From Sporichthya brevicatena (GTDB taxonomy: Bacteria; Actinomycetota; Actinomycetes; Sporichthyales; Sporichthyaceae): DNA of 64,000 bases. The stretch covers positions 310,001 through 374,000 of the forward strand of contig NZ_BAAAHE010000007.1 in assembly GCF_039525035.1 (NCBI RefSeq), read 5' to 3'. Of the stretch, positions 1-64,000 are shown in pieces. Positions within the stretch are counted from its first letter, which is position 1. Each line of letters begins with the position of its first letter. The translations under genes and the position numbers were made by a program. The notes beneath the pieces are model-generated. The model was given only the letters and a program-made list of their open reading frames with translations, made no database searches and had not been told where the DNA came from.

Positions 1-509
1 ACCGCGACCGGCTCGGGCGCGGGCTCGGGGGTGATCTCGGCGACGGGCTCGGGCGCGGCGGCGGGCTCGACCTCGTCGCGGGGGGCGGGGACCAGCGGGG
101 CGGCGGGTTCGAGGCAGCCGGCCAGGGCGGCGGAGACGGCGTCGACGTCGATGTCACCCTCGACGCCGGTGGTCTCGATGCTGGCGAGCAGCGCGCGGAC
201 GGTGTCGACCATCTGCAGCAGGACGGTCGTGATCTGCGGGGTGAGTGCGAGCTCGCCGTCGCGGAGCTTGGACAGGACGTTCTCGCCCACGTGCGTCACC
301 GCCTCGAGACGGTTGAACGCGAGGAAGCCGCTCGTCCCCTTGATCGTGTGGATCGTGCGGAAGACGGAGGCGAGCAGGGGCTGCGAGTCGGGCTCGCGCT
401 CCAGCGCGACCAACGCGCGGTCGAGTTCGTCGAGGTTCTCGTAGCTCTCGATCAGGAACTCCTGCGCGATGTCGTCCAAACCGTCGGCGAACACCGGCCG
501 ATCGCTCAC
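1..509 (-). CDS. cheA: CheA chemotaxis histidine kinase, N-terminal part (gene runs off the left edge)
   Basis: The first 169 codons are present; the rest lies outside the window. Residues ~10-115 form an Hpt phosphotransfer domain with the phospho-accepting histidine in the motif HTIKGTSGF, preceded by an acidic helix (QEFLIESYENLDELD). After ~residue 130 the chain becomes an Ala/Pro/Glu-rich linker, as between P1 and the later CheA domains. In chemotaxis CheA autophosphorylates and passes phosphate to CheY and CheB. The GTG at 509 is chosen because GGGAG lies about 8 nt upstream. A sigma-28-like promoter sits at 563-589. Without the kinase core an unusual Hpt protein cannot be fully excluded, but CheA is by far the likeliest reading beside a flagellar locus. 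Confidence 0.85.
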   Translation of the reverse strand, partial: MSDRPVFADGLDDIAQEFLIESYENLDELDRALVALEREPDSQPLLASVFRTIHTIKGTSGFLAFNRLEAVTHVGENVLSKLRDGELALTPQITTVLLQMVDTVRALLASIETTGVEGDIDVDAVSAALAGCLEPAAPLVPAPRDEVEPAAAPEPVAEITPEPAPEPVA

Positions 510-562
510 GCTGCACTCCCGTGGGGCGTCTGCACCCCGTCCCTGGGGTGCCTGTCCCGCTC

Positions 563-589
563 TGATCGGCAGGGCGGGGGAGTGGTTGA
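563..589 (-). promoter_or_regulatory. Sigma-28-type promoter upstream of cheA
   Basis: Read on the minus strand this is TCAA, exactly 15 nt, then GCCGATCA, close to the known FliA/SigD/WhiG consensus TAAA-N15-GCCGATAA. It lies ~55 nt upstream of the cheA start. The same arrangement with identical spacing recurs upstream of flgB, flhA, flbD and the CheY-like gene. Confidence 0.6.
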
Positions 590-699
590 GGTGACTTAGG
601 TCCCGGAGGTTCGGTTCGTTGGTCGCATCAGGTCGAATCCGGCGGAACCGACCTGGTTGAGGGACGCACAGCGACAGGCCAGGAGCAGTCGGGGGAGAC

Positions 700-1803
700 A
701 TGATCGAGCGCATCGCACGGCGCGCAAGCCTGGGCGGCTGGGCCGCGACGGCTGCCGCCGGCGCGGCCGCGGTCGGTGTGTCCGGTCTGCTCGGGCGCGC
801 GACCGGGGTGGAGGTTCTCCACGAACCGCTGCCGAACGGTGGCGACATCAAGGTCGCCTCGTGTGCCGCGGTGGTCCTGGTGGCGGTCGCGGTCCTCGTC
901 CGGGTGCGCCTGGTCCGGACACTCGCCCTCGGCGGAGCCGCCGCGCTCGCGGTCGCCTGCGTGGCCGACTACCTCGGCGCCCCGGGCCTGGAGGTCGGGC
1001 CGTCGGGCCGGATGTCGATGGCGACCGCGGTGAGCGTCCTGCTCCTCGTCGTCGCGGAGGCCGCGACGCGGCGGTGGTTGCGGCAACTGGCCGCGATCGG
1101 CGCCGGCAGCGTCGGTGGTCTCCTGGTGATCGGCTACACCTACGGTGCCCATTCGCTGACGCGGTTCTCCCACTCGTCGATGAGCGTGCCGTCCGCGGTC
1201 GCGGTCGTGCTGCTCGCCCTCGCCGTGCTGGCGCGGACGAAGAACGGCTGGGTGCCCTGGGTCTGGTCCGGTGGCGACGCCGGCGCGGCGATGCTGCGCC
1301 GGGCACTGCCGCCCGTCGTCCTCGGCCTGCCGGCGCTGACCTTCCTGCACATGCAGGGCGAGCGGCTGTTCTGGGAGGACGAACGCGTCACCGAGGCGGC
1401 GTTCGTGACCTTGCTCGTCGTGGTGACCTCGACGTTGCTGATCCGCATCGCCACCTCCCTGCGCGAGCTCGACGAGCAGCGCGACCAGGCCCGCCGCGAC
1501 CTCGTCGCGCTGAACTCCAAGCTGGTCGGTGAGATCCGCGGCAGTTACGCCTCGCTGCGCTCGGCGAAGCAGCGCATCGGCAGCCTCGAGGACTCCCAGC
1601 GCGCCGTGCTGACCGTCCACGACGACGTCCTGCAGTCGCTGTTCGCCTCCGGGCTGATGCTCCGCACCGCTCTCGACGGCTCCGCCCCCGACGCGTCCGT
1701 CCAGCGGACCCTCGACTGCATGGACGACGCCGTCCGCGCGATCCGCGTCGTCGTCGAGAACCTCAACGATCACCTCGGCGTCCCCCGCCAACGCGGCCAC
1801 TGA
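700..1803 (+). CDS. Membrane sensor with HisKA_3-like DHp segment but no ATPase domain
   Basis: 367 aa. About eight hydrophobic segments span residues ~14-250, followed by a charged coiled-coil stretch (~255-305). The tail (~298-360) looks like the dimerisation/phosphoacceptor helix of NarL-type histidine kinases: HDDVLQSLF with candidate His307. The protein ends there, with no N, G1 or G2 boxes of a HATPase domain. It could be a phosphotransfer or dimerisation partner of another kinase, or a degenerate kinase. ATG at 700 has GGGGGAGA just upstream. It is divergent from cheA and precedes a CheY-like receiver, so a motility link is an inference from position only. Confidence 0.6.
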   Translation: MIERIARRASLGGWAATAAAGAAAVGVSGLLGRATGVEVLHEPLPNGGDIKVASCAAVVLVAVAVLVRVRLVRTLALGGAAALAVACVADYLGAPGLEVGPSGRMSMATAVSVLLLVVAEAATRRWLRQLAAIGAGSVGGLLVIGYTYGAHSLTRFSHSSMSVPSAVAVVLLALAVLARTKNGWVPWVWSGGDAGAAMLRRALPPVVLGLPALTFLHMQGERLFWEDERVTEAAFVTLLVVVTSTLLIRIATSLRELDEQRDQARRDLVALNSKLVGEIRGSYASLRSAKQRIGSLEDSQRAVLTVHDDVLQSLFASGLMLRTALDGSAPDASVQRTLDCMDDAVRAIRVVVENLNDHLGVPRQRGH

Positions 1804-1805
1804 CC

Positions 1806-1832
1806 TGCACTGAAGATGACATCTCCAGTGCA
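1806..1832. repeat. Family A 27-bp palindrome, copy 1
   Basis: Near-perfect odd palindrome: left arm TGCACTGAAGATG, central A, right arm CATCTCCAGTGCA. It starts 2 bp after the stop codon of the membrane sensor. Other copies are at 1912, 36981 and 60344, with diverged copies inside fliO. Confidence 0.85.
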
Positions 1833-1840
1833 CGGCTTGC

Positions 1841-1887
1841 GTCCCCGTACGTGGTTGCTCCGGCGACCATTTTCCCGGACGTAACGG
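1841..1887. repeat. Family C imperfect inverted repeat, copy 1
   Basis: A ~47-bp element that aligns without gaps to 33669-33715. Both copies start GTCC, keep a GTGG..TGCT core and GCGACCA, and end CGGACG.AACGG. The arms (TCCCCGTACGTGG against CCATTTTCCCGGA) are only partly complementary here. Confidence 0.5.
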
Positions 1888-1911
1888 CTCTTTGCGGTCG
1901 GGCCCGCCCCC

Positions 1912-1938
1912 TGCACTGAAGATGACATCTCTAGTGCA
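1912..1938. repeat. Family A 27-bp palindrome, copy 2
   Basis: Left arm TGCACTGAAGATG, central A, right arm CATCTCTAGTGCA. It lies 80 bp after copy 1 in the same intergenic region, upstream of the CheY-like gene. Confidence 0.85.
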
Positions 1939-1972
1939 GGCAAGGCGATTCGAGTCGGGACCATCGGCCCGT

Positions 1973-1999
1973 TCACTGGATCACCGCGTCCGCCGAAGC
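1973..1999 (+). promoter_or_regulatory. Possible sigma-28-type promoter of the CheY-like gene
   Basis: TCAC, 15 nt, GCCGAAGC. The GCCGA core and the spacing match the other motility promoters of this window, but the last three bases do not. It lies ~35 nt upstream of the start codon. Weaker than the cheA, flgB and flhA sites. Confidence 0.35.
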
Positions 2000-2031
2000 T
2001 CTCCCGGGGTCGATTCGGGAGGCGGATGCAC

Positions 2032-2481
2032 ATGCGCACGCAGATCGAGACCGGTGCCGACGCGGCGGAGGCCGTGGCTCACCTCGACCCGCCGGGGTCC
2101 CTGACCACGTGGTGCGGGCTGCAGGTGCTCATCGCGGACGACAGCGCGTTCCAGCGCAAGCTCGTCACCGCGGCGCTCGAGCGGACCGGACGGTTCGACC
2201 TCGTCGTCGGTGCGTGCGACGGCAACGAGGCCATCGGCCTCGCCGAGCTCCTGCAGCCCGACGTGGTCCTGCTCGACCTCGCGATGCCGGGCCTCGGTGG
2301 GCTCGAGGCCCTGCCGCTGCTCCTCGCCGTCGCGCCGCGGACCCGGGTCATCGTGATGTCCGGGTCCGCCGTGGCCGAGCTCGGCGCCGACGCCCTCGCC
2401 GCCGGCGCCCGCGGTTACGTCGAGAAGGGGGCCGAGACCGAACTCCCCGCCGTCATCGACGCGGTGCTCTCCGCCGCCTGA
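2032..2481 (+). CDS. CheY-like single-domain response regulator
   Basis: 149 aa, essentially one receiver domain. The acidic pocket is in LIADDS, the phospho-acceptor Asp82 is in VVLLDLAMPG, and the conserved Thr/Ser and Lys are in VIVMSGS and YVEKGAE. There is no output domain, as in CheY. A short N-terminal extension of ~30 residues precedes the receiver. ATG at 2032 sits 9 nt after GGGAGG; the ATG at 2026 is in frame but only 3 nt from it. Position beside cheA and flagellar genes suggests that it carries signal to the FliM/FliN switch, though other CheY genes may exist elsewhere. Confidence 0.75.
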   Translation: MRTQIETGADAAEAVAHLDPPGSLTTWCGLQVLIADDSAFQRKLVTAALERTGRFDLVVGACDGNEAIGLAELLQPDVVLLDLAMPGLGGLEALPLLLAVAPRTRVIVMSGSAVAELGADALAAGARGYVEKGAETELPAVIDAVLSAA

Positions 2482-2612
2482 ACGTGCCTCGGACCCGGCC
2501 GGGGAGGGTCTTAGCGGACTCTCAGGACAATTCGGGCACCCTTCCCTAAGCTCGGCGCGCGGTCGATGTCGGGGGGACATCTCCGTGGGTTCTCCGGGGG
2601 GAGATGCACTTC

Positions 2613-3566
2613 GTGATCGCGCTCCGGGGAAGGGTTCGACGCGCCGCGACCGCGGCCGCGGCTGCGGTCCTGCTGCTCAGTTCCGGCTGCTCCGACAGCG
2701 ACGCGGACAGCTCTGCCCCCGCCACCACCACGCCCGGGGTCAGTCGTGATCTTGCGTCCTACGACGCGTTCGTGCTCGCCAGCGAGGAGAACGATCCGCT
2801 GTTCGCCGACGTCTACGGGCTACGGTTCGACCCGTTGATTGCGGAGCGGATCACGACGGTCCGTCGCATCTCGACGCTGAGTGCCGACGACGAGCACGTG
2901 GCTGTGGCCGCAGCCGACGGTGACGCGGACCGGCTCGCTCTTGTCGAGGGTGACGGAAGCCTGGTTCCGGTCCCGGGGCTCGGCCGACCGTACGCATTCG
3001 CACCCGTGTTGCACGACGGGGTCCTCCACTACGAGGCGCCGGAGGTTGACACCGACGCGCGCCGGTTCCTGGCCTTCGATCTCGCGAAGCGGAAGCGGAC
3101 CGTCGTCGGACGCTCCACGACCCTGGCGGCGCCGTACCCGCTCGCTTCCGGCGCAGTCCTGTACAACCGGGTGCAGGACGTAGTCGGCGCACCGACCACC
3201 GTCGTGCTGAAAAGCACGAACGGAAAGGCACGTGAGCTCTCCTTCGGAGTCCGCGTGTACGGCGGTGGGGTCGGGGCGGAGTGGACGTCCGGGACCATCA
3301 ACGCGGCGGACAACCGATTCGGCGACAAACCGGAAGCCCTGATCCTGCTCAATCTGAAGACCGGGAAGACGAAGCGCATCGACGGGTTCCAGGACGTCTG
3401 CTGGAGCCCGGACGGGACGAGGCTGCTCGCTCGGCGGGTGGGTGACCCGCGGTCGAGCCCGCTCGTCCTCATCGATCCGGAATCGCAAGAGGTCACCGAG
3501 GTGGGGACGGTTCCGGGGCTCGCGATCTACAGCGGGACCTGGGTCCGCGGAGGCGTTCGTTCCTGA
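2613..3566 (+). CDS. Lipoprotein with beta-propeller-like repeats (paralogue 1)
   Basis: 317 aa from the GTG at 2613, which lies ~10 nt after GGGGGGAG. The ATG at 2604 abuts that ribosome site and is less likely. An Arg-rich N-terminus, a hydrophobic run (AAAAAVLLLSSGC) and a lipobox ending in Cys mark a secreted lipoprotein. The rest is beta-rich with motifs such as CWSPDGTRLLARR, typical of TolB-type blades. It is clearly paralogous to the next gene: both carry DYDAFV- or SYDAFV-, ADVYGLR.DP and PVPGLGRP in the same order. Function unknown. The pair sits between a CheY-like gene and the flagellar export genes. Confidence 0.6.
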   Translation: MIALRGRVRRAATAAAAAVLLLSSGCSDSDADSSAPATTTPGVSRDLASYDAFVLASEENDPLFADVYGLRFDPLIAERITTVRRISTLSADDEHVAVAAADGDADRLALVEGDGSLVPVPGLGRPYAFAPVLHDGVLHYEAPEVDTDARRFLAFDLAKRKRTVVGRSTTLAAPYPLASGAVLYNRVQDVVGAPTTVVLKSTNGKARELSFGVRVYGGGVGAEWTSGTINAADNRFGDKPEALILLNLKTGKTKRIDGFQDVCWSPDGTRLLARRVGDPRSSPLVLIDPESQEVTEVGTVPGLAIYSGTWVRGGVRS

Positions 3567-3624
3567 CGCGAGTCTCACTCACCGCACGTCATCACTGAAC
3601 TGCTCGATCGTCCGGGGGGACATC

Positions 3625-4614
3625 ATGGGGAACACACGTCGGCGCTGGGTCGCCACCGTCACGGCTGTCATCTCGTTGGGGCTGCTCGCCGGCTGCTCCG
3701 AGGGGGCGAATTACAGCACGTCGATCTCGTCGCTGAGCGGGGAAACCCTCGTCGGTCGGCTCCCGGTGCTGGCGGACTACGACGCGTTCGTCATCGGCAG
3801 AACGCCGGACGCGCCGGAAACAGCCGACGTCTACGGCCTGCGTCTGGACCCGTACCGCCTTGACCGCATCACGCGCGGACTGCGGGTCTCCTCGGTCGCC
3901 GCGACGGAGGGCTTGCTCGTCGTCGCCGCGGCGGAGGGCGGCGAGGATCGGCTCGGACTCGTCAACGCGGCCGGGGGCCTGTTGCCGGTCCCGGGCCTGG
4001 GGCGTCCGGCCGCGACGAGCGTCGCGATCGTCGGACGCACGCTGTACTACGCCGACGGCGGCGAGTCCGGAGGGCCGCACCGGTACGTCGGCTTCGACCT
4101 CGACCGGCACACGACGACGCAGGTCCTCCGGTCGAGCGACGACGTCCGCGGGATCGTGCCGATGCCGGGCGGCCGTCACGCGCTGCTTCGGATCGGTGAC
4201 GGCCGTGCGGACGACGAGTTCGTCGTCCGCGACCGTCGCGGTCGGACGACGGCCTACCCCCTGCGTGCGGACGTGACCCGCATGGTCGCCGGGGACGGGT
4301 GGATCGCCGCCACCGCACCGGCCCGGAACGGGGTGGTCACCGACGCCACGACGCTGCTGCTGAACCTGTCCACGGGCCGGATCACCCGGATGCCCGGTTA
4401 TCGGGCGGCCGCGGCCAGCCCGGACGGGTCCAGGCTGCTCCTGGTCGGCGACGAGTCAGACGATCCGATGGTGGAGGGCTTCTACGTCGCGGACCCCACC
4501 GCGCCACGTCGTCTGACCGGGCTCTCCCTCGGCATGGACAGCAACCCGACCCTGATCGGTGGCGGGGTGTGGTTCCGGGGCGACGCTCCCGACGGCTACT
4601 CAGTTCGGCTCTGA
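3625..4614 (+). CDS. Lipoprotein with beta-propeller-like repeats (paralogue 2)
   Basis: 329 aa. Signal peptide with lipobox LLAGC near residue 24, then a beta-rich body with SPDGSRLLLVGDE resembling a TolB-like blade. It is the tandem duplicate of the preceding lipoprotein: the shared motifs ADVYGLR.DP and PVPGLGRP fall at equivalent positions. ATG at 3625 follows GGGGGGA at ~5 nt. Its end overlaps the end of the convergent FlhF-like gene by 15 bp. No enzymatic motif is visible; a cell-surface sensing or scaffold role is only a guess. Confidence 0.6.
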   Translation: MGNTRRRWVATVTAVISLGLLAGCSEGANYSTSISSLSGETLVGRLPVLADYDAFVIGRTPDAPETADVYGLRLDPYRLDRITRGLRVSSVAATEGLLVVAAAEGGEDRLGLVNAAGGLLPVPGLGRPAATSVAIVGRTLYYADGGESGGPHRYVGFDLDRHTTTQVLRSSDDVRGIVPMPGGRHALLRIGDGRADDEFVVRDRRGRTTAYPLRADVTRMVAGDGWIAATAPARNGVVTDATTLLLNLSTGRITRMPGYRAAAASPDGSRLLLVGDESDDPMVEGFYVADPTAPRRLTGLSLGMDSNPTLIGGGVWFRGDAPDGYSVRL

Positions 4615-5349
4615 GACCAGGCTGCGGCGGTGCCGACCGCGCTGCGGGGGCACGGCCGGGGCCGACTGCGCTGTCGGGTCCGCGAGCGCTGCCGGGGCCG
4701 GCTGCGCTGCCGGGTCCGCGAGCGCGGCCGGGGGGATCACGAGGACCAGCGGGACCCCGGAGTTGAGGTCGAGGTGCGGGGCGATCTCGGTCAGAGCCTC
4801 GCGCAGCTTCGTGTACGGGTCGACCGGGGCGGTCTCCGGCCCCGGCTGCCCCGTCGTAGCCCCCGGCGCGTCCAGGGCGGTCAGCCGCTCGAGGATCGAC
4901 TGGAACTCCGGGCTCGCGGTCGAGAGCGTCGGGCGCTGGACGGTCGCGTGCATCGGCGCGGTCCCGAGCACCACGCCCTGCTCCGCCGCCTCCGCGGCGT
5001 CGATCGCCGCGGCCAGGTCGAGCAGCGTCCCCGGCTCCTGCGCCGCCGCCGCGGGGGTGGCTGCGGCAGAAGCCCCCGCCGTCTGCTCATGCATGAGCAG
5101 ACGGTCGAACTGTGCCCGATTCGTCCCGGTTCCCTCGACACCCTGCTCATGCATGAGCGAGGCGTTCCCCTCGCCCGGGCCGCCGGGGACCTCGACGGTG
5201 AGGGCGTAGGACTCGCGGGCGAAGAAGCCCGCGATCCCGCCCGATCGAACCTTCTCGGCGGCGACGATGGTGACGTCGTCGCCGTGCTCGGCCCGGACCT
5301 GGGCGAGCAGCTCGGTGATGGACCTACCCTCCAACAGCAACCGCGGCAC
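4600..5349 (-). CDS. FlhF-like N-terminal domain protein lacking the GTPase domain
   Basis: 249 aa from a GTG that overlaps the end of flhA by 26 bp. Residues ~1-55 match the start of FlhF (SITELLAQVRAEHGDD, then KVRSGGIAGFFARE). FlhF normally continues into an SRP54-type NG GTPase, but no G1 P-loop or other G motifs follow. Instead there is a low-complexity Ala/Pro/Gln-rich chain. Two LMHEQ pentapeptides are encoded by near-identical palindromes (5081-5102, 5142-5162). FlhF places flagella; here it may be a remnant or a GTPase-free adaptor. This is the last gene of the minus-strand cluster. Confidence 0.6.
   Translation of the reverse strand: MPRLLLEGRSITELLAQVRAEHGDDVTIVAAEKVRSGGIAGFFARESYALTVEVPGGPGEGNASLMHEQGVEGTGTNRAQFDRLLMHEQTAGASAAATPAAAAQEPGTLLDLAAAIDAAEAAEQGVVLGTAPMHATVQRPTLSTASPEFQSILERLTALDAPGATTGQPGPETAPVDPYTKLREALTEIAPHLDLNSGVPLVLVIPPAALADPAAQPAPAALADPTAQSAPAVPPQRGRHRRSLVSEPN
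5081..5102. repeat. Family D palindrome in coding sequence, copy 1
   Basis: A perfect 22-bp palindrome with half GTCTGCTCATG, within the FlhF-like gene, encoding LMHEQ. Confidence 0.7.
5142..5162. repeat. Family D palindrome in coding sequence, copy 2
   Basis: Shares the run CTGCTCATGCATGAGC with copy 1, in the same reading frame and again encoding LMHEQ. The outer bases are less symmetric. The copies are 60 bp apart. Confidence 0.6.
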
Positions 5350-7432
5350 CGGTCACCACTCCCAACGCATCGATCGTGAGGCCGGCGGGGACCTCGTTGT
5401 AGGACAGCACCGCGAGACGCGGCAGGGTCGGGGAGATCAGCCGGCGCACGGCGGCGCGCAGCTGGGGCGAACAGACGAGGACGGGGGTGCGGCCGGTCCG
5501 CTCGGCGGCCTCGGTCGCGCGGACGGCGTCGGAGACGATCGCCTCGACCCGGGCGCCGTCGAGCATCAGGTACCAGCCCGCCTCGGACTGCCGGACGGTC
5601 TCGAGCAGCGACTGCTCCAGCAGCGGGTCGAACGTCAGCACCGGCAGGCGCCCGTCGACCAGGTGGGTCGCGCAGATCGCCGGCCCGAGGACCGTGCGCA
5701 CCGCGGCGACCAGTCCGTCGAGGTCCGGGGAGACCTTCGCGCGCAGCGACAGGGCTTCGAAGATCCGGACCAGGTCGCGGATCGGGACCTGCTCGGCGAG
5801 CAGCGCCTGCAGCACGCGCTGCACCTCGCCCACCGACATCAGAGCCGGCGTCAGTTCCTCGACGACGCTGGGGTGCGTGCGCTTGGTCAGGTCGAGCAGG
5901 GCGCGGACGTCCTCGCGGCCGAGCAGCTCGGACGCGTGCTCCCGGACCACCTCGGCGAGGTGCGTGGTCAGCACCGACGCGCGGTCGACGACCGTCGCGC
6001 CCGCGACCTCGGCATGGGCGCGCATCTCCATCGGGACCCAGGTCGCCGGCAGGCCGAAGACCGGCTCGGTCGTCGCGCGGCCGGGCAGGCCGGACAGGCC
6101 GTCACCGATCGCGAGCACGCACCCGGGCGGAGCCTCGCCGCGCGCGACCTCGACCCCGTTGAGCTTGACCGCGTAGGTCGACATCGGCAGGTCCAGGTTG
6201 TCGCGTGTGCGCACCCGCGGGAGGACGAGGCCGAATTCGATCGCGACCTTGCGGCGCAGTGCGCGCACCCGCTCCAGGAGGTCGCCGCCGACCCCGGCGT
6301 CGACGAGGTCGAGCAGGTCGGCCGCGAGCTCGAGCTCGATCGGGTCGATGCGCATCGCCTCGGCGAGCTGCTCGGGGGAGTCGGGGTTGACCGGCGGCGC
6401 GGCCTCCTCCGGCTCGGGCCGGGGGTCCATCGCGTCCGGAACCCGCTGCGCCGCGATCAGCAGTGCGCCACCGACGAGCACGAACGGCAGCTTCGGCAGT
6501 CCGGGAATCACACAGAGCGCGAGGACGAACCCGCCGCCGAGGCGCATCGAGTGCTTCTGTGCACCGAACTGGGCCACGATGTCGTCGCCCATGCCGCCGC
6601 GGGTCGTCGACCGCGTGACGATGAGACCCGTCGCGACCGAGAGCAGCAGCGCGGGGATCTGCGTCACCAGGCCGTCGCCGATGGTCAGCAGGCTGTACTT
6701 GGAGATCGCCTCGCTCATCGTCATGCCGTTCTGCATGACGCCGATGGCGAACCCGCCGAGCAGGTTGATCAGGATGATGATGATGCCGGCGATCGCGTCG
6801 CCCTTGACGAACTTGCTGGCGCCGTCCATCGCGCCGTAGAAGTCCGCCTCGGCGGCGACCTCCTCGCGGCGCTTGCGGGCGGTGTCCTCGTCGATCAGGC
6901 CGGCGTTGAGGTCGGCGTCGATCGCCATCTGCTTGCCGGGCATCGCGTCGAGGGTGAAGCGCGCCCCGACCTCCGCGACGCGGCCGGCGCCGTTCGTGAT
7001 GACGAGGAACTGGATCACCACGAGGATCAGGAAGATGACCAGACCGATGACGAGGTTGCCACTGATCACGAAGTGACCGAAGGCGTCGATCACCTTGCCG
7101 GCGTAGCCGTCGTCGAGGACCAGACGTGTCGAGGACACGTTCAGCGAGAGCCGGAACAGCGTCGCGACCAGGATCAGCGACGGGAACACGGCGAAGTCGA
7201 GGGGCCGCTGCACCTGCATCGCGACGAGCAGGATCAGCAGGCTGACGGCGATGTTCGACGCGATGAGGACGTCGAGCATGACGGCCGGGAGCGGCACGAC
7301 CAGCATGACGACGATCGACACGATGCCGACGGGAATTCCGACCGTTGCCAGTCGTCGTCCCGCCGGCACCGTGCCGGACTTCCCGTTACGTCCGCTGGCC
7401 GCCGGACCCGGGAGAGCCGGGGGGCTCGACAC
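5324..7432 (-). CDS. flhA: FlhA, flagellar type III export gate
   Basis: 702 aa, the full family length. The N-terminal half has about eight membrane helices (~30-330) with the signature around FPSLILVATLFRLSLNVSSTRL and the cytoplasmic FHIPEP loop containing TLDAMPGKQMAIDADL. The soluble C-terminal half (~360-700) is the export-substrate docking domain. With FlhB and FliPQR it forms the proton-driven gate at the base of the flagellum. The GTG at 7432 is supported by GGAGG 8 nt upstream. A sigma-28-like promoter at 7527-7553 may start a separate flhA transcript. Confidence 0.97.
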   Translation of the reverse strand: MSSPPALPGPAASGRNGKSGTVPAGRRLATVGIPVGIVSIVVMLVVPLPAVMLDVLIASNIAVSLLILLVAMQVQRPLDFAVFPSLILVATLFRLSLNVSSTRLVLDDGYAGKVIDAFGHFVISGNLVIGLVIFLILVVIQFLVITNGAGRVAEVGARFTLDAMPGKQMAIDADLNAGLIDEDTARKRREEVAAEADFYGAMDGASKFVKGDAIAGIIIILINLLGGFAIGVMQNGMTMSEAISKYSLLTIGDGLVTQIPALLLSVATGLIVTRSTTRGGMGDDIVAQFGAQKHSMRLGGGFVLALCVIPGLPKLPFVLVGGALLIAAQRVPDAMDPRPEPEEAAPPVNPDSPEQLAEAMRIDPIELELAADLLDLVDAGVGGDLLERVRALRRKVAIEFGLVLPRVRTRDNLDLPMSTYAVKLNGVEVARGEAPPGCVLAIGDGLSGLPGRATTEPVFGLPATWVPMEMRAHAEVAGATVVDRASVLTTHLAEVVREHASELLGREDVRALLDLTKRTHPSVVEELTPALMSVGEVQRVLQALLAEQVPIRDLVRIFEALSLRAKVSPDLDGLVAAVRTVLGPAICATHLVDGRLPVLTFDPLLEQSLLETVRQSEAGWYLMLDGARVEAIVSDAVRATEAAERTGRTPVLVCSPQLRAAVRRLISPTLPRLAVLSYNEVPAGLTIDALGVVTGAAVAVGG

Positions 7433-7526
7433 GTCATCAACCTCCGCGAATCGGACGTCGTCCCGGTCGAGACGACGAACGCCGAATCCGTGGCGGGTGG
7501 TACGCGGTGCCCTCCTGGCGCCGTTC

Positions 7527-7553
7527 TTATCGGCGCGCGGTGCCCGGACCTGA
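7527..7553 (-). promoter_or_regulatory. Sigma-28-type promoter upstream of flhA
   Basis: On the minus strand: TCAG, 15 nt, GCCGATAA. The -10 part is identical to the enterobacterial consensus. It lies ~95 nt upstream of flhA, between flhA and the non-flagellar DUF1272 gene, so flhA can be transcribed independently of the upstream operon. Confidence 0.6.
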
Positions 7554-7567
7554 GCCGGACCTGGAGC

Positions 7568-7879
7568 TCAGCGTTCGGCGGGCGGAATGTCCCGGATGCG
7601 CGTGCTGAACGCGGCGATCTCGTCCTTCGGGTAGGAGAGCGAGCGGCGCTCGGTCGACGCCGGCCGCCGGGCGAGCGACAGCCCCGGCCGCCACTCGCGG
7701 ACGGGGCGGACCGGCCGCTTCTCGAAGCCACCCCCGCAGTTCGGGCAGACGTCGTGGAGCTCGTGCTCCACGCAGGCGGCGCAGAACGTGCACTCGTAGG
7801 TGCAGATCCGGGCGTCGGGGGAGTCCGGCGGCAGGTCGACGTCGCAGAACTCGCAGTTCGGGCGCAGTTCGAGGGCCAT
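7568..7879 (-). CDS. DUF1272 small zinc-ribbon-like protein
   Basis: 103 aa. The first half matches DUF1272: MALELRPNCEFCDVDLPPDS, then CTYECTFCAACVE and CPNCGGGF. The cysteine pairs suggest a treble-clef or ribbon zinc site. The second half is a basic tail. It lies between flhB (18 bp downstream of its stop) and flhA. It is not a known flagellar component, which makes its place inside an export-gate operon unusual. Function is unknown for the family. Confidence 0.8.
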   Translation of the reverse strand: MALELRPNCEFCDVDLPPDSPDARICTYECTFCAACVEHELHDVCPNCGGGFEKRPVRPVREWRPGLSLARRPASTERRSLSYPKDEIAAFSTRIRDIPPAER

Positions 7880-7897
7880 GCCGCGATCCTGCCCGAT

Positions 7898-8992
7898 CTA
7901 CCGGCCCAGCAGTTGCGGGAGCTTGTGCGTGCCGACGGCGCTGCCGCGGGCCTTGAGGGAGAGGACGAAGGCGAGCACGGCGGCGACCGCGGCGAACATC
8001 TCCCCAGGGATCTCCTGGTCGAGGTCGCAGGCCTTGTAGAGCGCGCGGGCCAGCGGGACGTCGGAGACCATCGCGACGCGGTGCTTGGTCGCCTCCTCGC
8101 GGATCCGGGTGGCGACGTGGCCGGCGCCCTTCGCGACGACCCGGGGCGCCCCGCGATCCGGGACGTACTGCAGCGCGACGGCGACGTGGGTCGGGTTGAC
8201 CAGCACGACGTCGGCCTGGGCGATCTTGCTCATCATGCGGTTGCGGCTCATCGCCATCTGCTTCGAGCGGATCGCGCCCTTGAGGTGCGGGTCGCCCTCG
8301 GTCTGCTTGTGCTCCTGCTTCACCTCGTGCATCGACATCTTCAGTTGCTTGCCGACGCGCCGGCGCTGGTAGCCGTAGTCCGCGACGCCCATGAGCAGAC
8401 CGGCGATCGCGACGTCCCGCATCAGGCCGAACATCGTCCCCGAGACGACGTCGAGCTGCGCGGACAGCGACATCCCGCCGGAGGTGAGCAGCACCGAGGT
8501 GCCCTTCACCGCGCGGTACGCGATGAGCGCGGCGATCGTCGTCTTCAGGACGGTCTTCGTGGCCTCCCACCCGGCCTGGGGGCCGGCGATCCGCTTGAAG
8601 CCCTGGATCGGGTTCATCCGCTTGAACTTCGGCTTCGCGTGCTTGGTCGCGAGGTGAATACCGCCCTGGGCCGCGGACGCGGCGAACGTCACGACCGCCA
8701 GGCCCAGCATCAGCGGGGCGAGGATGATCGCGATGTCGCGGAACCCGTCGACGAACAGCGCGAGCGCCGCTTCCTCCGTCGGCTCGGCGATGAGCTGGCT
8801 GATCCGGTGGAAGAGCGCGCGCAGGCGCGGGCTCGCGAGGTGGATCGTGAACTGCAGCAGGTAGCACGCGGCGAGCACACCGGCCCAGGCGCCGATGTCC
8901 TGCGAGCGCGGGATCTGGCCCTCCTTGCGGGCCTCGCGCAGCTTCTTCGGTGTCGGTTTCTCGGTCTTGTCGCCGTCGCTGCCCCCACTCAT
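7898..8992 (-). CDS. flhB: FlhB, export substrate-specificity switch protein
   Basis: 364 aa. It begins with the typical soluble start DKTEKPTPKKLREARKEGQ, has four membrane helices, and carries the autocleavage motif NPTH near residue 266 in VLVNPTHVAVAL. Self-cleavage there switches export from rod/hook to filament substrates, together with FliK. The start overlaps the fliR stop as ATGA (8989-8992), so translation is probably coupled. Confidence 0.97.
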   Translation of the reverse strand: MSGGSDGDKTEKPTPKKLREARKEGQIPRSQDIGAWAGVLAACYLLQFTIHLASPRLRALFHRISQLIAEPTEEAALALFVDGFRDIAIILAPLMLGLAVVTFAASAAQGGIHLATKHAKPKFKRMNPIQGFKRIAGPQAGWEATKTVLKTTIAALIAYRAVKGTSVLLTSGGMSLSAQLDVVSGTMFGLMRDVAIAGLLMGVADYGYQRRRVGKQLKMSMHEVKQEHKQTEGDPHLKGAIRSKQMAMSRNRMMSKIAQADVVLVNPTHVAVALQYVPDRGAPRVVAKGAGHVATRIREEATKHRVAMVSDVPLARALYKACDLDQEIPGEMFAAVAAVLAFVLSLKARGSAVGTHKLPQLLGR

Positions 8993-9762
8993 CCGCTCTC
9001 ACCTCCGAACAGCGAGAGCGTCGCGTCGGTGGCCGCGTCGGACAGACCGTCGATCGCGCCCGGCAGCAGCGGGAAGGTGAACCCGATCAGCGCCAGCGTG
9101 AGGAAGATCTTGAGCGGGAAGCCGAGGGTGAACGCGTTCAGCTGCGGCGAGACACGGGTGAGCAGACCGAGTGCGACGTCGGCCAGGAACAGCACGATGA
9201 TCATCGGGCCCGCGATCTCCAGCGCCGCGAGGAAGAACTGCGTGACGCCCTTGAGGACGGCGTCGGCGGTCGCGTCGAGCGCGACGCCCTCGGTCACCGG
9301 GATGGCGTCGTAGGAGCGCAGAAACCCGGACACGATCAACAAATGCGCGTCGGTGACGAAGAGCAGCGTCAGACCGAGCAGCTGATGGAAGCGGCCGAAG
9401 ATCGAGCTCTGGGACATCGACATCGGGTCGTAGGCGCTCGCGAGCGTGAAGCCGCCGAACAGGTCGATCAGGTCGCCGGCGGCCTGGATCGCCGCGAACA
9501 GCAGGTACGTCACGAAGCCCAGGGCCGCGCCCGTGACGACCTGCAGGACGATCGCACTGATCAGCCCCCCGGTCGAGAGCTCGGGGATCGCGGGACCGAT
9601 CTGCGAGGCGACCGGCAGCGCGAGCGCGACGGCGAGCATCGCCTTGACCGTGCCCGGGATCGTGCGCGTCGCGAACGGCGGGCTGACCAGCAGCCACGCC
9701 GCCGACCGGACCGAGCCGAGCAGCAGCCCGAGCAGGGTCGGCATCGCGAACTCGAGGGCCAC
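8989..9762 (-). CDS. fliR: FliR, export gate membrane protein
   Basis: 257 aa and strongly hydrophobic, with about six helices. The family features are visible: RSAAWLLVSPPFATRTIPGTVK near residue 20, the DLIDLFGGFTLASAYDP loop, and a C-terminal PLKIFLTLALIGFTFPLLP. FliR forms the export channel with FliP and FliQ. GTG start at 9762, 4 bp before the fliQ stop. Confidence 0.95.
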   Translation of the reverse strand: MALEFAMPTLLGLLLGSVRSAAWLLVSPPFATRTIPGTVKAMLAVALALPVASQIGPAIPELSTGGLISAIVLQVVTGAALGFVTYLLFAAIQAAGDLIDLFGGFTLASAYDPMSMSQSSIFGRFHQLLGLTLLFVTDAHLLIVSGFLRSYDAIPVTEGVALDATADAVLKGVTQFFLAALEIAGPMIIVLFLADVALGLLTRVSPQLNAFTLGFPLKIFLTLALIGFTFPLLPGAIDGLSDAATDATLSLFGGESG

Positions 9763-9766
9763 GGCG

Positions 9767-10057
9767 TCACCCCGACGCGAGCAGCTGCGGGATCTGCTCG
9801 AAGAGCTGCTCGGTGAACGTAATCATCGTCGAGAGCATCCAGTTGCCGCTGATCAGCAACGCGACCCCGACCCCGATCAGCTTCGGGACGAAGGAGAGCG
9901 TGACCTCCTGGATCATCGTCACCGACTGGAAGAGCGAGATCGCGAAGCCGATCACCAGCGCGGTCACCAGGATCGGCGCGCACAGCTTGGTCGCCACGAT
10001 CATCGCCTGGAGGCCGATCGACATGACCTGGGTGTCGGTCAGGGCCTGATTCACCAT
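9767..10057 (-). CDS. fliQ: FliQ, export gate membrane protein
   Basis: 96 aa with two membrane helices, normal family length. Contains the conserved stretch GFAISLFQSVTMIQEVTLSFVPK. The ATG at 10057 follows GAGGGAG at 6 nt. Assembles with FliP5R1 in the gate. Confidence 0.95.
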   Translation of the reverse strand: MVNQALTDTQVMSIGLQAMIVATKLCAPILVTALVIGFAISLFQSVTMIQEVTLSFVPKLIGVGVALLISGNWMLSTMITFTEQLFEQIPQLLASG

Positions 10058-10070
10058 CAGATCTCCCTCG

Positions 10071-10925
10071 TCAACCGTAACTCTGGACGAGGGCGGTGAT
10101 GATCAGCGCCCAGCCGTCGACGAGGACGAACAGCAGGATCTTGAACGGCAGGGAGATCATCACCGGCGGCAGCATCATCATGCCCATCGACATCAGCGCC
10201 GCGCTGACGACGAGGTCGATGATGAGGAACGGCACGAAGATGACGAAGCCGATGATGAACGCGCTCTTCAGCTCCGAGAGCACGAAGGCCGGGATCAGCG
10301 TCGTCAGTTCGACGTCCTCGCGGGTCTCCGGCAGCGCGCGGTTGGCGACCTGCGAGAGCATCGCGAGCTCGTCGCTGCGGGTGTGGTTGAGCATGAACTC
10401 CCGCAGCGGCTGCACGCCGTCGTTGAACGCCTGCGTCTGGGACTTCGTCCCGTTCAGGTAGGGCTGGATGCCGGTGTCGTTGACCTGCGAGAGCACCGGG
10501 CCCATGACGAACAGCGACAGGAACAGCGCCAGGCCGGCGAGCACCTGGTTCGGCGGGATGCCCTGCAGACCCAGCGCGTTGCGGGTCAGCGAGAGCACCA
10601 CGACGATCTTGGTGAAGCTCGTCATCATCAGCAGCAGCGCCGGCGCGACCGACAGCAGCGTGATCGCGATGATGACCGTGATCGACGTGCTCGGCTTGTC
10701 GGTCAGCCCGCCGAGGTCGACGGTGACGCCGTCCGCACCCGGGTTGGGCGCGGTGGGAGCGGCCGGGGCGGCCGGGGCCGTCGGCGCCGTGATGGTGACG
10801 ACGCCGGGCCCGGGGATCGGGACGGGAGCAGCAGCGGCGGAGCCGGCGCTCGCGAACTGGAGAGCGAACAGCGCAGTCAGGCAGAGCAGGAGCCCTGTGA
10901 CAGCGCGCCCGAGGACGCGGCTCAT
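10071..10925 (-). CDS. fliP: FliP, export gate membrane protein
   Basis: 284 aa with a signal peptide, a Pro/Ala-rich stretch (~35-65), then four helices. The motifs MMTSFTKIVVVLSLTRNALG and SELKSAFIIGFVIFVPFLIIDLVVS are diagnostic. Start overlaps the fliO stop as ATGA (10922-10925). Confidence 0.97.
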   Translation of the reverse strand: MSRVLGRAVTGLLLCLTALFALQFASAGSAAAAPVPIPGPGVVTITAPTAPAAPAAPTAPNPGADGVTVDLGGLTDKPSTSITVIIAITLLSVAPALLLMMTSFTKIVVVLSLTRNALGLQGIPPNQVLAGLALFLSLFVMGPVLSQVNDTGIQPYLNGTKSQTQAFNDGVQPLREFMLNHTRSDELAMLSQVANRALPETREDVELTTLIPAFVLSELKSAFIIGFVIFVPFLIIDLVVSAALMSMGMMMLPPVMISLPFKILLFVLVDGWALIITALVQSYG

Positions 10926-11410
10926 CCCCTCCGGACGGTCCGTTCCCGCAGGGCATCCATGCCCATCCGCCAGGTGGCGGGCGAGAGAATCGAGCCCGCC
11001 AACGCACCCTGGCCGGCCATGGCCTGGGGTGCGGACGGGGCAGCGGAACGGGAACCGGTGGAGATGTCATCTCCAGTGAACAGGGCGCGCACGGTGGAGA
11101 TGTCATGTTCAGTGGCGGCCGGGAGGACCTCGGCCACGGTGCGGCCGCGGAGCGACGAGAGGTCGCGGATCTCCTCGCCGAGCTGGACGACGCTCTTCTC
11201 GGTGACACCGAGGACGAGCGCGCGGTCCCCGATGCGGAGGACCGCGACCGAGGAGCCGCGACCGAGCTGGGTACGGGCGAGCACCTCGACGGTGTCGGTC
11301 GGCCGGCCGGAGGTGCGGTTCTTCAGCACCCGGGCGGCGACCCACATCAGGCCGAGGACCAGGGTGAAGGAGAACCCGACCCGCAGCAGCAGGGCGACGT
11401 TGTCAGTCAC
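10922..11410 (-). CDS. fliO: FliO, export apparatus assembly protein carrying in-frame family A elements
   Basis: 162 aa with one membrane helix (~10-28) and a short beta-rich FliO domain (TVEVLARTQLGRGSSVAVLRIGDRALVLGV) at ~40-70. FliO helps FliP assemble. The C-terminal tail (~95-162) is low in conservation and includes two peptides, HDIST and GDDISTG, written by diverged copies of the 27-bp family A palindrome (11054-11080, 11090-11116). The GTG at 11410 follows GGAG at 8 nt. Confidence 0.85.
   Translation of the reverse strand: MTDNVALLLRVGFSFTLVLGLMWVAARVLKNRTSGRPTDTVEVLARTQLGRGSSVAVLRIGDRALVLGVTEKSVVQLGEEIRDLSSLRGRTVAEVLPAATEHDISTVRALFTGDDISTGSRSAAPSAPQAMAGQGALAGSILSPATWRMGMDALRERTVRRG
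11054..11080. repeat. Family A palindrome inside fliO, copy 3
   Basis: The core GGTGGAGATG-T-CATCTCCAGTG keeps the family A centre and inner arms; the outer bases have diverged. It encodes part of TGDDISTG in fliO. Confidence 0.65.
11090..11116. repeat. Family A palindrome inside fliO, copy 4 (more diverged)
   Basis: The run GGTGGAGATGTCATG matches copy 3, 36 bp away, then diverges. It encodes HDIST in fliO. Confidence 0.45.
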
Positions 11411-11425
11411 GGGACGACTCCGGCC

Positions 11426-12259
11426 TCAGACCGTACGAGCCGCGTCGGAGACCGCCGGGCCGACGATCTCGGTGATGCGGATGCCGAAGTCCTCGTCGAC
11501 GACGACGACCTCACCCCGGGCCAGCAGCGTGCCGTTGACCAGCAGGTCGGCGGGGCTGCCGGCGGCCCGGTCGAGCTCGACGACCGCGCCGGGGGAGAGC
11601 GAGAGCAGCTCGGAGATCGTCATGCGCGTGCGGCCGAGCTCGACCGTCACCTCCATGACGACGTCGCGCAGCAGGTCCAGGCCGGCGCCCGCGGCGAGCG
11701 CGGCGGCCGAGCGCGCGGGGGCGTTCTGGCGCGGGATCGCGGTGCCCGTCGGCTCGGTCACGCCCTGCGTGCCGGCCGGGGCTGACGGAGCCTCAGCGAC
11801 GAACTCCTCCGGGGCCGCGACGACGATCGCCGTCGCGCACACCCAGCCGTCCGGGTCGTTGAGCGGGACGAGCCAGGCGTCCGGCAGGGAGAAGAGCTCG
11901 CGGACGGCGGAGTCGAGGTCGACCGCGCGCGCGGGGCCGGCGGTGGCCCCGGCGGCGGTCGCGGCGGCGGTCAGGGCCGGCTGGACCGCGGCGGCCACGT
12001 CGAGCTCGCCGAGCGGGCTGGCGGCCAGGGCCTCGGTCAGCGTCGAGCCGACGACGACGGCGACGAGGCCGCGCTCGGGCTCGAGCGGAGCGACGACGAC
12101 CGTGCTCGCGCCGGGCGGGAGCAGGCCGAAGATCTCGGCCGGCGGCTGCCCGGCCGGGGCGGCCTCGCCGACGGTGGCGGGGGCCGCCAGCGGCAGCGAG
12201 GAGCTGAGCGCGGCGGCGACGGTGGAGACGACGCTCGGCAGGACGGAAGGTGCGGTCAC
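11426..12259 (-). CDS. fliN: FliN, flagellar motor switch protein (long form)
   Basis: 277 aa, longer than the ~130 aa proteobacterial FliN. The C-terminal ~85 residues are the SpoA domain ([31 protein letters not shown], then [26 protein letters not shown]). The N-terminal ~180 residues are Ala-rich and may hold a degenerate CheC/FliY-like domain. It forms the lower C-ring with FliM. The GTG at 12259 overlaps the fliM stop as GTGA. Confidence 0.93.
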
Positions 12260-13254
12260 GAAGTGCTCCCGGGGGCGGGCTCGGGCGGGGTGTCGACGAT
12301 GCGGCAGGCCAGGGCCTGACCGCGGGTACCGGGGACGGCGTGCGCGAACGTGACGTCCGCGGCCGTGACGACGAGGGGAGCGGCGGCGCGGTGGTTCAGT
12401 CGCAGCACGTCCCCGACGGCGAGTGAGACCAACGTGCGCGGGGTGAAGGTGGTGGGCGCGAACCCGACCGAGACCTCGATCGGGACCGCGGAGATCCGCT
12501 CCTCGACGCGGACGGGGACCGGCGTGGGCGTGGCCGCCCGCTGCGGGTCGGCGCCGGCGCCGATCGCCACCTCGAGGAGGGGGAACAGGCTCGCGAACGG
12601 CAGGCACAGCGTCGCGGGCGCCTCGGTCTCGCCGATGCGCAGGTCGAAGCCGGCGACGATCAGGACGTCCGCCGCGGCGGCGGCCTGGACGAACTGCGGG
12701 TTGTACTCGATGGCCGTGACGTCCGGCTCCATGCGGGCGATCGGCTCGAACGCGTAGCGGAGCTCGCCGAGGACGCGCGTCACGATCGTGCTCAGCAGGC
12801 CGACCTCGATGTCGGTGAGCGGGCGCTGCGGCTGCTCGCCGGTGCCCGGGCCGCCGAGGAGGCGGTCGACCGAGACCATCGCGCTGGTCATCGACAGCTC
12901 GAGGATCCCGGCGCCGGCCAGCGGCTCCACCGACAGGACGTTCACCATCGTCGGGTTGCTCAGCCGCGAGATGTACTCGTCGTAGGTGAGTTCCTCGATC
13001 GAGGCGACGTGGACGGTCGTCACCGTGCGCAGGCTGGACGTCATCAACGTCCCCCACTGCCGGGCGAACGTCTCGAACACGATCTCCAGGGATCGGACGT
13101 GCTTGCGCGAGAGCTTCGTCGACCGGCGGAAGTCGTACGCCCGCGGCTCCGTCCGCGACCCACGGCGATTCCGCCCGAGGGTCGTCACACCGAACTGCCC
13201 GTCTGCCACGGTGCTCTGTTCGGCAGCGGGCGGGTGGGCCTGAGCGAAACCCAC
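12256..13254 (-). CDS. fliM: FliM, flagellar motor switch protein
   Basis: Up to 332 aa. Core features: [28 protein letters not shown], the middle domain with [14 protein letters not shown], and a C-terminal SpoA domain ([20 protein letters not shown]). The start is uncertain. The GTG at 13254 lies inside a large palindrome with no clear ribosome site, while an in-frame GTG at 13209 is also possible. The usual N-terminal CheY-binding motif (LSQ.EID.L) is not apparent with either start. FliM binds CheY-P and sets rotation direction. Confidence 0.9.
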
Positions 13255-13315
13255 GAAAGCGCAGATCCGTACCGCAGATCGGTCCGATTTGCGTACCGAT
13301 CTGCGCTTTCGTGGG
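13250..13315. repeat. 66-bp near-perfect palindrome between fliL and fliM
   Basis: 23-bp outer arms (13250-13272 and 13293-13315, one mismatch; left arm begins CCCACGAAAGCGCAGATC) enclose a second smaller inverted repeat around GCAGATCGG/CCGATTTGC. Transcribed, it would form one long hairpin just before fliM. It could be a processing or attenuation site, or an inserted element. Confidence 0.8.
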
Positions 13316-13329
13316 GGATCGCCCGGGGG

Positions 13330-13857
13330 CTACTGCATCACGAACTCCGTGAAGTACAGGTCCATCACGTCGTGGTGGTAGGCCTCGGCGATGGCGTCCA
13401 GGAGCTTGGTCTTGGCGGCCTGGCGGGCGGCGGCGGTGTTGAGCTCGGCGATCTTGCGGTTGGAGAGCTGGGCGATCGCGATGTCGAGGGCCTTCGAGCC
13501 GTCGGGCTCCTCGGACCCGCCGCCGTGGCCACCGCCGCCGGCGGAGGCGGCCGCGGTGAACTGCAGCGCCATCGAGAGCTTGAGGTAGTGCCCGCCGTCG
13601 AGGTTGAGCGTCAGCGGGTCGAGCCGGACGACCATCCCGGGCTCCGGCTCGCCGGACGCCGCCGGCTTCGGCTTGAGCACGAAGAAGTAGGCCGCGGCGA
13701 CCGCCACGAGGACGACGAGGACGATGATCAGCTTCTTCTTCCTGCCGGACTTGGCGCCGTCCTTGGCCGCCTTCCCCTTCTTGCCGGCAAGGTCTCCGGC
13801 GCCGTCCTTGGCGCCGTCCTCGGCCTTGCCCTGGCGAGGAATGGTGGGCGTGGTCAT
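13330..13857 (-). CDS. fliL: FliL, flagellar basal body-associated protein
   Basis: 175 aa. A Lys/Gly/Ala-rich cytoplasmic N-terminus (~1-45), one membrane helix ([19 protein letters not shown]), then the FliL domain with the pattern [24 protein letters not shown]. It associates with stator units. ATG overlaps the motB stop as ATGA (13854-13857). Confidence 0.93.
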
Positions 13858-14822
13858 GTCTGCTCCTTCGCTGCAGATGTCGCTGGTGAGCTCGCTGCGG
13901 CGCTGGCGGCCGAGCTACTGAGTTCCGGGACCTCCTGGGCGGCGACCGTGCCGAGCAGAGAGCGGTCCTTCGGGGCGAGGGTCGAGCCGACGACGATCTC
14001 GACCCGGCGGTTGACGCGGTTGGCCTCCGTGGAGGTGCCGGGGATCAGCGGCCGCTGGTCGGCCCAGCCGATCGCGGAGAGCCGGTTCGCCGCGATGCCC
14101 TCGGCCTCGATCATCCGGCGGACCACCGCCGAGGCGCGGGCGCTGGAGAGCTCCCACTCGGACGGGTAGTACTTCGGGCTCACCGGGACGGTGTTGGTGT
14201 GGCCCTCGATCAGCAGGTCGTTGGGTGCGGAGCGGAGCACCGGGCCGATCGCGTGGACGACCTGCCGGCCGGTCTCGGTGAGCTCCGCGCGGTCCGGGGC
14301 GAACATGACCGCGTCGGTGATGACCGAGACGATCAGGCCCCGCTCGTCGTAGCGGAATCGGACCGACTTCGCGGCCGACGTCCCCTGCAGCGCCTTGGCG
14401 ATCGCCTTGCGGATCTTCTCCAGCGCCTCGATCTCCTTCTCGACCTCCGCCCGGGTGGCCTGCGCCTGCGCCATCGCCTCCTTCGAGCGCGCGACCTTGA
14501 TGGCCTGGTCGATCTGGTTCTTCACGTCCGTGCTGCCGGGCATGATCGGTCCGGACGCGAGCGGGCCCTCCGGCGAGGAGTCGCCGGGGACCGGGCTCTT
14601 GCCGCTCTGCACGGCCGTGATCTCGTGGCCGAAGCTGGAGGCGAGGCTCGCCCGCAGCTCCCAGAACTTGGTCTCGTCGATCGTCGACATCGCGAACAGC
14701 ACGATGAACAGCGCCATGAGCACGGTGATCATGTCCGCGTAGGACACGAGCCACCGCTCGTGGTTCTCGTGCTCCTCGTGCTCCTCGTGCCGGACGCGCC
14801 GGCGAACCTTGGCGTGCGACAT
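13854..14822 (-). CDS. motB: MotB, flagellar stator protein
   Basis: 322 aa. A His/Glu-rich start ([12 protein letters not shown]), then a single membrane helix with the proton-binding Asp30 in [21 protein letters not shown] plug/linker follows, then an OmpA-like peptidoglycan-binding domain (~160-280) with [12 protein letters not shown] and [15 protein letters not shown]. The strongly conserved Asp supports a proton- or sodium-driven stator with MotA. The tail is Ala/Ser-rich. Confidence 0.95.
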
Positions 14823-14823
14823 C

Positions 14824-15591
14824 TCAGGCCGCCTTGTCGACCAGTGCCCCCGGCGGCAGGAGGGCCTTCAGCTTCTGCGCGACCAGACGCGGGTTCGAGC
14901 CGGACTGGATCGCGAGGATGCCCTCGACGGCGAGCTCCATGCGCGCGGCCTCGAGCTCCACGATCCGGTCGATCCGCTTCGCGATCGGCAGCCAGATGAC
15001 GTTCGCCGACAGGACGCCCCAGAGCGTCGCGAGGAACGCGACCGCGATCGAGCCGCCGAGCTTGTCCGGCTCGGAGAGCATGCCGAGCACGTGGACCAGG
15101 GACAGGACGGTGCCGATGATGCCGATCGTCGGTGCGTAGCCGCCGAAGTCGGTGAACAGCTTCGAGCTGACCTTCGCGTCCTTCTTGAACGCGCGGATCT
15201 CGGCCTCGAGGATCTCGGCGAGCTCGTCCGGGTCAGTGCCGTCGATCGCGTTCTCCAGGCCCTTCTTGAGGAAGGGGTCCTCGACGTGGCGCACCTTGTC
15301 GCCGAGCGCGAGCAGACCCTCCTTGCGGGCGGTGCCGGCGAGGTCGACGAGCGTCGCGACGGTCTCGTCCGGCGGCGTCACCTTCGCGGTGAGGTACTTC
15401 GGCAGGCCCTTCATGACGGCCATGAAGTCCTTCATGGTGGAGCCGGCCAGGCCCGCGCCGAGGGTGCCGCCGAAGACGAGCAGGATCGGGGGCAGCAGGA
15501 ACACCGACATCGGGTCCGCGCCCTCGAGGATCGCGGCGAGGAAGATCGCGCCGAAGGCCAGGCCGAGCCCGACCAGGGTTGCCGGATCCAT
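14824..15591 (-). CDS. motA: MotA, flagellar stator protein
   Basis: 255 aa with four membrane helices. Recognisable segments: SVFLLPPILLVFGGTLGA (helix 2), the cytoplasmic loop with RKEGLLALGDKV, and FTDFGGYAPTIGIIGTVLSLVHVLGML leading to VAFLATLWGVLSANVIWLP. The ATG shares one base with the flbD stop (15591) and its stop is 1 bp from motB. Confidence 0.95.
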   Translation of the reverse strand: MDPATLVGLGLAFGAIFLAAILEGADPMSVFLLPPILLVFGGTLGAGLAGSTMKDFMAVMKGLPKYLTAKVTPPDETVATLVDLAGTARKEGLLALGDKVRHVEDPFLKKGLENAIDGTDPDELAEILEAEIRAFKKDAKVSSKLFTDFGGYAPTIGIIGTVLSLVHVLGMLSEPDKLGGSIAVAFLATLWGVLSANVIWLPIAKRIDRIVELEAARMELAVEGILAIQSGSNPRLVAQKLKALLPPGALVDKAA

Positions 15592-15872
15592 CAGCGGTCC
15601 CGGTGGGGCAGCGCGACGACGGTCCCGTCGGAGGAGCGCGGACGCGGCGCCGGCACGGGCTCACGCAGGACGTGCTCGGCCACGGCGGCGGCGGCGATCA
15701 CGGACGCCCGGTACGTCCGGATCAGCTCGATCAGCTCGACGAGCGTCTCGGCGATGACGTACTTCGTCCCGTCGACCAGCGTCACGACCGTGTCGGGGCT
15801 GGCCTCCGCCCGCTCGATGAGATCGGGGTTCACGGCGAACGCGGGTCCGCCGAGGCGGGTCACGACGATCAT
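15591..15872 (-). CDS. flbD: FlbD family small flagellar protein
   Basis: 93 aa. MIVVTRLGGPAFAVNPDLIERAEASPDTVVTLVDG is the FlbD pattern, with the core KYVIAETLVELIELIRTYR. FlbD genes usually lie between flgE and motA, as here. The ATG at 15872 follows AGGATGG. Role unclear in the family; it is thought to act in hook or motor assembly. Confidence 0.88.
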   Translation of the reverse strand: MIVVTRLGGPAFAVNPDLIERAEASPDTVVTLVDGTKYVIAETLVELIELIRTYRASVIAAAAVAEHVLREPVPAPRPRSSDGTVVALPHRDR

Positions 15873-15928
15873 TGCGGCACCATCCTTGGTTCCGTGTGCC
15901 GGGCCGATCCGTCGGCCCGTCATGGGTC

Positions 15929-15955
15929 AGTTCGGCAGGGGGGCGCCCGTTCTGA
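15929..15955 (-). promoter_or_regulatory. Possible sigma-28-type promoter of flbD-motA-motB
   Basis: On the minus strand: TCAG, 15 nt, GCCGAACT. Spacing and GCCGA core match the other motility promoters; the end differs. It lies ~60 nt upstream of flbD and overlaps the terminator-like hairpin after flgE. Confidence 0.4.
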
Positions 15956-15965
15956 GCGCCCCCCT
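15937..15965 (-). terminator. GC hairpin after flgE
   Basis: 10-bp arms AGGGGGGCGC and GCGCCCCCCT around a 9-nt loop, 10 bp past the flgE stop, without a T-tract. A second hairpin (GGGCCGA/TCGGCCC) follows at 15901-15917. Together they suggest a partial terminator or an RNA-stability break between flgE and flbD. Confidence 0.5.
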
Positions 15966-15974
15966 GGCGCGGGA

Positions 15975-17162
15975 TCAGCGCTTGAGGTTGACCAGGTCCT
16001 CGAGGATCTGGTCGCTGGTGGTGATGACACGGGAGTTCGCCTGGAAGCCGCGCTGGGCGACGATCAGGTTGGTGAACTCGGCCGCGAGGTCGACGTTGCT
16101 CATCTCGAGCTGACCCGAGGAGAGCAGGCCGCGGCCGGCGGTGCCGGCGGTGCCGAGCTGTTCGGTGCCCGAGTTGACCGTCGTGCGGTACATCGACCCG
16201 CCGACCTTCTCCAGCCCCGGCGGGTTGTTGAAGTTCGCGAGGGCAACCTGCGCGAGCGGGCTCTTGAGGCCGTTGGAGAAGACGCCGATGAGCGTCCCGT
16301 CCGGCGACATCGTGAACGCCTGCAGGGTGCCCATCGCCGAGCCGTTCTGGCCGGTCGCGGCGAGGGTGTTCTGGCCCGCGAAGCCGGTGACCGTGCCGGT
16401 GTCGACGGTGATGACCTGCCCGCTGGTGGCGGTGAACGTCAGCGAGGTGGCGGACGGGGTCGCGCCGGCTCCGGTGAACGACAGCGTCGCCGGGGAGAGC
16501 GTGCCGACGCCGGACGTCAGGTTCCAGACGCCACCGACGTCGAGCGTCGCGGTGATGTCCATGTCGGTCGGGGTGCCGGCCGCGTCGTAGATCTTGATCG
16601 ACGTGCGGACGACGGTGCCGACCGCCGCGTCGGACGGCAGGTTGCCGGCCAGGGACGCGGTGCTCGTCGCCACCGGGGGCAGGACCGCGCCGACGGGAAG
16701 GCGGATGTCGCCGACCGGGGCGTTGGTGTCGATCAGGCCGTTGGCCGCGGACCAGCCCTGCACGACCGCGCCCTCGGGCGTGGTCAGGCGGCCGTCGGTG
16801 TCGAAGGAGAACGCACCCGCGCGGGTGTAGAGGTTCTCGCCGCCGTTGCGGACGACGAAGAAGCCGTCGCCCTGGATCATCAGGTCCGTCGAGCGGCCGG
16901 TGGACTGCGCCGAACCCTGTGCGAAGTTCGTCGTGATCGCGGCGAGACGCGTGCCCAGGCCGACCTGCGCCGGGTTCGTGCCGCCGTTGTCGCCGACCGG
17001 CGCACCCGCGCCCTTGAGCAGCTGCGAGAGCGTGTCCTGGAAGACCGTCGTGCTCGACTTGAAGCCCGTCGTGTTCACGTTGGCGATGTTGTTGCCGGTG
17101 ACGTCCATCATCGTCTGGTGCGAGCGCAGACCGGAGATGCCGGCGAAGAGCGAGCGAAGCAT
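15975..17162 (-). CDS. flgE: FlgE, flagellar hook protein
   Basis: 395 aa. N-terminal rod-type motif LFAGISGLRSHQTMMDVTGNNIANVNTTGFKSS, the hook domain IQGDGFFVVRNGGENLYTRAGAFSFD, and a C-terminal helix NVDLAAEFTNLIVAQRGFQANSRVI for coiled-coil packing. It polymerises into the hook, capped by FlgD. The ATG follows AGGAGG at 7 nt. Confidence 0.96.
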   Translation of the reverse strand: MLRSLFAGISGLRSHQTMMDVTGNNIANVNTTGFKSSTTVFQDTLSQLLKGAGAPVGDNGGTNPAQVGLGTRLAAITTNFAQGSAQSTGRSTDLMIQGDGFFVVRNGGENLYTRAGAFSFDTDGRLTTPEGAVVQGWSAANGLIDTNAPVGDIRLPVGAVLPPVATSTASLAGNLPSDAAVGTVVRTSIKIYDAAGTPTDMDITATLDVGGVWNLTSGVGTLSPATLSFTGAGATPSATSLTFTATSGQVITVDTGTVTGFAGQNTLAATGQNGSAMGTLQAFTMSPDGTLIGVFSNGLKSPLAQVALANFNNPPGLEKVGGSMYRTTVNSGTEQLGTAGTAGRGLLSSGQLEMSNVDLAAEFTNLIVAQRGFQANSRVITTSDQILEDLVNLKR

Positions 17163-17177
17163 GGGAGAGCCTCCTGA

Positions 17178-17612
17178 TTACTGGGGGTTCGCGGGAGTCG
17201 CCCGCACCGAGGTGATGTCGCCCATGGCGACCTGCGTGCCGTCCTCCACCGTCAGGTAGGGGCCGGCGGCGGTGAACGAGGCGGCGGTGACGACGCCCGA
17301 GAGCTCGGTTCCGTCAGCCTGGAGCCAACTGACGGTCCGTCCGACCATCGCGCTCACACCGAACACGCTCTGCGCGGTGAGCGAGGAGGTGACCGCCGCG
17401 GCGATCTCCTCCAGCTTCTCGACCTGCGTGAACTGCGCGGTCTGGGCCATGAACTGCGCCGAGTCGGTCGGCGCGGTCGGGTCCTGGTACTTCAGCTGCG
17501 CGACGAGCAGCTTCAGGAACGCGTCCTTGCCGAGCGTGTTGCCCGGCGTGCTGGGCGCCGCCGGCTTCGGCTCGAAGAGCGACGAGATCGGGGTGGGGGG
17601 AAGGACGGTCAA
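17178..17612 (-). CDS. flgD: FlgD, hook cap protein
   Basis: 144 aa. Contains the FlgD signature KDAFLKLLVAQLKYQDPTAPTDSAQFMAQTAQFTQVEKL, then the short Ig/Tudor-like part (MVGRTVSWLQADG). The start is an uncommon TTG at 17612, supported by AGGAGA 4 nt upstream. Shorter than the ~220 aa enterobacterial form, as in Gram-positives. Confidence 0.92.
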   Translation of the reverse strand: MTVLPPTPISSLFEPKPAAPSTPGNTLGKDAFLKLLVAQLKYQDPTAPTDSAQFMAQTAQFTQVEKLEEIAAAVTSSLTAQSVFGVSAMVGRTVSWLQADGTELSGVVTAASFTAAGPYLTVEDGTQVAMGDITSVRATPANPQ

Positions 17613-17624
17613 CGTATCTCCTGA

Positions 17625-18752
17625 CTACAGCTGCAGGTCGAGCGAACCGGCGGATGCCGGGGCGCCGGTGGGCGATCCGGCGTCTCCGTTCGGGGTGATG
17701 TCGTGCGGGACACGCCCGTCCCCGCCCGCCCAGGCGGGACGGGCGTGCCCGTTCTGGGGGTTGCCCGGGCCGGGCTGCGGCGCGCCACCGTCCCCGCCGA
17801 GCGAGAAGCTGCCCGTGCCGATGCCGGCCGCTTCGAGGGCGCGGCGCAGGTCGGGCAGGGCCGCGCGCAGGGCGTCGCGGGCGGCCTCGCTCTGGCCGGC
17901 GAGCCGGAGTTCGACCGTGCCGTCCCGAAGCTCGAGCTCCACCCGGACCGGGCCGAGCTCCTCGGGTGTGATGTCGACGGACAGGACGTGCGTCCCCTCC
18001 GCCCCGCGCTGGTGCACCGCGGTGATCGGGGCCGCGAGCTGCGCCGCCAGAGTCGGGGGCGCGGGGGTCGCGGACGCCGGCGCGGCCGCGGGGGCCACGG
18101 CCGAGGTGGCCGATGTGGGCGCAGCGGCCGGAGCCGCGCCGGCCGGGGTGACCCCGTCCGACTTCTCCGGCGCGCCGCGCCCTTCCCCGGCGGGGGATGG
18201 CCGCCCCGCGCCGGAGAAGTTGGGGTTGGGCTGCGGGTTCTGGGCGTCCGAGCCGCCGGCGGGGTCGGCGGGTCCCTCGGGCGGGGCGGCTTCGGCCCGG
18301 GTCGCGGGCGCGTCCGGGGCCTCCGGGGCCGCGGGTCCCGCGGCCGAGGTCATGTCCGCAGGCGCGGCGCGCCCGTCCGAGGCGGCCGCAAGGCGCGCCT
18401 CGCCGGGGTCGGTCGCCTCGACCGGCGCCGACGCCGCGGTCGCGCCCGGGGTGGCGGTCAGGGCCGGAGCCGGAACCGGGATCGCGGGGACGGCCCCCGC
18501 GGCGAGGGCCAACTCCTCCGGCGCGCCGCGGCCATCCGGGTCCGGGGAAAGGCGCGCCTCGCCGGAGAGGTGGGGGGTCGGCGTGCCGAGCAGGGCCGCG
18601 ACGAGGTCGGCGACCATCCCGGCGAACTCCTCGCCCGAGCCGGAGCCCGAGCCGGTGCCGGCGTCGGCGTCCGTCCCGGAGTCCGCGGCCGTGCGGACGG
18701 TGGTCGGCGCGGGAACGGGGACCGGGAGCGAACCGAGCGTGGGGATCGTCAT
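17625..18752 (-). CDS. fliK: FliK, hook-length control protein with in-frame palindromic repeats
   Basis: 375 aa. The N-terminal ~240 residues are Ala/Pro/Gly-rich and disordered, as expected for a molecular ruler. The C-terminal Flg_hook domain (~255-340) has LSVDITPEELGPVRVELELRDG and ARDALRAALPDLRRALEAAG, and contacts FlhB. Three repeats of the form SGEARLSP..DGRGAPEE occur in the ruler part, each encoded by a GC-rich palindromic block (18161-18220, ~18359-18410, 18513-18570). Such repeats would change ruler length. ATG overlaps the hydrolase stop. Confidence 0.85.
   Translation of the reverse strand: MTIPTLGSLPVPVPAPTTVRTAADSGTDADAGTGSGSGSGEEFAGMVADLVAALLGTPTPHLSGEARLSPDPDGRGAPEELALAAGAVPAIPVPAPALTATPGATAASAPVEATDPGEARLAAASDGRAAPADMTSAAGPAAPEAPDAPATRAEAAPPEGPADPAGGSDAQNPQPNPNFSGAGRPSPAGEGRGAPEKSDGVTPAGAAPAAAPTSATSAVAPAAAPASATPAPPTLAAQLAAPITAVHQRGAEGTHVLSVDITPEELGPVRVELELRDGTVELRLAGQSEAARDALRAALPDLRRALEAAGIGTGSFSLGGDGGAPQPGPGNPQNGHARPAWAGGDGRVPHDITPNGDAGSPTGAPASAGSLDLQL
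18161..18220. repeat. In-frame palindromic repeat in fliK, copy 1
   Basis: Perfect 14-bp arms ACTTCTCCGGCGCG (18161-18174) and their complement (18207-18220). It encodes the fliK peptide NFSGAGRPSPAGEGRGAPEK. Confidence 0.7.
18359..18410. repeat. In-frame palindromic repeat in fliK, copy 2
   Basis: Diverged relative of copies 1 and 3; encodes GEARLAAASDGRAAPADM. Shares CGCGCC-rich ends with copy 3. Confidence 0.5.
18513..18570. repeat. In-frame palindromic repeat in fliK, copy 3
   Basis: Ends CTCCTCCGGCG and CGCCGGAGAGG are near-complementary; encodes SGEARLSPDPDGRGAPEE. Same frame as copies 1 and 2. Confidence 0.6.
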
Positions 18753-19429
18753 GCCGAGCTCCCTCCGAGGGCGGCGGCGAGGGCCGGGTACTGGGCCAGC
18801 AGCGAGTTCGCCATCGGCAGCCCGCCCGGAAGTGCCGCCGCCAGCGTGCTGGTGGCCGCGTTCGACACGGGGGCGGTCTCGGGGAGCAGACGGCGGATGT
18901 GGGTCGGGGTCTCGTAGACGTCGGAGATCTCGACGACCTTCCCGGGCCGGGGGGCGTGGATCATCTTGTTGTCGCCGAGGTAGATCGCGACGTGGTCGAC
19001 GGGGGAGTCGAAGGCGAGCAGGTCGCCGGGCTTGGCGTTGGCGAGCCCGTGAACGGGGGTGCCCTCCTTCGCCTGCTGGTAGCTGACGCGGGGCAGGTCG
19101 ATGCCGAAGTGGCCGTAGACCAGCTGCGTCAGACCGGAGCAGTCCACGCCCTTGTCCGGGTTGGTGCCGCCCCAGACGTAGGGGACGCCCAGGTAGCGCT
19201 TCGCGTCGGCGATCAGGTCGGCCGCCGTGCCGGTGGCCTTGGCGCCCGCGCCGGTCGAACCGGTCGCTCCCGTCGAGGCCGTCGCCTCCGCGAGCGCGGC
19301 GGCGAAGGTGGTCGCCGTCGACCCCGAGGCCGTGGCCGTCGACGCCGATGCGACCGCGACGGTCTGCAGCGGGGAGACGAACTGCGCGGTGATGGCCGCC
19401 ATGCGGGCCTGCACGTCGGCGATGCTCAT
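18749..19429 (-). CDS. NlpC/P60 peptidoglycan hydrolase of the flagellar operon
   Basis: 226 aa. An Ala/Thr/Ser-rich N-terminal half with an initial helix (MSIADVQARMAAITAQFV), then an NlpC/P60 domain (~75-190). The catalytic Cys97 is in VDCSGLTQLVYGHFGI, and the likely His is in SPVDHVAIYLGDN. There is no Sec signal, so it is probably exported by the flagellar apparatus, like FlgJ. It lies between fliJ and fliK with 4-bp overlaps on both sides, so it may open the wall for rod assembly. The start is chosen at MSIADV, coupled to the fliJ stop. Confidence 0.85.
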   Translation of the reverse strand: MSIADVQARMAAITAQFVSPLQTVAVASASTATASGSTATTFAAALAEATASTGATGSTGAGAKATGTAADLIADAKRYLGVPYVWGGTNPDKGVDCSGLTQLVYGHFGIDLPRVSYQQAKEGTPVHGLANAKPGDLLAFDSPVDHVAIYLGDNKMIHAPRPGKVVEISDVYETPTHIRRLLPETAPVSNAATSTLAAALPGGLPMANSLLAQYPALAAALGGSSA

Positions 19430-19854
19430 GACTGGTCCTCCCGGGCGGCGAAGAGACGGGCGCCGGCGCGGTCGTCGGCCTCCCGCTGTTCCGCGGCCTC
19501 GCGCTCGCGCAGCTCGGCCTCCTTCTGACGCTGCGCCAGATCCTCGACGCCCTCGCGCTCGCGCCGAGCGGTGGCGAAGCGGTTCATCGCCGCGGCGGCG
19601 TCCGCGTCCCGGGCGACCGCGACCTCGCGGGCGACTGCGACGTCGGAGGCCATCGTCAGCAGCGCCGCGCGGGCGGCCAGCCACTGCGACGCCTCGGCCG
19701 TGCCCGGCTCGGGGCGACCGGCGAGGGCCGCCTCGCGGCGGGCGAAGTCGGTCGCGGCGCGGTGGGACGCGGCCTGCGCCGCGGCGGCCTCGGCCTTCGC
19801 GATGTCCTCACGCAGCTTGCGCACCTTGAGCACGGTGCCGAGCAGAAACCTCAT
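19426..19854 (-). CDS. fliJ: FliJ, export chaperone/coiled-coil stalk
   Basis: 142 aa, almost entirely charged helix (KVRKLREDIAKAEAAAAQAA and EGVEDLAQRQKEAELREREA), as in FliJ, which rotates inside the FliI hexamer. Sequence identity to FliJ is inherently low, so position directly after fliI supports the call. Start and stop overlap neighbours by 4 bp. Confidence 0.85.
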   Translation of the reverse strand: MRFLLGTVLKVRKLREDIAKAEAAAAQAASHRAATDFARREAALAGRPEPGTAEASQWLAARAALLTMASDVAVAREVAVARDADAAAAMNRFATARREREGVEDLAQRQKEAELREREAAEQREADDRAGARLFAAREDQS

Positions 19855-21164
19855 GCCGCACCTCCGAGCAGCGCGGCGAGGCCGGCCCATGCCTCGGCGG
19901 CGGTGGTCCGGCCGTGCAGGTCCTGCCGGAGGAACGCGTCGATCGCCGGGGCGAGCTCGCGCGCCCGGTCGACCACCGGGTTGGTGCCGGCCACGTAGGC
20001 GCCGATCTCGATGAGGTCGCGGGCGTCGCGGTGCGCAGCCATCAGCCGGCGCAGTTCGGTCGCGAGCGCGCGCTGCTCCGGCGTCGTCACCGCGCCGGAC
20101 ACCCGGGACACCGACTCCAACACGTCGATGCTGGGGAACTGCCCCGCTGTCGCCAGGCGGCGGGTCAATGTGATGTGTCCGTCGAGGATCGACCGCGCCG
20201 CGTCGGAGACGGGCTCGTTGTGGTCGTCGCCGTCGACGAGGACGGTGTAGATGCCGGTGATCGACCCGGTCTCACCCGGACCGGCCCGCTCCAGCAGTCG
20301 GGGCAGCAGCGCGAACACCGACGGCGGGTAGCCGCGCGTGGCCGGCGGCTCGCCGGCGGAGAGGCCGACCTCGCGCTGGGCGTAGGCCAGGCGGGTCAGG
20401 GAGTCCATGAGCAGCAGGACGTCCTGGCCGGAGTCGCGCAGGTGCTCGGCGATCCGCGTCGCGACGAACGGCGCGCGCAGGCGCACCATCGGCGGCGCGT
20501 CCGAGGTCGCGACGACCACGACGGCGCGCGCGAGACCCTCGGGCCCGAGGTCGTTCTCCAGGAACTCGCGGACCTCACGGCCACGCTCGCCGACCAGGCA
20601 CACGACGGTCACCGCCGCCTCGGTGCCGCGCGTGATCATCGACAGCAGCGAGGACTTGCCGACGCCGGACCCGGCGAAGATGCCGATGCGCTGACCGCGA
20701 CCGACGGGCACGAGCGTGTCGAGGGCGCGGACGCCGACCGACAGCGGCACGTTCACGCGGCCACGGAGCAGCGGGTGCGGGGCGTCGGCCTCGACGGGAA
20801 CGCGCTCCAGTCCCGCCGGCAGCGGCCGGCCGTCGATCGGCGAGCCGAGACCGTCGAGCACACGTCCGCGCAGCGCCTCCCCGACGCCGACGGTCAGCGC
20901 GGAACCGGTGCCGCGCGCCGGGTGCCCGGCACGGATCCCGTTCGTCGAGCCCAGCGGCATGCACGCCAGGCGGCTGCCCTCGGCCGTCGCCGGGCGCACC
21001 GCGACGACCTCGGCCGGGATCTCGTCCGGGCCGAGCATCACGACCTCACCGACCGCGGCCTCGACGCCGACGACGTCGACGACCAGCCCGACGACGCCCG
21101 TCACCAGGCCGGTCGCCCGGGGGCGCGCGGCGGCGAGGACGTCGGGAGCGAACACGGTGGTCAC
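19851..21164 (-). CDS. fliI: FliI, flagellum-specific ATPase
   Basis: 437 aa, normal length. Walker A GIFAGSGVGKSSLLSM, Walker B region DVLLLMDSLTRLAYAQREV, and the family motif ATRGYPPSVFALLPRLLERAG. It hydrolyses ATP to unload export substrates, held by FliH. GTG at 21164 overlaps the fliH stop as GTGA. Confidence 0.97.
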   Translation of the reverse strand: MTTVFAPDVLAAARPRATGLVTGVVGLVVDVVGVEAAVGEVVMLGPDEIPAEVVAVRPATAEGSRLACMPLGSTNGIRAGHPARGTGSALTVGVGEALRGRVLDGLGSPIDGRPLPAGLERVPVEADAPHPLLRGRVNVPLSVGVRALDTLVPVGRGQRIGIFAGSGVGKSSLLSMITRGTEAAVTVVCLVGERGREVREFLENDLGPEGLARAVVVVATSDAPPMVRLRAPFVATRIAEHLRDSGQDVLLLMDSLTRLAYAQREVGLSAGEPPATRGYPPSVFALLPRLLERAGPGETGSITGIYTVLVDGDDHNEPVSDAARSILDGHITLTRRLATAGQFPSIDVLESVSRVSGAVTTPEQRALATELRRLMAAHRDARDLIEIGAYVAGTNPVVDRARELAPAIDAFLRQDLHGRTTAAEAWAGLAALLGGAA

Positions 21165-21832
21165 AGGCCGAGCACCGCCCGGACGCGCTCCAACGCCGGC
21201 CCCAGCTGGGCGTCGACGCGGGTGGCGTCGCAGTCGACGACCGCCCCGCCGCGCTCGACGTTGGGGTCGGCGACGACGAGCACCTCACGGCCGAGGTCAG
21301 CGGTGGCGAGCGCGGCCCGCGTCGCTGACGCATCGTCAGGATGCAGGCGCGCGGTGACCGGCCGGTTCTGGGGGAGCAGGTCCAGCGCCCGCCGGATCGC
21401 GTCCAGCCCGGGGTCGGCCGCCAGCGACAGCTCCCGGCCGAGCAGGCTCTCCGCGAGCTCGAAGGCACCGCGCACGATCGCGTCGGTCAGCTCCTGCGCG
21501 GGCACGACAGCCCGGGTCTCGAGCGCGTCGGCGGCCGCCGAGAGCGCCCGCAGCGCGTTCAACAGTTCGAGGTCGGCACGCTCCGCAGCCACCGCGCGCT
21601 CGGTCGCGACGCGCGCGGCCTCCTCGCGGGCGGCCTCGTCCGCGGCCCGCCGGCCCTGGGCCCAGCCGACGGCGAAACCCTCGGCCCGGGCCGCGGCGCG
21701 CGTCGCCGCGGACAGCTCCTCGAGCGCCGTGCGCTGCAGCGGGTCGAGCAGGCCCTCCAGCGGTGCCGGGGGCAGGTCGGCCGCGGCGGTCCCGCGCATC
21801 AGGCGGGACGGGAGCTCAGGAGACGAAGTCAT
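21161..21832 (-). CDS. fliH: FliH, regulator of the export ATPase
   Basis: 223 aa. A long helical middle (~55-130, Ala/Glu-rich) and a C-terminal globular part (~140-220) with VTARLHPDDA and VERGGAVVDCDATRVDAQL, typical of FliH and V-ATPase E-subunit relatives. It overlaps fliG by 17 bp. Confidence 0.9.
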   Translation of the reverse strand: MTSSPELPSRLMRGTAAADLPPAPLEGLLDPLQRTALEELSAATRAAARAEGFAVGWAQGRRAADEAAREEAARVATERAVAAERADLELLNALRALSAAADALETRAVVPAQELTDAIVRGAFELAESLLGRELSLAADPGLDAIRRALDLLPQNRPVTARLHPDDASATRAALATADLGREVLVVADPNVERGGAVVDCDATRVDAQLGPALERVRAVLGL

Positions 21833-22832
21833 CGTCGGACTCCCGTCGCATCACGAGCTCGCCGGACTCCTCGAGGGAACGGATGCTCTGAACGATCGAG
21901 GCCTGCGCCTCCTCCACCGTGCGCAGGCGCACCGGGCCGAGCAGGTCGATCTCCTCGAGGAGGTTCTCGGCGGCCCGTTCGGAGATGTTCTTCAGGATCT
22001 TCTCCTTGACGTCCTCGCTGACGCCCTTGAGCGCGGTGGCGAGCGTGCTGGTGTCGATCTGACGGAGCACCAGCTGAACGCTCCGGTCGTCGAGGCCGAC
22101 GATGTCCTTGAACATGAACATGTGGCTCCGGATCTCGTCGGCGAGGTCGGGGTCGCGCCCCTCCAAGCCTTCGAGGATCAGCTTCTCCGTCGAACGGTCC
22201 GCGCGGCTGATGATGTCCACCAGCGGCGAGATGCCGCCGACCTCGGAGAACTCGCTGGTCGCGAGCACCGAGAGCAGGCGCCGCTTCAGCGAGGTCTCGA
22301 CCGAGGTGATGATCTCCGGCGAGGTCCGGTCCATGACCGCGATGCGGTGCGCGACGTCGGCCTGCAGGGCCGGCGCGAGCCCGCCCAGCACCAGCGAGGC
22401 CTGGTCGGCGCTCATGTGCGCGAGCACGAGCGCGATCGTCTGCGGGTGCTCGTCGGCGAGGTAGGACAGGATCTGCCGGGGGTCCGCACGGCGGAGGAAC
22501 TCGAAGGGGATCTCCTTCATCGACGCGGAGATCCGCCCGATGACCTCGTCCGCCTTCTCCTCGCCGAGCGCGCCCGCGAGCAGGTCGCGGGCGTAGCGCA
22601 CGCCGCCCTCGAGCACGACCCGCCGGGCCGCGGCCATCTCCTGGAACTCGGTGATGACCCGGTCCGCGAGGTCGGGGTCCACGTGCTGGAGCCGCACGAT
22701 CTCGGCCGTCACGGCCTCGACCTCGGTCTCCCGCATCTGCGCGAGGATCCGCGCGGAGTCGTCCCGCGGCACCTGCATCAGCAGGATGGCCGCCTTCGTC
22801 ACGCCCGAGAGCGTCGCCAGATCGGTACTCAT
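21816..22832 (-). CDS. fliG: FliG, flagellar motor switch protein
   Basis: 338 aa. All three domains are visible: the N-domain (KAAILLMQVPRDDSARILAQM), the middle domain with the EHPQTIALVLAHM motif, and the charged torque helix near the C-terminus (LATALKGVSEDVKEKILKNISERAAENLLEEI). The ATG at 22832 is preferred over the in-frame ATG at 22871 because GGCGGAGA precedes it and the protein then begins MSTDLATLSG. Confidence 0.96.
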   Translation of the reverse strand: MSTDLATLSGVTKAAILLMQVPRDDSARILAQMRETEVEAVTAEIVRLQHVDPDLADRVITEFQEMAAARRVVLEGGVRYARDLLAGALGEEKADEVIGRISASMKEIPFEFLRRADPRQILSYLADEHPQTIALVLAHMSADQASLVLGGLAPALQADVAHRIAVMDRTSPEIITSVETSLKRRLLSVLATSEFSEVGGISPLVDIISRADRSTEKLILEGLEGRDPDLADEIRSHMFMFKDIVGLDDRSVQLVLRQIDTSTLATALKGVSEDVKEKILKNISERAAENLLEEIDLLGPVRLRTVEEAQASIVQSIRSLEESGELVMRRESDDDFVS

Positions 22833-22874
22833 GACGTCTCCGCCACGGACTTCGTCCTCGCGGAGCCGCATTCA

Positions 22875-22909
22875 GTGCTCATGACGAGCTCGCTTCGCTC
22901 GCTCATGAC
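22875..22909. repeat. Palindrome between fliF and fliG
   Basis: TCATGA boxes flank a CGAGC..GCTCG stem around the loop TCGCTTC, directly after the fliF stop. It would fold into a small hairpin on the minus-strand mRNA; termination or RNA protection are both possible. Confidence 0.45.
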
Positions 22910-24504
22910 CGCCGGTCCGCGAGCCAGCCGCGCAGCAACTGCGCGACCTCGTCGGGCTGGGTCTTCACGAGGTCACCGACGTCGTGGCGGGCGTCGGCGG
23001 CCGGCGACGCGGCGAGCTCGCCGTAGGCGCCGGCGGCGACGCCACCCGGGACGGCGGTGAGCTCGGCCTCCGCCTGCTGCGCGGCCAGCGCGCGCTGCAG
23101 AGCCTCGATCTCGCGGCGGTCCTCGGCCACCCGTGACATCCGAGCCATCTTGCGCCGGCCCCAGAGGAAGAGCATCAGCAGGAGCAACGCACCACCGAGG
23201 TACTTGGCGCCGGTGAAGATCATGCTGTTGCGCTTCGCGGCGGCCTCGGCCTTCTTCGCGGCGGCGAGCTCCTCGGCGGCCGCGTTGGCCGCGGTCTCGT
23301 CGAACGGCAGGGCGTCGACGACGACGGTGTCACCACGCTCGGTGTTCAGGCCGACCGCGGAGGAGACCAGCGCCTCGATCTGCGCGGTGTTCACCGCGGT
23401 CGCCGTCTTGGCGTCGAGCAGGACCGCGACGTTCAACTTGCGGACGGCACCGGGGGCGGAGGTCCGCTCCTCGACGACGCGGTTGAGCGGATTGTTCTGC
23501 GTCCCGGTCGTCTTCTCGTAGTTGCCGGTCCCGTTGGTGCCGTTGTTCGGCACGGCCTGGTTGTCCGGGCCGAGCACGCCGCCGACCGCCGCACCGTTGC
23601 CGGTGAACTTCTCGGTGGTGGTCGTCGTGGCCGACGGCTTGGTGCCGGGGTCGGTGAAGGTCTCGCTGGTGGTCTTCGTCGCGTCGAAGTCCAGGTCGGC
23701 GGAGAGCCGGACCTCGGAGTGGCCGGGGCCGACGACGCGATCGATCATCGCCTGCAGGTCGGAGGCGACGCGGGTCTCGTACTCGCGGGTCTGCTGCGCG
23801 CGGTTGTCCGCCGCGGTGCCGGCCGACGACTCGGCGGAGGCCGAGAGCGTCTTGCCGCTGGAGTCGGCGACGGTGACCTGGTCGGGCTTGAGGTTCTCCA
23901 CCGCGGAGGAGACCAGGTTGACGATCGCCTGGACCTGACCCGACGTCAGTGACGTCCCGGGCGCGGTGTCGACGAGCACGGACGCCTTGGCCGAGTCGGA
24001 CTGCTTGGTGAAGACCGTCTTCTCCGGCAGCGCCAGGTGCACGACCGCGGTGGTGACGCCGTCGATGCCTTGGACGGTGCGGGCGAGCTCGCCCTCCAGC
24101 GCGCGCCGGTAACCGACGTCCTGCTGGAACTTCGAGGTCGTGATGCCCTGCTTGTCGAGGATGCCCCAACCGCTGCTGCTGGAGCTCGGGGCGATGCCCT
24201 TGCCGCTCATCGCGATGCGGGTGTCGTAGACCATCGACTGGGGGACCAGGATCGTCGTCCCGCCGTTGGCCAGCTGGTACGGCGTGCCCGCCGCGTTGAG
24301 CTGGTCGACGATCGCGGACGCGTCCGCCGGCGCGACGTTGGTGAACAGCGGCGCGTAGGTCGGCTTGGTCGCCCAGGACATGAAGAAGTAGGCGCCGAAC
24401 AGCAGCCCGAGGACCCCGACCACCGAGACGACCTTCTGGCCGACGGTGAACGAGGAGAACATCCGGCCGCCCTTGCCGAGCAGGCCGGAGACGACGGGTG
24501 GCAT
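22903..24504 (-). CDS. fliF: FliF, MS-ring protein
   Basis: 533 aa. Helix 1 at ~23-45 (VVSVVGVLGLLFGAYFFMSW), ring-building motifs with YDTRIAMSGKGIAPSSSSSGWGILDKQ and YRRALEGELARTVQGIDGV, and helix 2 near 430 (YLGGALLLLMLFLWG). The C-terminus binds FliG. The ATG follows GGAGAT at 6 nt. Confidence 0.97.
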   Translation of the reverse strand: MPPVVSGLLGKGGRMFSSFTVGQKVVSVVGVLGLLFGAYFFMSWATKPTYAPLFTNVAPADASAIVDQLNAAGTPYQLANGGTTILVPQSMVYDTRIAMSGKGIAPSSSSSGWGILDKQGITTSKFQQDVGYRRALEGELARTVQGIDGVTTAVVHLALPEKTVFTKQSDSAKASVLVDTAPGTSLTSGQVQAIVNLVSSAVENLKPDQVTVADSSGKTLSASAESSAGTAADNRAQQTREYETRVASDLQAMIDRVVGPGHSEVRLSADLDFDATKTTSETFTDPGTKPSATTTTTEKFTGNGAAVGGVLGPDNQAVPNNGTNGTGNYEKTTGTQNNPLNRVVEERTSAPGAVRKLNVAVLLDAKTATAVNTAQIEALVSSAVGLNTERGDTVVVDALPFDETAANAAAEELAAAKKAEAAAKRNSMIFTGAKYLGGALLLLMLFLWGRRKMARMSRVAEDRREIEALQRALAAQQAEAELTAVPGGVAAGAYGELAASPAADARHDVGDLVKTQPDEVAQLLRGWLADRRS

Positions 24505-24553
24505 CAGTGGATCTCCGTCACTTTCGCCGGGACATTCGCCGAGGAGCGCGCCG

Positions 24554-24859
24554 TCACAGCGGCATCCGCAGGATCTCGTTGAACGCCTCGACCGCCTTGT
24601 TCCGGACGGCCACGGTCAGCTCGGTCGCGAGCTGGGCCTGGGTGGCGGCGATCGTGTACTGGTGGACGTCGGTCAGCTGACCGGTCGCGGCCTGGACCGC
24701 GAGCCCCTCGGCCTTGGCCTGGGTGCCGGCCAGGGCCTCGAGGCCGTTGCCGAGCGCGGTCGCGAACGAGTCGCCGGACGGGACCGCGGCGGTGGCGCCG
24801 GTGGCGACGGGCGGGGCGATCGGGGCGATCGGCGTGAAGCCGACGGGCGAGATGCTCAT
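24554..24859 (-). CDS. fliE: FliE, MS ring-rod junction protein
   Basis: 101 aa. Family pattern: SFATALGNGLEALAGTQAKAEGLAVQAATGQLTDVHQYTIAATQAQLATELTVAVRNKAVEAFNEILRM. Start overlaps the flgC stop as ATGA. Confidence 0.94.
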   Translation of the reverse strand: MSISPVGFTPIAPIAPPVATGATAAVPSGDSFATALGNGLEALAGTQAKAEGLAVQAATGQLTDVHQYTIAATQAQLATELTVAVRNKAVEAFNEILRMPL

Positions 24860-25266
24860 GCGCGTCCGATCTGAATGGCGGCCGAGTAGGCGTCACGGGC
24901 GCGGTCCACGACCGCGAGCGAGGCCTGGTAGCCGCGCTGCGCGACGATCAGCTGGGTCATCTGGGCGGCGAGGTCGATGTCCGGCAGGCGCACGTTGCCG
25001 TTCTCGTCCGCCAGCGGGTGCTGCGGGTCGTAGACGATCCGGCCCTCGGCGTTGCCGAGCACGGCGCCGGCGACCGCGACGCCGCCGGTCCCGTTGCCGT
25101 AGTCGACGGCCTGCGCGAGCACGTAGCGCGCGCGGAACGCCTCCTCGTTCGTCGACCGGACGGTGTTGACGTTGGCGATGTTGTCGGCGACCGCGTCGAG
25201 CCACTTGCGGTGGACGGTGACGCCGGAGCCGGCGATGCCGAAGACGGAGAACAGGCTCATCGTCAC
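24856..25266 (-). CDS. flgC: FlgC, proximal rod protein
   Basis: 136 aa from GTG at 25266, or 134 aa from ATG at 25260. The GTG is favoured because it makes a GTGA overlap with flgB, like most junctions in the operon. Rod motifs: GIAGSGVTVHRKWLDAVADNIANVNT and the C-terminal DLAAQMTQLIVAQRGYQASLAVVDRARD. Confidence 0.95.
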   Translation of the reverse strand: MTMSLFSVFGIAGSGVTVHRKWLDAVADNIANVNTVRSTNEEAFRARYVLAQAVDYGNGTGGVAVAGAVLGNAEGRIVYDPQHPLADENGNVRLPDIDLAAQMTQLIVAQRGYQASLAVVDRARDAYSAAIQIGRA

Positions 25267-25631
25267 ACCGCCCGCATCGAGGCGCGCAGGATGCCGAACT
25301 CGTGGTCGGCGGCCCGCAGCATCAGGGAGTAGCGCAGACCGGTGTCGACGTTGAGCAGCGTCTCCCGGTCGAGGTTGACGTTGTTGCCGTCGGTGCGGGT
25401 CGGCTCGAGCGAGCGGGCGATCGACCAGGTGGGACCGCCGGAGGTGTCGCCGGTGGCGACGGCGCTCGCGAGCGCGTCCTCGAACTGCACCTTGCCGGCG
25501 AGGAAGCCGGGCGTGTTGATGTTCGCGACGTTGTCCGCGATCGCGCGCTGGCGGGCGGCAAGACCGTCCAGGGCACTGGTGATCGCGTACATCGCGACAT
25601 TGCCGGATGTGAGGCCGATGGCGTCGAACAC
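25263..25631 (-). CDS. flgB: FlgB, proximal rod protein; first gene of the flagellar operon
   Basis: 122 aa from a GTG with GGAG 6 nt upstream. Rod motif LDGLAARQRAIADNVANINTPGF, then VNLDRETLLNVDTGLRYSLMLRAADHEFGILR. An in-frame upstream extension to 25898 exists but is Pro/Arg-rich and shows no rod homology. A sigma-28-like promoter at 25722-25748 lies 90 nt upstream. Confidence 0.93.
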   Translation of the reverse strand: MFDAIGLTSGNVAMYAITSALDGLAARQRAIADNVANINTPGFLAGKVQFEDALASAVATGDTSGGPTWSIARSLEPTRTDGNNVNLDRETLLNVDTGLRYSLMLRAADHEFGILRASMRAV

Positions 25632-25721
25632 GGACCGCTCCGATGCGGGGGATCGAAACTGCTGGTGGGGCAGCGCCGGTCCGTGGCGCTTGAGGGGGTG
25701 GCCGTCCTGGCTCGCCGGTTC

Positions 25722-25748
25722 TTGTCGGCCGGTCGGACGGGGAGTTGA
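25722..25748 (-). promoter_or_regulatory. Sigma-28-type promoter of the flgB operon
   Basis: On the minus strand: TCAA, 15 nt, GCCGACAA. It lies ~90 nt upstream of flgB. Two parts and the spacing agree with the cheA and flhA sites. Confidence 0.6.
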
Positions 25749-25815
25749 GGAGTCGGAGCCGACTCTCGTCACGGATTGTTGCCGGGGCGCAGCGGGACCG
25801 CCGGGCCGCAAGGAC

Positions 25816-25829
25816 GGGACTTTCGACCC
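25816..25829. promoter_or_regulatory. DosR-box-like site
   Basis: GGGACTTTCGACCC fits the mycobacterial DosR consensus GGGACTTNNGNCCC at every fixed position. It lies between flgB and the DosR-like gene, 185 bp and 315 bp from their starts. Confidence 0.45.
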
Positions 25830-26055
25830 TGGGTCGTCGGCGCCGGGCCCGGTTTCATGCTGGTCAGGCGGCCGTCGAACTCCCGGCCGGCGACTCACTC
25901 TGGCGGGTGAGAAGACTCGGGGTGACGTGAGGGCCTGGATCGTTGCGGTCGATCCGGGCCCTCACGGCTGTCCTGGGGGATTCGGCGCGAAATCTGGCGG
26001 TGTGTCACGGCTGCGGCAATCCACAATGTGGCGTCCACCGAATACCGTCGGCCGG

Positions 26056-26069
26056 GGGCCTAAAGTTCG
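26056..26069. promoter_or_regulatory. Weaker DosR-box-like site near the DosR-like gene
   Basis: GGGCCTAAAGTTCG matches the reverse DosR consensus GGGNCNNAAGTCCC at 9 of 11 fixed positions, 75 bp upstream of the regulator start, where autoregulatory sites are usual. Confidence 0.3.
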
Positions 26070-26143
26070 GGTGCTCGGGAACCGTTACGCATCGGAAGGC
26101 TCAGCTCTCACGGGGAAGCTCAGCCGAACGGGAAGCAGGCAGC

Positions 26144-26803
26144 ATGGACACCACGGGCACTGGCGAGCCCATCACCGTCTTCCTCCTGGACGACCACGAG
26201 ATCGTCCGGCGGGGGGTGGCGGACCTGTTGAACTCCGCCCCCGACATCACGGTCATCGGGGACGCCGGCACGGCCGCCCAGGCGCTGGCGCGGATCCCCG
26301 CGCTCAAGCCCCAGGTCGCCGTCCTCGACGCCCGGCTGCCCGACGGCAGCGGCATCGACGTCTGCCGTGACATCCGCTCGGCGATGCCCGAGGTGCGGTG
26401 CCTGATCCTCACCAGCTACGACGACAACGACGCGATCTTCGCCGCCGTCATGGCCGGCGCGGCCGGCTACCTGCTCAAGGAGATCCGTGGGACGAGCCTG
26501 CTCGACGCGATCCGTCAGGTCGCGGAGGGCAAGTCGCTGCTCGACCCGTCGGTGACCGAGCGGCTGCTCGCCCGGCTGCGCGACGGGGCCCCGGCCGACC
26601 CGCGGATGGCCTCGCTGTCCGAGCGGGAGCGCGAGATCCTCGGCCTGATCGCCGACGGCCTGACCAACCGCCAGATCGGCGAGCGCCTGTTCCTCGCCGA
26701 GAAGACCGTCAAGAACTACGTCTCCGCCCTCCTCGCCAAGCTCGGCATGGAGCGCCGGACCCAGGCCGCGGTCTACGGAGCGGAGCTCCGCAAGCCGCAG
26801 TGA
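26144..26803 (+). CDS. DosR/DevR-like NarL-family response regulator
   Basis: 219 aa. Receiver domain with acidic pocket [12 protein letters not shown], phospho-acceptor Asp62 in [11 protein letters not shown], and switch region [11 protein letters not shown] LuxR-type helix-turn-helix follows ([53 protein letters not shown]). The stretch [24 protein letters not shown] is what I recall of mycobacterial DosR, the hypoxia/NO/CO regulator. No DosS/DosT-type kinase is next to it. ATG at 26144 is placed by homology and GGAAG upstream. Confidence 0.8.
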   Translation: [219 protein letters not shown]

Positions 26804-26871
26804 CGACCGCGACAGGAATGTCGAGCGGGTAGCTTGGGTTGAAGCCTGGTACGGACGCCGGAAGCGCGTTA

Positions 26872-26883
26872 TTGTCCGTACAA
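26872..26883. promoter_or_regulatory. Operator-like palindrome upstream of the persulfide dioxygenase gene
   Basis: TTGTCCGTACAA, one mismatch from the perfect palindrome at 29206-29217. It lies 41 bp before the start codon, within a likely promoter. Confidence 0.5.
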
Positions 26884-26924
26884 TTGGTTCCCCGGGAACG
26901 ACCCGCCCCGTCGGAGGAGCGCTC

Positions 26925-28316
26925 ATGATCCTCGACCAGTACTACCTGCAGTGTCTGTCGCAGGCGTCCTACCTGGTGGCGGACCCCGTCAGCCGCCGGG
27001 CGGTCGTCGTCGACCCCCGCCGCGACGTCGAGCAGTACCTGCAGGACGCGAAGGCGCAGGACCTGACGATCGAACTGGTCGTGCTCACCCACGTCCACGC
27101 CGACTTCATTCCGGGTCACACCGAGCTGTCCGAGCGGACCGGCGCGGAGATCGCGATGGGTGAGGTCTCGCCGGTCGAGTTCCCGATCCGTCGCCTCGCC
27201 GACGGCGAGCGCATCCCGCTGGGCGACCCGGAGACCGGCGTCGTCCTGGAGGTGCTGGCCACCCCGGGCCACACGCCCGAGTCGATCACCCTCGTCGTGT
27301 ACGAGCGGGGGAGCGACCCCACGCCGCACGCGATCCTCACCGGCGACACGCTCTTCCTCGGTGACGTCGGCCGGCCCGACCTGCTCGGCTCGGCCGGCCG
27401 CACCGCCGACGAGATGGCGCGCCTGCTGTACCGCTCGCTGCACACGAAGCTGCTGCCGCTGCCCGACGAGGTCCTCGTCTACCCGGGTCACGGCGCCGGC
27501 AGCGCGTGCGGCAAGGCGCTCTCGACCGACACCGTCTCCACCCTGGGCGAGCAGCGCCGCGGCAACTACGCGCTCGCGCCGATGAGCGAGGACGAGTTCG
27601 TCGCCGTCGTCACCGAGGGTCTCGGGGCGCCGCCGGTGTACTTCGTCGACGAGGTCGCGGTGAACAAGTCCGGGCACCTCCCGTTCGACCCGGAGCTCCC
27701 GGTGCAGGAGGTCGACGCGGCCACCGCGATCAGCCACCAGGAGCGCCTGGGCTACCTGCTGCTCGACGTCCGCGACGACCAGGCCTTCGCCGCCTCCCAC
27801 CTGCGGGGCGCGATCAACGTCGGCCTCTCGGGCCGGTTCGCCGAGTACGCCGCGGCCCTGATCGCCGCCGACCAGCCGGTGATCCTCGTCGGCTCGCCCG
27901 AGCAGTGCGCCGAGGCGCGGCTGCGGCTGGCCCGCGTCGGTCTCGACCTCGTCGCCTGTCAGCTGACCGACCTCGAGGAGCTGACGAACAACCCCGAGCT
28001 GGTCGTCTCCTCCTCAAGGCTGACGGTGCATCAGGCTGCCGAGGCGATCGCGGCGAACCCCGACCTGCAGGTCGTCGACGTCCGCGGCCCCGGCGAGCAC
28101 AAGGGCGGCGCCCTCCCGGGGGCGGTCAACCTCTGCGTCACCCGGTTGCGGACGGCGCTGGACCAGCTCGACCGCTCCCGCCCGGTCCTCGTCCACTGCG
28201 CCGGCGGCTACCGCTCCATCGCCGCCGCGAGCCTGCTCGAGGCCAACGGCTTCTCCGACGTCTCCGACCTCCTCGGCGGCTACTCCGCCTGGGCCGCCGA
28301 GTCCTCCGCCGCGTAG
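26925..28316 (+). CDS. Persulfide-dioxygenase-type MBL protein fused to two rhodanese domains
   Basis: 463 aa. The N-terminal ~240 residues are a metallo-beta-lactamase fold with THVHADFIPGH (His56, His58, Asp60, His65), a further His in ATPGHTPES, and GDTLFLGDVGRPDL, resembling ETHE1-type persulfide dioxygenases. Rhodanese 1 (~265-350) has VILVGSPEQ where the catalytic loop should be, with no Cys, so it is probably structural. Rhodanese 2 (~365-460) has VHCAGGYRS with the active Cys. It would oxidise glutathione- or thiol-persulfide to sulfite and move sulfane sulfur. ATG follows GGAGGAG. The element at 28348 ends the transcript. Confidence 0.85.
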   Translation: MILDQYYLQCLSQASYLVADPVSRRAVVVDPRRDVEQYLQDAKAQDLTIELVVLTHVHADFIPGHTELSERTGAEIAMGEVSPVEFPIRRLADGERIPLGDPETGVVLEVLATPGHTPESITLVVYERGSDPTPHAILTGDTLFLGDVGRPDLLGSAGRTADEMARLLYRSLHTKLLPLPDEVLVYPGHGAGSACGKALSTDTVSTLGEQRRGNYALAPMSEDEFVAVVTEGLGAPPVYFVDEVAVNKSGHLPFDPELPVQEVDAATAISHQERLGYLLLDVRDDQAFAASHLRGAINVGLSGRFAEYAAALIAADQPVILVGSPEQCAEARLRLARVGLDLVACQLTDLEELTNNPELVVSSSRLTVHQAAEAIAANPDLQVVDVRGPGEHKGGALPGAVNLCVTRLRTALDQLDRSRPVLVHCAGGYRSIAAASLLEANGFSDVSDLLGGYSAWAAESSAA

Positions 28317-28347
28317 CCGCGGTCAGGAACGCGTCGTCGCTGTCAAA

Positions 28348-28391
28348 AAAGGGTGACACCCCTTACTGCGCAGTAAGGGGTGTCACCCTTT
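28348..28391. terminator. Family B 44-bp palindromic bidirectional terminator, copy 1
   Basis: Perfect 44-bp palindrome; each half contains GGGTGACACCCCTTACTGC. It has A-rich DNA on the left and TTTCTTTT on the right, so both strands carry a U-tract. It lies between convergent genes ending at 28316 and 28426. Copies at 50928 and 60288. Confidence 0.85.
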
Positions 28392-28425
28392 CTTTTCCAC
28401 AGGCGGCGTTCTCCGCCGGCGGGCG

Positions 28426-28764
28426 TCAGTGGAGGATCGCGACGAGGTCGGCGACGCCGAGGAGCAGGACCCCGGCGGTGAGGATCATCAGCGGTCGGGT
28501 GGGCACGCGGGCGTAGCGGGTCCGGTCGCTGTCGCCGATCTCGCGGGCGCGGAGGCGGCCGAGGCCGGCGACCAGCAGCGCGAGCGCGAGGGACAGCGCC
28601 GCACTGACGATCCGGGCCGGGCTGCCGTCGGTGGGGTTGCGGACGAGAACGAACGCGCCGTGGGCGATCAGGGCCAGCGCGGTCCGGTCCCAGGCCAGCA
28701 TCGTCCGCTGCGCGGGCAGGCCGGGGAGCCGTCCGCGCGGACCGGAGACCGGGGTCAGGCGCAT
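28426..28764 (-). CDS. DUF202 family membrane protein
   Basis: 112 aa with three membrane helices. It begins with an RTMLAWDRTALALI motif, the DUF202 hallmark. Start ATG at 28764 shares a base with the stop of the next DUF202 gene, so the two form an operon. Function unknown in the family. Confidence 0.75.
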   Translation of the reverse strand: MRLTPVSGPRGRLPGLPAQRTMLAWDRTALALIAHGAFVLVRNPTDGSPARIVSAALSLALALLVAGLGRLRAREIGDSDRTRYARVPTRPLMILTAGVLLLGVADLVAILH

Positions 28765-29132
28765 CAGCGCGCGAGGAGCACGACGACGGCGATCCCGACC
28801 GCCACGACGGCCAGCCCGAGGTAGATCGGCGCCCGTGACGCCGGCAGGTTCTCGTGCCGCTGCATCGCCCGTTGGACGGTCTGCCAGCGTCGCATGCTGC
28901 CGAGCGTGACGGCGATGCCGAGCAGTGCGAGGGCGAACCCGATCCCGCGCTCGGCGTTGTCGGCCTCGTCCCCGGCCTGCGGGACGAGGTGGACGAGCGC
29001 GACCGCGCCGGCCAGCAGCCCCAGGGCCGTGCGCAGCCAGGCGAGGTAGGTCCGCTCGTTCGCGAGCGTGAACCGGTAGTCCAGGTCGTAGTCGTCCTGG
29101 GCCGGTCGTGGGTCGGGGGCGTGTTGGTCCAT
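28764..29132 (-). CDS. YidH-like DUF202 membrane protein
   Basis: 122 aa. DUF202/YidH motif FTLANERTYLAWLRTALGLLAGAVALVHLV, three helices in all. A GGGGAGG ribosome site precedes the ATG at 7 nt. Divergent from the oxidoreductase operon, 120 bp apart. Function unknown. Confidence 0.82.
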   Translation of the reverse strand: MDQHAPDPRPAQDDYDLDYRFTLANERTYLAWLRTALGLLAGAVALVHLVPQAGDEADNAERGIGFALALLGIAVTLGSMRRWQTVQRAMQRHENLPASRAPIYLGLAVVAVGIAVVVLLAR

Positions 29133-29205
29133 GTGACCTCCCCGGGCGGGGGTTCAATCGGTTCCGCACGCCCGATCGAATGGCGCCACGGCTCCAGCCA
29201 GCATA

Positions 29206-29217
29206 TTGTACGTACAA
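29206..29217. promoter_or_regulatory. Operator-like palindrome upstream of the oxidoreductase operon
   Basis: TTGTACGTACAA, a perfect 12-bp palindrome 35 bp before the start of the 4Fe-4S/NrfD gene. It matches the site at 26872-26883 in 11 of 12 bases and in distance to the start codon. Confidence 0.5.
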
Positions 29218-29252
29218 ATCAGCGCACCCCGACCGCCCGGGAGACCGCACTC

Positions 29253-30851
29253 ATGCGCTACGGATTCGCGATCGACCAGCGCACCTGTATCGGGTGCCAC
29301 GCCTGCACGGTCGCGTGCAAGACCGAGCACGAGATCCCGGTCGGGCAGTTCCGGACCTGGGTCAAGTACGTCGACTCGGGCACCTTCCCCGAGAACACCC
29401 GCGACTTCGGCGTCATGCGCTGCAACCACTGCACGGATGCCCCGTGCGTGAAGATCTGCCCGACGCATGCGCTGTTCACGCGCTCGGACGGGATCGTCGA
29501 CTTCGACAGCGAGAACTGCATCGGCTGCAAGTCCTGCATGCAGGCCTGCCCGTACGACGCGATCTACATCGACGAGAACACCCACACCGCGGCGAAGTGC
29601 AACTTCTGCGCGCACCGGGTCGACGAGGGCCTCGAGCCCGCCTGCGTCGTCGTGTGCCCGACCCACTCGATCTGGGTCGGTGACCTGGAGGACGAGAACT
29701 CCGGCATCTCGCAACTGATCGCCGAGAACCCGACGCGCGTCCGCGCCCCCGAGCAGAAGACCGGCCCGAACGTCTTCTACATCGGCGCCTCGATCCCGGT
29801 CCTCGACCCACTCCAGGCCCCGGCGGATCAGGCGTACATCTACTCCCAGCCCGACCCTCACCGGGCCGAGGTCGCGCAGCACCTCCCCCCGCCCGCGCCG
29901 AGCCTCGACGGCCCCGCCGTCACGACGCTGAACACCGCCCACCCCCGGCCGTGGGGTTGGCGGGTCACGACCTACCTCTGGACGAAGGGCATCGCGGCCG
30001 GCGCCCTGCTGGTCGTCGCGCTCGCGGTCCTGCTCGACGAGAACCTCGGCCGCTACCAGACCGTCTGGGCCCCGCTCATCGGTCTGGTCGGCGTCGCCGT
30101 CACCGGTGTGCTCCTGATCGCCGACCTCAAGCGCCCTGAGCGGTTCCTCTACATCTTCACCAAGGGCAACTGGACGTCCTGGCTGTTCAAGGGATCCCTC
30201 GCCCTGGTCGCCTTCGGCGCGGTCGCGAGCGCGTGGCTGGCGGTCGGGCTGTTCGCCGAATCCGGCAACGTCGGCTATCCGTACGAGCTGGTCGATGTAC
30301 TGGTCTACGTCTCGATCCCCGCCGCGGTGATGGCCGCCGGGTACACCGCCTTCCTCTTCGCCCAGGCCGAGGGCCGTGACCTGTGGCAGTCCAAGCTGCT
30401 GTTCCCGCACCTGCTCGCGCAGGCCGTGATGGTCGGTGCGGGCGTGCTCGCGATCCTGCTCGGTGCCTTCGGTGCGGACCCGAGCAGCCGCGACGGGTGG
30501 CACGACCGCGTGCCGACCCTCACGCCCGAGGGCCCCGGGTTCGAGCAGGTCGTCGTCCGCTGCCTCGTGGTCGCGACCGTCCTGCACATCGCGTTCGCGA
30601 TCGTGGAGTTCTACGCCTCCCACGAGACGAAGCAGGCGAGCGCCGCGGCCCACCTGGTGACGCACGGTCAGTACCGGCCGATGTTCCTCGGCTCTCTCGC
30701 CCTCGCGTTCGTCTCGGCGGCGGTCGCGATGTTCGCCTGGGACGGGGACAACCTCGGCGCCGCGCTCGCCGGCGGGATCGGCGTCCAGGTCGCCCTGCTG
30801 ATGTACGAGTCCGTGTTCGTCCGCGCGGGACAGGACGTGCCGCTCTCATGA
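29253..30851 (+). CDS. Fused 4Fe-4S ferredoxin/NrfD membrane subunit of a molybdoenzyme
   Basis: 532 aa. Residues ~1-190 are a four-cluster ferredoxin of the PsrB/NrfC/DmsB type: CIGCHACTVACK, CNHCTDAPCVKICP, CIGCKSCMQACP and CNFCAHRVDEGLEPACVVVCP give 16 cysteines. A Pro-rich linker (~195-230) joins it to an NrfD/PsrC-like domain with eight or more helices that would handle quinone. These are normally two proteins; here they are one. The ATG at 29253 follows GGGAGA. Its stop overlaps the molybdopterin gene as ATGA. With no signal peptide, the clusters likely face the cytoplasm. Confidence 0.88.
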   Translation: MRYGFAIDQRTCIGCHACTVACKTEHEIPVGQFRTWVKYVDSGTFPENTRDFGVMRCNHCTDAPCVKICPTHALFTRSDGIVDFDSENCIGCKSCMQACPYDAIYIDENTHTAAKCNFCAHRVDEGLEPACVVVCPTHSIWVGDLEDENSGISQLIAENPTRVRAPEQKTGPNVFYIGASIPVLDPLQAPADQAYIYSQPDPHRAEVAQHLPPPAPSLDGPAVTTLNTAHPRPWGWRVTTYLWTKGIAAGALLVVALAVLLDENLGRYQTVWAPLIGLVGVAVTGVLLIADLKRPERFLYIFTKGNWTSWLFKGSLALVAFGAVASAWLAVGLFAESGNVGYPYELVDVLVYVSIPAAVMAAGYTAFLFAQAEGRDLWQSKLLFPHLLAQAVMVGAGVLAILLGAFGADPSSRDGWHDRVPTLTPEGPGFEQVVVRCLVVATVLHIAFAIVEFYASHETKQASAAAHLVTHGQYRPMFLGSLALAFVSAAVAMFAWDGDNLGAALAGGIGVQVALLMYESVFVRAGQDVPLS

Positions 30852-33664
30852 CCACCGAACTGCCCGGCCACCGGACCCACGAGCACCTGCGGAACTTCCC
30901 GCCGGTCGAGAACTGGGACAACCACGTCGAGTACGACGCGAAGGCCCACCCGCGGAAGGTGCCGCGGGAGTACATGCTGATCCCGACGACGTGCTTCAAC
31001 TGCGAGTCCGCGTGCGGGCTGCTCGCCTACGTCGACAAGAACGACCTGTCGATCAAGAAGCTCGAGGGCAACCCGGCGCACCCGGGCTCCCGGGGCCGCA
31101 ACTGCGCCAAGGGCCCGGCGACGGTCAACCAGGTTCACGACCCGGAGCGGATCCTGCACCCGCTCAAGCGGGTGGGGGAGCGTGGCGGCGGCCAGTGGCA
31201 GCAGGTCAGCTGGGACGAAGCCCTCGACGACATCGCCGGCCGGATCCGCAAGGCGATTTCGGAGAACCGCCACGAGGAGGTCGCGTACCACGTCGGGCGT
31301 CCCGGTGAGGACGGCTTCGCCGAGCGGGTGCTTCAGGCCTGGGGCATCGACGGGCACAACTCCCACACGCAGGTCTGCTCGTCCGGCGCGCGTCTGGGCC
31401 AGACCCTGTGGGGCGGCTACGACCGGCCGAGCCCGGATCACGCCAACGCCAAGGTGATCCTGCTGTTCTCCAGTCACCTGGAGACCGGGCATTACTTCAA
31501 CCCCCACGCGCAGCGGATCATGGAGGGCAAGCAGTCCGGGGCGAAACTGATCGTCGTCGACCCGCGGATGTCGAACACGGCCTCCCATGCTGACGTCTGG
31601 CTCGCCCCGTGGCCCGGCAGCGAGGCCGCGATCCTGCTCGCGATCGCGAGCCACCTCCTGAAGACCCGTCAGATCGACGAGGCCTATCTGCGACGCTGGT
31701 TCAACTGGGACGTCTACCTGCAGAACCTGCACCCCGAGAAGTCGACGTTCGAGGAGTTCCTCGACTGCCTCGAGGCGGACTACGCCGACTACACCTTCGA
31801 GTTCGCGGCGGCGGAGTCGCAGCTGCCGGCGGAGAAGATCCGGGAGATCGCGGAGATCGTCGCCGACTGCGACCACCGGCTCTCCGCGCACATCTGGCGC
31901 AGCGCCGCGGCCGGGAACTACGGCGGCTGGGCGGTCAGCCGCGCGCTGTGGTTCGTGCTCGCGCTGACCGGGTCCATCGGCACCGTCGGCGGCACCGCGC
32001 CCAACGGGTGGAACAAGTTCATCCCGCACGGCCCCGACGTCCCGGCGCACGACCACTGGAACGAGCTGCACTGGCCGCCGGAGTACCCGTTGGCCTGCAA
32101 CGAGATGTCGATCCTGCTGCCGCACTTCCTCGCCGAGGGCCGCGGCGTGATGGACGTGTACTTCAGCCGCGTCTTCAACCCGATCTGGACCTACCCCGAC
32201 GGGTTCACCTGGATGAAGGCGCTGACGGACGAGAGCAAGGTCCGCTGCCACGTCGCGCTGACGCCGACGTGGTCGGAGACCGCCGAGTTCGCGGACTACA
32301 TCCTCCCGATGGGTCACGCGCCCGAGCGCCACGACACCCACTCCTACGAGACGCACTCGAGCCGGTGGCTCGGCTTCCGCCAGCCGGTGAAGCGCGTCGC
32401 GATGGAGAAGCTCGGGATGCCCTACGCCGACACCCGCGACGCCAACCCGGGCGAGGTGTGGGAGGAGAACGAGCTCTGGTTCGAGCTGTCGTGGCGCATC
32501 GACCCCGACGGGTCGATGGGGATCCGGCAGCACTTCGAATCCAAGTACCGCCCGGGCGAGAAAGTCACGGTCGACGAGTACTACCGGTGGATCTTCGAGA
32601 ACCGCGTCCCGAACCTGCCCGAGAAGGCCGAGCGGGAGGGCCTGACCCCGCTGGAGTACATGCGCCGTTACGGCGTCGTCGAGGTCGCGGACCAGCTCTA
32701 CCGGCAGGACGAGCGCCCGCTGACCGAGGCCGAGCTCGAGAACGCCGTCCCCGACGAGCGGGGCGTGCTCCGCAAGCCGACTGACGGGGACTCAGTCCCG
32801 CCGCTGATCGGCGAGGCCGGCGCGGTCGGTGTCCAGCACGAGGACGGCACTGTCACCGCCGGCTGGCTGTCCCCGAGCCGGAAGCTGGAGCTGTACTCCG
32901 AGGCGATGCGTGACTGGGGCTGGCCCGAGCACGCGACCCCCGGGTACATCCGCTCCCACGTCGCGGCCGACCAGATCGACCTGACTGCCGGCGACCTCGT
33001 CCTCGTCCCGACGTTCCGGCTGCCGACGCTGATCCACACCCGGTCCGGCAACGCGAAGTACCTCAACGAGATCTCGAACAGCCATCCGCTGTGGCTGAAC
33101 TCCGTCGACGCCGCGCGGCACGGGGTGAAGACGGGCGACCTGGTCCGGCTGCGGACGTCGATCGGCTACTTCGTCCCCCGCGTGTGGGTGACCGAGGCGA
33201 TCCGCCCGGGCGTCTGCGCGCTCAGCCACCACATGGGCCGCTGGCGCCTGCACGACACCGAGGGCAGCCGCTGGGCGCAGGGCCTGGTCGACATCTCCCA
33301 CCCGGACGGACCGGACTCGTTCTTCCTCCGCTACCGCGGCGGGATCCAGCCCTTCACGAGTGACGACCCCGACTCCGAGCGCATCTGGTGGACCGACCCC
33401 GGCGTGCACCAGAACCTCGCCTTCGCCGTCCAGGCCGACCCGTGGTCGGGTCAGCAGTGCTGGCTCCAGAAGGTCCGGATGACCCCCGCCGAGGCGACCG
33501 ACCAGTACGGCGACGTCTACGTCGACACCGCGAAGTCGATGGAGATGTACCGCGAGTGGCTCGCCAAGACCCGAGCCACCCTCGGCCCCGGCGGCCAGCG
33601 CCGCCCCGAGTTTTTGATGCGCCCGGTGAAGCCCCGCCGCCGCGCCTTCCGCGTCGAGACATAG
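30848..33664 (+). CDS. Molybdopterin oxidoreductase catalytic subunit (PsrA/PhsA/TtrA-like)
   Basis: 938 aa. N-terminal 4Fe-4S site TTCFNCESACG with the fourth Cys in GRNCAKGP. The Mo-ligand position is Cys177 in TQVCSSGARLG, as in polysulfide, thiosulfate and tetrathionate reductases or Nap-type enzymes rather than the Ser of DmsA. A C-terminal molydopterin-binding domain follows (VLVPTFRLPTLIHTRSGNAKYLNEIS, then HHMGRWR). No twin-arginine signal is present, so it seems to act in the cytoplasm. No maturation chaperone is adjacent. Substrate unknown; a sulfur compound is suggested only by the Cys ligand and neighbours. Confidence 0.87.
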   Translation: MTTELPGHRTHEHLRNFPPVENWDNHVEYDAKAHPRKVPREYMLIPTTCFNCESACGLLAYVDKNDLSIKKLEGNPAHPGSRGRNCAKGPATVNQVHDPERILHPLKRVGERGGGQWQQVSWDEALDDIAGRIRKAISENRHEEVAYHVGRPGEDGFAERVLQAWGIDGHNSHTQVCSSGARLGQTLWGGYDRPSPDHANAKVILLFSSHLETGHYFNPHAQRIMEGKQSGAKLIVVDPRMSNTASHADVWLAPWPGSEAAILLAIASHLLKTRQIDEAYLRRWFNWDVYLQNLHPEKSTFEEFLDCLEADYADYTFEFAAAESQLPAEKIREIAEIVADCDHRLSAHIWRSAAAGNYGGWAVSRALWFVLALTGSIGTVGGTAPNGWNKFIPHGPDVPAHDHWNELHWPPEYPLACNEMSILLPHFLAEGRGVMDVYFSRVFNPIWTYPDGFTWMKALTDESKVRCHVALTPTWSETAEFADYILPMGHAPERHDTHSYETHSSRWLGFRQPVKRVAMEKLGMPYADTRDANPGEVWEENELWFELSWRIDPDGSMGIRQHFESKYRPGEKVTVDEYYRWIFENRVPNLPEKAEREGLTPLEYMRRYGVVEVADQLYRQDERPLTEAELENAVPDERGVLRKPTDGDSVPPLIGEAGAVGVQHEDGTVTAGWLSPSRKLELYSEAMRDWGWPEHATPGYIRSHVAADQIDLTAGDLVLVPTFRLPTLIHTRSGNAKYLNEISNSHPLWLNSVDAARHGVKTGDLVRLRTSIGYFVPRVWVTEAIRPGVCALSHHMGRWRLHDTEGSRWAQGLVDISHPDGPDSFFLRYRGGIQPFTSDDPDSERIWWTDPGVHQNLAFAVQADPWSGQQCWLQKVRMTPAEATDQYGDVYVDTAKSMEMYREWLAKTRATLGPGGQRRPEFLMRPVKPRRRAFRVET

Positions 33665-33668
33665 CGGA

Positions 33669-33715
33669 CGTCCGACGATGTGGCTGCTATTGCGACCACA
33701 TCTTCGGACGCAACG
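33669..33715. repeat. Family C inverted repeat, copy 2
   Basis: Arms TCCGACGATGTGG and CCACATCTTCGGA are nearly complementary around a 12-nt loop, 5 bp after the molybdoenzyme stop. It aligns to 1841-1887, with identical loop bases TGCT and GCGACC. Confidence 0.6.
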
Positions 33716-33849
33716 GGGGCCGTTAGCGATCTTCAAGGCCGGGGTTCGGTGAGGGTCCGGGAGTAAGGACGCGGTCAAACCCGGACAACCTCGGTCGGTT
33801 TCGGGGCCCCGCTCGCGGAGAATCACCTCGTCAAGAAGGGGGCTCCGGC

Positions 33850-34719
33850 ATGCGGATTCCGGGTGTGGTGACGGCTATCGCCGTGCCCGTGGCCGTGCTG
33901 GGTCTCGTCGGCGGGGTGGTGCTCGCGGCGGAGGGCCAGTTCCGGTCCGACCAGCCGATGCACTCGGCCGCGATCGCGGAGTCCGACGGGGCGATCGGGC
34001 AGCCCCAGGCCCCGGCCCCCGCCGCCGCGGCGGCCCCGGAGGCGGCGGCCGCGCAGCCCGCGAAGGCGGTCGCGCCGACGACGAGCAACGCGAAGCCCAC
34101 CGTCTCGACCGCGCCCGCGAAGCCGGCCACGGCGGGGATCAGCCTCGTCGAGTACGCGAGCTACCAGCGCGGGATCATCAACACGATCGACAACTGGTGG
34201 GTCTCGGCGCTCTCGCGCGCGGGCGTCCGCTACAGCGGCCCGCGCCTGGTCGTCGCGGCCCCGGGGAAGTCGGCGATGTCGAAGTGCGGCCGCGCGGTCG
34301 CGAACCCGGCCGACTCCAAGAAGGCCTACCCCGCGTTCTACTGCCGCGGCGACAAGACGGTGTACCTGGCGTCGGGCTGGATGCACGGCGCGATCTACGC
34401 CCGTTACAACAAGGGCGGCGTCGCGGCGATCATCGCCCACGAGTTCGGCCACCACATCCAGCACACGATCGGCATCGCCGACCCCAAGGTCAGCAAGCAG
34501 GAACTGCAGGCCGACTGCCTCGCCGGGATCTGGGTCCGCGCCGCCGTCGCCAACGGCTCCCTGAACTCCAAGGACGTTGCCGACGCCCGGCGCGCGCTGC
34601 GGGCCCTCGGGGACACCGAGACCTCCTCGAAGCTGCACCACGGCACGGCGAACGAGCGGTCGGCGTGGTTCGACCGCGGCTTCCGCAGCGGCGACGCGTA
34701 CGTCTGCAACCACTTCTGA
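33850..34719 (+). CDS. Neutral zinc metallopeptidase (YpfJ family)
   Basis: 289 aa. A signal-anchor helix (~5-28), an Ala/Pro-rich linker (~50-95), and a metallopeptidase domain with zinc motif IIAHEFGHHIQ near residue 200 and the third-ligand region ELQADCLAG. Cys pairs (CGRAVANP..YC) could make a disulfide outside the membrane. Substrate unknown. ATG follows AAGGGGG at 8 nt. Confidence 0.85.
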   Translation: MRIPGVVTAIAVPVAVLGLVGGVVLAAEGQFRSDQPMHSAAIAESDGAIGQPQAPAPAAAAAPEAAAAQPAKAVAPTTSNAKPTVSTAPAKPATAGISLVEYASYQRGIINTIDNWWVSALSRAGVRYSGPRLVVAAPGKSAMSKCGRAVANPADSKKAYPAFYCRGDKTVYLASGWMHGAIYARYNKGGVAAIIAHEFGHHIQHTIGIADPKVSKQELQADCLAGIWVRAAVANGSLNSKDVADARRALRALGDTETSSKLHHGTANERSAWFDRGFRSGDAYVCNHF

Positions 34720-34810
34720 CCGAGGTCCGACGGGCGCGCAACCCCGCTCGGGAGGCGTCCCCGCGCAGTACCCTGGGGCGTTCGGTCCCCGCCGCGGAGG
34801 TGTGCCACTC

Positions 34811-35599
34811 ATGTCCAGCCCCGCGGCGCCGCGCGAGCTGGACCGTTCCTCCTCGCGTCCGCTGTGGGCGCAGCTGGAGGAGGACCTGCAGCGGCGCCTG
34901 GCGGACGGGGCGTTCGACACCGCGTTCCCCGGCGAGCACGAGCTCGCCGAGCAGTACGGCGTCAGTCGGCACACCGTCCGGGAGGCCCTGCGCCGGATGC
35001 GGGCCTCCGGCGTCGTCGACTCGACGCGGGGCCGCGGCAGCTCCGTCCGGCACGCGGCCATCGAGCAGCCGCTCGGCGCGCTGTACTCGCTGTTCCGCTC
35101 GGTCGAGGCCACCGGGGTCGAGCAGCGGAGCAAGGTGCGGGTCCTCGAACTGCGCCGGAACGCCGAGGTCGCGCAGACCCTCGGGGTCGACCCCGAGTCC
35201 GACCTCGTCCTCCTCGAGCGCCTCCGTCTCGCCGACGGCGAACCGCTGGCGCTCGACCGCAGCTGGCTCCCGCGCGAGGTCGGCGAACCCCTGCTCGGCG
35301 GGACGTTCGAGCACACCAGCCTCTACGGCGAGATGGCCCGGTTGACGGGCATCCGCCTCAACGGCGGCCGCGAGAGCATCACGGCTCTCGTCGCCGACGC
35401 CCCGACCCGGCGCCTGCTCGGCATCAAGGCCGACGTCGCCGTCCTCGCCGTCACCCGCATCGGCTGCCTCGACGGCCGGCCGCTGGAGTTCCGCGAGAGC
35501 CTGATCCGCGGCGACCGCTTCAGCCTCTCCGCGGAGTGGCCGGGCAACGCCGGCTACCGCGTCGACGTCGCCGGGATGCGCGGGGCCGAGAGCTCCTAG
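34811..35599 (+). CDS. GntR-family (HutC/UTRA type) transcription regulator
   Basis: 262 aa. N-terminal winged helix with LAEQYGVSRHTVREALRRMRASGVV, then a UTRA ligand domain (~100-250) with LVLLERLRLADGEPLALDRSWLP. Ligand unknown. The ATG at 34811 has GGAGGTG 8 nt upstream. It ends in a 4-bp overlap with the convergent hydrolase gene, so the two are not in one operon. Confidence 0.9.
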   Translation: MSSPAAPRELDRSSSRPLWAQLEEDLQRRLADGAFDTAFPGEHELAEQYGVSRHTVREALRRMRASGVVDSTRGRGSSVRHAAIEQPLGALYSLFRSVEATGVEQRSKVRVLELRRNAEVAQTLGVDPESDLVLLERLRLADGEPLALDRSWLPREVGEPLLGGTFEHTSLYGEMARLTGIRLNGGRESITALVADAPTRRLLGIKADVAVLAVTRIGCLDGRPLEFRESLIRGDRFSLSAEWPGNAGYRVDVAGMRGAESS

Positions 35600-36471
35600 C
35601 GGGCGCCGGCCGCGACGCGGTGCGTGAACTCCAGGACGGCGGCGACGAACGCGTCGTTGTCGTCGGTGGCCGCGGTGTGGGCGGCATCCGCGATGTCGAC
35701 GACCTCCAGCTGCGGGATCAGGCCCTTGAGGTGCGCGATGCCGTCCTCGTCGACGATGTCGGAGAGCAACCCGCGCACCAGCAAGGTCGGGACGCGGACC
35801 GCCGCGGCCGCGTCGTCGAGCTGGCCGTTGTGGACCTCCTCGACGCGGTCGAGGGCGTCCGCGGTGACCAGGCGCGGGTCCCAGTGCCAGACCCAGCGGC
35901 CGTCGGGGCGCCGGCGCAGATTGCGCTTGAGGCCCTCGTGGTCCGACGGGCGCGGCCGGTGCGGCAGGTAGGCGGCGACGGCGTCGGCCGCCTCCTCCAG
36001 CGTCGCGAAGCCGTCGGGCGCGCTCTTCATGAAATCCAGGACGCGGCGGGCGCCGTCCATCCGGATGTTGGCGACGACGTCGACGAGCACGAGGCCGGTC
36101 AGCCGGTCCCCGAGCTGCGGAGCCGCGACCAGCGCGGCCACGCCGCCCATGCTGGCGCCCACGACGAGCACCGGGCGGCCGCCGCTGTTCTCCGAGATCG
36201 ACTCGACGGCGGCCACGACGTCGGCCGCGAAATGTTCCGGGCGGTACGCGGTGGCGTCGGGCGCCCAGTCGCTGTCGCCGTGGCCCCGCAGGTCCGCCGC
36301 GATCGCGCGAGCGCCGGCCTCGGCGAGCGCCGGCAGTGCGCGGCCCCACGAGCGGCGCGTCTGGCCGCCGCCGTGCAGCAGCAGAACGGGCAGACCGTCC
36401 TCCGGCCCCGCGGCGTCCGCGGCCAGCCGGAGCCCTGCCCCGGGCAGGTCGATGCGCTCCGGACTATTCAT
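35596..36471 (-). CDS. Alpha/beta hydrolase
   Basis: 291 aa. Oxyanion loop LLLHGGGQTRRSW, nucleophile elbow GASMGG with Ser near 107, acid in LLSDIVDEDG, and the His near AAHTAATDD. The order and spacing fit an esterase, lipase or epoxide-hydrolase-like enzyme; the substrate cannot be told. A 14-bp palindrome GTACGAATTCGTAC (36515-36528) lies 44 bp upstream. Confidence 0.85.
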   Translation of the reverse strand: MNSPERIDLPGAGLRLAADAAGPEDGLPVLLLHGGGQTRRSWGRALPALAEAGARAIAADLRGHGDSDWAPDATAYRPEHFAADVVAAVESISENSGGRPVLVVGASMGGVAALVAAPQLGDRLTGLVLVDVVANIRMDGARRVLDFMKSAPDGFATLEEAADAVAAYLPHRPRPSDHEGLKRNLRRRPDGRWVWHWDPRLVTADALDRVEEVHNGQLDDAAAAVRVPTLLVRGLLSDIVDEDGIAHLKGLIPQLEVVDIADAAHTAATDDNDAFVAAVLEFTHRVAAGAR

Positions 36472-36514
36472 GGTTCACATGACACCACGTCGGGCGCGCG
36501 AGCGGGCGACGAGG

Positions 36515-36528
36515 GTACGAATTCGTAC
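36515..36528. promoter_or_regulatory. Perfect 14-bp palindrome upstream of the hydrolase gene
   Basis: GTACGAATTCGTAC overlaps the -10 region expected for the hydrolase promoter; AT-rich for this DNA. A regulator site is possible, perhaps for the nearby GntR protein. Confidence 0.35.
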
Positions 36529-36550
36529 TGTGGCGTTCCTGACGTGGGGC

Positions 36551-36907
36551 TCAGCGCTCGCGCCGGAACAGCGGGCGCATCTTCTCCGCCGCGGCCGGGT
36601 TGACCATCTCCGGGTCGGCGTAGACCGGCGGGCCTCCGGCCTCGGCGCGGCTCCCCGGCAGCTGGACGGGGTCGTTGCCGGCGTGGCGCGCCTTGGGCAC
36701 CCGCGCCGCGTCCAGGTCGGCCCAGGTCTGCGGGCCGTCCACGTCGGGCTGCACGGGCGGGGTCCAGTCCGGGGCGACGTCGTCGATCCGCACCGCGTTC
36801 GCGCTGTCGGTCGCCGGCGCCTCGGTGTTGCGGCGCATCACGCGCACCAGCCGCTTCACCAGGGAACGGGGCCGGTGCGGGGAGGTGTGGTCCGTCGTCG
36901 CGTCCAT
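36551..36907 (-). CDS. Hypothetical 118-aa protein
   Basis: Starts MDATTDHTSPHRP; hydrophilic, Pro/Arg-rich, with VVRVMRR-like basic helix (RSLVKRLVRVMRRN) and repeated Pro-Val-Tyr segments. No domain recognised. An in-frame extension to 36997 would translate the family A palindromes and is unlikely. Codon bias is normal for the window, which supports expression. Confidence 0.5.
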   Translation of the reverse strand: MDATTDHTSPHRPRSLVKRLVRVMRRNTEAPATDSANAVRIDDVAPDWTPPVQPDVDGPQTWADLDAARVPKARHAGNDPVQLPGSRAEAGGPPVYADPEMVNPAAAEKMRPLFRRER

Positions 36908-36962
36908 GCGAGCAGGACTACCCGGTGCGTACGCCGCGATGCCCTGGACAAGAGATGTCATC

Positions 36963-37007
36963 TGCACAAGAGATGTCATCTGCATTGGAGATGACATCTC
37001 TTGTGCA
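36963..37007. repeat. Family A palindromes in inverted tandem (copies 5 and 6)
   Basis: 36981-37007 is a full 27-bp unit (arms TGCATTGGAGATG, A, CATCTCTTGTGCA). A reversed, truncated unit precedes it at 36963-36980, so the pair forms a larger palindrome. A third partial copy, GACAAGAGATGTCATCTGC, starts at 36947. It lies 6 bp past the CoA-transferase stop. Confidence 0.85.
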
Positions 37008-37012
37008 GGGGG

Positions 37013-38107
37013 TCAGCGCTTCCAGGAGGTGAGGACCTCGTCGAGGGGGACGGAGGAGTCCGGGGGAGGGGTGGGGGTCGCGGGGGCGGAGCGGGAGAAC
37101 CGCGGCGACGGGGCGGCCTGCGTCACGCCGTCGACCTCGATCAGCGAACCGCGGCCGACAATGTGCGGGTGCTGCGCGGCCTCGCCCCACGACAGGACGG
37201 GGGTGACGCAGGCGTCGGTGCCCTCGAAGACCTTCGTCCACTCGTCGCGGGTCCGCGAGGCGAAGACTTCGGTGAACCGCGCCCGCAGCGTCGGCCACCC
37301 GGAGCGGTCGCCCTGCTTCGGCAGGTCCTCGCCGTCGAGGCCGAGGCCCCGAAGCAACTCGGCGTAGAACTGCGGCTCGAGCGAGCCGACGGCCATCCAC
37401 TCGCCGTCGGAGCACTGGTACGTGTCGTAGAACGGGCACCCGGTGTCGAGCAGGTTCGCCGCGGGCTGGTCGGTCCAGGCGCCGCCGGCCATCAGGCCCC
37501 AAACCATCTGAGCCAGCGTCATGGTGCCGTCGACGATGCCGGCGTCGACGACCTGGCCCTGGCCCGACTTCTCGCGCTCGTACAGCGCGGCGAGGATGCC
37601 GAAGACGAGGAACATCGAGCCGCCACCGAAGTCGCCGACCATGTTCAGCGGCGGGACGGGGCCGCTGTCGCCCTTCTGGATCGCCTTCAGCATCCCGGTG
37701 ACGCTGATGTAGTTGATGTCGTGGCCGGCGACCTTGGCCCACGGGCCGTCCTGGCCCCAGCCGGTCATGCGGGCGTAGATCAGACCCGGGTTGGTCTTGT
37801 GCACGTCGGCCGGGCCGATGCCCAGGCGCTCGGCGACGCCGGGGCGGAAGCCCTCGATGACGACGTCGGCGGCGTCGAGCAGCGCCTTCATCGTCGCCAT
37901 GCCGTCCTCGGTCTTCATGTCCGCGTCGACGCGGCGGCGGTTGCGCAGCATCCAGTCCCGCGCGCCCGGCGCGACCTTGAGGCCACCCGAGGGGCGGTCC
38001 ACGCGCACGACGTCGGCGCCGAGGTCCGCCAGCATCATCGCGGCGTGCGGACCGGGTCCGATCCCGCCGAGTTCCAGCACCCGCAGCCCGGTGAGAGGTC
38101 CGCTCAT
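37013..38107 (-). CDS. CoA-transferase family III; alpha-methylacyl-CoA racemase-like
   Basis: 364 aa. Begins [33 protein letters not shown] and contains [18 protein letters not shown] and the C-terminal DEVLTSW. The His in GHDINY and Asp in GDFGGG fit the MCR racemase catalytic pair rather than the Asp of CaiB/formyl-CoA transferase. It would epimerise 2-methylacyl-CoA. The ATG at 38107 overlaps the HAD gene stop. Confidence 0.85.
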
Positions 38108-38742
38108 CGTTGCCCTTCCTTCACAGCACGATCGCCGGCAATGGCGATTCCGAAAATTCGTTCCAGCTGCTCGATCGTCGACGCGGCGTCGGTGTGCCGG
38201 ATCGTCGTCATCCCCAGCGCGCGGGCCGGTTTGAGGTTGCCGCCGATGTCGTCGACGAAGACGCACTCCGCGGCCGGCAGGCCGATCGCGTCGAGCGCGA
38301 TCGGGTAGATCTCCGGGTCCGGCTTGCGGACGCCGTGCTCGCAGGACAGGACGACGGCGTCGAACATCGCGTCCCACCGGGAGCGGTCGTAGCGGTCCGT
38401 GCCCCACGAGTTCGACAGCACCGCGGTGCGCACGCCCGCGCGGCGGAAGGCCTCGACCGCGTCGTGCATCGCGACGTCGACCGAGTCCGCGCCGCCGACG
38501 AAAAGGCGGTCGAGCAGGTTCTCCGGGTCCACGCCGTGGTGGGCGGCGAGTCCGGCCTCGAACTGGGCGGGGGAGATCCGGCCGCACTCGAACTCGACCA
38601 GGAGTTCGCGCGCGGCGGGCTCGTTGCGGAAGGCGTCCGCGATGCGCCCCGGGGGCAGGCCCTCGGCCGCGCAGAACGCGTCGAAGGCGTCGAACACCCC
38701 GGAGGTCAGCACTCCGCCCCAGTCCACGATCAGGCCACGCAC
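38104..38742 (-). CDS. HAD-family hydrolase (epoxide hydrolase/phosphatase type)
   Basis: 212 aa. Motif [10 protein letters not shown] with nucleophile Asp, motif II VLSNSWG, motif III Lys in RKPDPEIY, motif [11 protein letters not shown]. Substrate unknown. GTG at 38742 follows GGGAGG at 9 nt. It is translationally coupled to the racemase-like gene. Confidence 0.88.
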
Positions 38743-38842
38743 ACGTCCGATCCTCCCGGACTGTGGCGGACGCCTCGCACACGCCCCTCGTCTGCGCCCC
38801 GCCGCCGTGCATTCCCCCGCCCGGGAGGGGCAGGCTGTCCGC

Positions 38843-39895
38843 ATGGGACTCAAAGGCCGCCTGAGCCGCCTCGACGAGGCGCAGCAGCAGAAGCCCGCGC
38901 TCGCGATCCCGATCGCGACGGTGAAGAAGTTCGGTGAGGACAAGTCCTCGAACCTGGCCTCGATGATGGCCTTCTGGGCGTTCTTCTCGATCTTCCCGCT
39001 GATGCTGGCCACGATCACCGTCCTCGGCTACGTGCTGCCCGAGGAGGACAAGAAACGGGTCCTGGAGCAGATCGCGGGCTACCTCCCGCTGCTCGACCCG
39101 TCCTCGATCGGCGGCCTGAACGGCAGCGCCCTCGCCCTGATCGTCGGTCTGCTCGCCGCGCTGTGGAGCGGGTCCGCGGTCGTGCGCATCACCCAGGACG
39201 CGTTCAACGCCGTCTGGGAGGTCCCGCAGGTCGAGCGCCCCAAGCTCGTCGAGTCCCTCAAGCGCAGCCTGCTTGCGATGGGCACGATCGGCGTCGGCCT
39301 GGTCGGCAGCACCTTCCTGCTCGGCTTCGTGTCCGGCAACGACCCGACGATCGACCTCGGTCCGCTCGGCCGGCTCCTCGGGTACGCCGCCGCGATCGTC
39401 GTGGACATCGGCCTGTTTGTCCTGGCGTTCCGCATGCTCACCGACCGCCAGATCACCACCCGCGACGTGGTCCCGGGCGCGGTCTTCGCCGGCGTGTGCT
39501 TCTGGCTCCTCGGCGCCCTGTCCTCGGTGATCATCACCCGGCACCTGTCGAGTGCGTCCGAGACGTACGGGACGTTCGCGACCGTCATCACCATCCTGTG
39601 GTGGTTCTACCTGCAGTCGCAGCTCACGCTGTTCGGCGCCCAGATCAACGTCGTTCTCAAGCGGCACTACTGGCCGCGCGCCCTGATCGACGCTCCCGCC
39701 ACCGAGGCGGACCACCGCCTGCTCGAGGACATGGCCGACGAGCGCCAGATGGTCGAGGGTCAGGACATCGACTCCACCGTCACGACCGAGGACGGCCAGA
39801 CCGTGCTCGATTCCGAGAATGTCTCGGACGACGGGGAAGACGCCCGCAACGGCGCTGACCAGCAGGTTTCCGCCTCCGCCGGCCACCGGCGCTGA
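38843..39895 (+). CDS. YihY/BrkB family membrane protein
   Basis: 350 aa. Conserved start [37 protein letters not shown], six or so helices, and [19 protein letters not shown]. The C-terminal helical tail is acidic. Called YihY; despite older naming, not RNase BN. Function unsettled, possibly transport or cell envelope. Confidence 0.88.
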
Positions 39896-40018
39896 CCCGA
39901 TCGGGTGAACCGCAAAAGGGACAGGTTTACCCACTTCCGCGCGGGGTAAGCGTCGCGCCGACGCTCACGTGTCGTCTGCCGACGGCGCGTGTCGTCCTGC
40001 CGGTCTCACCATGCAGAA

Positions 40019-40044
40019 CCCCGCCGCCCGCACGGGCGGCGGGG
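40019..40044 (+). terminator. GC-rich hairpin downstream of yihY-like gene
   Basis: Perfect 12-bp arms CCCCGCCGCCCG and CGGGCGGCGGGG around two bases. No T-tract. It could end the YihY transcript or act in the leader of the kinase gene at 40108. Confidence 0.5.
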
Positions 40045-40107
40045 CCGCTGTGTTCGTGGTGAGGTAGTCCAGAAGCCGGGGCCGGTGCCCGGCGGAGGGA
40101 GACTGCC

Positions 40108-43100
40108 ATGGCGTTGGACACCCCGGTGCAGCCCGCGCGGTCCACACGCTCGCTCGACCCGGATCTCGCCCGCGACATCGCGGACCTGGTCAAGGCTCTC
40201 GACTCCCTCTGCGCCGGTGACTTCACCGTGCGCCTCGAACCCCGCGAGGGTCAGCTCGGCCCCGTGATGTCCCGGCTCAACGAGCTCGCCGTCCTCCACG
40301 AGCGCCGCACCCGCGAACTCGTCCGCGCCAGCCGCGTCATCGGCCGCGAGGGCCGGATGACCGAGCGCATCGACGAGGTCGGCGCGGACGGCGACTGGGG
40401 CGTCGGCGCCGAGGCGATCAACTCCCTGATCGACGACCTCGTCCGTCCCACCACCGAGGTGGCCCGCGTCATCGCCGCCGTCGCCGAGGGCGACCTGAGC
40501 CAGAAGATGGCGCTGGAGATCGCCGGCCAGCCGGTCAAGGGCGAGTTCCTCCGCATCGGCACCACCGTGAACACGATGGTCGACCAGCTCTCCTCGTTCG
40601 CCGACGAGGTCACCCGCGTCGCGCGTGAGGTCGGTACCGAGGGCAAGCTCGGCGGTCAGGCCCAGGTCCGGGGCGTCTCCGGCGTGTGGCGTGACCTCAC
40701 GGAGTCCGTGAACTCCATGGCCGGCAACCTGACCAGCCAGGTCCGCAACATCGCCCAGGTGACCACGGCCGTCGCCCAGGGCGACCTGAGCCAGAAGATC
40801 ACCGTCGACGCCCAGGGCGAGATCCTCGAGCTGAAGAACACCGTCAACACGATGGTCGACCAGCTGTCCTCGTTCGCCGACGAGGTCACCCGCGTCGCCC
40901 GCGAGGTCGGGACCGAGGGCAAGCTGGGCGGCCAGGCCGAGGTCCGCGGCGTCGCCGGCACGTGGCGCGACCTCACCGACTCGGTGAACTCGATGGCGGC
41001 CAACCTGACCGACCAGGTCCGCAACATCGCGCAGGTCGCGACCGCGGTCGCGCGCGGCGACCTCAGCCAGAAGATCACCGTCGACGCCAAGGGCGAGGTC
41101 GCGGCGCTGGCCGAGACCCTGAACACGATGGTCGACCAGCTCTCGTCGTTCGCGGACGAGGTCACCCGCGTCGCGCGTGAGGTCGGTACCGAGGGCAAGC
41201 TCGGCGGCCAGGCCGACGTGCCCGGCGTCGCCGGCACCTGGAAGGACCTCACCGACTCGGTGAACTCGATGGCGGGCAACCTGACCAGCCAGGTCCGCAA
41301 CATCGCCCTGATCATCACCGCGGTCGCCCGCGGTGACCTGAACCAGAAGATCACCGTCGACGCGGCCGGTGAGGTCGCGGCCCTCGCCGACACGATCAAC
41401 GATCTGACGGACACTCTGAAACTCTTCGCCGAGCAGGTCATCACCGTCGCCCGCGAGGTCGGAACCGAGGGCAAGCTCGGCGGTCAGGCCGTCGTCCCCG
41501 GCGTCGCCGGGACGTGGAAGGACCTGACCGACAACGTCAACGGCATGGCGGCGAACCTGACCGCCCAGGTGCGCGACATCGCCGCGGTCACGACGGCGGT
41601 TGCGCAGGGCGACCTGAGCCAGAAGGTCTCGGTCGACGCGAAGGGCGAGACCCTCGAACTGAAGTCGACGATCAACACGATGGTCGACCAGCTGTCCTCG
41701 TTCGCGGACGAGGTCACGCGCGTCGCCCGTGAGGTCGGCACCGAGGGGAAGCTCGGCGGCCAGGCCCAGGTGCGCGGCGTCTCCGGCACCTGGAAGGACC
41801 TGACCGACAACGTCAACTACATGGCGGCGAACCTGACCGCCCAGGTCCGCAACATCGCGCAGGTCGGCACCGCGGTCGCGAAGGGCGACCTGAGCCAGAA
41901 GATCACCGTCGACGCCCAGGGCGAGATCCTCGAGCTGAAGAACACCATCAACACGATGGTCGACCAGCTGTCCTCGTTCGCCGACGAGGTCACCCGCGTC
42001 GCCCGTGAGGTCGGTACCGAGGGCAAGCTCGGTGGCCAGGCGCAGGTCTCCGGCGTCTCGGGCACCTGGCGCGACCTGACCGACAACGTCAACGGCATGG
42101 CGGCGAACCTGACCAGCCAGGTCCGCAACATCGCCCAGGTGACCACGGCCGTCGCGCAGGGCGACCTGAGCCAGAAGATCACCGTCGACGCCAAGGGCGA
42201 GGTCGCCGCCCTCGCCCAGACCATCAACACGATGGTCGATCAGCTGTCCTCGTTCGCCGACGAGGTCACCCGTGTCGCCCGTGAGGTCGGTACAGAAGGA
42301 CGCCTCGGCGGCCAGGCCCAGGTGAAGGGTGTCTCGGGCACCTGGCGCGACCTGACCGACAACGTGAACTACATGGCGGCGAACCTGACCGGCCAGGTCC
42401 GCAACATCGCGCAGGTCGCGACCGCGGTCGCGAAGGGCGACCTGAGCCAGAAGATCACCGTCGACGCGCAGGGCGAGATCCTCGAGCTGAAGTCGACCGT
42501 GAACACGATGGTCGACCAGCTCTCCTCGTTCGCGGACGAGGTCACCCGGGTCGCCCGTGAGGTGGGCACGGAAGGGCGCCTCGGCGGTCAGGCCCAGGTC
42601 AAGGGGATCTCGGGCACCTGGCGCGACCTGACGGACTCCGTGAACTACATGGCGTCGAACCTGACGGCGCAGGTCCGCAACATCGCCCTCGTCACCACCG
42701 CGGTGGCGCAGGGCGACCTGAGTCAGAAGATCACCGTCGACGCGCAGGGCGAGATCCTCGAACTGAAGTCGACCGTGAACACGATGGTCGACCAGCTCTC
42801 CGCCTTCGCCGCCGAGGTCACCCGCGTCGCGCGCGAGGTCGGCACCGAGGGCCGCCTCGGCGGTCAGGCCGAGGTCGCCGGCGTCTCCGGCACGTGGCGG
42901 CACCTGACCGAGAACGTCAACCAGCTCGCGGGGAACCTGACCACCCAGGTCCGCGCGATCGCCGAGGTCTCCACCGCCGTCACCCGGGGCGACCTGACGC
43001 GGAACATCACCGTCGAGGCGTCGGGCGAGGTCGCCGAGCTCAAGGACAACATCAACCAGATGATCGCGAATCTGCGGTCGACGACGGAGATCAACGCCCA

Positions 43101-44973
43101 GCAGGACTGGCTCAAGTCGAACCTCGCCCGCATCGGCGGTCGGATGCAGGGTCAGCGCGACCTGCAGGCCGTCACGCAGATGATCATGAGTGAGGTCACC
43201 CCGGTCGTCGAGGCCGTGCACGGCGCGTTCTACCTGATGGACTCGCGCGAGGACGGGCAGGGCCTGCGCCTCGCGGCCGGCTACGGGATCCCCGCCGCCG
43301 ACACCCGCTTCGCGCTCGGGGAGGGCTTCATCGGGCAGGCCGCGGCGGACAAGCGCTCGCGCCGGGTCCGGGACGTCCCCGCCGACTACCTGCCGGTGCG
43401 CGGCGGCCTCGGCGAGGCCCGGCCCGCGGACGTCTTCGTCGTCCCGGTCCTGTTCGAGGAGCAGGTGCTCGGCGTCATCGAGCTCGCGAGCTTCGGCCGC
43501 TTCTCCGACGTCCACATCGACTTCCTCGAGCAGCTCGTCGAGTCGATCGGTGTCGTGCTCAACACGATCATCGCCAACGTCCGCACCGAGGCGCTGCTCG
43601 AGCAGTCGCAGGGCCTGGCGCAGGAGCTGCAGGTCCAGTCGGTCGAGCTGCAGCGCACCAACGCGGAGCTGGAGGAGAAGGCCGAGCAGCTCGAACGGGC
43701 GTCGCAGTACAAGTCCGAGTTCCTCGCGAACATGTCCCACGAACTGCGGACGCCGCTCAACAGTCTTCTGATCCTGGCTCAGTTGCTGATCGACAACCCG
43801 TCCTCGACGCTGACGGCGAAGGAGGTCGAGTTCGCGCGGACGATCTACAGCGCCGGTTCCGACCTGCTCGACCTGATCAACGACATCCTCGACCTGTCCA
43901 AGGTCGAGGCCGGGAAGATGGAGCTGCACCCGGCTCCGATCCTGCTCACGCAGCTGGGGTCGTTCGTGCGGAGCACGTTCGCCCCGCAGGCGCAGCAGAA
44001 GGGCCTGGAGTTCGTCGTCGACATCGCGCAGGGCCTGCCCGCCACGATCGTCACCGACGAGCAGCGGCTCCAGCAGGTCGTGAAGAACCTGATCTCCAAC
44101 GCGATCAAGTTCACCGAGCACGGTCGCGTCCAGCTCTCGATGTTCCCGGCGCCGAAGGACCTCTGGCACTCGGTGCCGACGCTCGACAACGCGGAGACCG
44201 TCGTCGCGCTCTCGGTCTCGGACACCGGTGTCGGCGTCCCGGCCGAGAAGCTCGGCCTGATCTTCGAGGAGTTCCAGCAGGGCGACGGCACGACCAGCCG
44301 CAAGTACGGCGGCACCGGTCTCGGGCTCTCGATCTCCCGGAACATCACCCGCCTGCTCGGCGGGGCGATCGCCGTCGAGAGCGCCGAGGGGGTCGGGAGC
44401 ACGTTCACCATCTACGTCCCGGCGGACTTCCCGTTCGAGATCGTCGAGGCGACCGAGTCGCGGAGCGCGACCCCGGCCCGGCTGCCGAAGGTGCCGATGC
44501 TCTCCCGGGCGGTCCGGCCCCCGATCGAGCTCGGCGTGGACGACCCGCTGCGCGGCTCGACGGTGCTGATCGTCGACGACGACGTCCGCAACGTCTTCGC
44601 GCTCACCAGCGCCCTGGAGATGCACGGCATGTCGGTGCTCTACGCGGACAACGGCCGCGCGGGCATCGAATTGCTGGAGGAGCACGGATCGAGCGTCGAC
44701 CTGGTGCTGATGGACGTGATGATGCCGGAGATGGACGGCAACGAGACGACCGAACGCATCCGGCAGAAGTCGGCGTTCGCGGAGCTGCCGATCCTGTTCC
44801 TCACGGCGAAGGCGATGCCGGGCGACCGCGACAAGAGTTTGCTCGCCGGGGCGAGTGACTACATCACCAAACCCGTCGACCTCGACAAACTGTTGACCGT
44901 GATGCGTTCGTGGCTGGTCGGCAAGAAGCCCGAGGAACGGGCCGGGGCGTCGACGGACGGGTCGGCGCGGTGA
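40108..44973 (+). CDS. Soluble hybrid histidine kinase with nine tandem HAMP repeats
   Basis: 1621 aa with no membrane helix. An N-terminal HAMP-like segment is followed by nine 92-residue units (155-982, DNA 40570-43053, exact 276-bp period), each likely two HAMP modules, and a tenth partial unit. Then come a GAF domain (~1025-1165), a coiled coil, HisKA with His1211 in [12 protein letters not shown], a HATPase, and a C-terminal receiver with Asp1536 in [11 protein letters not shown]. The layout resembles fungal Nik1 group III kinases. It may sense osmotic or intracellular cues. ATG follows GGAGGGAG; the next gene overlaps as GTGA. Confidence 0.9.
40570..43053 (+). repeat. Nine tandem 276-bp repeats
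   Basis: Units begin at AACACGATGGTCGAC-like sites every 276 bp: 40570, 40846, 41122, 41398, 41674, 41950, 42226, 42502 and 42778; the next (43054) is diverged. No indel breaks the register. Unit 4 is the most distinct (TLKLFAEQV). Confidence 0.9.
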
Positions 44974-45596
44974 CGGGGCACCCGCCGACGGACTCCGGGG
45001 TCTCGATCCTGCTGGTCGACGACCGGCCGGAGAACCTGCTCGCGCTGGAGGCGATCCTCTCCGGCCTCGGACACGAGCTGGTTCGCGCGAACTCCGGCGC
45101 CGAGGCGCTGAAGCACCTGCTGCGCAAGGAGATCGCGCTGATCCTGCTCGACGTCCAGATGCCGGGCATGGACGGCTTCGAGACCGCCGCGCAGATCAAG
45201 GCCCGCGAGCGGACGCAGAACATCCCGATCGTCTTCCTCACGGCGATCGACGGGGAACGGCACCAGGCGTTCCGCGGCTACGCCGCCGGCGCGGTCGACT
45301 ACCTGTTCAAGCCGTTCGACCCGTGGGTGCTGCGCGCCAAGGTCGGTGTGTTCATCGAGCTGTACCAGCGGCGCAAGGAACTCGCCGCCCAGGCCGAGCG
45401 CCTGGCCGCCGCGGAGGCGGTGCTCGGGTCGACGTCGCTGCCCCAGCTGACCCGCGCCGCCCTCGACGCCGCCCGGGCCGCGCTCTCCGCCGCCGAGGCG
45501 ACGGGGGAGGACAAGGCCGTCGCGGCCGCCCGCAACGCGCTGGTGGCGGTCGACGCGCTGGTGGCGTCGCTGCCGACGCCGCAGGTGCCTGCGTGA
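44970..45596 (+). CDS. Receiver-domain protein with helical tail
   Basis: 208 aa. Receiver domain with [17 protein letters not shown], Asp in [19 protein letters not shown] and [11 protein letters not shown], then a helical Ala-rich tail (~140-208). It lacks a DNA-binding domain. The DDRPENL motif is common among receivers paired with hybrid kinases, so it may relay phosphate from the preceding kinase to the SpoIIE protein. GTG at 44970 overlaps the kinase stop as GTGA. Confidence 0.85.
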
Positions 45597-47641
45597 CGCC
45601 GGTCTCCGCGACGCTCGCGCCGGAGGACCGGTCCCCGGCCACCGCGCGTCAGATCGTGCGCGGCGCCGTGACCGACGCCGGTCTCGACCACCTTCTCGAC
45701 GAGGCGCTGCTGCTCACGACTGAGCTCGTGACGAACGCGCTCGTCCACGGCGGGACCGCGGTGGACCTGCGCGTCGAGGTCGCCGACGACCGGCTGCGTG
45801 TCGAGGTCTCCGACCGCGGGGACGGCCGGGTGCTGATGGGCGCGACGCCCGGGGACGACCGGGAGGGCGGCCGGGGTATCTGGCTGGTCGACGCGCTCTC
45901 CTCGGCGTGGGGGACGCGGAACGGCCCCGAGGGCAAGACCGTGTGGTTCGAACTCGGCAAGCCCGGCCCGGAGGGCGCGACCCCGCGCCCGGCGTCCGTC
46001 GCACCGCCGCGGCGCGACCTCGCGTTCCTGCTCGGTCTCGCCCCCGACCTGGAGCAGCGACTCGGCCCCGAGCGCCTGGTCTCCGAACTGCTCGCCCGCG
46101 TCGTCGAGGGTCTGCACCTGGACCGGGGCTGGGTGGTCGCGCGCGGCCCGGCCGACCCGGACTGGTCGGTGCTCGTCGCCTACGACGACACCCCCGGCCC
46201 CGACCCGGAGGCGGTCTGCCGCGGCCTGGCCGAGGACTGGCCGACGGTGCCGTTCCCCGGCGCCGACGGCGCGGTGCTCGGCGCCCTCGTGCTCGGGCGC
46301 CTGCCCGCGGACGCCGACGACTTCGCGCTCGTCCGCCTGGTCGCGGAGCGGGTCGGGGTGATCCTGCGCGACGAGCACGCGAAGGCCGTCGCCCGGCGCA
46401 CCCGGGGCTCGCTGACCCTGCTCGCCGAGGCCGGCGAGATGTTCGCGGGGACGCTGGACGTTCAGCTCACGGCGACCCTCGCCGCCCGCCTCACGGTGCC
46501 CCGCCTGGCCACCTGGGCCGCGGTGTGGACGCTGTTCGGCCGCAACCCGGTGCTGGAGGCCGTCGCGCACGCCGACGAGTCGGTCGTCGAGTCGATGCAG
46601 TCCCACCTCTCCGGTCCGCAGACTCGCGCGTGGCTGGCGACCCAGGTCCGGCAGGGCGTGCTCGCGCAGCCGCCGGCGCCGAAGAGCCTGTCCGCGATCT
46701 GCGGCATTGACCCCCGCATCGGCGGCGAGTGCTTCGTGCTTCCGCTCACCGCCCGCGGGCGCATGCTCGGCCTGCTGCTCGTCGGCGGCGACGCCGGCCG
46801 GAACTTCGTCGTCGACGACCTCGCGCTGCTCGCGGACCTGTCCCGCACCGCCGCCCTCGCCCTCGACAACGCCCGGCTCTACGAGGAGCAGACGGCGATC
46901 GCGGAAGGCCTGCAGTCCTGGCTCCTGCCCCGCGACCTGCCCGAGGTGACGGGGTGTGAGTTCGGCGCTCGCTACGCCGCCGGCGGCGAGGGCACCGAGG
47001 TCGGCGGCGACTTCTACGACGTCTTCCCGCTGCCCGGCGGCGGGTGCGGCATCGCGATCGGTGACGTGTGCGGCAAGGGCGCCGAGGCCGCCGCGATCAC
47101 CGGCATCGCGCGCGAGGTCCTGCGGATGCTGGTCCGCGACGGCGCGAGCCCGCAGATCGCCCTGTCCCGTCTCAACGAGACCCTGCTCGGCCTCGGCGAC
47201 CGGGGCCGTCTCTGCACGGTCGTCCTGGGCACGGTCCGCCGCCGCGGCGACGGCATCGCCGTGCGGTTCTCCAGCGCCGGCCACCCGCCGCCCGTCCACG
47301 TCGCCGGGGACCCCGCCGGCGGCGGCCGCGTGCGGTTCGTCGGCACCAGTGGGTCGCTGCTCGGCGTCCTGTCCGACATCGACGTCTCGGACGACGAGGT
47401 TCAGCTCGCGCCGGGGGAGTCGCTCGTCCTCTACACCGACGGCGTCACCGAGCGCCGCGGCGAGGCCGGCGAGTTCTTCGGCGAGGACAACCTCCTGACG
47501 ACCCTGCGCGCCGCCCACACCGCGACGGCGTCCGAGCTCGCCGGCGTCGTCGAGACCGCCTGCCGGCACTTCGGTGCCTCCGGTGCCCCCCGCGACGACC
47601 TCGCGGTCCTCGTCGTCCAGGCCGCGGCGCCGACGCTCTGA
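45593..47641 (+). CDS. RsbW-like kinase / GAF / SpoIIE phosphatase switch protein
   Basis: 682 aa. Residues ~10-125 are an RsbW-type HATPase (LTTELVTNALVHGG, VSDRGDG, GGRGIWLVDALSS). A GAF-like region spans ~150-430 (two copies likely). The C-terminus is a PP2C/SpoIIE phosphatase (~450-680) with GGDFYDVFPLPGGG, IGDVCGKG, SSAGHPPP, LYTDGVTE and DDLAVLVV metal-binding Asps. It combines the two opposing activities of partner switching. GTG at 45593 overlaps the previous stop as GTGA. Confidence 0.88.
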   Translation: MTPVSATLAPEDRSPATARQIVRGAVTDAGLDHLLDEALLLTTELVTNALVHGGTAVDLRVEVADDRLRVEVSDRGDGRVLMGATPGDDREGGRGIWLVDALSSAWGTRNGPEGKTVWFELGKPGPEGATPRPASVAPPRRDLAFLLGLAPDLEQRLGPERLVSELLARVVEGLHLDRGWVVARGPADPDWSVLVAYDDTPGPDPEAVCRGLAEDWPTVPFPGADGAVLGALVLGRLPADADDFALVRLVAERVGVILRDEHAKAVARRTRGSLTLLAEAGEMFAGTLDVQLTATLAARLTVPRLATWAAVWTLFGRNPVLEAVAHADESVVESMQSHLSGPQTRAWLATQVRQGVLAQPPAPKSLSAICGIDPRIGGECFVLPLTARGRMLGLLLVGGDAGRNFVVDDLALLADLSRTAALALDNARLYEEQTAIAEGLQSWLLPRDLPEVTGCEFGARYAAGGEGTEVGGDFYDVFPLPGGGCGIAIGDVCGKGAEAAAITGIAREVLRMLVRDGASPQIALSRLNETLLGLGDRGRLCTVVLGTVRRRGDGIAVRFSSAGHPPPVHVAGDPAGGGRVRFVGTSGSLLGVLSDIDVSDDEVQLAPGESLVLYTDGVTERRGEAGEFFGEDNLLTTLRAAHTATASELAGVVETACRHFGASGAPRDDLAVLVVQAAAPTL

Positions 47642-47666
47642 CCGGTCCGCACGTCAGGATGGGGGC

Positions 47667-48650
47667 GTGCGGAAGTCCTTCGACCTGCCCCTGTTCTGGC
47701 GGGTCATCGCGATCAACGGAGCGGTGTTCGTGGTGGGCACCGCCGCGCTGGCGTTGTCGCCGGCGACGGTGTCGACCCGGGTCGTGTTCTCCGAGGCGAT
47801 CGTGCTGGCGGTCGGGCTGACCGTGATGCTCGTGACCAACGGACTGCTGCTGCACAACCGGTTGGCCCCGCTGGACCGGCTCAGCCGTCAGATGAGCAGC
47901 GTCGACCTGCTGCGGCCCGGGCAGCGCGTGTCCCCGGCCGACGCGGGCAGCGGCGGTGTCGCGGCGCTGGTCGCGAGCTACAACGCCATGCTCGACCGGT
48001 TGGAGGCCGAGCGCAGCGCGAGCGCGGCCGCCGCCCTCGCGGCGACCGAGGCCGAACGGGCCCGGATTGCGCGCGAGCTCCACGACGAGATCGGTCAGTC
48101 GCTCACCGTCGTGCTGCTCGGGCTCAAGCGGGTCGCCGACCAGGCGCCGCCGCAGCTGTCCGAGGAGCTCGAGCTGATACAGGACTCCGCACGGGCGAGC
48201 CTCGACGAGGTCCGCCGCGTCGCCCGCCGCCTGCGCCCCGGCGTCCTCGACGACCTCGGCCTGCTCTCCGCTCTGGCCGCGCTCGCCTCGGAGTTCACCG
48301 AGAACACCGGCCTGCCGGTCCGGCGGGGGTTCGCTCCCGGCCTGCCCGCGCTCGACCCGCAGGCCGAGCTGGTCGTGTACCGCGTCGCGCAGGAGGGGCT
48401 GACGAACGCGGCCCGGCACTCCGGGGCGAGCCGCGTCGAGCTGTCCCTGTCCCGGCAGGGCGACGCCGTCGTGCTGCGCGTCGCCGACGACGGCCACGGC
48501 CTGCGCGGGGCCGAGGACGGCGCCGGGATCCGCGGCATGCGGGAGCGGGCGCTGCTGGTCGGCGCCGACCTGCGGGTGGGCTCCCGCTCGGGCGGCGGCA
48601 CCGAGGTGCGCATGGTCGTCCCGGTCCGGCCCCGGGCCGAGGTGGGCTGA
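47667..48650 (+). CDS. NarL-type sensor histidine kinase
   Basis: 327 aa. Two membrane helices at the N-terminus (~10-60), a HAMP-like segment with RLSRQMSSVDLLRPG, a HisKA_3 site with His in RIARELHDEIGQSLTVVLLGL, and a HATPase with GLTNAARHSGAS and DDGHGL. The GTG start at 47667 follows GGATGGGGG. It pairs with the regulator 2 bp downstream. Confidence 0.9.
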   Translation: MRKSFDLPLFWRVIAINGAVFVVGTAALALSPATVSTRVVFSEAIVLAVGLTVMLVTNGLLLHNRLAPLDRLSRQMSSVDLLRPGQRVSPADAGSGGVAALVASYNAMLDRLEAERSASAAAALAATEAERARIARELHDEIGQSLTVVLLGLKRVADQAPPQLSEELELIQDSARASLDEVRRVARRLRPGVLDDLGLLSALAALASEFTENTGLPVRRGFAPGLPALDPQAELVVYRVAQEGLTNAARHSGASRVELSLSRQGDAVVLRVADDGHGLRGAEDGAGIRGMRERALLVGADLRVGSRSGGGTEVRMVVPVRPRAEVG

Positions 48651-48651
48651 C

Positions 48652-49311
48652 ATGGCGTCAGAAGCTCCGGTGCGGATCCTGCTCGCGGACGACCACGTCC
48701 TCGTCCGCCGCGGGGTGCGGCTGATCCTCGACGCCGAGCCCGACCTCGCGGTCGTCGCCGAGGCGAACGACGGGGCGGAGGCGGTCGCCGCGGCCAAGGA
48801 GCACGAGATCGACCTCGCCGTGCTCGACGTCGCCATGCCCCGGATGACCGGCCTCCAGGCTGCCCGGGAGCTCAACCGGCGCTTCCCGACGATGCGGATC
48901 CTCCTGCTGTCCATGTACGACAGCGAGCAGTACTTCTTCGAGGCGCTCAAGGTCGGTGCGTCGGGCTACGTCCTCAAGTCCGTCGCGGACCAGGACCTGA
49001 TCTCCGCCTGCCGCGCGGCGATGCGCGGCGAGCCGTTCGTCTACGCCGGCGCGCTCAGCGTCCTCGTCCGCGACGTGCTCGACCGCAACCGGCGCGGCGA
49101 GCCTCTGCCCGGCGGTGCCCTCACCCCGCGCGAGGACGAGGTCGTGAAGCTGATCGCCGAGGGCCACTCCAACAAGGAGATCGCCGAGGCGCTGACGATC
49201 AGCGTCAAGACCGTCGAGCGCCACCGCGCCAACATCCTCGCGAAACTCGGGATGCGCGACCGCACCGAGCTGACCCGGTACGCGATCCGCGCCGGCCTCA
49301 TCGAGCCCTAG
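48652..49311 (+). CDS. NarL/FixJ-family response regulator
   Basis: 219 aa. Receiver domain (LLADDHVLVRRGVRLIL, Asp in LAVLDVAMPRMTG, Lys in GYVLKSV) and LuxR helix-turn-helix LTPREDEVVKLIAEGHSNKEIAEALTISVKTVERHRANILAKLGMRDRTEL. Cognate partner of the preceding kinase. Start ATG at 48652. Confidence 0.92.
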   Translation: MASEAPVRILLADDHVLVRRGVRLILDAEPDLAVVAEANDGAEAVAAAKEHEIDLAVLDVAMPRMTGLQAARELNRRFPTMRILLLSMYDSEQYFFEALKVGASGYVLKSVADQDLISACRAAMRGEPFVYAGALSVLVRDVLDRNRRGEPLPGGALTPREDEVVKLIAEGHSNKEIAEALTISVKTVERHRANILAKLGMRDRTELTRYAIRAGLIEP

Positions 49312-49583
49312 TTCCTGACCGTTCTCCCAGCCTGACCGGCGGCTGTGAGTCGCACCTTTCATCTTCCGGTGACCTGGCCCACAGGTTGCGCACATCGCGG
49401 CCGATAACTCTGGTGGCGGGGGTTACGCCGAACGGGAGGGAGACGGTCGACGTGGGCGTCGGGGATCAATCCGCCCAGGAACGGACAGACCGTTCCGCGC
49501 GTCCAAGCGAAATGTCCCCAGCGTTCACCTACAAGTTGGTCACACGACCGCGTAAGAGCGATCGCGCGTGGTACCCAACTGAC

Positions 49584-50831
49584 ATGAGCAATACGGGGGC
49601 GGCTGCGGACGGCGTGTCAGACGCTGTGTCCGCTCGGGGGAACCGTAGGCTCGTTCGCCCTTTTCATCGTCTGACCGCGGCGGTCGCGATGCACGCCGCG
49701 GGCGACGTGATGGTGGCGATCGCGCTCGCGAACACCATCTTCTTCACGGCGCCGAGTGACGCCGCGCGCCAGCAGGTCGTGCTCTACCTGGCGCTGGCGA
49801 TGCTGCCGGTGGCGCTGCTCACGCCGGTCGTCGACGGGCTGCTCGCCCGGCACGCCAAGCAACTCCGGCACACGCTCTTCCTCGCCTCGGCGATCCGCGT
49901 CGGCCTCGCCGCCGCGTTGATCGGGGGCGTCGAGACCGCCGCGCTGTACCCGCTGGCCCTCGCGCTGCTGGTGACGTCGCGGGTGCACGGCATCGCCCGC
50001 ACCGCGTACGTCCCCGAGATCCTGCCGTCGGAGCGCTCGCTGGTCTGGGCGAACACCTGGCTGTCCGCGACGGTGAACATCGCCAGCGCGATCGGCGCCG
50101 GCATCGCCACCGCCGTCGTCGCGCTGACCGGCGCCTCGTCGGGCGCGCTGGTCGTCGCCGTCGGTGCCTACGCGCTCTCCGCGCTCGTGGTCCTGCCGCG
50201 GGTGCCGGGTGAGCGTGCGGTCGACGCCGTCGACCGCGACCTCGCGATCGACGGTGACGCGGCCCGCCTGCCGTCGCGCACCGTGGGCGCCGGCGTCGCG
50301 CTGGCCGTCATCCGGTTCGCGACCGGCTTCCTGACCTTCCTGCTCGCCTTCTCGGCCAAGGGCAACCCGGCGCTGTTCTCCGCGCTGGTCGCCGCGGCCG
50401 TGATCGGCGGCGCGCTCGGCACGTTCACCGCCGGCGCCGCCCGCCCGTTCATGCCGATGTGGGCGCTGCCCCCGGCCCTGCTCGCCGTGCTCGCCTTCAC
50501 CGCCGCCTCCGCCGCGTGGGACGGGCGCGCGGTGTGGTCGTTCGCGGTCGCGCTCAGCTCCGCGTTCGCCTGGGCCGCCGGCAAGGTCGCCTTCGACGGC
50601 CTGACCCAGCAGCTGACGTGCCCGGCCGGCCGCCGCCGCGTCGTCGTCCGCTACGCCGTCGGCTTCCAGGTCTGCTGGATCGTCGGCGCCGCCGTCGCCC
50701 TGGCCCCGGTCAACGCCTCCTACGCCCTCGCCGCCCTCGCGGTCGGCTGCACCCTCGGCCTCGTCGGCGCGATCAAGCAGGCCGAGGTCAAGCTCCCGTC
50801 CCTCGCCAGCCTCCTCGCCTTCGAGCGCTGA
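49584..50831 (+). CDS. MFS-like polytopic membrane protein
   Basis: 415 aa with ~10-12 hydrophobic segments. Major-facilitator-like pattern with LPVALLTPVVDGLLARHAK (loop 2-3). No substrate residue recognised. ATG at 49584 is placed by the start of the charged N-terminus; the previous 270 bp hold no gene. It ends before a terminator-like pair at 50849-50971. Confidence 0.7.
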   Translation: MSNTGAAADGVSDAVSARGNRRLVRPFHRLTAAVAMHAAGDVMVAIALANTIFFTAPSDAARQQVVLYLALAMLPVALLTPVVDGLLARHAKQLRHTLFLASAIRVGLAAALIGGVETAALYPLALALLVTSRVHGIARTAYVPEILPSERSLVWANTWLSATVNIASAIGAGIATAVVALTGASSGALVVAVGAYALSALVVLPRVPGERAVDAVDRDLAIDGDAARLPSRTVGAGVALAVIRFATGFLTFLLAFSAKGNPALFSALVAAAVIGGALGTFTAGAARPFMPMWALPPALLAVLAFTAASAAWDGRAVWSFAVALSSAFAWAAGKVAFDGLTQQLTCPAGRRRVVVRYAVGFQVCWIVGAAVALAPVNASYALAALAVGCTLGLVGAIKQAEVKLPSLASLLAFER

Positions 50832-50848
50832 CCTCTCGCCGTTCGGCC

Positions 50849-50877
50849 CGCCAGAAGGGGTGACACCCTTTCTGGCG
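50849..50877. repeat. Short family B relative
   Basis: 29-bp near-palindrome CGCCAGAAGGGG..CTTTCTGGCG around GTGACAC. It shares the AAGGGGTGACACCC core of family B and lies 18 bp past the MFS-like stop. Confidence 0.6.
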
Positions 50878-50927
50878 CCGCCCCCCTCTGGCGCCGCCGG
50901 AAGCTGTGGACGACAGCTGTGGACATG

Positions 50928-50971
50928 AAAGGGTGACACCCCTTACTGCGCAGTAAGGGGTGTCACCCTTT
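50928..50971. terminator. Family B 44-bp palindromic bidirectional terminator, copy 2
   Basis: Same 44-bp sequence as copy 1, followed by a T-run on the right. Between convergent genes ending at 50831 and 50997. Confidence 0.85.
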
Positions 50972-50996
50972 TTTGACAGTCAGGCCGGGGCGTCGG

Positions 50997-51626
50997 TCAG
51001 AGGGCCGCCGGGACCAGCGGGGCCGTCAGGGTCGCGGCGATCTGGCGGCCGAGGTCGGCGGGGGTGGCCGGGCCGGACGGGCGGTACCACTTGTAGCACC
51101 AGTTGATCGCGCCGAGGCAGGTGTTCACGTACACGCGCGGGACGACGTCGTTCAGCGGGCCGGCGACCGCGTCCGGGTGGGCGGCGCGGTGGGCAGCGAG
51201 ATGAGCGGTGACGGCGTCGAGGAACAGGTCCTCGAACTCCTTGCGCCGGGCCAGCAGCTCGTCGGCGAGGCGGGCGGGGAGCTCGTGCTCCTCCTCGAAG
51301 CAGACCTTGAGCAGCTGCTGCTTCTCGCAGGTGTAGACGACGCGGGCGACGATCAGCGCGCGGATCGCCTCCAGGGGTGAGGGGGCCGCGGCCACCAGGG
51401 CGCGGGCCTCCTCGACGCTCTCGGCCCGGACCTCGGAGTAGATCCGGACGAGTAGCTCCTCCTTGCTGCGGAAGTAGTGGTACAGCGTGGGCTTCGAGAG
51501 TCCGACGGCCGCGGCGATCTCGTTCATGGAGGTGGCGCGGAAGCCCTGCCGGCTGAAGATCTCCGCCGCGGTCGACACCACCCGGATGCGCTGGGCGTCC
51601 GCCCGGGTCGGGCTTGTTGTCGTCAC
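50997..51626 (-). CDS. TetR-family regulator (AccR-like by context)
   Basis: 209 aa. Helix-turn-helix TAAEIFSRQGFRATSMNEIAAAVGLSKPTLYHYFRSKEEL, then a ligand domain. Divergent from the acyl-CoA operon with a 20-bp palindrome between them (51643-51662), so it probably represses both. GTG at 51626; TACCCT 8 nt upstream may be a -10 box for a leaderless transcript. Mycobacterial leucine clusters have a TetR protein (Rv2506) in a similar place; ligand presumably an acyl-CoA. Confidence 0.85.
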   Translation of the reverse strand: MTTTSPTRADAQRIRVVSTAAEIFSRQGFRATSMNEIAAAVGLSKPTLYHYFRSKEELLVRIYSEVRAESVEEARALVAAAPSPLEAIRALIVARVVYTCEKQQLLKVCFEEEHELPARLADELLARRKEFEDLFLDAVTAHLAAHRAAHPDAVAGPLNDVVPRVYVNTCLGAINWCYKWYRPSGPATPADLGRQIAATLTAPLVPAAL

Positions 51627-51642
51627 GATCAGGAGGGTAGCG

Positions 51643-51662
51643 TCGACCGACCAGTCGGTCGA
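51643..51662. promoter_or_regulatory. Palindromic TetR operator candidate
   Basis: Arms TCGACCGAC and GTCGGTCGA separated by CA, centred between divergent start codons 55 bp apart. Length and symmetry suit a TetR dimer. Confidence 0.65.
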
Positions 51663-51681
51663 GAACCCGGGGAGCGATCCG

Positions 51682-52821
51682 ATGAGCTGGGAACTGAGCG
51701 CCGAGCACGTGGCCTTCCGGGCGACCTGTCGCTCGTTCGTCGACCGGGAGGTCCGCCCGCTGGTCGCCGAGGCGGAGGCGAGCAGGACCTTCCCCCGCGA
51801 GCTGATGAAGCGCTTGGGCGCCGCCGGCCTGCTCGGCCTGACGACGCCGGAGGAGTTCGGCGGTTCGGGCACGGACTCGCTCGCGGTCGCGATCCTGTCC
51901 GAGGAACTGGCCCGCGCCAGTGGCGGTCTCGCGGTCACCGCCCTCGTCAGCGCCTACATGGCCGGACCGCACCTGGTCCGCCACGGCACCGCCGCGCAGC
52001 AGCAGCGCTGGGTCCGCGCGCTCTGCGACGGGGAGGCGATCGCCGCCATCGCGGTCACCGAACCGCAGGCGGGCTCCGACGTCGCGGGGATGACCTCGAC
52101 GGCGCGGCGCACGGATCAGGGCTGGGTGCTGAACGGCCGCAAGATGTTCATCACCAACGCCTCGCTGGCGGACGTGATCGTCGTCGGGGCGCGGACCAGC
52201 GCCGACCGGCACGGCGGCGTGACGCTGTTCCTGGTCGAGGCCGGCTCACCCGGACTGTCGTTCGGCAACCCGCTGGTAAAGATGGGCTGGCACTCCTCGG
52301 ACACCCGCGAGGTGATCCTCGACGACGTGCCCGTCGCCGCCGACGCCGTGCTCGGCACCGAGGGCCGCGGCTTCGGTCAGATCATGGAGGGCTTCCAGCT
52401 CGAGCGGGTCGCGCTCGCCGGGATGGGGCTCGGCCACGCCGCCGAGTGCCTCGATCTCGCCCGCGCCTACGTCCGCGACCGCGAGGCGTTCGGCGCCCCG
52501 CTGATCGGGCTGCAGACCATCCGCCACCGCCTCGCGACGATGGAGATCGAGCTCGACGCCGCGCGTCTGATGACCCATCAGTCCGCGGCGCGGCTGGACG
52601 CCGGGCACCCGGACGCGCTCAAGACCGTGGCCCAGGCGAAGTACTTCGCCGCGGTCGCGGCCAACCGGATCGTCGACGACGCCGTTCAGCTCTTCGGCGG
52701 CGCGGGCTTCGTCGAGGAGACGCCGGTCGCGATGCACTACCGGGACGCGCGCATCCTGCGGATCGGCGGCGGCACCGACGAGATCCAGCTCGAGATCCTC
52801 ACCAAGGGGCTCGTGCCTTGA
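51682..52821 (+). CDS. Acyl-CoA dehydrogenase (isovaleryl-CoA type by context)
   Basis: 379 aa. Flavin/substrate motifs AVTEPQAGSDVAGMTSTA and GRKMFITNAS, the dimer helix FGAPLIGLQTIRHRLATM, and QLFGGAGFVEETPVAMHYRDARI. Glu occurs both in GFVEE and in FQLERVALAG; the latter is the catalytic position of isovaleryl-CoA dehydrogenase. Likely substrate isovaleryl-CoA if this is a leucine cluster. ATG at 51682 follows GGGGAGCG. Confidence 0.85.
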   Translation: MSWELSAEHVAFRATCRSFVDREVRPLVAEAEASRTFPRELMKRLGAAGLLGLTTPEEFGGSGTDSLAVAILSEELARASGGLAVTALVSAYMAGPHLVRHGTAAQQQRWVRALCDGEAIAAIAVTEPQAGSDVAGMTSTARRTDQGWVLNGRKMFITNASLADVIVVGARTSADRHGGVTLFLVEAGSPGLSFGNPLVKMGWHSSDTREVILDDVPVAADAVLGTEGRGFGQIMEGFQLERVALAGMGLGHAAECLDLARAYVRDREAFGAPLIGLQTIRHRLATMEIELDAARLMTHQSAARLDAGHPDALKTVAQAKYFAAVAANRIVDDAVQLFGGAGFVEETPVAMHYRDARILRIGGGTDEIQLEILTKGLVP

Positions 52822-54359
52822 GCTCCCCGGCGGCGGACGTCCTCGCGGCGCAGGAGCACGCGCGGCGCGGGAGCGTCCCGCCCGACGAGCGCGCGGCGCG
52901 GTGGCCGGACAAGCTGCCGGTCCGCGAGCGGCTCGCCCTCCTGCTCGACCCGGACAGCTTCGTCGAGGACGGTCTGCTGGCCAGTGCGGGCGACCCGGAT
53001 CCCGCGAAGGTCCTCCCCGCGGACGGCGTCGTCACCGGCGTCGGCCGGATCGACGGTCGCCGCGTCGCGGTGATCGCCTCGGACTTCACGGTCAAGGCGG
53101 GGTCCTGGGGTGCGCTGACGTGCGAGAAGCAGATCCGCATCCTGGAGCGCGCCGACCGTGACCTGTTGCCGGTCGTCTACCTCGTCGACGCGGCGGGCGG
53201 GCGGCTGACCGACCAGATGGGCTTCTTCCCCGGCCGCCGCGGGGCGTCGGCGATCTTCCACCAGCAGGTCACGCTGTCGGGACGGGTGCCGCAGATCTGC
53301 GTCCTGCTCGGGCCCTCGGCGGCGGGCGGTGCCTACATGCCCGCGTTCTGCGACTGGGTCGGGATGGTCGAGGGCAACGCGTCGATGTACCTCGCCAGCC
53401 CCCGCGTCGCGGAAAAGGTGACCGGCGAGATCACCAGCCTGGAGGAGATGGGTGGCGCCGAGATGCACACGTCGGTCTCCGGCTGCGCCGACGAGCGGTT
53501 CGGCTCGGACTGGGAGGCGATCGCGGCCGCCCGGTTGCTGCTGTCCTACCTTCCCGACGACTACCGCAGCGCGCCCGCCCGCACGGTCGGCGTCCCGCCC
53601 GAGCGCGCGCTGCACGACGGCGTCGTGCCGGCCGACCCGAACACCCCCTACGACGTCCGGGACGTGATCGAGGGCGTCGTCGACGCCGGGTCGTTCTTCG
53701 AGATCAAGGCCCGGTGGGCGCAGGAGATGGTCGTCGGTCTTGCCCGCCTCGACGGCCGCGTCGTCGGGCTCGTCGCGAACCAGCCCAGCGTGCGCAGCGG
53801 CGCGATCTTCGTCGACTCCGCGGACAAGGCGACGCGCTTCATCTCGATGTGCGACGCCTACAACGTGCCGCTGTTGTTCCTGCACGACGTGCCCGGCTTC
53901 ATGGTGGGCGCGGCGGTGGAGCGGGCCGGCATCATCCGCCACGGGGCGAAGCTGATCGCGGCGATGTCGAGCGCGGACGTCCCGAAGATCTCCGTCGTCC
54001 TGCGCAAGTCCTACGCCGCCGGGAACTACGCGATGTGCGCGCCCGGTTTCGAACCGCGCGCCACCCTCGCGCTGCCGACGGCGACGATCGGCCCGATGTC
54101 GCCGGAGGCGTCCACCAACGCGGTGTACGCGAACAAGATCGCCGCGATCGCCGACCCGGACGAACGGGCCGCCTTCGTCGCCGCGCGCGCCGCCGAGCAG
54201 GAGCGCGACCTGAACCTGCTCCGTCTGGCCGGCGAGCTCGTCGTCGACGCCGTCGTGCCGCCGGCCGCGCTGCGGGCCGAACTCGTCGCCCGCCTCGCCG
54301 ACGCCGACGGCTGGACCCGGCGCACCGGCCGAAGACACCACCTGATCAGCCCGGTCTGA
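52818..54359 (+). CDS. Acyl-CoA carboxylase beta (carboxyltransferase) subunit, AccD1-like
   Basis: 513 aa. Carboxyltransferase folds with GPSAAGGAYMPAFCDWVGMV (oxyanion), YDVRDVIEGVVD and DVPGFMVGAAVERAGIIRHGAK, and AMCAPGFEPRA. The start is TTG at 52818, overlapping the dehydrogenase stop as TTGA; no other in-frame start keeps the N-terminal helix. Works with the biotin subunit at 58536. Methylcrotonyl-CoA is the best guess; propionyl- or geranoyl-CoA are alternatives. Confidence 0.87.
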   Translation: MSSPAADVLAAQEHARRGSVPPDERAARWPDKLPVRERLALLLDPDSFVEDGLLASAGDPDPAKVLPADGVVTGVGRIDGRRVAVIASDFTVKAGSWGALTCEKQIRILERADRDLLPVVYLVDAAGGRLTDQMGFFPGRRGASAIFHQQVTLSGRVPQICVLLGPSAAGGAYMPAFCDWVGMVEGNASMYLASPRVAEKVTGEITSLEEMGGAEMHTSVSGCADERFGSDWEAIAAARLLLSYLPDDYRSAPARTVGVPPERALHDGVVPADPNTPYDVRDVIEGVVDAGSFFEIKARWAQEMVVGLARLDGRVVGLVANQPSVRSGAIFVDSADKATRFISMCDAYNVPLLFLHDVPGFMVGAAVERAGIIRHGAKLIAAMSSADVPKISVVLRKSYAAGNYAMCAPGFEPRATLALPTATIGPMSPEASTNAVYANKIAAIADPDERAAFVAARAAEQERDLNLLRLAGELVVDAVVPPAALRAELVARLADADGWTRRTGRRHHLISPV

Positions 54360-54386
54360 CGTTCCCAACCTCTCGGGAGGACGACG

Positions 54387-56339
54387 ATGTCCGACAGCGA
54401 GACCCTCGACCACCTGCTCTCCTCCCCGCTCGTCCCGCTGCGGGCGGACTGGACGGTCCCGGAGCGCGTCGAGCAATTGACGGAGCTCCGCAACCTCGGC
54501 ACCGACGAGTACTGGGAGTGGGTCGCGGCGCAGCAGCGATGGCTGGCGCCGTGGAGCACGGTGCGCAGCGGGGAGCTCGGGGACTTCCGCTACTTCTCCG
54601 GCGGCCGGATCAACGTCGCGGACAACTGCGTCGACCGTTGGGCCGAGGACCCGGCGACTGCCGACCGTGTCGCGATCGTGTGGGAGGGCGAGCCCGGGGA
54701 CACGCGCAGCGTGACCTACGGCGAACTTCGTGACGAGGTGTCAGCTCTGGCCGCCGGGCTCGCGCAGCTCGGCGTGCAGGAGGGCGACCTCGTCGGCATC
54801 TACATGCCGAACCTCGTCGAGGCGTTCACCGCGATCCACGCCTGCAACCGACTCGGCGCGATCTACACCGTCCTGTTCTCCGGCTTCGGCGAGGAGGCCG
54901 TCGCGTCGCGGCTGCAGACCGCCCGCGCGAAGGTCGTGATCGTCGCCGACGCGGTCTACCGGCGCGGCAAGCCGATCCCGCTGCTGCAGACCCTGCGGGC
55001 TGCGCGGCCGCGGATTCCGACGCTGCTCGCCACCGTCGTGGTCGACCGCACCGGTGACTCCCGGCCGCTCGAGGACGGCGAGCACGCCTACGCCGAGGTC
55101 GTCGCGAACGGGCACGGCGGGCTCGCGCCGGTGCCGCTCGACCCGAACGCGCCCTCGTTCCTGATCTTCACCTCGGGCACGGAGTCGCGGCCGAAGGGCG
55201 TGGTGCACTCCGTCGGCGGCTTCCTGCTCGGCACCTGGGCGAACGCGCACTGGCAGGTCGGCTACGAACCCGGGGACGAGTACTGGGTCGCGGCGGACGT
55301 CGGGTGGCTGACGTTCCCGATCCAGGCCGTCGTCGGCGGCCTCGCCTGCGGGATGACGATCGCCTGTTACGAGGGTGCGCTCGACACCCCGACGCCGGCG
55401 CGGTTCTACGAGATCTGCGAACGGCACCACGTCACGAAGGTGCTCGCGGCGCCCACGTTGTGGCGCATGCTGCGCAAGTTCGGTGACGACCTCGCGGCCG
55501 AGCACCCGCTGCACCTGAAGCTGATCACCATGCAGGGCGAGCCCCTCGACGTCGACACCTTCACCTGGACGACGGAGACCTTCGACGCCCCCGTCGTCAA
55601 CGCGTACGGCCAGACCGAGACCGGGTCGACGTGGGCCTACCCCGTGTACGGCGTCGAGCCGATCAAGGCCGGGTCCCTCGGGACCGCGGTGCCCGGGCAC
55701 GAGTTCGCGATCCTCGACGACGCCGGCGAGCCCGTGCCGCCGGGGACGAAGGGCAACCTCGTCCTCACCGCACCGTTCCCGACGCTGTGCCGCACGGTCT
55801 GGGACGACGCCGGCCGCTACACGTCCGCCTACTTCTCGCGGTTCCCCGGCGCCTACGCGACCAACGACGAGGCCGTGCTCGACCCCGACGGCCACCTGTG
55901 GGTGCTGGGCCGGGTCGACGACGTCATCAACGTCGCCGCGCACCGGATCTCGACGATGGAGATCGAGGGGGCGCTCACCGCGCACCCGGCGGTCGTGGAG
56001 GCCGCGGTCGTCGGCGTCCCGGACCCGACGAAGGGTACGGTGCCGGTCGCGTTCGTGACGCTCGCGAACGGCGTCGACGCCGACGTGGCGCGCGAGCAAC
56101 TCGCCACGCACGTGGTCGGGGAGATGGGCGGATACGCGCGGCCGGCGACGATCTTCGTCACCCCGGCCCTGCCCAAGACACGCACCGGCAAGACCATGCG
56201 GCGGCTCCTCCGGGACCTCGTCGTGCACGGAAAGCCGACCGGGGACACGTCCGCGATGGAGGATCCGGCAGCCTTGGACGTGGTGGCCGGGGTCGTCCGG
56301 GCCGCGCGGGACGGTTCGGCGAGCGGGAACGGAGCCTGA
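54387..56339 (+). CDS. Acetyl-CoA-synthetase-like AMP-dependent acyl-CoA ligase
   Basis: 650 aa with the ACS N-terminal extension ([16 protein letters not shown]). P-loop [11 protein letters not shown], motif [26 protein letters not shown], catalytic Lys602 in [14 protein letters not shown] usually has WWQTETG; the WW here is replaced by AYG, suggesting a substrate larger than acetate, such as a branched short-chain acid. ATG follows GGGAGG. Confidence 0.87.
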
Positions 56340-56791
56340 TGGCGGGGTTGTACTTCGAGGACCTCAAGGCGGGGATGGTCGTCGAGCACGCGACCAGGCG
56401 GACGGTCACCGAGACCGACAACGTCCTGTTCACGACGATGACGATGAACACCGCCCCGCTGCACCTCGACCACGACTACGCGGCCGGGACCGAGTTCGGC
56501 CGGCCGCTGGTCAACTCGATGTTCACGCTGGCGCTGGTCGTCGGGCTCTCGGTGGCCGAGCTGACGCAGGGCACGATCGTCGCCCAGCTCGGCCTGAACG
56601 AGGTCCAGTTCCCGGCGCCGGTGTTTCACGGCGACACCCTCCGCGTCCAGACCGAGATCGTGGAGGCTCGGCTCTCGGAGTCCCGCCCGGACAACGGCGT
56701 CGTCGTCTTCGAGCACCGCGCGTACAACCAGCGCGACGAGCTCGTCTGTGTGTGCCGGCGTACCGGCCTGATGCACCGGAGGCCGGCGTGA
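56339..56791 (+). CDS. MaoC-like (R)-hydratase
   Basis: 150 aa. Hot-dog fold with [51 protein letters not shown] (catalytic Asp/His) and [14 protein letters not shown]. Its ATG shares a base with the ligase stop. It could hydrate the unsaturated carboxylated acyl-CoA; Rv2499c of the mycobacterial cluster is alike. Confidence 0.87.
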
Positions 56792-57609
56792 AGCGTCTGC
56801 GGAATCCCTTGTTCGTGCCGGGCGGACGTCCGGAACTGCTCGCGAAGGTGGCGCGCAGCGTCCCGGACGCGGTCTTCGTCGACCTCGAGGACGCCGTGCC
56901 GCCGGGGGAGAAGGACACCGCCCGGGCCCGGGTCGTCGAGGCGCTCGACGCGGGGCGACCGGAGCTCCCGACCCTGGTGCGGATCAACCCCGTCGACGCG
57001 CCGTGGCACACCGCCGACGTCGCCGCGTGCGCGTCCCTGATCGCCGCCGGCTCGCTCGACGGCGTGGTCCTGCCCAAGTACTCCGCGGTCGACCAGTTGG
57101 CGACGCTGCGCGCCGCGCTGCCGCCCGGGGCGGTCGTGGTGGCCGGGCTGGAGACCGGGCTCGGCGTCGCGGACGCCCGTGACCTGCTCGCGGCCCGGCC
57201 CGAGGCCGCCTACTTCGGGGCCGAGGACTACGCCCTCGACATCGGGGCCCGGCGCACCCCCGGCAGCCGTGAGGTGCTCTACGCCCGCAGCCACGTCGTG
57301 CTCTGCGCGAAGCTCGCCGGCGTCCTGGTGCTGGACCAGGCCGTGGTCGCGGTGCGGGACGTCAAGGCCTACCGCCGCGACGCCGAGGAGGGACGCGACC
57401 TCGGTTACGACGGCAAGATCTGCCTCCACCCGGACCAGGTGGCGATCGCGGCGGAGGTGTTCGCGCCCTCGGAGGCCGAGATCGCCCACGCCCGCGCGGT
57501 CATTGCCGCTGCGGCCGACGGCGTGGGCGTCGTGGACGGCGCGATGGTGGACGCGGTCCACGTCCGCATGGCGGAGACGGTGCTCGCACGAGCGGGGGAG
57601 GACGCATGA
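56788..57609 (+). CDS. CitE-like lyase (HpcH/HpaI family)
   Basis: 273 aa. Begins [21 protein letters not shown], Mg-binding [29 protein letters not shown], and [24 protein letters not shown]. CitE-like enzymes split beta-hydroxyacyl-CoA such as citramalyl-, malyl- or HMG-CoA. GTG at 56788 overlaps the MaoC stop as GTGA. No CitF/CitD partners, so not citrate lyase itself. Confidence 0.85.
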
Positions 57610-58526
57610 GGGTCGGAGTCACGCTGACGGTGAGTGCGGACTTCACGCACATCCCCGCGCAGGCGAAGCGACTGGAGGAGGCCGGTTTCGACCTGATCGC
57701 CTCCGGCGAGCACGTGTTCTTCCACGCTCCCGTCCCCAACGGCCTGATCGCCCTGGCCGCGGCCGGCGGCGCGACCGAGCGGATCCGTCTGCTCTCCGCG
57801 CTCACGCTCCTGCCGACGTACCCCGCTGCCCTCGCCGCCAAGCAGGTCGCGACGCTCGACGGCGTCACGAACGGCCGCTTCGAGTTCGGCATCGGCGTCG
57901 GCGGTGAGTACCCGTCAGAACTGCGGGCCTGCGGACTGGACCCGAAGGATCGCGGCGCGTACACCGACGAGGCGCTCGAGGTCATTCAGAAGCTGTTCAC
58001 CGGCGAGCGGGTGGAGCACTCGGGCCGGTTCGTGACGATCGAGGGCGACCGACTGCTGCCGCCGCCCGTCCAGCGGCCGGGCCCGCCGATCTGGGTCGGT
58101 GGCCGCAAGCCCGCGGCGATGCGCCGGGCCGGCCGCTTCGCCGACGTCTGGATGCCGTACCTGATGACGCCGGAGCAGGTCGCGTCGAGCCTCGCGTCCG
58201 CCCGCGAGCACGCCGAGGCCGCGGGCCGGAAGCCCGCCGACCTCGCCGGGGCGTACTTCGCCTGGTGCAACGTCGGCCGGGACGGCGATCACGCGCGGCG
58301 CGCCGGCATCGAGATGCTCTCCCGCGCCTACAACCAGGACATGGGCCCGGTCGCCGACCGGTACCTGGTGCTCGGGTCGCCGGACCAGGTCGTCGAGCGG
58401 TTGTCCGCCTACGCGGCCGCGGGCGCGGAGACCGTCATCATCGCGACCGCGTGCCCGCCCGACGACGCCGACGAGGTTCTCGACCTGCTCGCCTCCGACG
58501 TGCTCCCGGCCCTGCGCAACGTCTGA
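57606..58526 (+). CDS. LLM-class F420-dependent oxidoreductase-like protein
   Basis: 306 aa luciferase-like TIM barrel: QAKRLEEAGFDLIASGEHVFFH, ALTLLPTYPAALAAKQVATLDGVTNGRFEFGIGVGGEYPSEL, and GRKPAAMRRAGRFADVWMPY. Such enzymes use F420 (or FMN). No obvious step in the leucine route; perhaps a side-chain oxidation. ATG overlaps the citE stop. Confidence 0.85.
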   Translation: MRVGVTLTVSADFTHIPAQAKRLEEAGFDLIASGEHVFFHAPVPNGLIALAAAGGATERIRLLSALTLLPTYPAALAAKQVATLDGVTNGRFEFGIGVGGEYPSELRACGLDPKDRGAYTDEALEVIQKLFTGERVEHSGRFVTIEGDRLLPPPVQRPGPPIWVGGRKPAAMRRAGRFADVWMPYLMTPEQVASSLASAREHAEAAGRKPADLAGAYFAWCNVGRDGDHARRAGIEMLSRAYNQDMGPVADRYLVLGSPDQVVERLSAYAAAGAETVIIATACPPDDADEVLDLLASDVLPALRNV

Positions 58527-58535
58527 CGGGCCGTC

Positions 58536-60296
58536 ATGAGCGTCCTCACCGTTCTGGCCGGAGAGCCCGCGGAGCCGCTGCGGTCCGTGCTGGTCGCGAA
58601 CCGCGGCGAGATCGCGGTCCGGGTCCTGCGCGCCGCGCGGGACGCCGGGATGCGGGCGGTGGCGGTTCACACGGCCGCGGACGCCGGGGCGCTGCACGTG
58701 CGGCGGGCCGACGAGGCGCACGAGGTCGAGAGCTACCTCGACATCGCGTCCGTCGTCGCCGCCGCGCAGCGGGCCGGGGTCGACGCGGTCCATCCGGGTT
58801 ACGGGTTCCTCGCCGAGAACGCGGACTTCGCGGAGGCGGTCCGCGGGGCGGGGCTGGTGTGGATCGGCCCGCCGCCGGCGGTGATCCGGGACCTCGGCGA
58901 CAAGGTCACGGCCCGGCGGATCGCGCGGGACGCCGGGGTGCCGCTGCTGCCGGGCACCACGGCGCCGGTCGCCGACGCGGCGGCGGTCGAGGCCTTCGCC
59001 GCGGAGCACGGACTGCCGCTGGTGATCAAGGCGGCGTTCGGCGGTGGCGGCCGCGGGCTGAAGGTCGTGCGGACGGCGGCGGAGATCCCGGACGCCTTCG
59101 CCTCCGCCACCCGGGAGGCCGTTGCCGCGTTCGGGCGCGGGGAGTGCTTCGTCGAGCGCTTCCTGGACTCCGCCCGGCACGTCGAGGCCCAGGTGCTCGC
59201 CGACGACGACGGCCGGGTCGTCGTGGTCGGGCTGCGCGACTGCTCCGTCCAGCGGCGCAACCAGAAGCTCGTCGAGGAGGCGCCGGCGCCGGCGTTGCCC
59301 GCGGGGGTCGCGGCGCAGATCTCCGCGTCCGCGCGCGCCCTGTGCCGCGCCGCCGGCTACCGGAACGCGGGCACGGTGGAGTACCTCGTCGGCGCGGACG
59401 GGACCGTCGCGTTCCTCGAGGTGAACACGCGGCTGCAGGTCGAGCACCCCGTGACCGAGGAGACCACCGGCGTCGACCTCGTCGCCGAGCAGTTCCGGCT
59501 CGCCGCGGGCGGGCGCCTGGCGTCCGAGGACGACGTGCCGGCCCGCGGCCACGCCGTCGAGTTCCGCCTGATCGCCGAGGACCCGGCGCGGGGCTACCTG
59601 CCGGTGCCGGGGACCGTGACCCGCCTGGCCGTGCCGACCGGGCCCGGCGTCCGCCTCGACGCGGGCGTGGCGGACGGTGACGCCGTCGACCCGTCGTTCG
59701 ACTCGATGTTCGCGAAGCTGATCGTGAGCGCCCCCGACCGCGCCTCCGTCCTGCGCCGGGCCGCGCGGGTGCTGGCGGAGACTGAGGTCGCCGGCGTCCC
59801 GACGCCGCTCGCCGTGTACCGGCGGATCGTGCGGCACCCGGACTTCGCCGGCGCCGACCTGCGCGTCCACAACCGCTGGGTCGAGCAGGACCTCGGCGCC
59901 GAGGCCGACGCCGCCCCGGCCGACCCCGCCGTCGTGGGCGTGCGCGTCGGGCGGCGGGTGCTGCCGGTTCGCGTTCCCGGCCTCGCGGTCCTCGGTGACC
60001 GGGCCGCGGCGATCCGCTCCGAGGCCGCGGCGCTGCGCACCGCTGGCGCCGCCGTGGCCGACGGCCCCGACGTCCTCGCCCCGATGCAGGGGACGATCGT
60101 CGCCGTCGCGGTGAAGGACGGCGACCTCGTCGCGCCCGGCGACCTGATCGCGGTCTGCGAGGCGATGAAGATGGAGAACCCCGTCCGCGCCCACCGCGCC
60201 GGCGTCGTCACCGGCCTCACCGTCACCCCCGGCGCCCCCGTCGCCGCCGCCACCGTCCTGTGCACCCTCGCCGCCCCGGCGGAAAAGAAAGGGTGA
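58536..60296 (+). CDS. Biotin carboxylase/biotin carrier alpha subunit (AccA1-like)
   Basis: 586 aa. ATP-grasp biotin carboxylase with VANRGEIAVRVLRAARD, GYGFLAENADF, FGGGGRGLKVV, EVNTRLQVEHPVTE. After a shortened linker (~455-515) comes the biotinyl domain with Lys545 in CEAMKMEN. Pairs with the subunit at 52818, though separated by four genes. Its stop lies inside family B copy 3, which also supplies the last residues KKG. Confidence 0.9.
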   Translation: MSVLTVLAGEPAEPLRSVLVANRGEIAVRVLRAARDAGMRAVAVHTAADAGALHVRRADEAHEVESYLDIASVVAAAQRAGVDAVHPGYGFLAENADFAEAVRGAGLVWIGPPPAVIRDLGDKVTARRIARDAGVPLLPGTTAPVADAAAVEAFAAEHGLPLVIKAAFGGGGRGLKVVRTAAEIPDAFASATREAVAAFGRGECFVERFLDSARHVEAQVLADDDGRVVVVGLRDCSVQRRNQKLVEEAPAPALPAGVAAQISASARALCRAAGYRNAGTVEYLVGADGTVAFLEVNTRLQVEHPVTEETTGVDLVAEQFRLAAGGRLASEDDVPARGHAVEFRLIAEDPARGYLPVPGTVTRLAVPTGPGVRLDAGVADGDAVDPSFDSMFAKLIVSAPDRASVLRRAARVLAETEVAGVPTPLAVYRRIVRHPDFAGADLRVHNRWVEQDLGAEADAAPADPAVVGVRVGRRVLPVRVPGLAVLGDRAAAIRSEAAALRTAGAAVADGPDVLAPMQGTIVAVAVKDGDLVAPGDLIAVCEAMKMENPVRAHRAGVVTGLTVTPGAPVAAATVLCTLAAPAEKKG

Positions 60297-60331
60297 CACC
60301 CCTTACTCCGCAGTAAGGGGTGTCACCCTTT
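60288..60331. terminator. Family B palindrome, copy 3, overlapping the end of the carboxylase gene
   Basis: 44 bp, identical to copies 1 and 2 except ACTCCGC for ACTGCGC at the tip. The carboxylase stop codon (60294-60296) is within the left arm. It ends the acyl-CoA operon, followed by CTTTCTTC. Confidence 0.8.
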
Positions 60332-60343
60332 CTTCACACACTC

Positions 60344-60370
60344 TGCACTGGAGATGACATCTCTTGTGCA
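60344..60370. repeat. Family A 27-bp palindrome, copy 7
   Basis: Arms TGCACTGGAGATG, A, CATCTCTTGTGCA. 13 bp after family B copy 3 and just upstream of the YdeI-like promoter. Confidence 0.85.
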
Positions 60371-60375
60371 TTGGC

Positions 60376-60381
60376 TAGATT
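60376..60381 (+). promoter_or_regulatory. Candidate -10 box of a leaderless YdeI-like transcript
   Basis: TAGATT fits TANNNT and lies 7 nt before the GTG at 60389, leaving no room for a ribosome site. Confidence 0.4.
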
Positions 60382-60388
60382 GCGTGCC

Positions 60389-60964
60389 GTGCCGACTGCG
60401 CCGGGGGACGGGGTCTTCTTCGCAGGACCCGCGGAGTTCGAGGCGTGGCTGAGCGAGCACGCGGACACCGCGGACGAGCTCTGGATCCGGTTCGCGAAGA
60501 AGGCGACGGGGATTGCCTCGCTCGACTGGGCGGGGGCGGTCGAGGTCGCGTTGTGCTTCGGGTGGATCGACGGGCAGGTGCGGCGGGTCGACGACTCCTG
60601 GCACCTGCAGCGGTTCACGCCGCGCCGGCCGAAGAGCACGTGGGCGAAGCTGAACCGCGTCAAGGTCGAGAAGCTGATCGCCGAGGGCCGGATGCGCCCA
60701 CGCGGACTGGCGGAGGTCGAGCGGGCGAAGGCCGACGGCCGCTGGGACGCCGCCTACGACCCGCCCTCGACGGCGGCGGTCCCCGCCGACCTCGCCGCCG
60801 CGCTGACGGCCGCCCAGGCGCGGGCGACGTTCGACGCGCTCGACAGTCGGAACCGTTTCGCGGTCCTGCACCGGATCCAGCGGACGAAGACTCCCGCCGG
60901 CCGGGCGAAGGCGATCGAGCGCCTGGTGAACCTCATCGCCTCCGGGGGGAAGCCCTACCCCTGA
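60389..60964 (+). CDS. YdeI/OmpD-associated family protein
   Basis: 191 aa from GTG at 60389. Matches the family: LWIRFAKKATGIASLDWAGAVEVALCFGWIDGQVR, then RFTPRRPKSTWAKLNRVKVEKLIAEGRM. An extension to 60320 would translate the family A element and is unlikely. The family was tied to bacteriocin or stress resistance, with weak evidence. Confidence 0.85.
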   Translation: MPTAPGDGVFFAGPAEFEAWLSEHADTADELWIRFAKKATGIASLDWAGAVEVALCFGWIDGQVRRVDDSWHLQRFTPRRPKSTWAKLNRVKVEKLIAEGRMRPRGLAEVERAKADGRWDAAYDPPSTAAVPADLAAALTAAQARATFDALDSRNRFAVLHRIQRTKTPAGRAKAIERLVNLIASGGKPYP

Positions 60965-60971
60965 CGGTGCG

Positions 60972-61772
60972 TCAGGCCTGCACCGGGTGGGTGAGGAAGT
61001 CGCCGACCAACGACCGCAGGTCGACGTCCCCGGCCTGACAGACCGGACGCAGAGCCGTCAGGGTCGCCCAACCCGCGGCGAGGAGAGCGGCGTCGCTCTC
61101 GGGCTCGGAGCTGGTGTCGACCTCGGAGAAGCCGGTGACGACGTAGCCCTTCCCCGACTCGAGGATGTTCGTCTGCACCGCACCGAAGCTGGCCAGCGGC
61201 GCCTCGCGGACCCCGCGCAGCTCGTCCGGGGCGAGGTCCGGGACGTTGAGGTTCAGGATCGTCCCCCGCGGCGCCGCCGTCAGGCACGGCAGCACCCGTT
61301 CGGCGAGCGCGGCCGCAGTCGCGAAGTTGCGGTCGGGCCCGACGCCGAGCGACACCGCCAGCGACGTCACGCCCTGGCCCGCCGCGGTCAGGGCCGCGCC
61401 CACCGTGCCGGAGTGCAGGATCGCGTGACCGGTGTTCGGGCCGTTGTTGATCCCGGACAGGACGTAGTCGAACGGGCCGCCGAACGCTCCCCGCACGCCG
61501 ACGAGCGAGATGTACGCCGGCAGCGCCGCGACCGCGTACGTCGGGCAGCCCTCCAGCCCGGGCAGCTCGCGGGCCTCGAACAGCAGCCGGCCGTCGGTCT
61601 CGGTGGACGTGATCGACGCACTGGCCCCGCTGGTGTCCGTCATCGGAGCCGCGACGACGGGCCGCATCCCGGCCTCACGGGCCGCGACGGCGAGCAGCCG
61701 CAGGCCTTCGCTCCCGATGCCGTCGTCGTTGGTGATCAGGACCGAGGGACCTGTGTCCTGACGCTCCGTCAT
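60972..61772 (-). CDS. surE: SurE, 5'-nucleotidase
   Basis: 266 aa. Starts VLITNDDGIGSEGLRLLA (metal-binding Asp-Asp), VVAAPMTDTSGASASIT, and SGINNGPNTGHAILHSGTVGAALTAAGQG. It hydrolyses nucleoside monophosphates, commonly under stress. Overlaps the PfkB stop by 4 bp as ATGA. Confidence 0.88.
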   Translation of the reverse strand: MTERQDTGPSVLITNDDGIGSEGLRLLAVAAREAGMRPVVAAPMTDTSGASASITSTETDGRLLFEARELPGLEGCPTYAVAALPAYISLVGVRGAFGGPFDYVLSGINNGPNTGHAILHSGTVGAALTAAGQGVTSLAVSLGVGPDRNFATAAALAERVLPCLTAAPRGTILNLNVPDLAPDELRGVREAPLASFGAVQTNILESGKGYVVTGFSEVDTSSEPESDAALLAAGWATLTALRPVCQAGDVDLRSLVGDFLTHPVQA

Positions 61773-62710
61773 GTCGCCGCCTCCGGATTCAGATCGTGCA
61801 ACTCGAACTGCTCGGCCAGTCGTTCGATCGCGGACCGCTCGCCGCTGGCGAGCCCGTGCCGCGTCACGTTCAGGGCGCCGGCCGCCGCGCCGAGCCGCAG
61901 CGCGTCCGCGGGGGCGAGCCCCGCGGCCATCCCGGCGGCGAGGCCGGCCGTCATGGAGTCCCCGGCGCCGCGGTGGTCGACGACGTCGAGCGCCGGCCCG
62001 GTCACCGACACCAGCCGTCCGTCGATCAGCGCGAAGGCGGGATCGCCCGCCCGGCTGACGACGACGTTGTCGGCGCCCGTCTTGGTCAGCTCGGTCATCG
62101 CGCTCAGCAGCGATGCGGTGTCGCCGGTCGTCGCGAGCCCGTCCCGCTCGAGTTCCTCGTGGCTGACCTTGACCAGGCTCAGCCCACCGGCCAGCGCCTC
62201 GGCCAGGACGTCGCCGGACAGATCGGCGACCACCGTGCGCCCCAGGGAGCGCAGGTCACCCGCGAGCCGGCGGTAGATCGCGGCCGGCAGCAGCGGCGGG
62301 TCCCACGGGCCGGGCCCGGCGAGGACGGTGACGTCCGCCTGCAGGGCTCCGGTCAGCGCGGTCGTGTAGAAGTCGTCGACGTCGTGCCGCGTCAGCGGCT
62401 CGGGCGCCATGGCGGCGACCGGCCGGCGCTCGCCGTCCCGCCGGTCGTGGACGTAGGTCCCGTTCGTCGCCCCCACCGGCACCGCCGCGATCTGGAGACC
62501 GGTGTCGGCCATCAACGCCCGCACGACCGCCCCGGACTCGCCCCCGAACGGGCCGCCGAGCGTCACGACGGCCCCGAGCGCGTGCGCCATCCGGGCCGCC
62601 CAGAACCCCTGGCCGCCCGGGTGCAGGTGGATCTCGTCGCCGTCCGGCCCGGCCTCGACCGTCACGGTCAGCAACGGGTCGGGTGCGAAGACGAACACGG
62701 TGCCGCTCAC
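61769..62710 (-). CDS. PfkB-family carbohydrate kinase
   Basis: 313 aa. HPGGQGFWAARMAHALGA near the N-terminus and the anion-hole/catalytic Asp in DVVDHRGAGDSMTAGLAAG. Substrate unknown (sugar or nucleoside). Upstream in the same operon as SurE, which hints at a nucleoside. GTG at 62710; no strong ribosome site. Confidence 0.85.
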   Translation of the reverse strand: MSGTVFVFAPDPLLTVTVEAGPDGDEIHLHPGGQGFWAARMAHALGAVVTLGGPFGGESGAVVRALMADTGLQIAAVPVGATNGTYVHDRRDGERRPVAAMAPEPLTRHDVDDFYTTALTGALQADVTVLAGPGPWDPPLLPAAIYRRLAGDLRSLGRTVVADLSGDVLAEALAGGLSLVKVSHEELERDGLATTGDTASLLSAMTELTKTGADNVVVSRAGDPAFALIDGRLVSVTGPALDVVDHRGAGDSMTAGLAAGMAAGLAPADALRLGAAAGALNVTRHGLASGERSAIERLAEQFELHDLNPEAAT

Positions 62711-62763
62711 GCGGGGGCGCTACCCGCGCCCGCCGGAGGCAAGCAGCACGCAACGAGCAGAGC

Positions 62764-63600
62764 TCAGTCCCGCAGGCGCTGCCGCTCCTCGATCACGTCC
62801 GCGCGGAGCTTCTTGAGCCGCTGCTTCTGCTTGCGGGTGAGGCCGGGCTCGTCCAGGGCGTCCTCGAGGCGGTTCAGGATCCGCTTCAGGCTCTGGTCGG
62901 CGCTGGCCCCGTCCCGTTCACGGGCGTCCTTGAGCGCGTCCTTGGCCGCCTGGATGGCGGACTCCCGCTCGGAGTCCGTCCGCAGCTCGTTCGAGACCTG
63001 GACGGCCGGCTTGGTGTCCTCGCCGGAGAAGGCGCTGACGGCGATCACCGGCGCCGCCACGGCGAGGACGAGGCCGATGGCCACGGCCCCGACGAGCCGC
63101 GGCGACATGGAGGCGGTCGCGACCGGGACGACCACCGACCGGAGTGCGGTCGGGTCCAAGGGGGTGCGGGTGGCGATCGAGACGGCCGTGCGCGGGTCGG
63201 CGACGCCCGCCGAGGTCAGCAGCGCCTCGATCTTGGCCGCGGGCAGGTTCTCCAGGTGCATCAGGGCGAACGCGGCGCGCGAGGCCGGGACCATGCCGGC
63301 CAGGGCGTGCTCGATCTGCCGGGAGACCGCGGGGCCGCCGTCGACGACCCGGACCAGGCTCGCGGGCAGCCAGCCGCCCCCGGGACCGGCGTGCAGGACG
63401 TCCCGGATCACCCGGGCCCGGGCGGCGGCGTAGTCGTCCCCGGCGTCGGCCAGCGCCATCCGCGCCAGCCCGTCGGCCAGCCGCGCGCGGCGCCGCCGGG
63501 CGATCGTCGGCGGCAGCGCTGTGAACGCGAGGCGACGGAGAGCGAGCAGCTCCGGCCCCTCGGACGGCGCCGCGCCGTCGATCGGGACTTCGCTGGACAT
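62764..63600 (-). CDS. Membrane protein with a sigma-region-4-like N-terminus
   Basis: 278 aa. Residues ~60-155 resemble the sigma-4 helix-turn-helix of ECF factors (MVPASRAAFALMHLENLPAAKIEALLTSAGV), though a promoter-binding function is unproven. A single helix (VGAVAIGLVLAVAAPVIAVSAF) follows, then a charged coiled coil (~205-278). It could be an anti-sigma or membrane regulator. ATG follows GGTGAGGC. Family not recognised. Confidence 0.55.
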   Translation of the reverse strand: MSSEVPIDGAAPSEGPELLALRRLAFTALPPTIARRRRARLADGLARMALADAGDDYAAARARVIRDVLHAGPGGGWLPASLVRVVDGGPAVSRQIEHALAGMVPASRAAFALMHLENLPAAKIEALLTSAGVADPRTAVSIATRTPLDPTALRSVVVPVATASMSPRLVGAVAIGLVLAVAAPVIAVSAFSGEDTKPAVQVSNELRTDSERESAIQAAKDALKDARERDGASADQSLKRILNRLEDALDEPGLTRKQKQRLKKLRADVIEERQRLRD

Positions 63601-63614
63601 GCCTCACCCCGTGT

Positions 63615-63624
63615 TTGTCGACAA
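63615..63624. promoter_or_regulatory. 10-bp palindrome in the leader of the sigma-4-like membrane protein gene
   Basis: TTGTCGACAA, 14 bp before the start codon of the minus-strand gene at 63600. Short; may be chance. Confidence 0.2.
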
Positions 63625-63818
63625 CCCCTCCTGGTCATGGAAGCAGGGGAAGGTCAGGGAACCCACAAAGACGGCCAAAAGCTGATTCGCCCTCACCCGT
63701 GAAATTTGCACGTTTCCCGTTAGTGTTCGGCACACCCGGTCGGATCACCTGACGGTTCCGGCCTGGCTCCCCGCTCGGTCCCACCCGAAAACCCCCTGTC
63801 CCGGAGGTGGTCGCGGCA

Positions 63819-64000
63819 TGAGCGCACGTAACGGCGCGCCCAGAAATCCTGGCCGGAACGAGGAAGCCGTCGAGGTCGGCGTCCCGTTCGACCTGCTGCT
63901 GTCCCGGGCCACCGAGGGCTCCTGGCGGAACCTCGTCCCCACCCCGTCCTCGACGCTGAAGCTGGCCGGGGCCCTCGTGCGGCGGCCGCGGACGGTCCTC
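63819..64000 (+). CDS. PhaC-like alpha/beta-fold polyester synthase, N-terminus only
   Basis: 60 codons before the window ends. FDLLLSRATEGSWRNLVPTPSSTLKLAGALVRRP resembles the start of actinobacterial class I PHA synthase-like proteins. The catalytic region is outside, so the call is tentative. ATG follows GGAGGTGG at 6 nt. Confidence 0.45.

Follow-up and report, generated by a model that had tools for sequence, protein, structure and literature searches.

An apparently undescribed 62-bp palindromic repeat family with in-frame copies in the fliK gene of Sporichthya brevicatena

REPs (repetitive extragenic palindromes) are described as 20-40 bp long and mostly intergenic, and in the families that have been diagrammed most of the convergent ones lie within 20 bp of both 3′ ends (PMC3733652). 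Some also lie inside genes, in pairs within the same gene or in a species where no other gene is affected (PMC3733652). The 62-bp units described here resemble them in being short, dispersed and mostly intergenic, in lying by gene 3′ ends or between convergent genes, in occurring both singly and in groups and, like the intragenic REPs of the GTAG/CGTC type (PMC3733652), in being occasionally located inside a gene. They differ in their length of 61-62 bp, which is outside the REP range, and in having no GTAG or CGTC tag at their ends, as judged by eye. Unlike RAYT-mobilised REPs, they number only tens of copies per genome, and no RAYT or Y1 transposase (Y1_Tnp, PF01797) was found in any of five genomes of the family Sporichthyaceae, while the same search was positive in 5 of 14 control genomes. 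In the broad sense of a dispersed intergenic palindrome near gene 3′ ends, the units are nevertheless REP-like.

Three further systems invite comparison. Rickettsia palindromic elements (RPEs) are palindromes read in frame as a protein segment, in a non-structured part of the products of assorted genes, according to the summary of Ogata 2000 cited in PMC2996958. The units in fliK are likewise in frame in two species, and no secondary structure is predicted over them in a structure model that is of low confidence throughout; set against the RPEs as that summary describes them, the coding copies found here, in the two fliK-bearing genomes, are confined to fliK instead of being spread over several unrelated genes. 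Palindromic amphipathic repeat coding elements (PARCELs) are also palindrome-like coding repeats, several per gene, but they are coding, amphipathic and distributed by transfer, whereas the 62-bp units are mainly extragenic and hydrophilic (PMC2996958). With MITEs (reviewed in PMC10969869) the units share small size, palindromic structure, the lack of an encoded enzyme and presence or absence between close species; they would differ in that no clear target-site duplication was seen at the near-empty sites and that half-sites, almost never found away from full units, gave no sign of a parent transposon with matching terminal repeats.

The window, a stretch of 64,000 nucleotides from Sporichthya brevicatena (contig NZ_BAAAHE010000007.1; its genome is called G000 below), contains fliK between flgD on one side and an NlpC/P60 gene on the other (Table 1). 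The middle part of FliK carries all three units, two of them clear and one eroded, with the Flg_hook domain downstream of them in the protein, and the unit peptides FSGAGRPSPAGEGRGAPEK, GEARLAAASDGRAAPAD and LSGEARLSPDPDGRGAPEE share one frame and one orientation. In-frame palindromes had been proposed at these places in a sequence-only reading of the same DNA, with coordinates that proved correct, and the perfect 14-bp arms ascribed to the first copy are present at 18161-18174 and 18207-18220; five first-order Markov simulations of the window gave no exact 14-mer arm pair. Units 1 and 3 belong to the seed of the covariance model that scores them, and both align gaplessly to genomic copies. 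It is thus confirmed that the fliK units are in-frame copies of a 62-bp imperfect palindrome, each of about 21 aa if translated.

Table 1. The fliK gene and its palindromic units, in positions of the window.
Feature	Position	Strand	Evidence or remark
fliK, flagellar hook-length control protein, 375 aa	17625..18752	-	Pfam Flg_hook PF02120, E 2.9e-16, aa 249-322
Flg_hook (FliK C-terminal) domain match, aa 249-322	17787..18008	-	coordinates converted from aa positions
Palindromic unit 1, 62 bp, in frame in fliK, peptide NFSGAGRPSPAGEGRGAPEK	18160..18221	+	cmsearch 77.8 bits
Unit 2, eroded fliK copy, peptide GEARLAAASDGRAAPAD	18352..18410	+	cmsearch 24.4 bits, E 0.003
Unit 3, in frame in fliK, peptide HLSGEARLSPDPDGRGAPEEL	18511..18572	+	cmsearch 75.8 bits

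The fliK region matches other contigs of its own genome on both strands in blastn searches, and the matching sequences form a family. Seven copies were aligned without gaps over 62 columns, as were later 60 copies from four genomes, the unit length being 61-62 bp and the ends reading NNCTTCT...AGAAGNN. With the covariance model, 15 units were found in G000 and 41 in the complete genome G001 of the same genus (unique places, counted by hand from the list of matches). Further units were detected in G002, also of the same genus, and in genomes of the sister genus, and other members of the class gave only weak, background-like matches. A half-site pattern gave 20 and 75 matches as against 1 and 1 for its reversed control, and half-sites occur almost solely within or beside full units (one pattern, one mismatch). 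In the sister genus the hairpin of 61-62 bp is kept with changed arms, and paired changes between the genera exceed those in shuffles (123 cells vs 82; covariation 0.169 vs 0.116, reached in 0 of 500), although related subfamilies can also yield such paired changes without selection. Among Rfam families only microRNAs under their gathering scores were matched, which we take as chance, and the family consensus has no match to plasmids. The family appears to be undescribed, no report of it having been found in the open-licence literature, and it belongs to a flagellated lineage, actinobacterial by its FliI matches, in which no RAYT was detected.

The placement of the units is strongly skewed. 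Intergenic positions account for 12 of the 15 G000 units and 38 of the 41 G001 units, the other three in each genome being those of fliK (genes were called with a simple finder based on codon usage and trained on the flagellar genes of the window); the units sampled in G002 and G004 are all intergenic. One unit of G001 (L054) was at first placed inside a gene; the start called for this gene appears to be wrong, the most likely one being downstream at MADYERLSYTV, which makes the unit intergenic, and the placement of one more unit was checked separately. Since coding regions make up about nine tenths of the sequence, this placement between genes amounts to a strong avoidance of them. In four genomes of the family, 27 of the 50 intergenic unit clusters lie between convergent genes, and where an adjacent 3′ end exists it is no more than 25 bp away in 36 of 47 clusters, with a median distance of 13 bp from cluster to nearest 3′ end. 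By the nucleotide model and a peptide search together, fliK is the sole coding host found in the two genomes: the units of fliK are the top matches of the peptide pattern, for which a search in other proteins had been suggested, and all further matches fall on these intergenic palindromes or are weak and single. The family thus consists of REP-like repeats that are also present in one gene, not of a coding-specialised element like the RPE; of the RPE likeness put forward in the sequence-only reading, the in-frame palindromes within a gene stand, and the specialisation for coding falls, the copies outside fliK being intergenic in both fliK-bearing genomes.

The unit family is also dynamic, moving or being lost between two close species, with gain and loss unpolarised by an outgroup. 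At shared sites G000 and G001 are mostly 91-95% identical (88-95% overall), and several unit sites of G001 are near-empty in G000. Four single-unit sites differ by 58-66 bp, for example by 64 bp at L055/L172 and 66 bp at L053/L170, and two others differ in length by 91 and 101 bp; L057, where the alignment missed a unit, and L068, which was uninterpretable, were excluded from this comparison. The junctions of the near-empty sites are partly unclean, and no target-site duplication is evident at those compared. Arrays, in which units follow one another about every 75 bp with spacers of 12-14 bp in most cases, differ as well: one unit stands against four at L070/L060 and L010/L049, and one against two at L071/L052 and at each of the two places in L072/L065. 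Such differences between close species, in near-empty sites and arrays alike, should be useful for finding the mobilising mechanism. As a separate observation, an RtcB-family gene of G001 (L069, 2469-3839) sits between two 62-bp palindromes, and the orthologous place in the genome of the window is about 1.2 kb shorter.

The fliK genes of the two species offer a second comparison. FliK matches are absent from G002, G003 and G004, a FliK-based scan of genome contigs returned no relative, and a FliI scan matched solely more distant actinobacteria, so that the fliK comparison is one of two species. All three units, whose presence or absence in close strains had been suggested as a check, stand at orthologous places in G001 and therefore predate the species split, unless they were exchanged between the species. 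The DNA of unit 1 is identical in both, which could reflect constraint. Unit 2 shows 8 nonsynonymous and 1 synonymous codon changes among 17 codons and unit 3 the same numbers among 21, in contrast to 8 synonymous and 4 nonsynonymous among 85 codons in the C-terminal domain region; this is not the pattern of a conserved protein with free synonymous change, which would have spoken against palindromic elements, and the palindromic reading survives. The orthologue of unit 2 in G001 is an intact palindrome (fold z -6.1), whereas in the window strain its folding is not significant (z -1.1), and unit 3 falls from z -8.7 in G001 to -1.9. From these small numbers we read relaxed constraint on the protein, together with erosion of the palindrome in the lineage of the window. 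FliK has 375 aa in the window strain and 412 aa in G001, a difference that comes mainly from ruler indels between the units, whose number is constant at three. Two other readings of the comparison were set aside. Strong constraint had been considered for a run of 101 identical bp over unit 1, but 23 runs of at least 100 bp occur in 46 kb compared between the genomes; intragenic duplication had been considered for units 2 and 3 of G001, which are mutual nearest matches at 56/62, but the family median for the nearest match is 55/62.

Taken together, these results make it probable that the three units in fliK represent coding copies of a REP-like palindrome of 62 bp that is dispersed and specific to the family, and that they are tolerated as a ruler spacer. 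A candidate trans-acting mechanism (no Y1/RAYT having been found) and recombination would spread and amplify the units, and insertions in coding sequence would normally be removed. In-frame copies may have been acceptable in the presumably disordered FliK ruler, since in the frame concerned the palindrome seldom contains a stop and encodes a hydrophilic linker, which would read xFSGxARPSxxxDGRxxPEK. Among intergenic copies, 94-98% are stop-free for two frames and 63% for the third; two usually stop-free frames would make survival in frame easier. The units would now be mainly a tolerated spacer of up to about 21 aa each, decaying in the window strain. Against this explanation, neither a mobilising enzyme nor a target-site duplication was found, and it would be odd for randomly tolerated insertion to have left three copies in fliK when no other gene was found to carry any.

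It has to be considered whether selection acts on the DNA or RNA hairpin as such, both in fliK and at the other sites, be it as a protein-binding site, as a stabiliser of mRNA 3′ ends or as a bidirectional attenuator; the copies in fliK would then influence expression within the flagellar operon. The closeness of the clusters to gene 3′ ends, the persistence of pairing between genera through changes in both arms, and unit 1, which folds at -52 kcal/mol (z -5.8) and is unchanged between the species, are all consistent with such selection. No T-tract was seen after the hairpins inspected, however, a genome contains only tens of copies, the window strain has lost the pairing of unit 2 and retains a weaker one in unit 3, and a neutral palindromic repeat with subfamilies would give paired changes too, so that selection on the hairpin seems doubtful.

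Tolerated copies may matter for the protein. In Salmonella, the hook grows by 0.2 nm per residue inserted into FliK (PMC6126814), and by arithmetic from these data 3 x 21 aa would correspond to about 12-13 nm of hook, or about 4 nm per unit; by this analogy an effect of the units on hook length is plausible, and fliK would be a compact case in which a normally extragenic repeat is read as protein where added residues have a measurable physical effect, the length of the hook. That the units are a selected ruler module, kept in frame to set the length of FliK and the hook and adaptive in copy number, is a stronger statement and an unlikely one. It would accommodate three copies in the same frame of one gene, the unchanged unit 1 and the variable copy number of family arrays elsewhere, but the two genomes compared, the only ones with a fliK match, both have three copies at orthologous sites, the difference in FliK length arises mainly outside the units and unit 2 is decaying in the window strain; the earlier suggestion that copy number tunes hook length thus finds no comparative support as yet. 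Quite unlikely, too, is a version in which the FliK ruler alone repeatedly captured an extragenic mobile palindrome as a length module, and in which its arrays, with a period near 75 bp (25 codons), could change copy number in fliK as they do elsewhere. Finally, a chance resemblance of repeated Ala/Pro/Gly-rich ruler peptides to palindromes in a 72% GC genome, suggested by the low complexity of the ruler and by weak blastn matches of the region to other GC-rich sequence, is refuted by the gapless 62-column alignment with genomic sites and by the excess of half-sites over the reversed control.

Other palindromes were noticed in the window. One, AAAGGGTGACACCCCTTACT-N4-reverse complement, is found at 28348-28391, 50928-50971 and 60285-60334, and its A- and T-rich ends resemble those of a bidirectional terminator. 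G000 contains 170 copies of the 19-mer arm of this palindrome (86 forward, 84 reverse) and G001 contains 131, corresponding to roughly 85 and 65 hairpins, respectively. Another repeated palindromic motif, with GAGATGTCATCT, lies at 36948-37008, and at L178 an intergenic block of this motif is expanded relative to G001. At 13250-13315 a hairpin with exact 18-bp arms (CCCACGAAAGCGCAGATC) is located between two genes.

Follow-up and report, generated by a model that had tools for sequence, protein, structure and literature searches.

The window, i.e., the whole stretch of 64,000 nucleotides that was analysed, contains a gene which begins with the ATG at 29253 and ends with its stop codon at 30851, a single uninterrupted frame of 532 codons. 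Two Pfam families were found in the encoded protein: Fer4_11 at residues 55-144 (90.2 bits vs. a cut-off of 26.2) and NrfD (PF03916) at residues 227-522 (79.7 bits vs. a cut-off of 25.8), the protein thus belonging to the NrfD family. The ferredoxin half has 16 Cys (positions 12, 15, 18, 22, 57, 60, 65, 69, 89, 92, 95, 99, 116, 119, 131 and 135), which would be enough for four [4Fe-4S] clusters. A linker stretch (residues 180-232) contains 11 Pro among its 53 residues. The preliminary description of this DNA had proposed that two usually separate subunits are joined here through a Pro-rich linker, and the presence of both domains in one frame together with this Pro content bears it out. NrfD matches in the 5.2-Mb genome are limited to the fused gene.

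The AlphaFold model of the fused protein has eight helices, all of them in the C-terminal half, and its membrane half is good. Since pLDDT is lower than 50 at residues 13-104 and 116-124, the model is uninformative on the packing of the ferredoxin half against the NrfD half. The fold search with the fused protein matched 2vpw_B and 2vpw_C (PsrABC) as well as 8k9e_C and 6btm_C (alternative complex III). The nearest solved relative of the ferredoxin half is PsrB (2vpw_B), and the NrfD half alone gave zero matches when compared with the PDB by sequence up to E = 1. The features of the locus are collected in Table 1. The 503-aa frame opposite the fused gene looks like a by-product of the high G+C content. 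Visual inspection of the translations suggests flagellar basal-body genes, a FliF-like one among them, at 22903-25898 on the minus strand.

Table 1. Features at and around the fused gene (positions in the window).
Feature	Position	Strand	Basis
MBL-rhodanese-rhodanese protein, persulfide-dioxygenase type	26925..28316	+	Pfam; best solved relatives 3tp9 and 3r2u (3r2u second)
One-mismatch copy of TTGTACGTACAA, 41 bp upstream of the MBL-rhodanese gene	26872..26883	.	motif search
Second DUF202 membrane protein	28426..28767	-	Pfam
DUF202 membrane protein, divergent neighbour of the fused gene	28764..29132	-	Pfam
Frame opposite the fused gene, 503 aa	29154-30665	-	ORF list
Palindrome TTGTACGTACAA, 35 bp upstream of the fused gene	29206..29217	.	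motif search
Fusion of ferredoxin (16 Cys), Pro-rich linker and NrfD domain, 8 membrane helices, 532 aa	29253..30851	+	ORF, Pfam, fold search, structure model
Molybdopterin catalytic subunit, 938 aa, without Tat leader, Cys177	30848..33664	+	Pfam, alignment, N-terminus
GntR-UTRA regulator, candidate binder of the palindrome	34811..35599	+	family match

The fused gene overlaps by 4 bp the gene of a molybdopterin oxidoreductase with an N-terminal [4Fe-4S] motif. The closest solved chain to this catalytic subunit is Thermus PsrA (E 7e-31), while its best NCBIfam match, PhsA, reaches 174.1 bits, i.e., far under the cut-off of 694. In the alignment with Thermus PsrA (2vpw_A), its Cys177 falls on position 173, the Mo ligand of that enzyme, and a Cys is found at this putative Mo-ligand position in 45/45 catalytic subunits of fused systems. 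Both the fusion and the conservation of the cofactor ligands were computed directly. The catalytic gene is present near the fused gene in 77 of the 80 best loci; two loci without it (L009 and L041) end less than 200 bp past the fused gene, and in L062 it was looked for near the fused gene and not found.

The fused gene is present in both other Sporichthya genomes compared (80% and 76% identity), and the closest named relative is the locus of a Sporichthya MAG (L002, which appears to be G002 in the genus set; 73% identity). In the best 80 genome-contig loci the alignment starts at or before residue 5 and ends at or after residue 531. The fused frame is free of stops in 79 of these loci, the exception being L055, which is frameshifted; one of the 79 (L054) misses about 50 residues around the linker. 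The identity to the fused protein is 44-75% across the alignment for 33/33 aligned rows. A frameshift or sequencing error, named in the preliminary description as what would overturn the fusion, was looked for and none was found; the fusion is genuine. That two genes were joined artificially by a frameshift or an assembly error is highly improbable, since no supporting evidence was found and relatives of this divergence, the two genus genomes included, keep one frame.

The fused form occurs in at least seven bacterial phyla and also in haloarchaea. The rows of the 50-row tree described below come from Actinomycetota, Acidobacteriota, Rokuibacteriota, Chloroflexota, Thermomicrobiota, Planctomycetota, Myxococcota and Thermodesulfobacteriota, of which single labels may be wrong because many source genomes are MAGs. 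Plasmid-borne fused forms are found in Rhodococcus jostii RHA1 (on pRHL3), in Thermomicrobium roseum and in haloarchaea. Among 396 genomes drawn evenly across the phylum, 39 have the fused form (E <= 3.6e-79, no stop); in 12 of them the ferredoxin part alone matches at this threshold, in a frame of 539-616 aa with room for both domains, and this frame was inspected in two (L125 and L126). In G358, B and C are encoded by separate adjacent frames (L127), and the match in G284 contains one internal stop.

Some individual cases must be noted. Pseudonocardia asaccharolytica (G405; L054) has two fused copies, one of full length (68% identity) and one about 50 residues short at the linker. The fused system is also present in L026 and L027, both titled Bifidobacterium breve MAGs, a label which looks wrong because the tree places both of them among freshwater actinobacteria. 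A similar ferredoxin is found at the C-terminus of frames of 650-731 aa in L122 (5782-7953, minus strand), L123 (5834-7783, minus strand) and L124 (3650-5842, plus strand), where it adjoins molybdopterin frames of about 1430-1520 aa.

A phylogeny of fused and unfused forms, proposed earlier as a check, was run on 50 rows, i.e., 37 fused chains (mostly picked by similarity) and 13 unfused ones with B and C concatenated; L054 (because of its linker gap), L125 and L126 were left out. The 37 fused rows form a single branch with an SH-aLRT support of 98, and the fused/unfused character takes one change on this tree, which is a quick one without bootstrap and in which several unfused rows are long branches. 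In the tree of the catalytic subunits, 45/45 rows of fused systems, L125 and L126 among them, group with a Sulfurovum row (support 100). The fused label takes there two changes and not one, because the Sulfurovum row, long and truncated, sits in an unresolved fork. The catalytic gene of this nearest unfused relative, on a Sulfurovum mangrovi plasmid (L115, 4840-8400), is interrupted in its record and is unannotated in the PLSDB table.

The gene order is B-C-A in the unfused relatives L114, L115, L117-L119, L127, L128, L133 and L135, and A-B-C in Phs, Dms and L145. Since several unfused relatives have the B-C-A order, the fusion can be the joining of neighbouring genes.

The preliminary description had also claimed that, with the ferredoxin at the N-terminus and no signal, the topology differs from that of Tat-exported NrfC/PsrB complexes. 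The claim is supported by two independent tests, namely the N-termini of the partner catalytic subunits and the distribution of positive charges, both computed directly. A Tat leader is found in 0/45 catalytic subunits of fused systems (the window and 44 loci, of which one pair, L002/G002, is identical), vs. a twin-arginine motif in 13/13 unfused comparators: 11 by pattern, TtrA by eye and Sulfurovum in the other frame of its interrupted gene. The pattern is imperfect, as it missed the TtrA leader (TRRQWL), and the N-terminal sequences of the fused rows were inspected by eye as well. Pattern matches in the fused rows L051 and L112 lie at about residues 36-43, right before the cluster motif, and were not counted as leaders.

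For the second test, Lys and Arg were counted in the loops on each side of the membrane. They are in excess on the ferredoxin side in 34/34 aligned fused rows (mean 12.3 vs. 1.3) and in 87/87 fused rows mapped pairwise (12.0 vs. 1.6), the smallest difference among the 87 being 2, in the frameshifted L055. The sign is opposite in E. coli NrfD (5 vs. 12), TtrC (6/12) and DmsC (4/8), as well as in the C subunits of L114, L115, L117, L118, L127 and L135. Two unfused chains have the same sign as the fused ones, L119 (20 vs. 4) and HybB (16 vs. 5); an untrimmed leader gives L119 a ninth segment, and HybB has ten segments, which explains their deviation.

The lack of a Tat leader on the partner and the positive charge on the ferredoxin side thus support a ferredoxin end that would face the cytoplasm and an NrfD half inverted with reference to NrfD. 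In other words, the ferredoxin, placed ahead of helix 1, would stay inside, and the NrfD half would be upside down as compared with NrfD and PsrC. Since the fusion attaches the ferredoxin to one end of helix 1, the membrane side is readable from the sequence. This side is of importance inasmuch as subunits of the NrfD type may link the chemistry of the quinone with the movement of ions. The unfused Sulfurovum relative has a Tat motif and an outward charge pattern (5 vs. 15); as judged from this one relative, the fusion, the loss of Tat and the inversion would thus fall at the same place on the tree.

Upstream of the fused gene lies the MBL-rhodanese gene, whose product is a probable source of sulfite. 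The two DUF202 genes sit between these genes on the opposite strand; a relative is found in 11/80 loci, and the pair (28426-29132) is kept in both genus genomes. At least one gene for making, carrying or exporting sulfite or sulfur lies near 53 of the 80 fused loci. The raw counts are: MBL/persulfide-dioxygenase type, 35; TusA, 26; DsrE2, 24; Mrp/NBP35, 22; SulP, 13; TauE, 8; SauS, 5; Xsc, 4; SauT, 4 (any of Xsc, SauS and SauT, 7 loci); taurine-type binding protein, 3. A family scan of one representative each confirmed TusA, DsrE2, Mrp, SulP, TauE and a CoA-ligase; NCBIfam gave 1078 bits for Xsc (cut-off 676) and 800 for SauS (cut-off 600), and the taurine binding protein scored under its family cut-off. 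One neighbour cluster («c14»), which matched all 80 loci, was an ORF-calling artefact, its start overlapping the fused gene of L010 on the opposite strand, and was not counted. Xsc, the persulfide dioxygenase and the exporters all have to do with sulfite or with its product.

The fused gene and the MBL-rhodanese gene are also linked by the palindrome TTGTACGTACAA. Within one mismatch, the 5.2-Mb genome contains two sites only, 2.3 kb apart, one before each of these genes; shuffles of the window give 0.00 expected sites, and the reversed control pattern gives zero sites in the same genome. This rarity was computed directly. Genome G001 has one exact and one one-mismatch site upstream of the same two genes. 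In L002 the exact palindrome is upstream of the fused gene and a one-mismatch copy is located where SulP and GntR adjoin, about 100 bp upstream of the GntR match; in L012 (a Pseudonocardia MAG) an exact copy lies about 50 bp before the MBL-rhodanese match. The palindrome is absent, within two mismatches, from 30 of the 35 upstream regions examined, and from 4 of the 14 loci having a GntR relative. The GntR-UTRA protein (96% identity in G001 and 87% in G002/L002; relatives in 12/80 loci, L002 included) may bind both palindromes. As both genes have it, the palindrome is a link, independent of gene order, between the fused enzyme and persulfide metabolism. For comparison, the repressor BigR is presumably of the ArsR type. 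In the BigR/Blh system, H2S is oxidised to sulfite under repressor control, according to the accessible part of PMC5823870.

The fused protein and its catalytic subunit are, in our opinion, rather probably a cytoplasm-facing sulfite:menaquinone oxidoreductase, similar to SoeABC with SoeB and SoeC fused; its substrate, the direction of its electron flow and the kind of its quinone are what we infer. Cytoplasmic sulfite would come here probably from the MBL-rhodanese protein, which shares the putative operator, and in relatives also from the cleavage of sulfonates by Xsc. Sulfite would be converted to sulfate at the Mo centre held by Cys177. The electrons would leave the catalytic subunit through its [4Fe-4S] cluster, move along the four clusters of the ferredoxin half and reach a quinone site within the NrfD half. 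Several results count against the sulfite reading: (i) most of the 80 loci that are outside Actinomycetota have no sulfur gene nearby; (ii) no Xsc over the cut-off is found in the window genome; (iii) the sole TusA of this genome is on another contig; (iv) three other Oxidored_molyb matches (sulfite-oxidase fold) over the cut-off in this genome could handle sulfite. No sign of a PadBCD-like role (phenylacetyl-CoA oxidoreductase) was seen in the annotated neighbour clusters.

The substrate could instead be sulfane sulfur, either as persulfide or thiosulfonate on the carriers TusA/DsrE2 or as thiosulfate from the MBL-rhodanese protein, with a quinone as acceptor. TusA and DsrE2, where present, are mostly directly upstream of the fused gene, and the MBL protein has two rhodanese stretches and, as second-best solved relative, 3r2u, which we take to be S. 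aureus CstB with thiosulfate as product. However, the Xsc/Sau contexts give sulfite without sulfane sulfur, and neither TusA nor DsrE2 is beside the fused gene of the window, thus we consider this alternative unlikely. The enzyme could also work in the reverse direction, as a cytoplasmic analogue of PsrABC/PhsABC which faces inward and reduces polysulfide, thiosulfate or a similar compound with quinol. This would fit the likeness of the catalytic chain to PsrA and PhsA and that of the ferredoxin to PsrB, but it is quite unlikely given the low PhsA score, the absence of a Tat leader and the neighbours, which make or export sulfite and sulfate. Moreover, many of the named host organisms are actinomycetes with an aerobic physiology.

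Returning to sulfite oxidation, a broader picture can be proposed tentatively, which is slightly less likely than not. The fused chains, bacterial and haloarchaeal, would be one clade whose quinone module was flipped in the membrane with the fusion and the Tat loss; they would form a respiratory cytoplasmic sulfite:quinone oxidoreductase of actinomycetes oxidising sulfonates and persulfides, and some lineages may take sulfur directly from TusA/DsrE2.

Among known systems, SoeABC (Allochromatium vinosum, Aquifex aeolicus; annotated in Ruegeria pomeroyi) is similar as judged from descriptions: a molybdoenzyme, a four-cluster ferredoxin, an NrfD/PsrC anchor and an expected cytoplasmic side are given in the accessible sections of PMC8076601, where SoeC is expected to be inverted with reference to other NrfD-type subunits, without direct proof. 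The fused system likewise has catalytic and ferredoxin parts predicted to be cytoplasmic (from the Tat and charge results) and an anchor of NrfD/PsrC type (PF03916 and the fold match with 2vpw_C). SoeABC has three separate subunits, whereas B and C are one chain here, hence the system is not filed as SoeABC and is SoeABC-like only in its working. In R. pomeroyi, soeC, soeB and soeA (SPO3557-3559; sulfite dehydrogenase) are annotated beside pta and tauR in the accessible part of PMC4334477, thus both soe genes and the fused form are found beside genes of sulfonate degradation. In a search for SoeABC on plasmids via the catalytic subunit, four candidates were inspected, none of which is a proven SoeABC: L143 encodes a formate dehydrogenase set, L144 has a molybdoenzyme but no B and C next to it, L145 is haloarchaeal with the order A-B-C and a Tat leader, and L146 is an unannotated stretch.

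PsrABC/PhsABC share the fold of both halves (2vpw_B and 2vpw_C) and the aligned Mo-ligand Cys, but the fused system differs by the lack of a Tat leader, an inverted anchor, the B-C fusion and a score far under the PhsA cut-off. NrfCD, TtrBC and DsrOP also combine a ferredoxin with an anchor of the NrfD family; however, their subunits are separate and the charge pattern of NrfD and TtrC is opposite. The fused protein is under the cut-offs for NrfC (152.1 of 377.6), TtrB (185.9 of 416), DsrO (168.5 of 200) and DsrP. With the alternative complex III (ActB, ActC), the fused protein shares the NrfD fold in its membrane half (8k9e_C and 6btm_C). ActB chains, of about 930-1040 aa, combine a molybdoenzyme-like part with a ferredoxin that lies close to the chain end (6lod_B, 682-792), whereas in the fused protein the partner of the ferredoxin is the membrane subunit, the molybdoenzyme with Cys177 being separate.

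The accessible part of the listing of NrfD complexes in PMC8076601 makes no mention of fusion or fused forms, and the enzyme is undescribed in the accessible parts of the open literature on NrfD, SoeABC, sulfite dehydrogenase/Xsc and TusA/DsrE (PMC5114278, PMC13019369, PMC4334477, PMC10732223, PMC4013037, PMC13047784 and PMC6776052), an earlier description in a review being possible. Quinone modules made of NrfD, ferredoxin and molybdoenzyme are thus known; what appears to be new is the fusion of B and C in one chain, which would face inward and is widespread.
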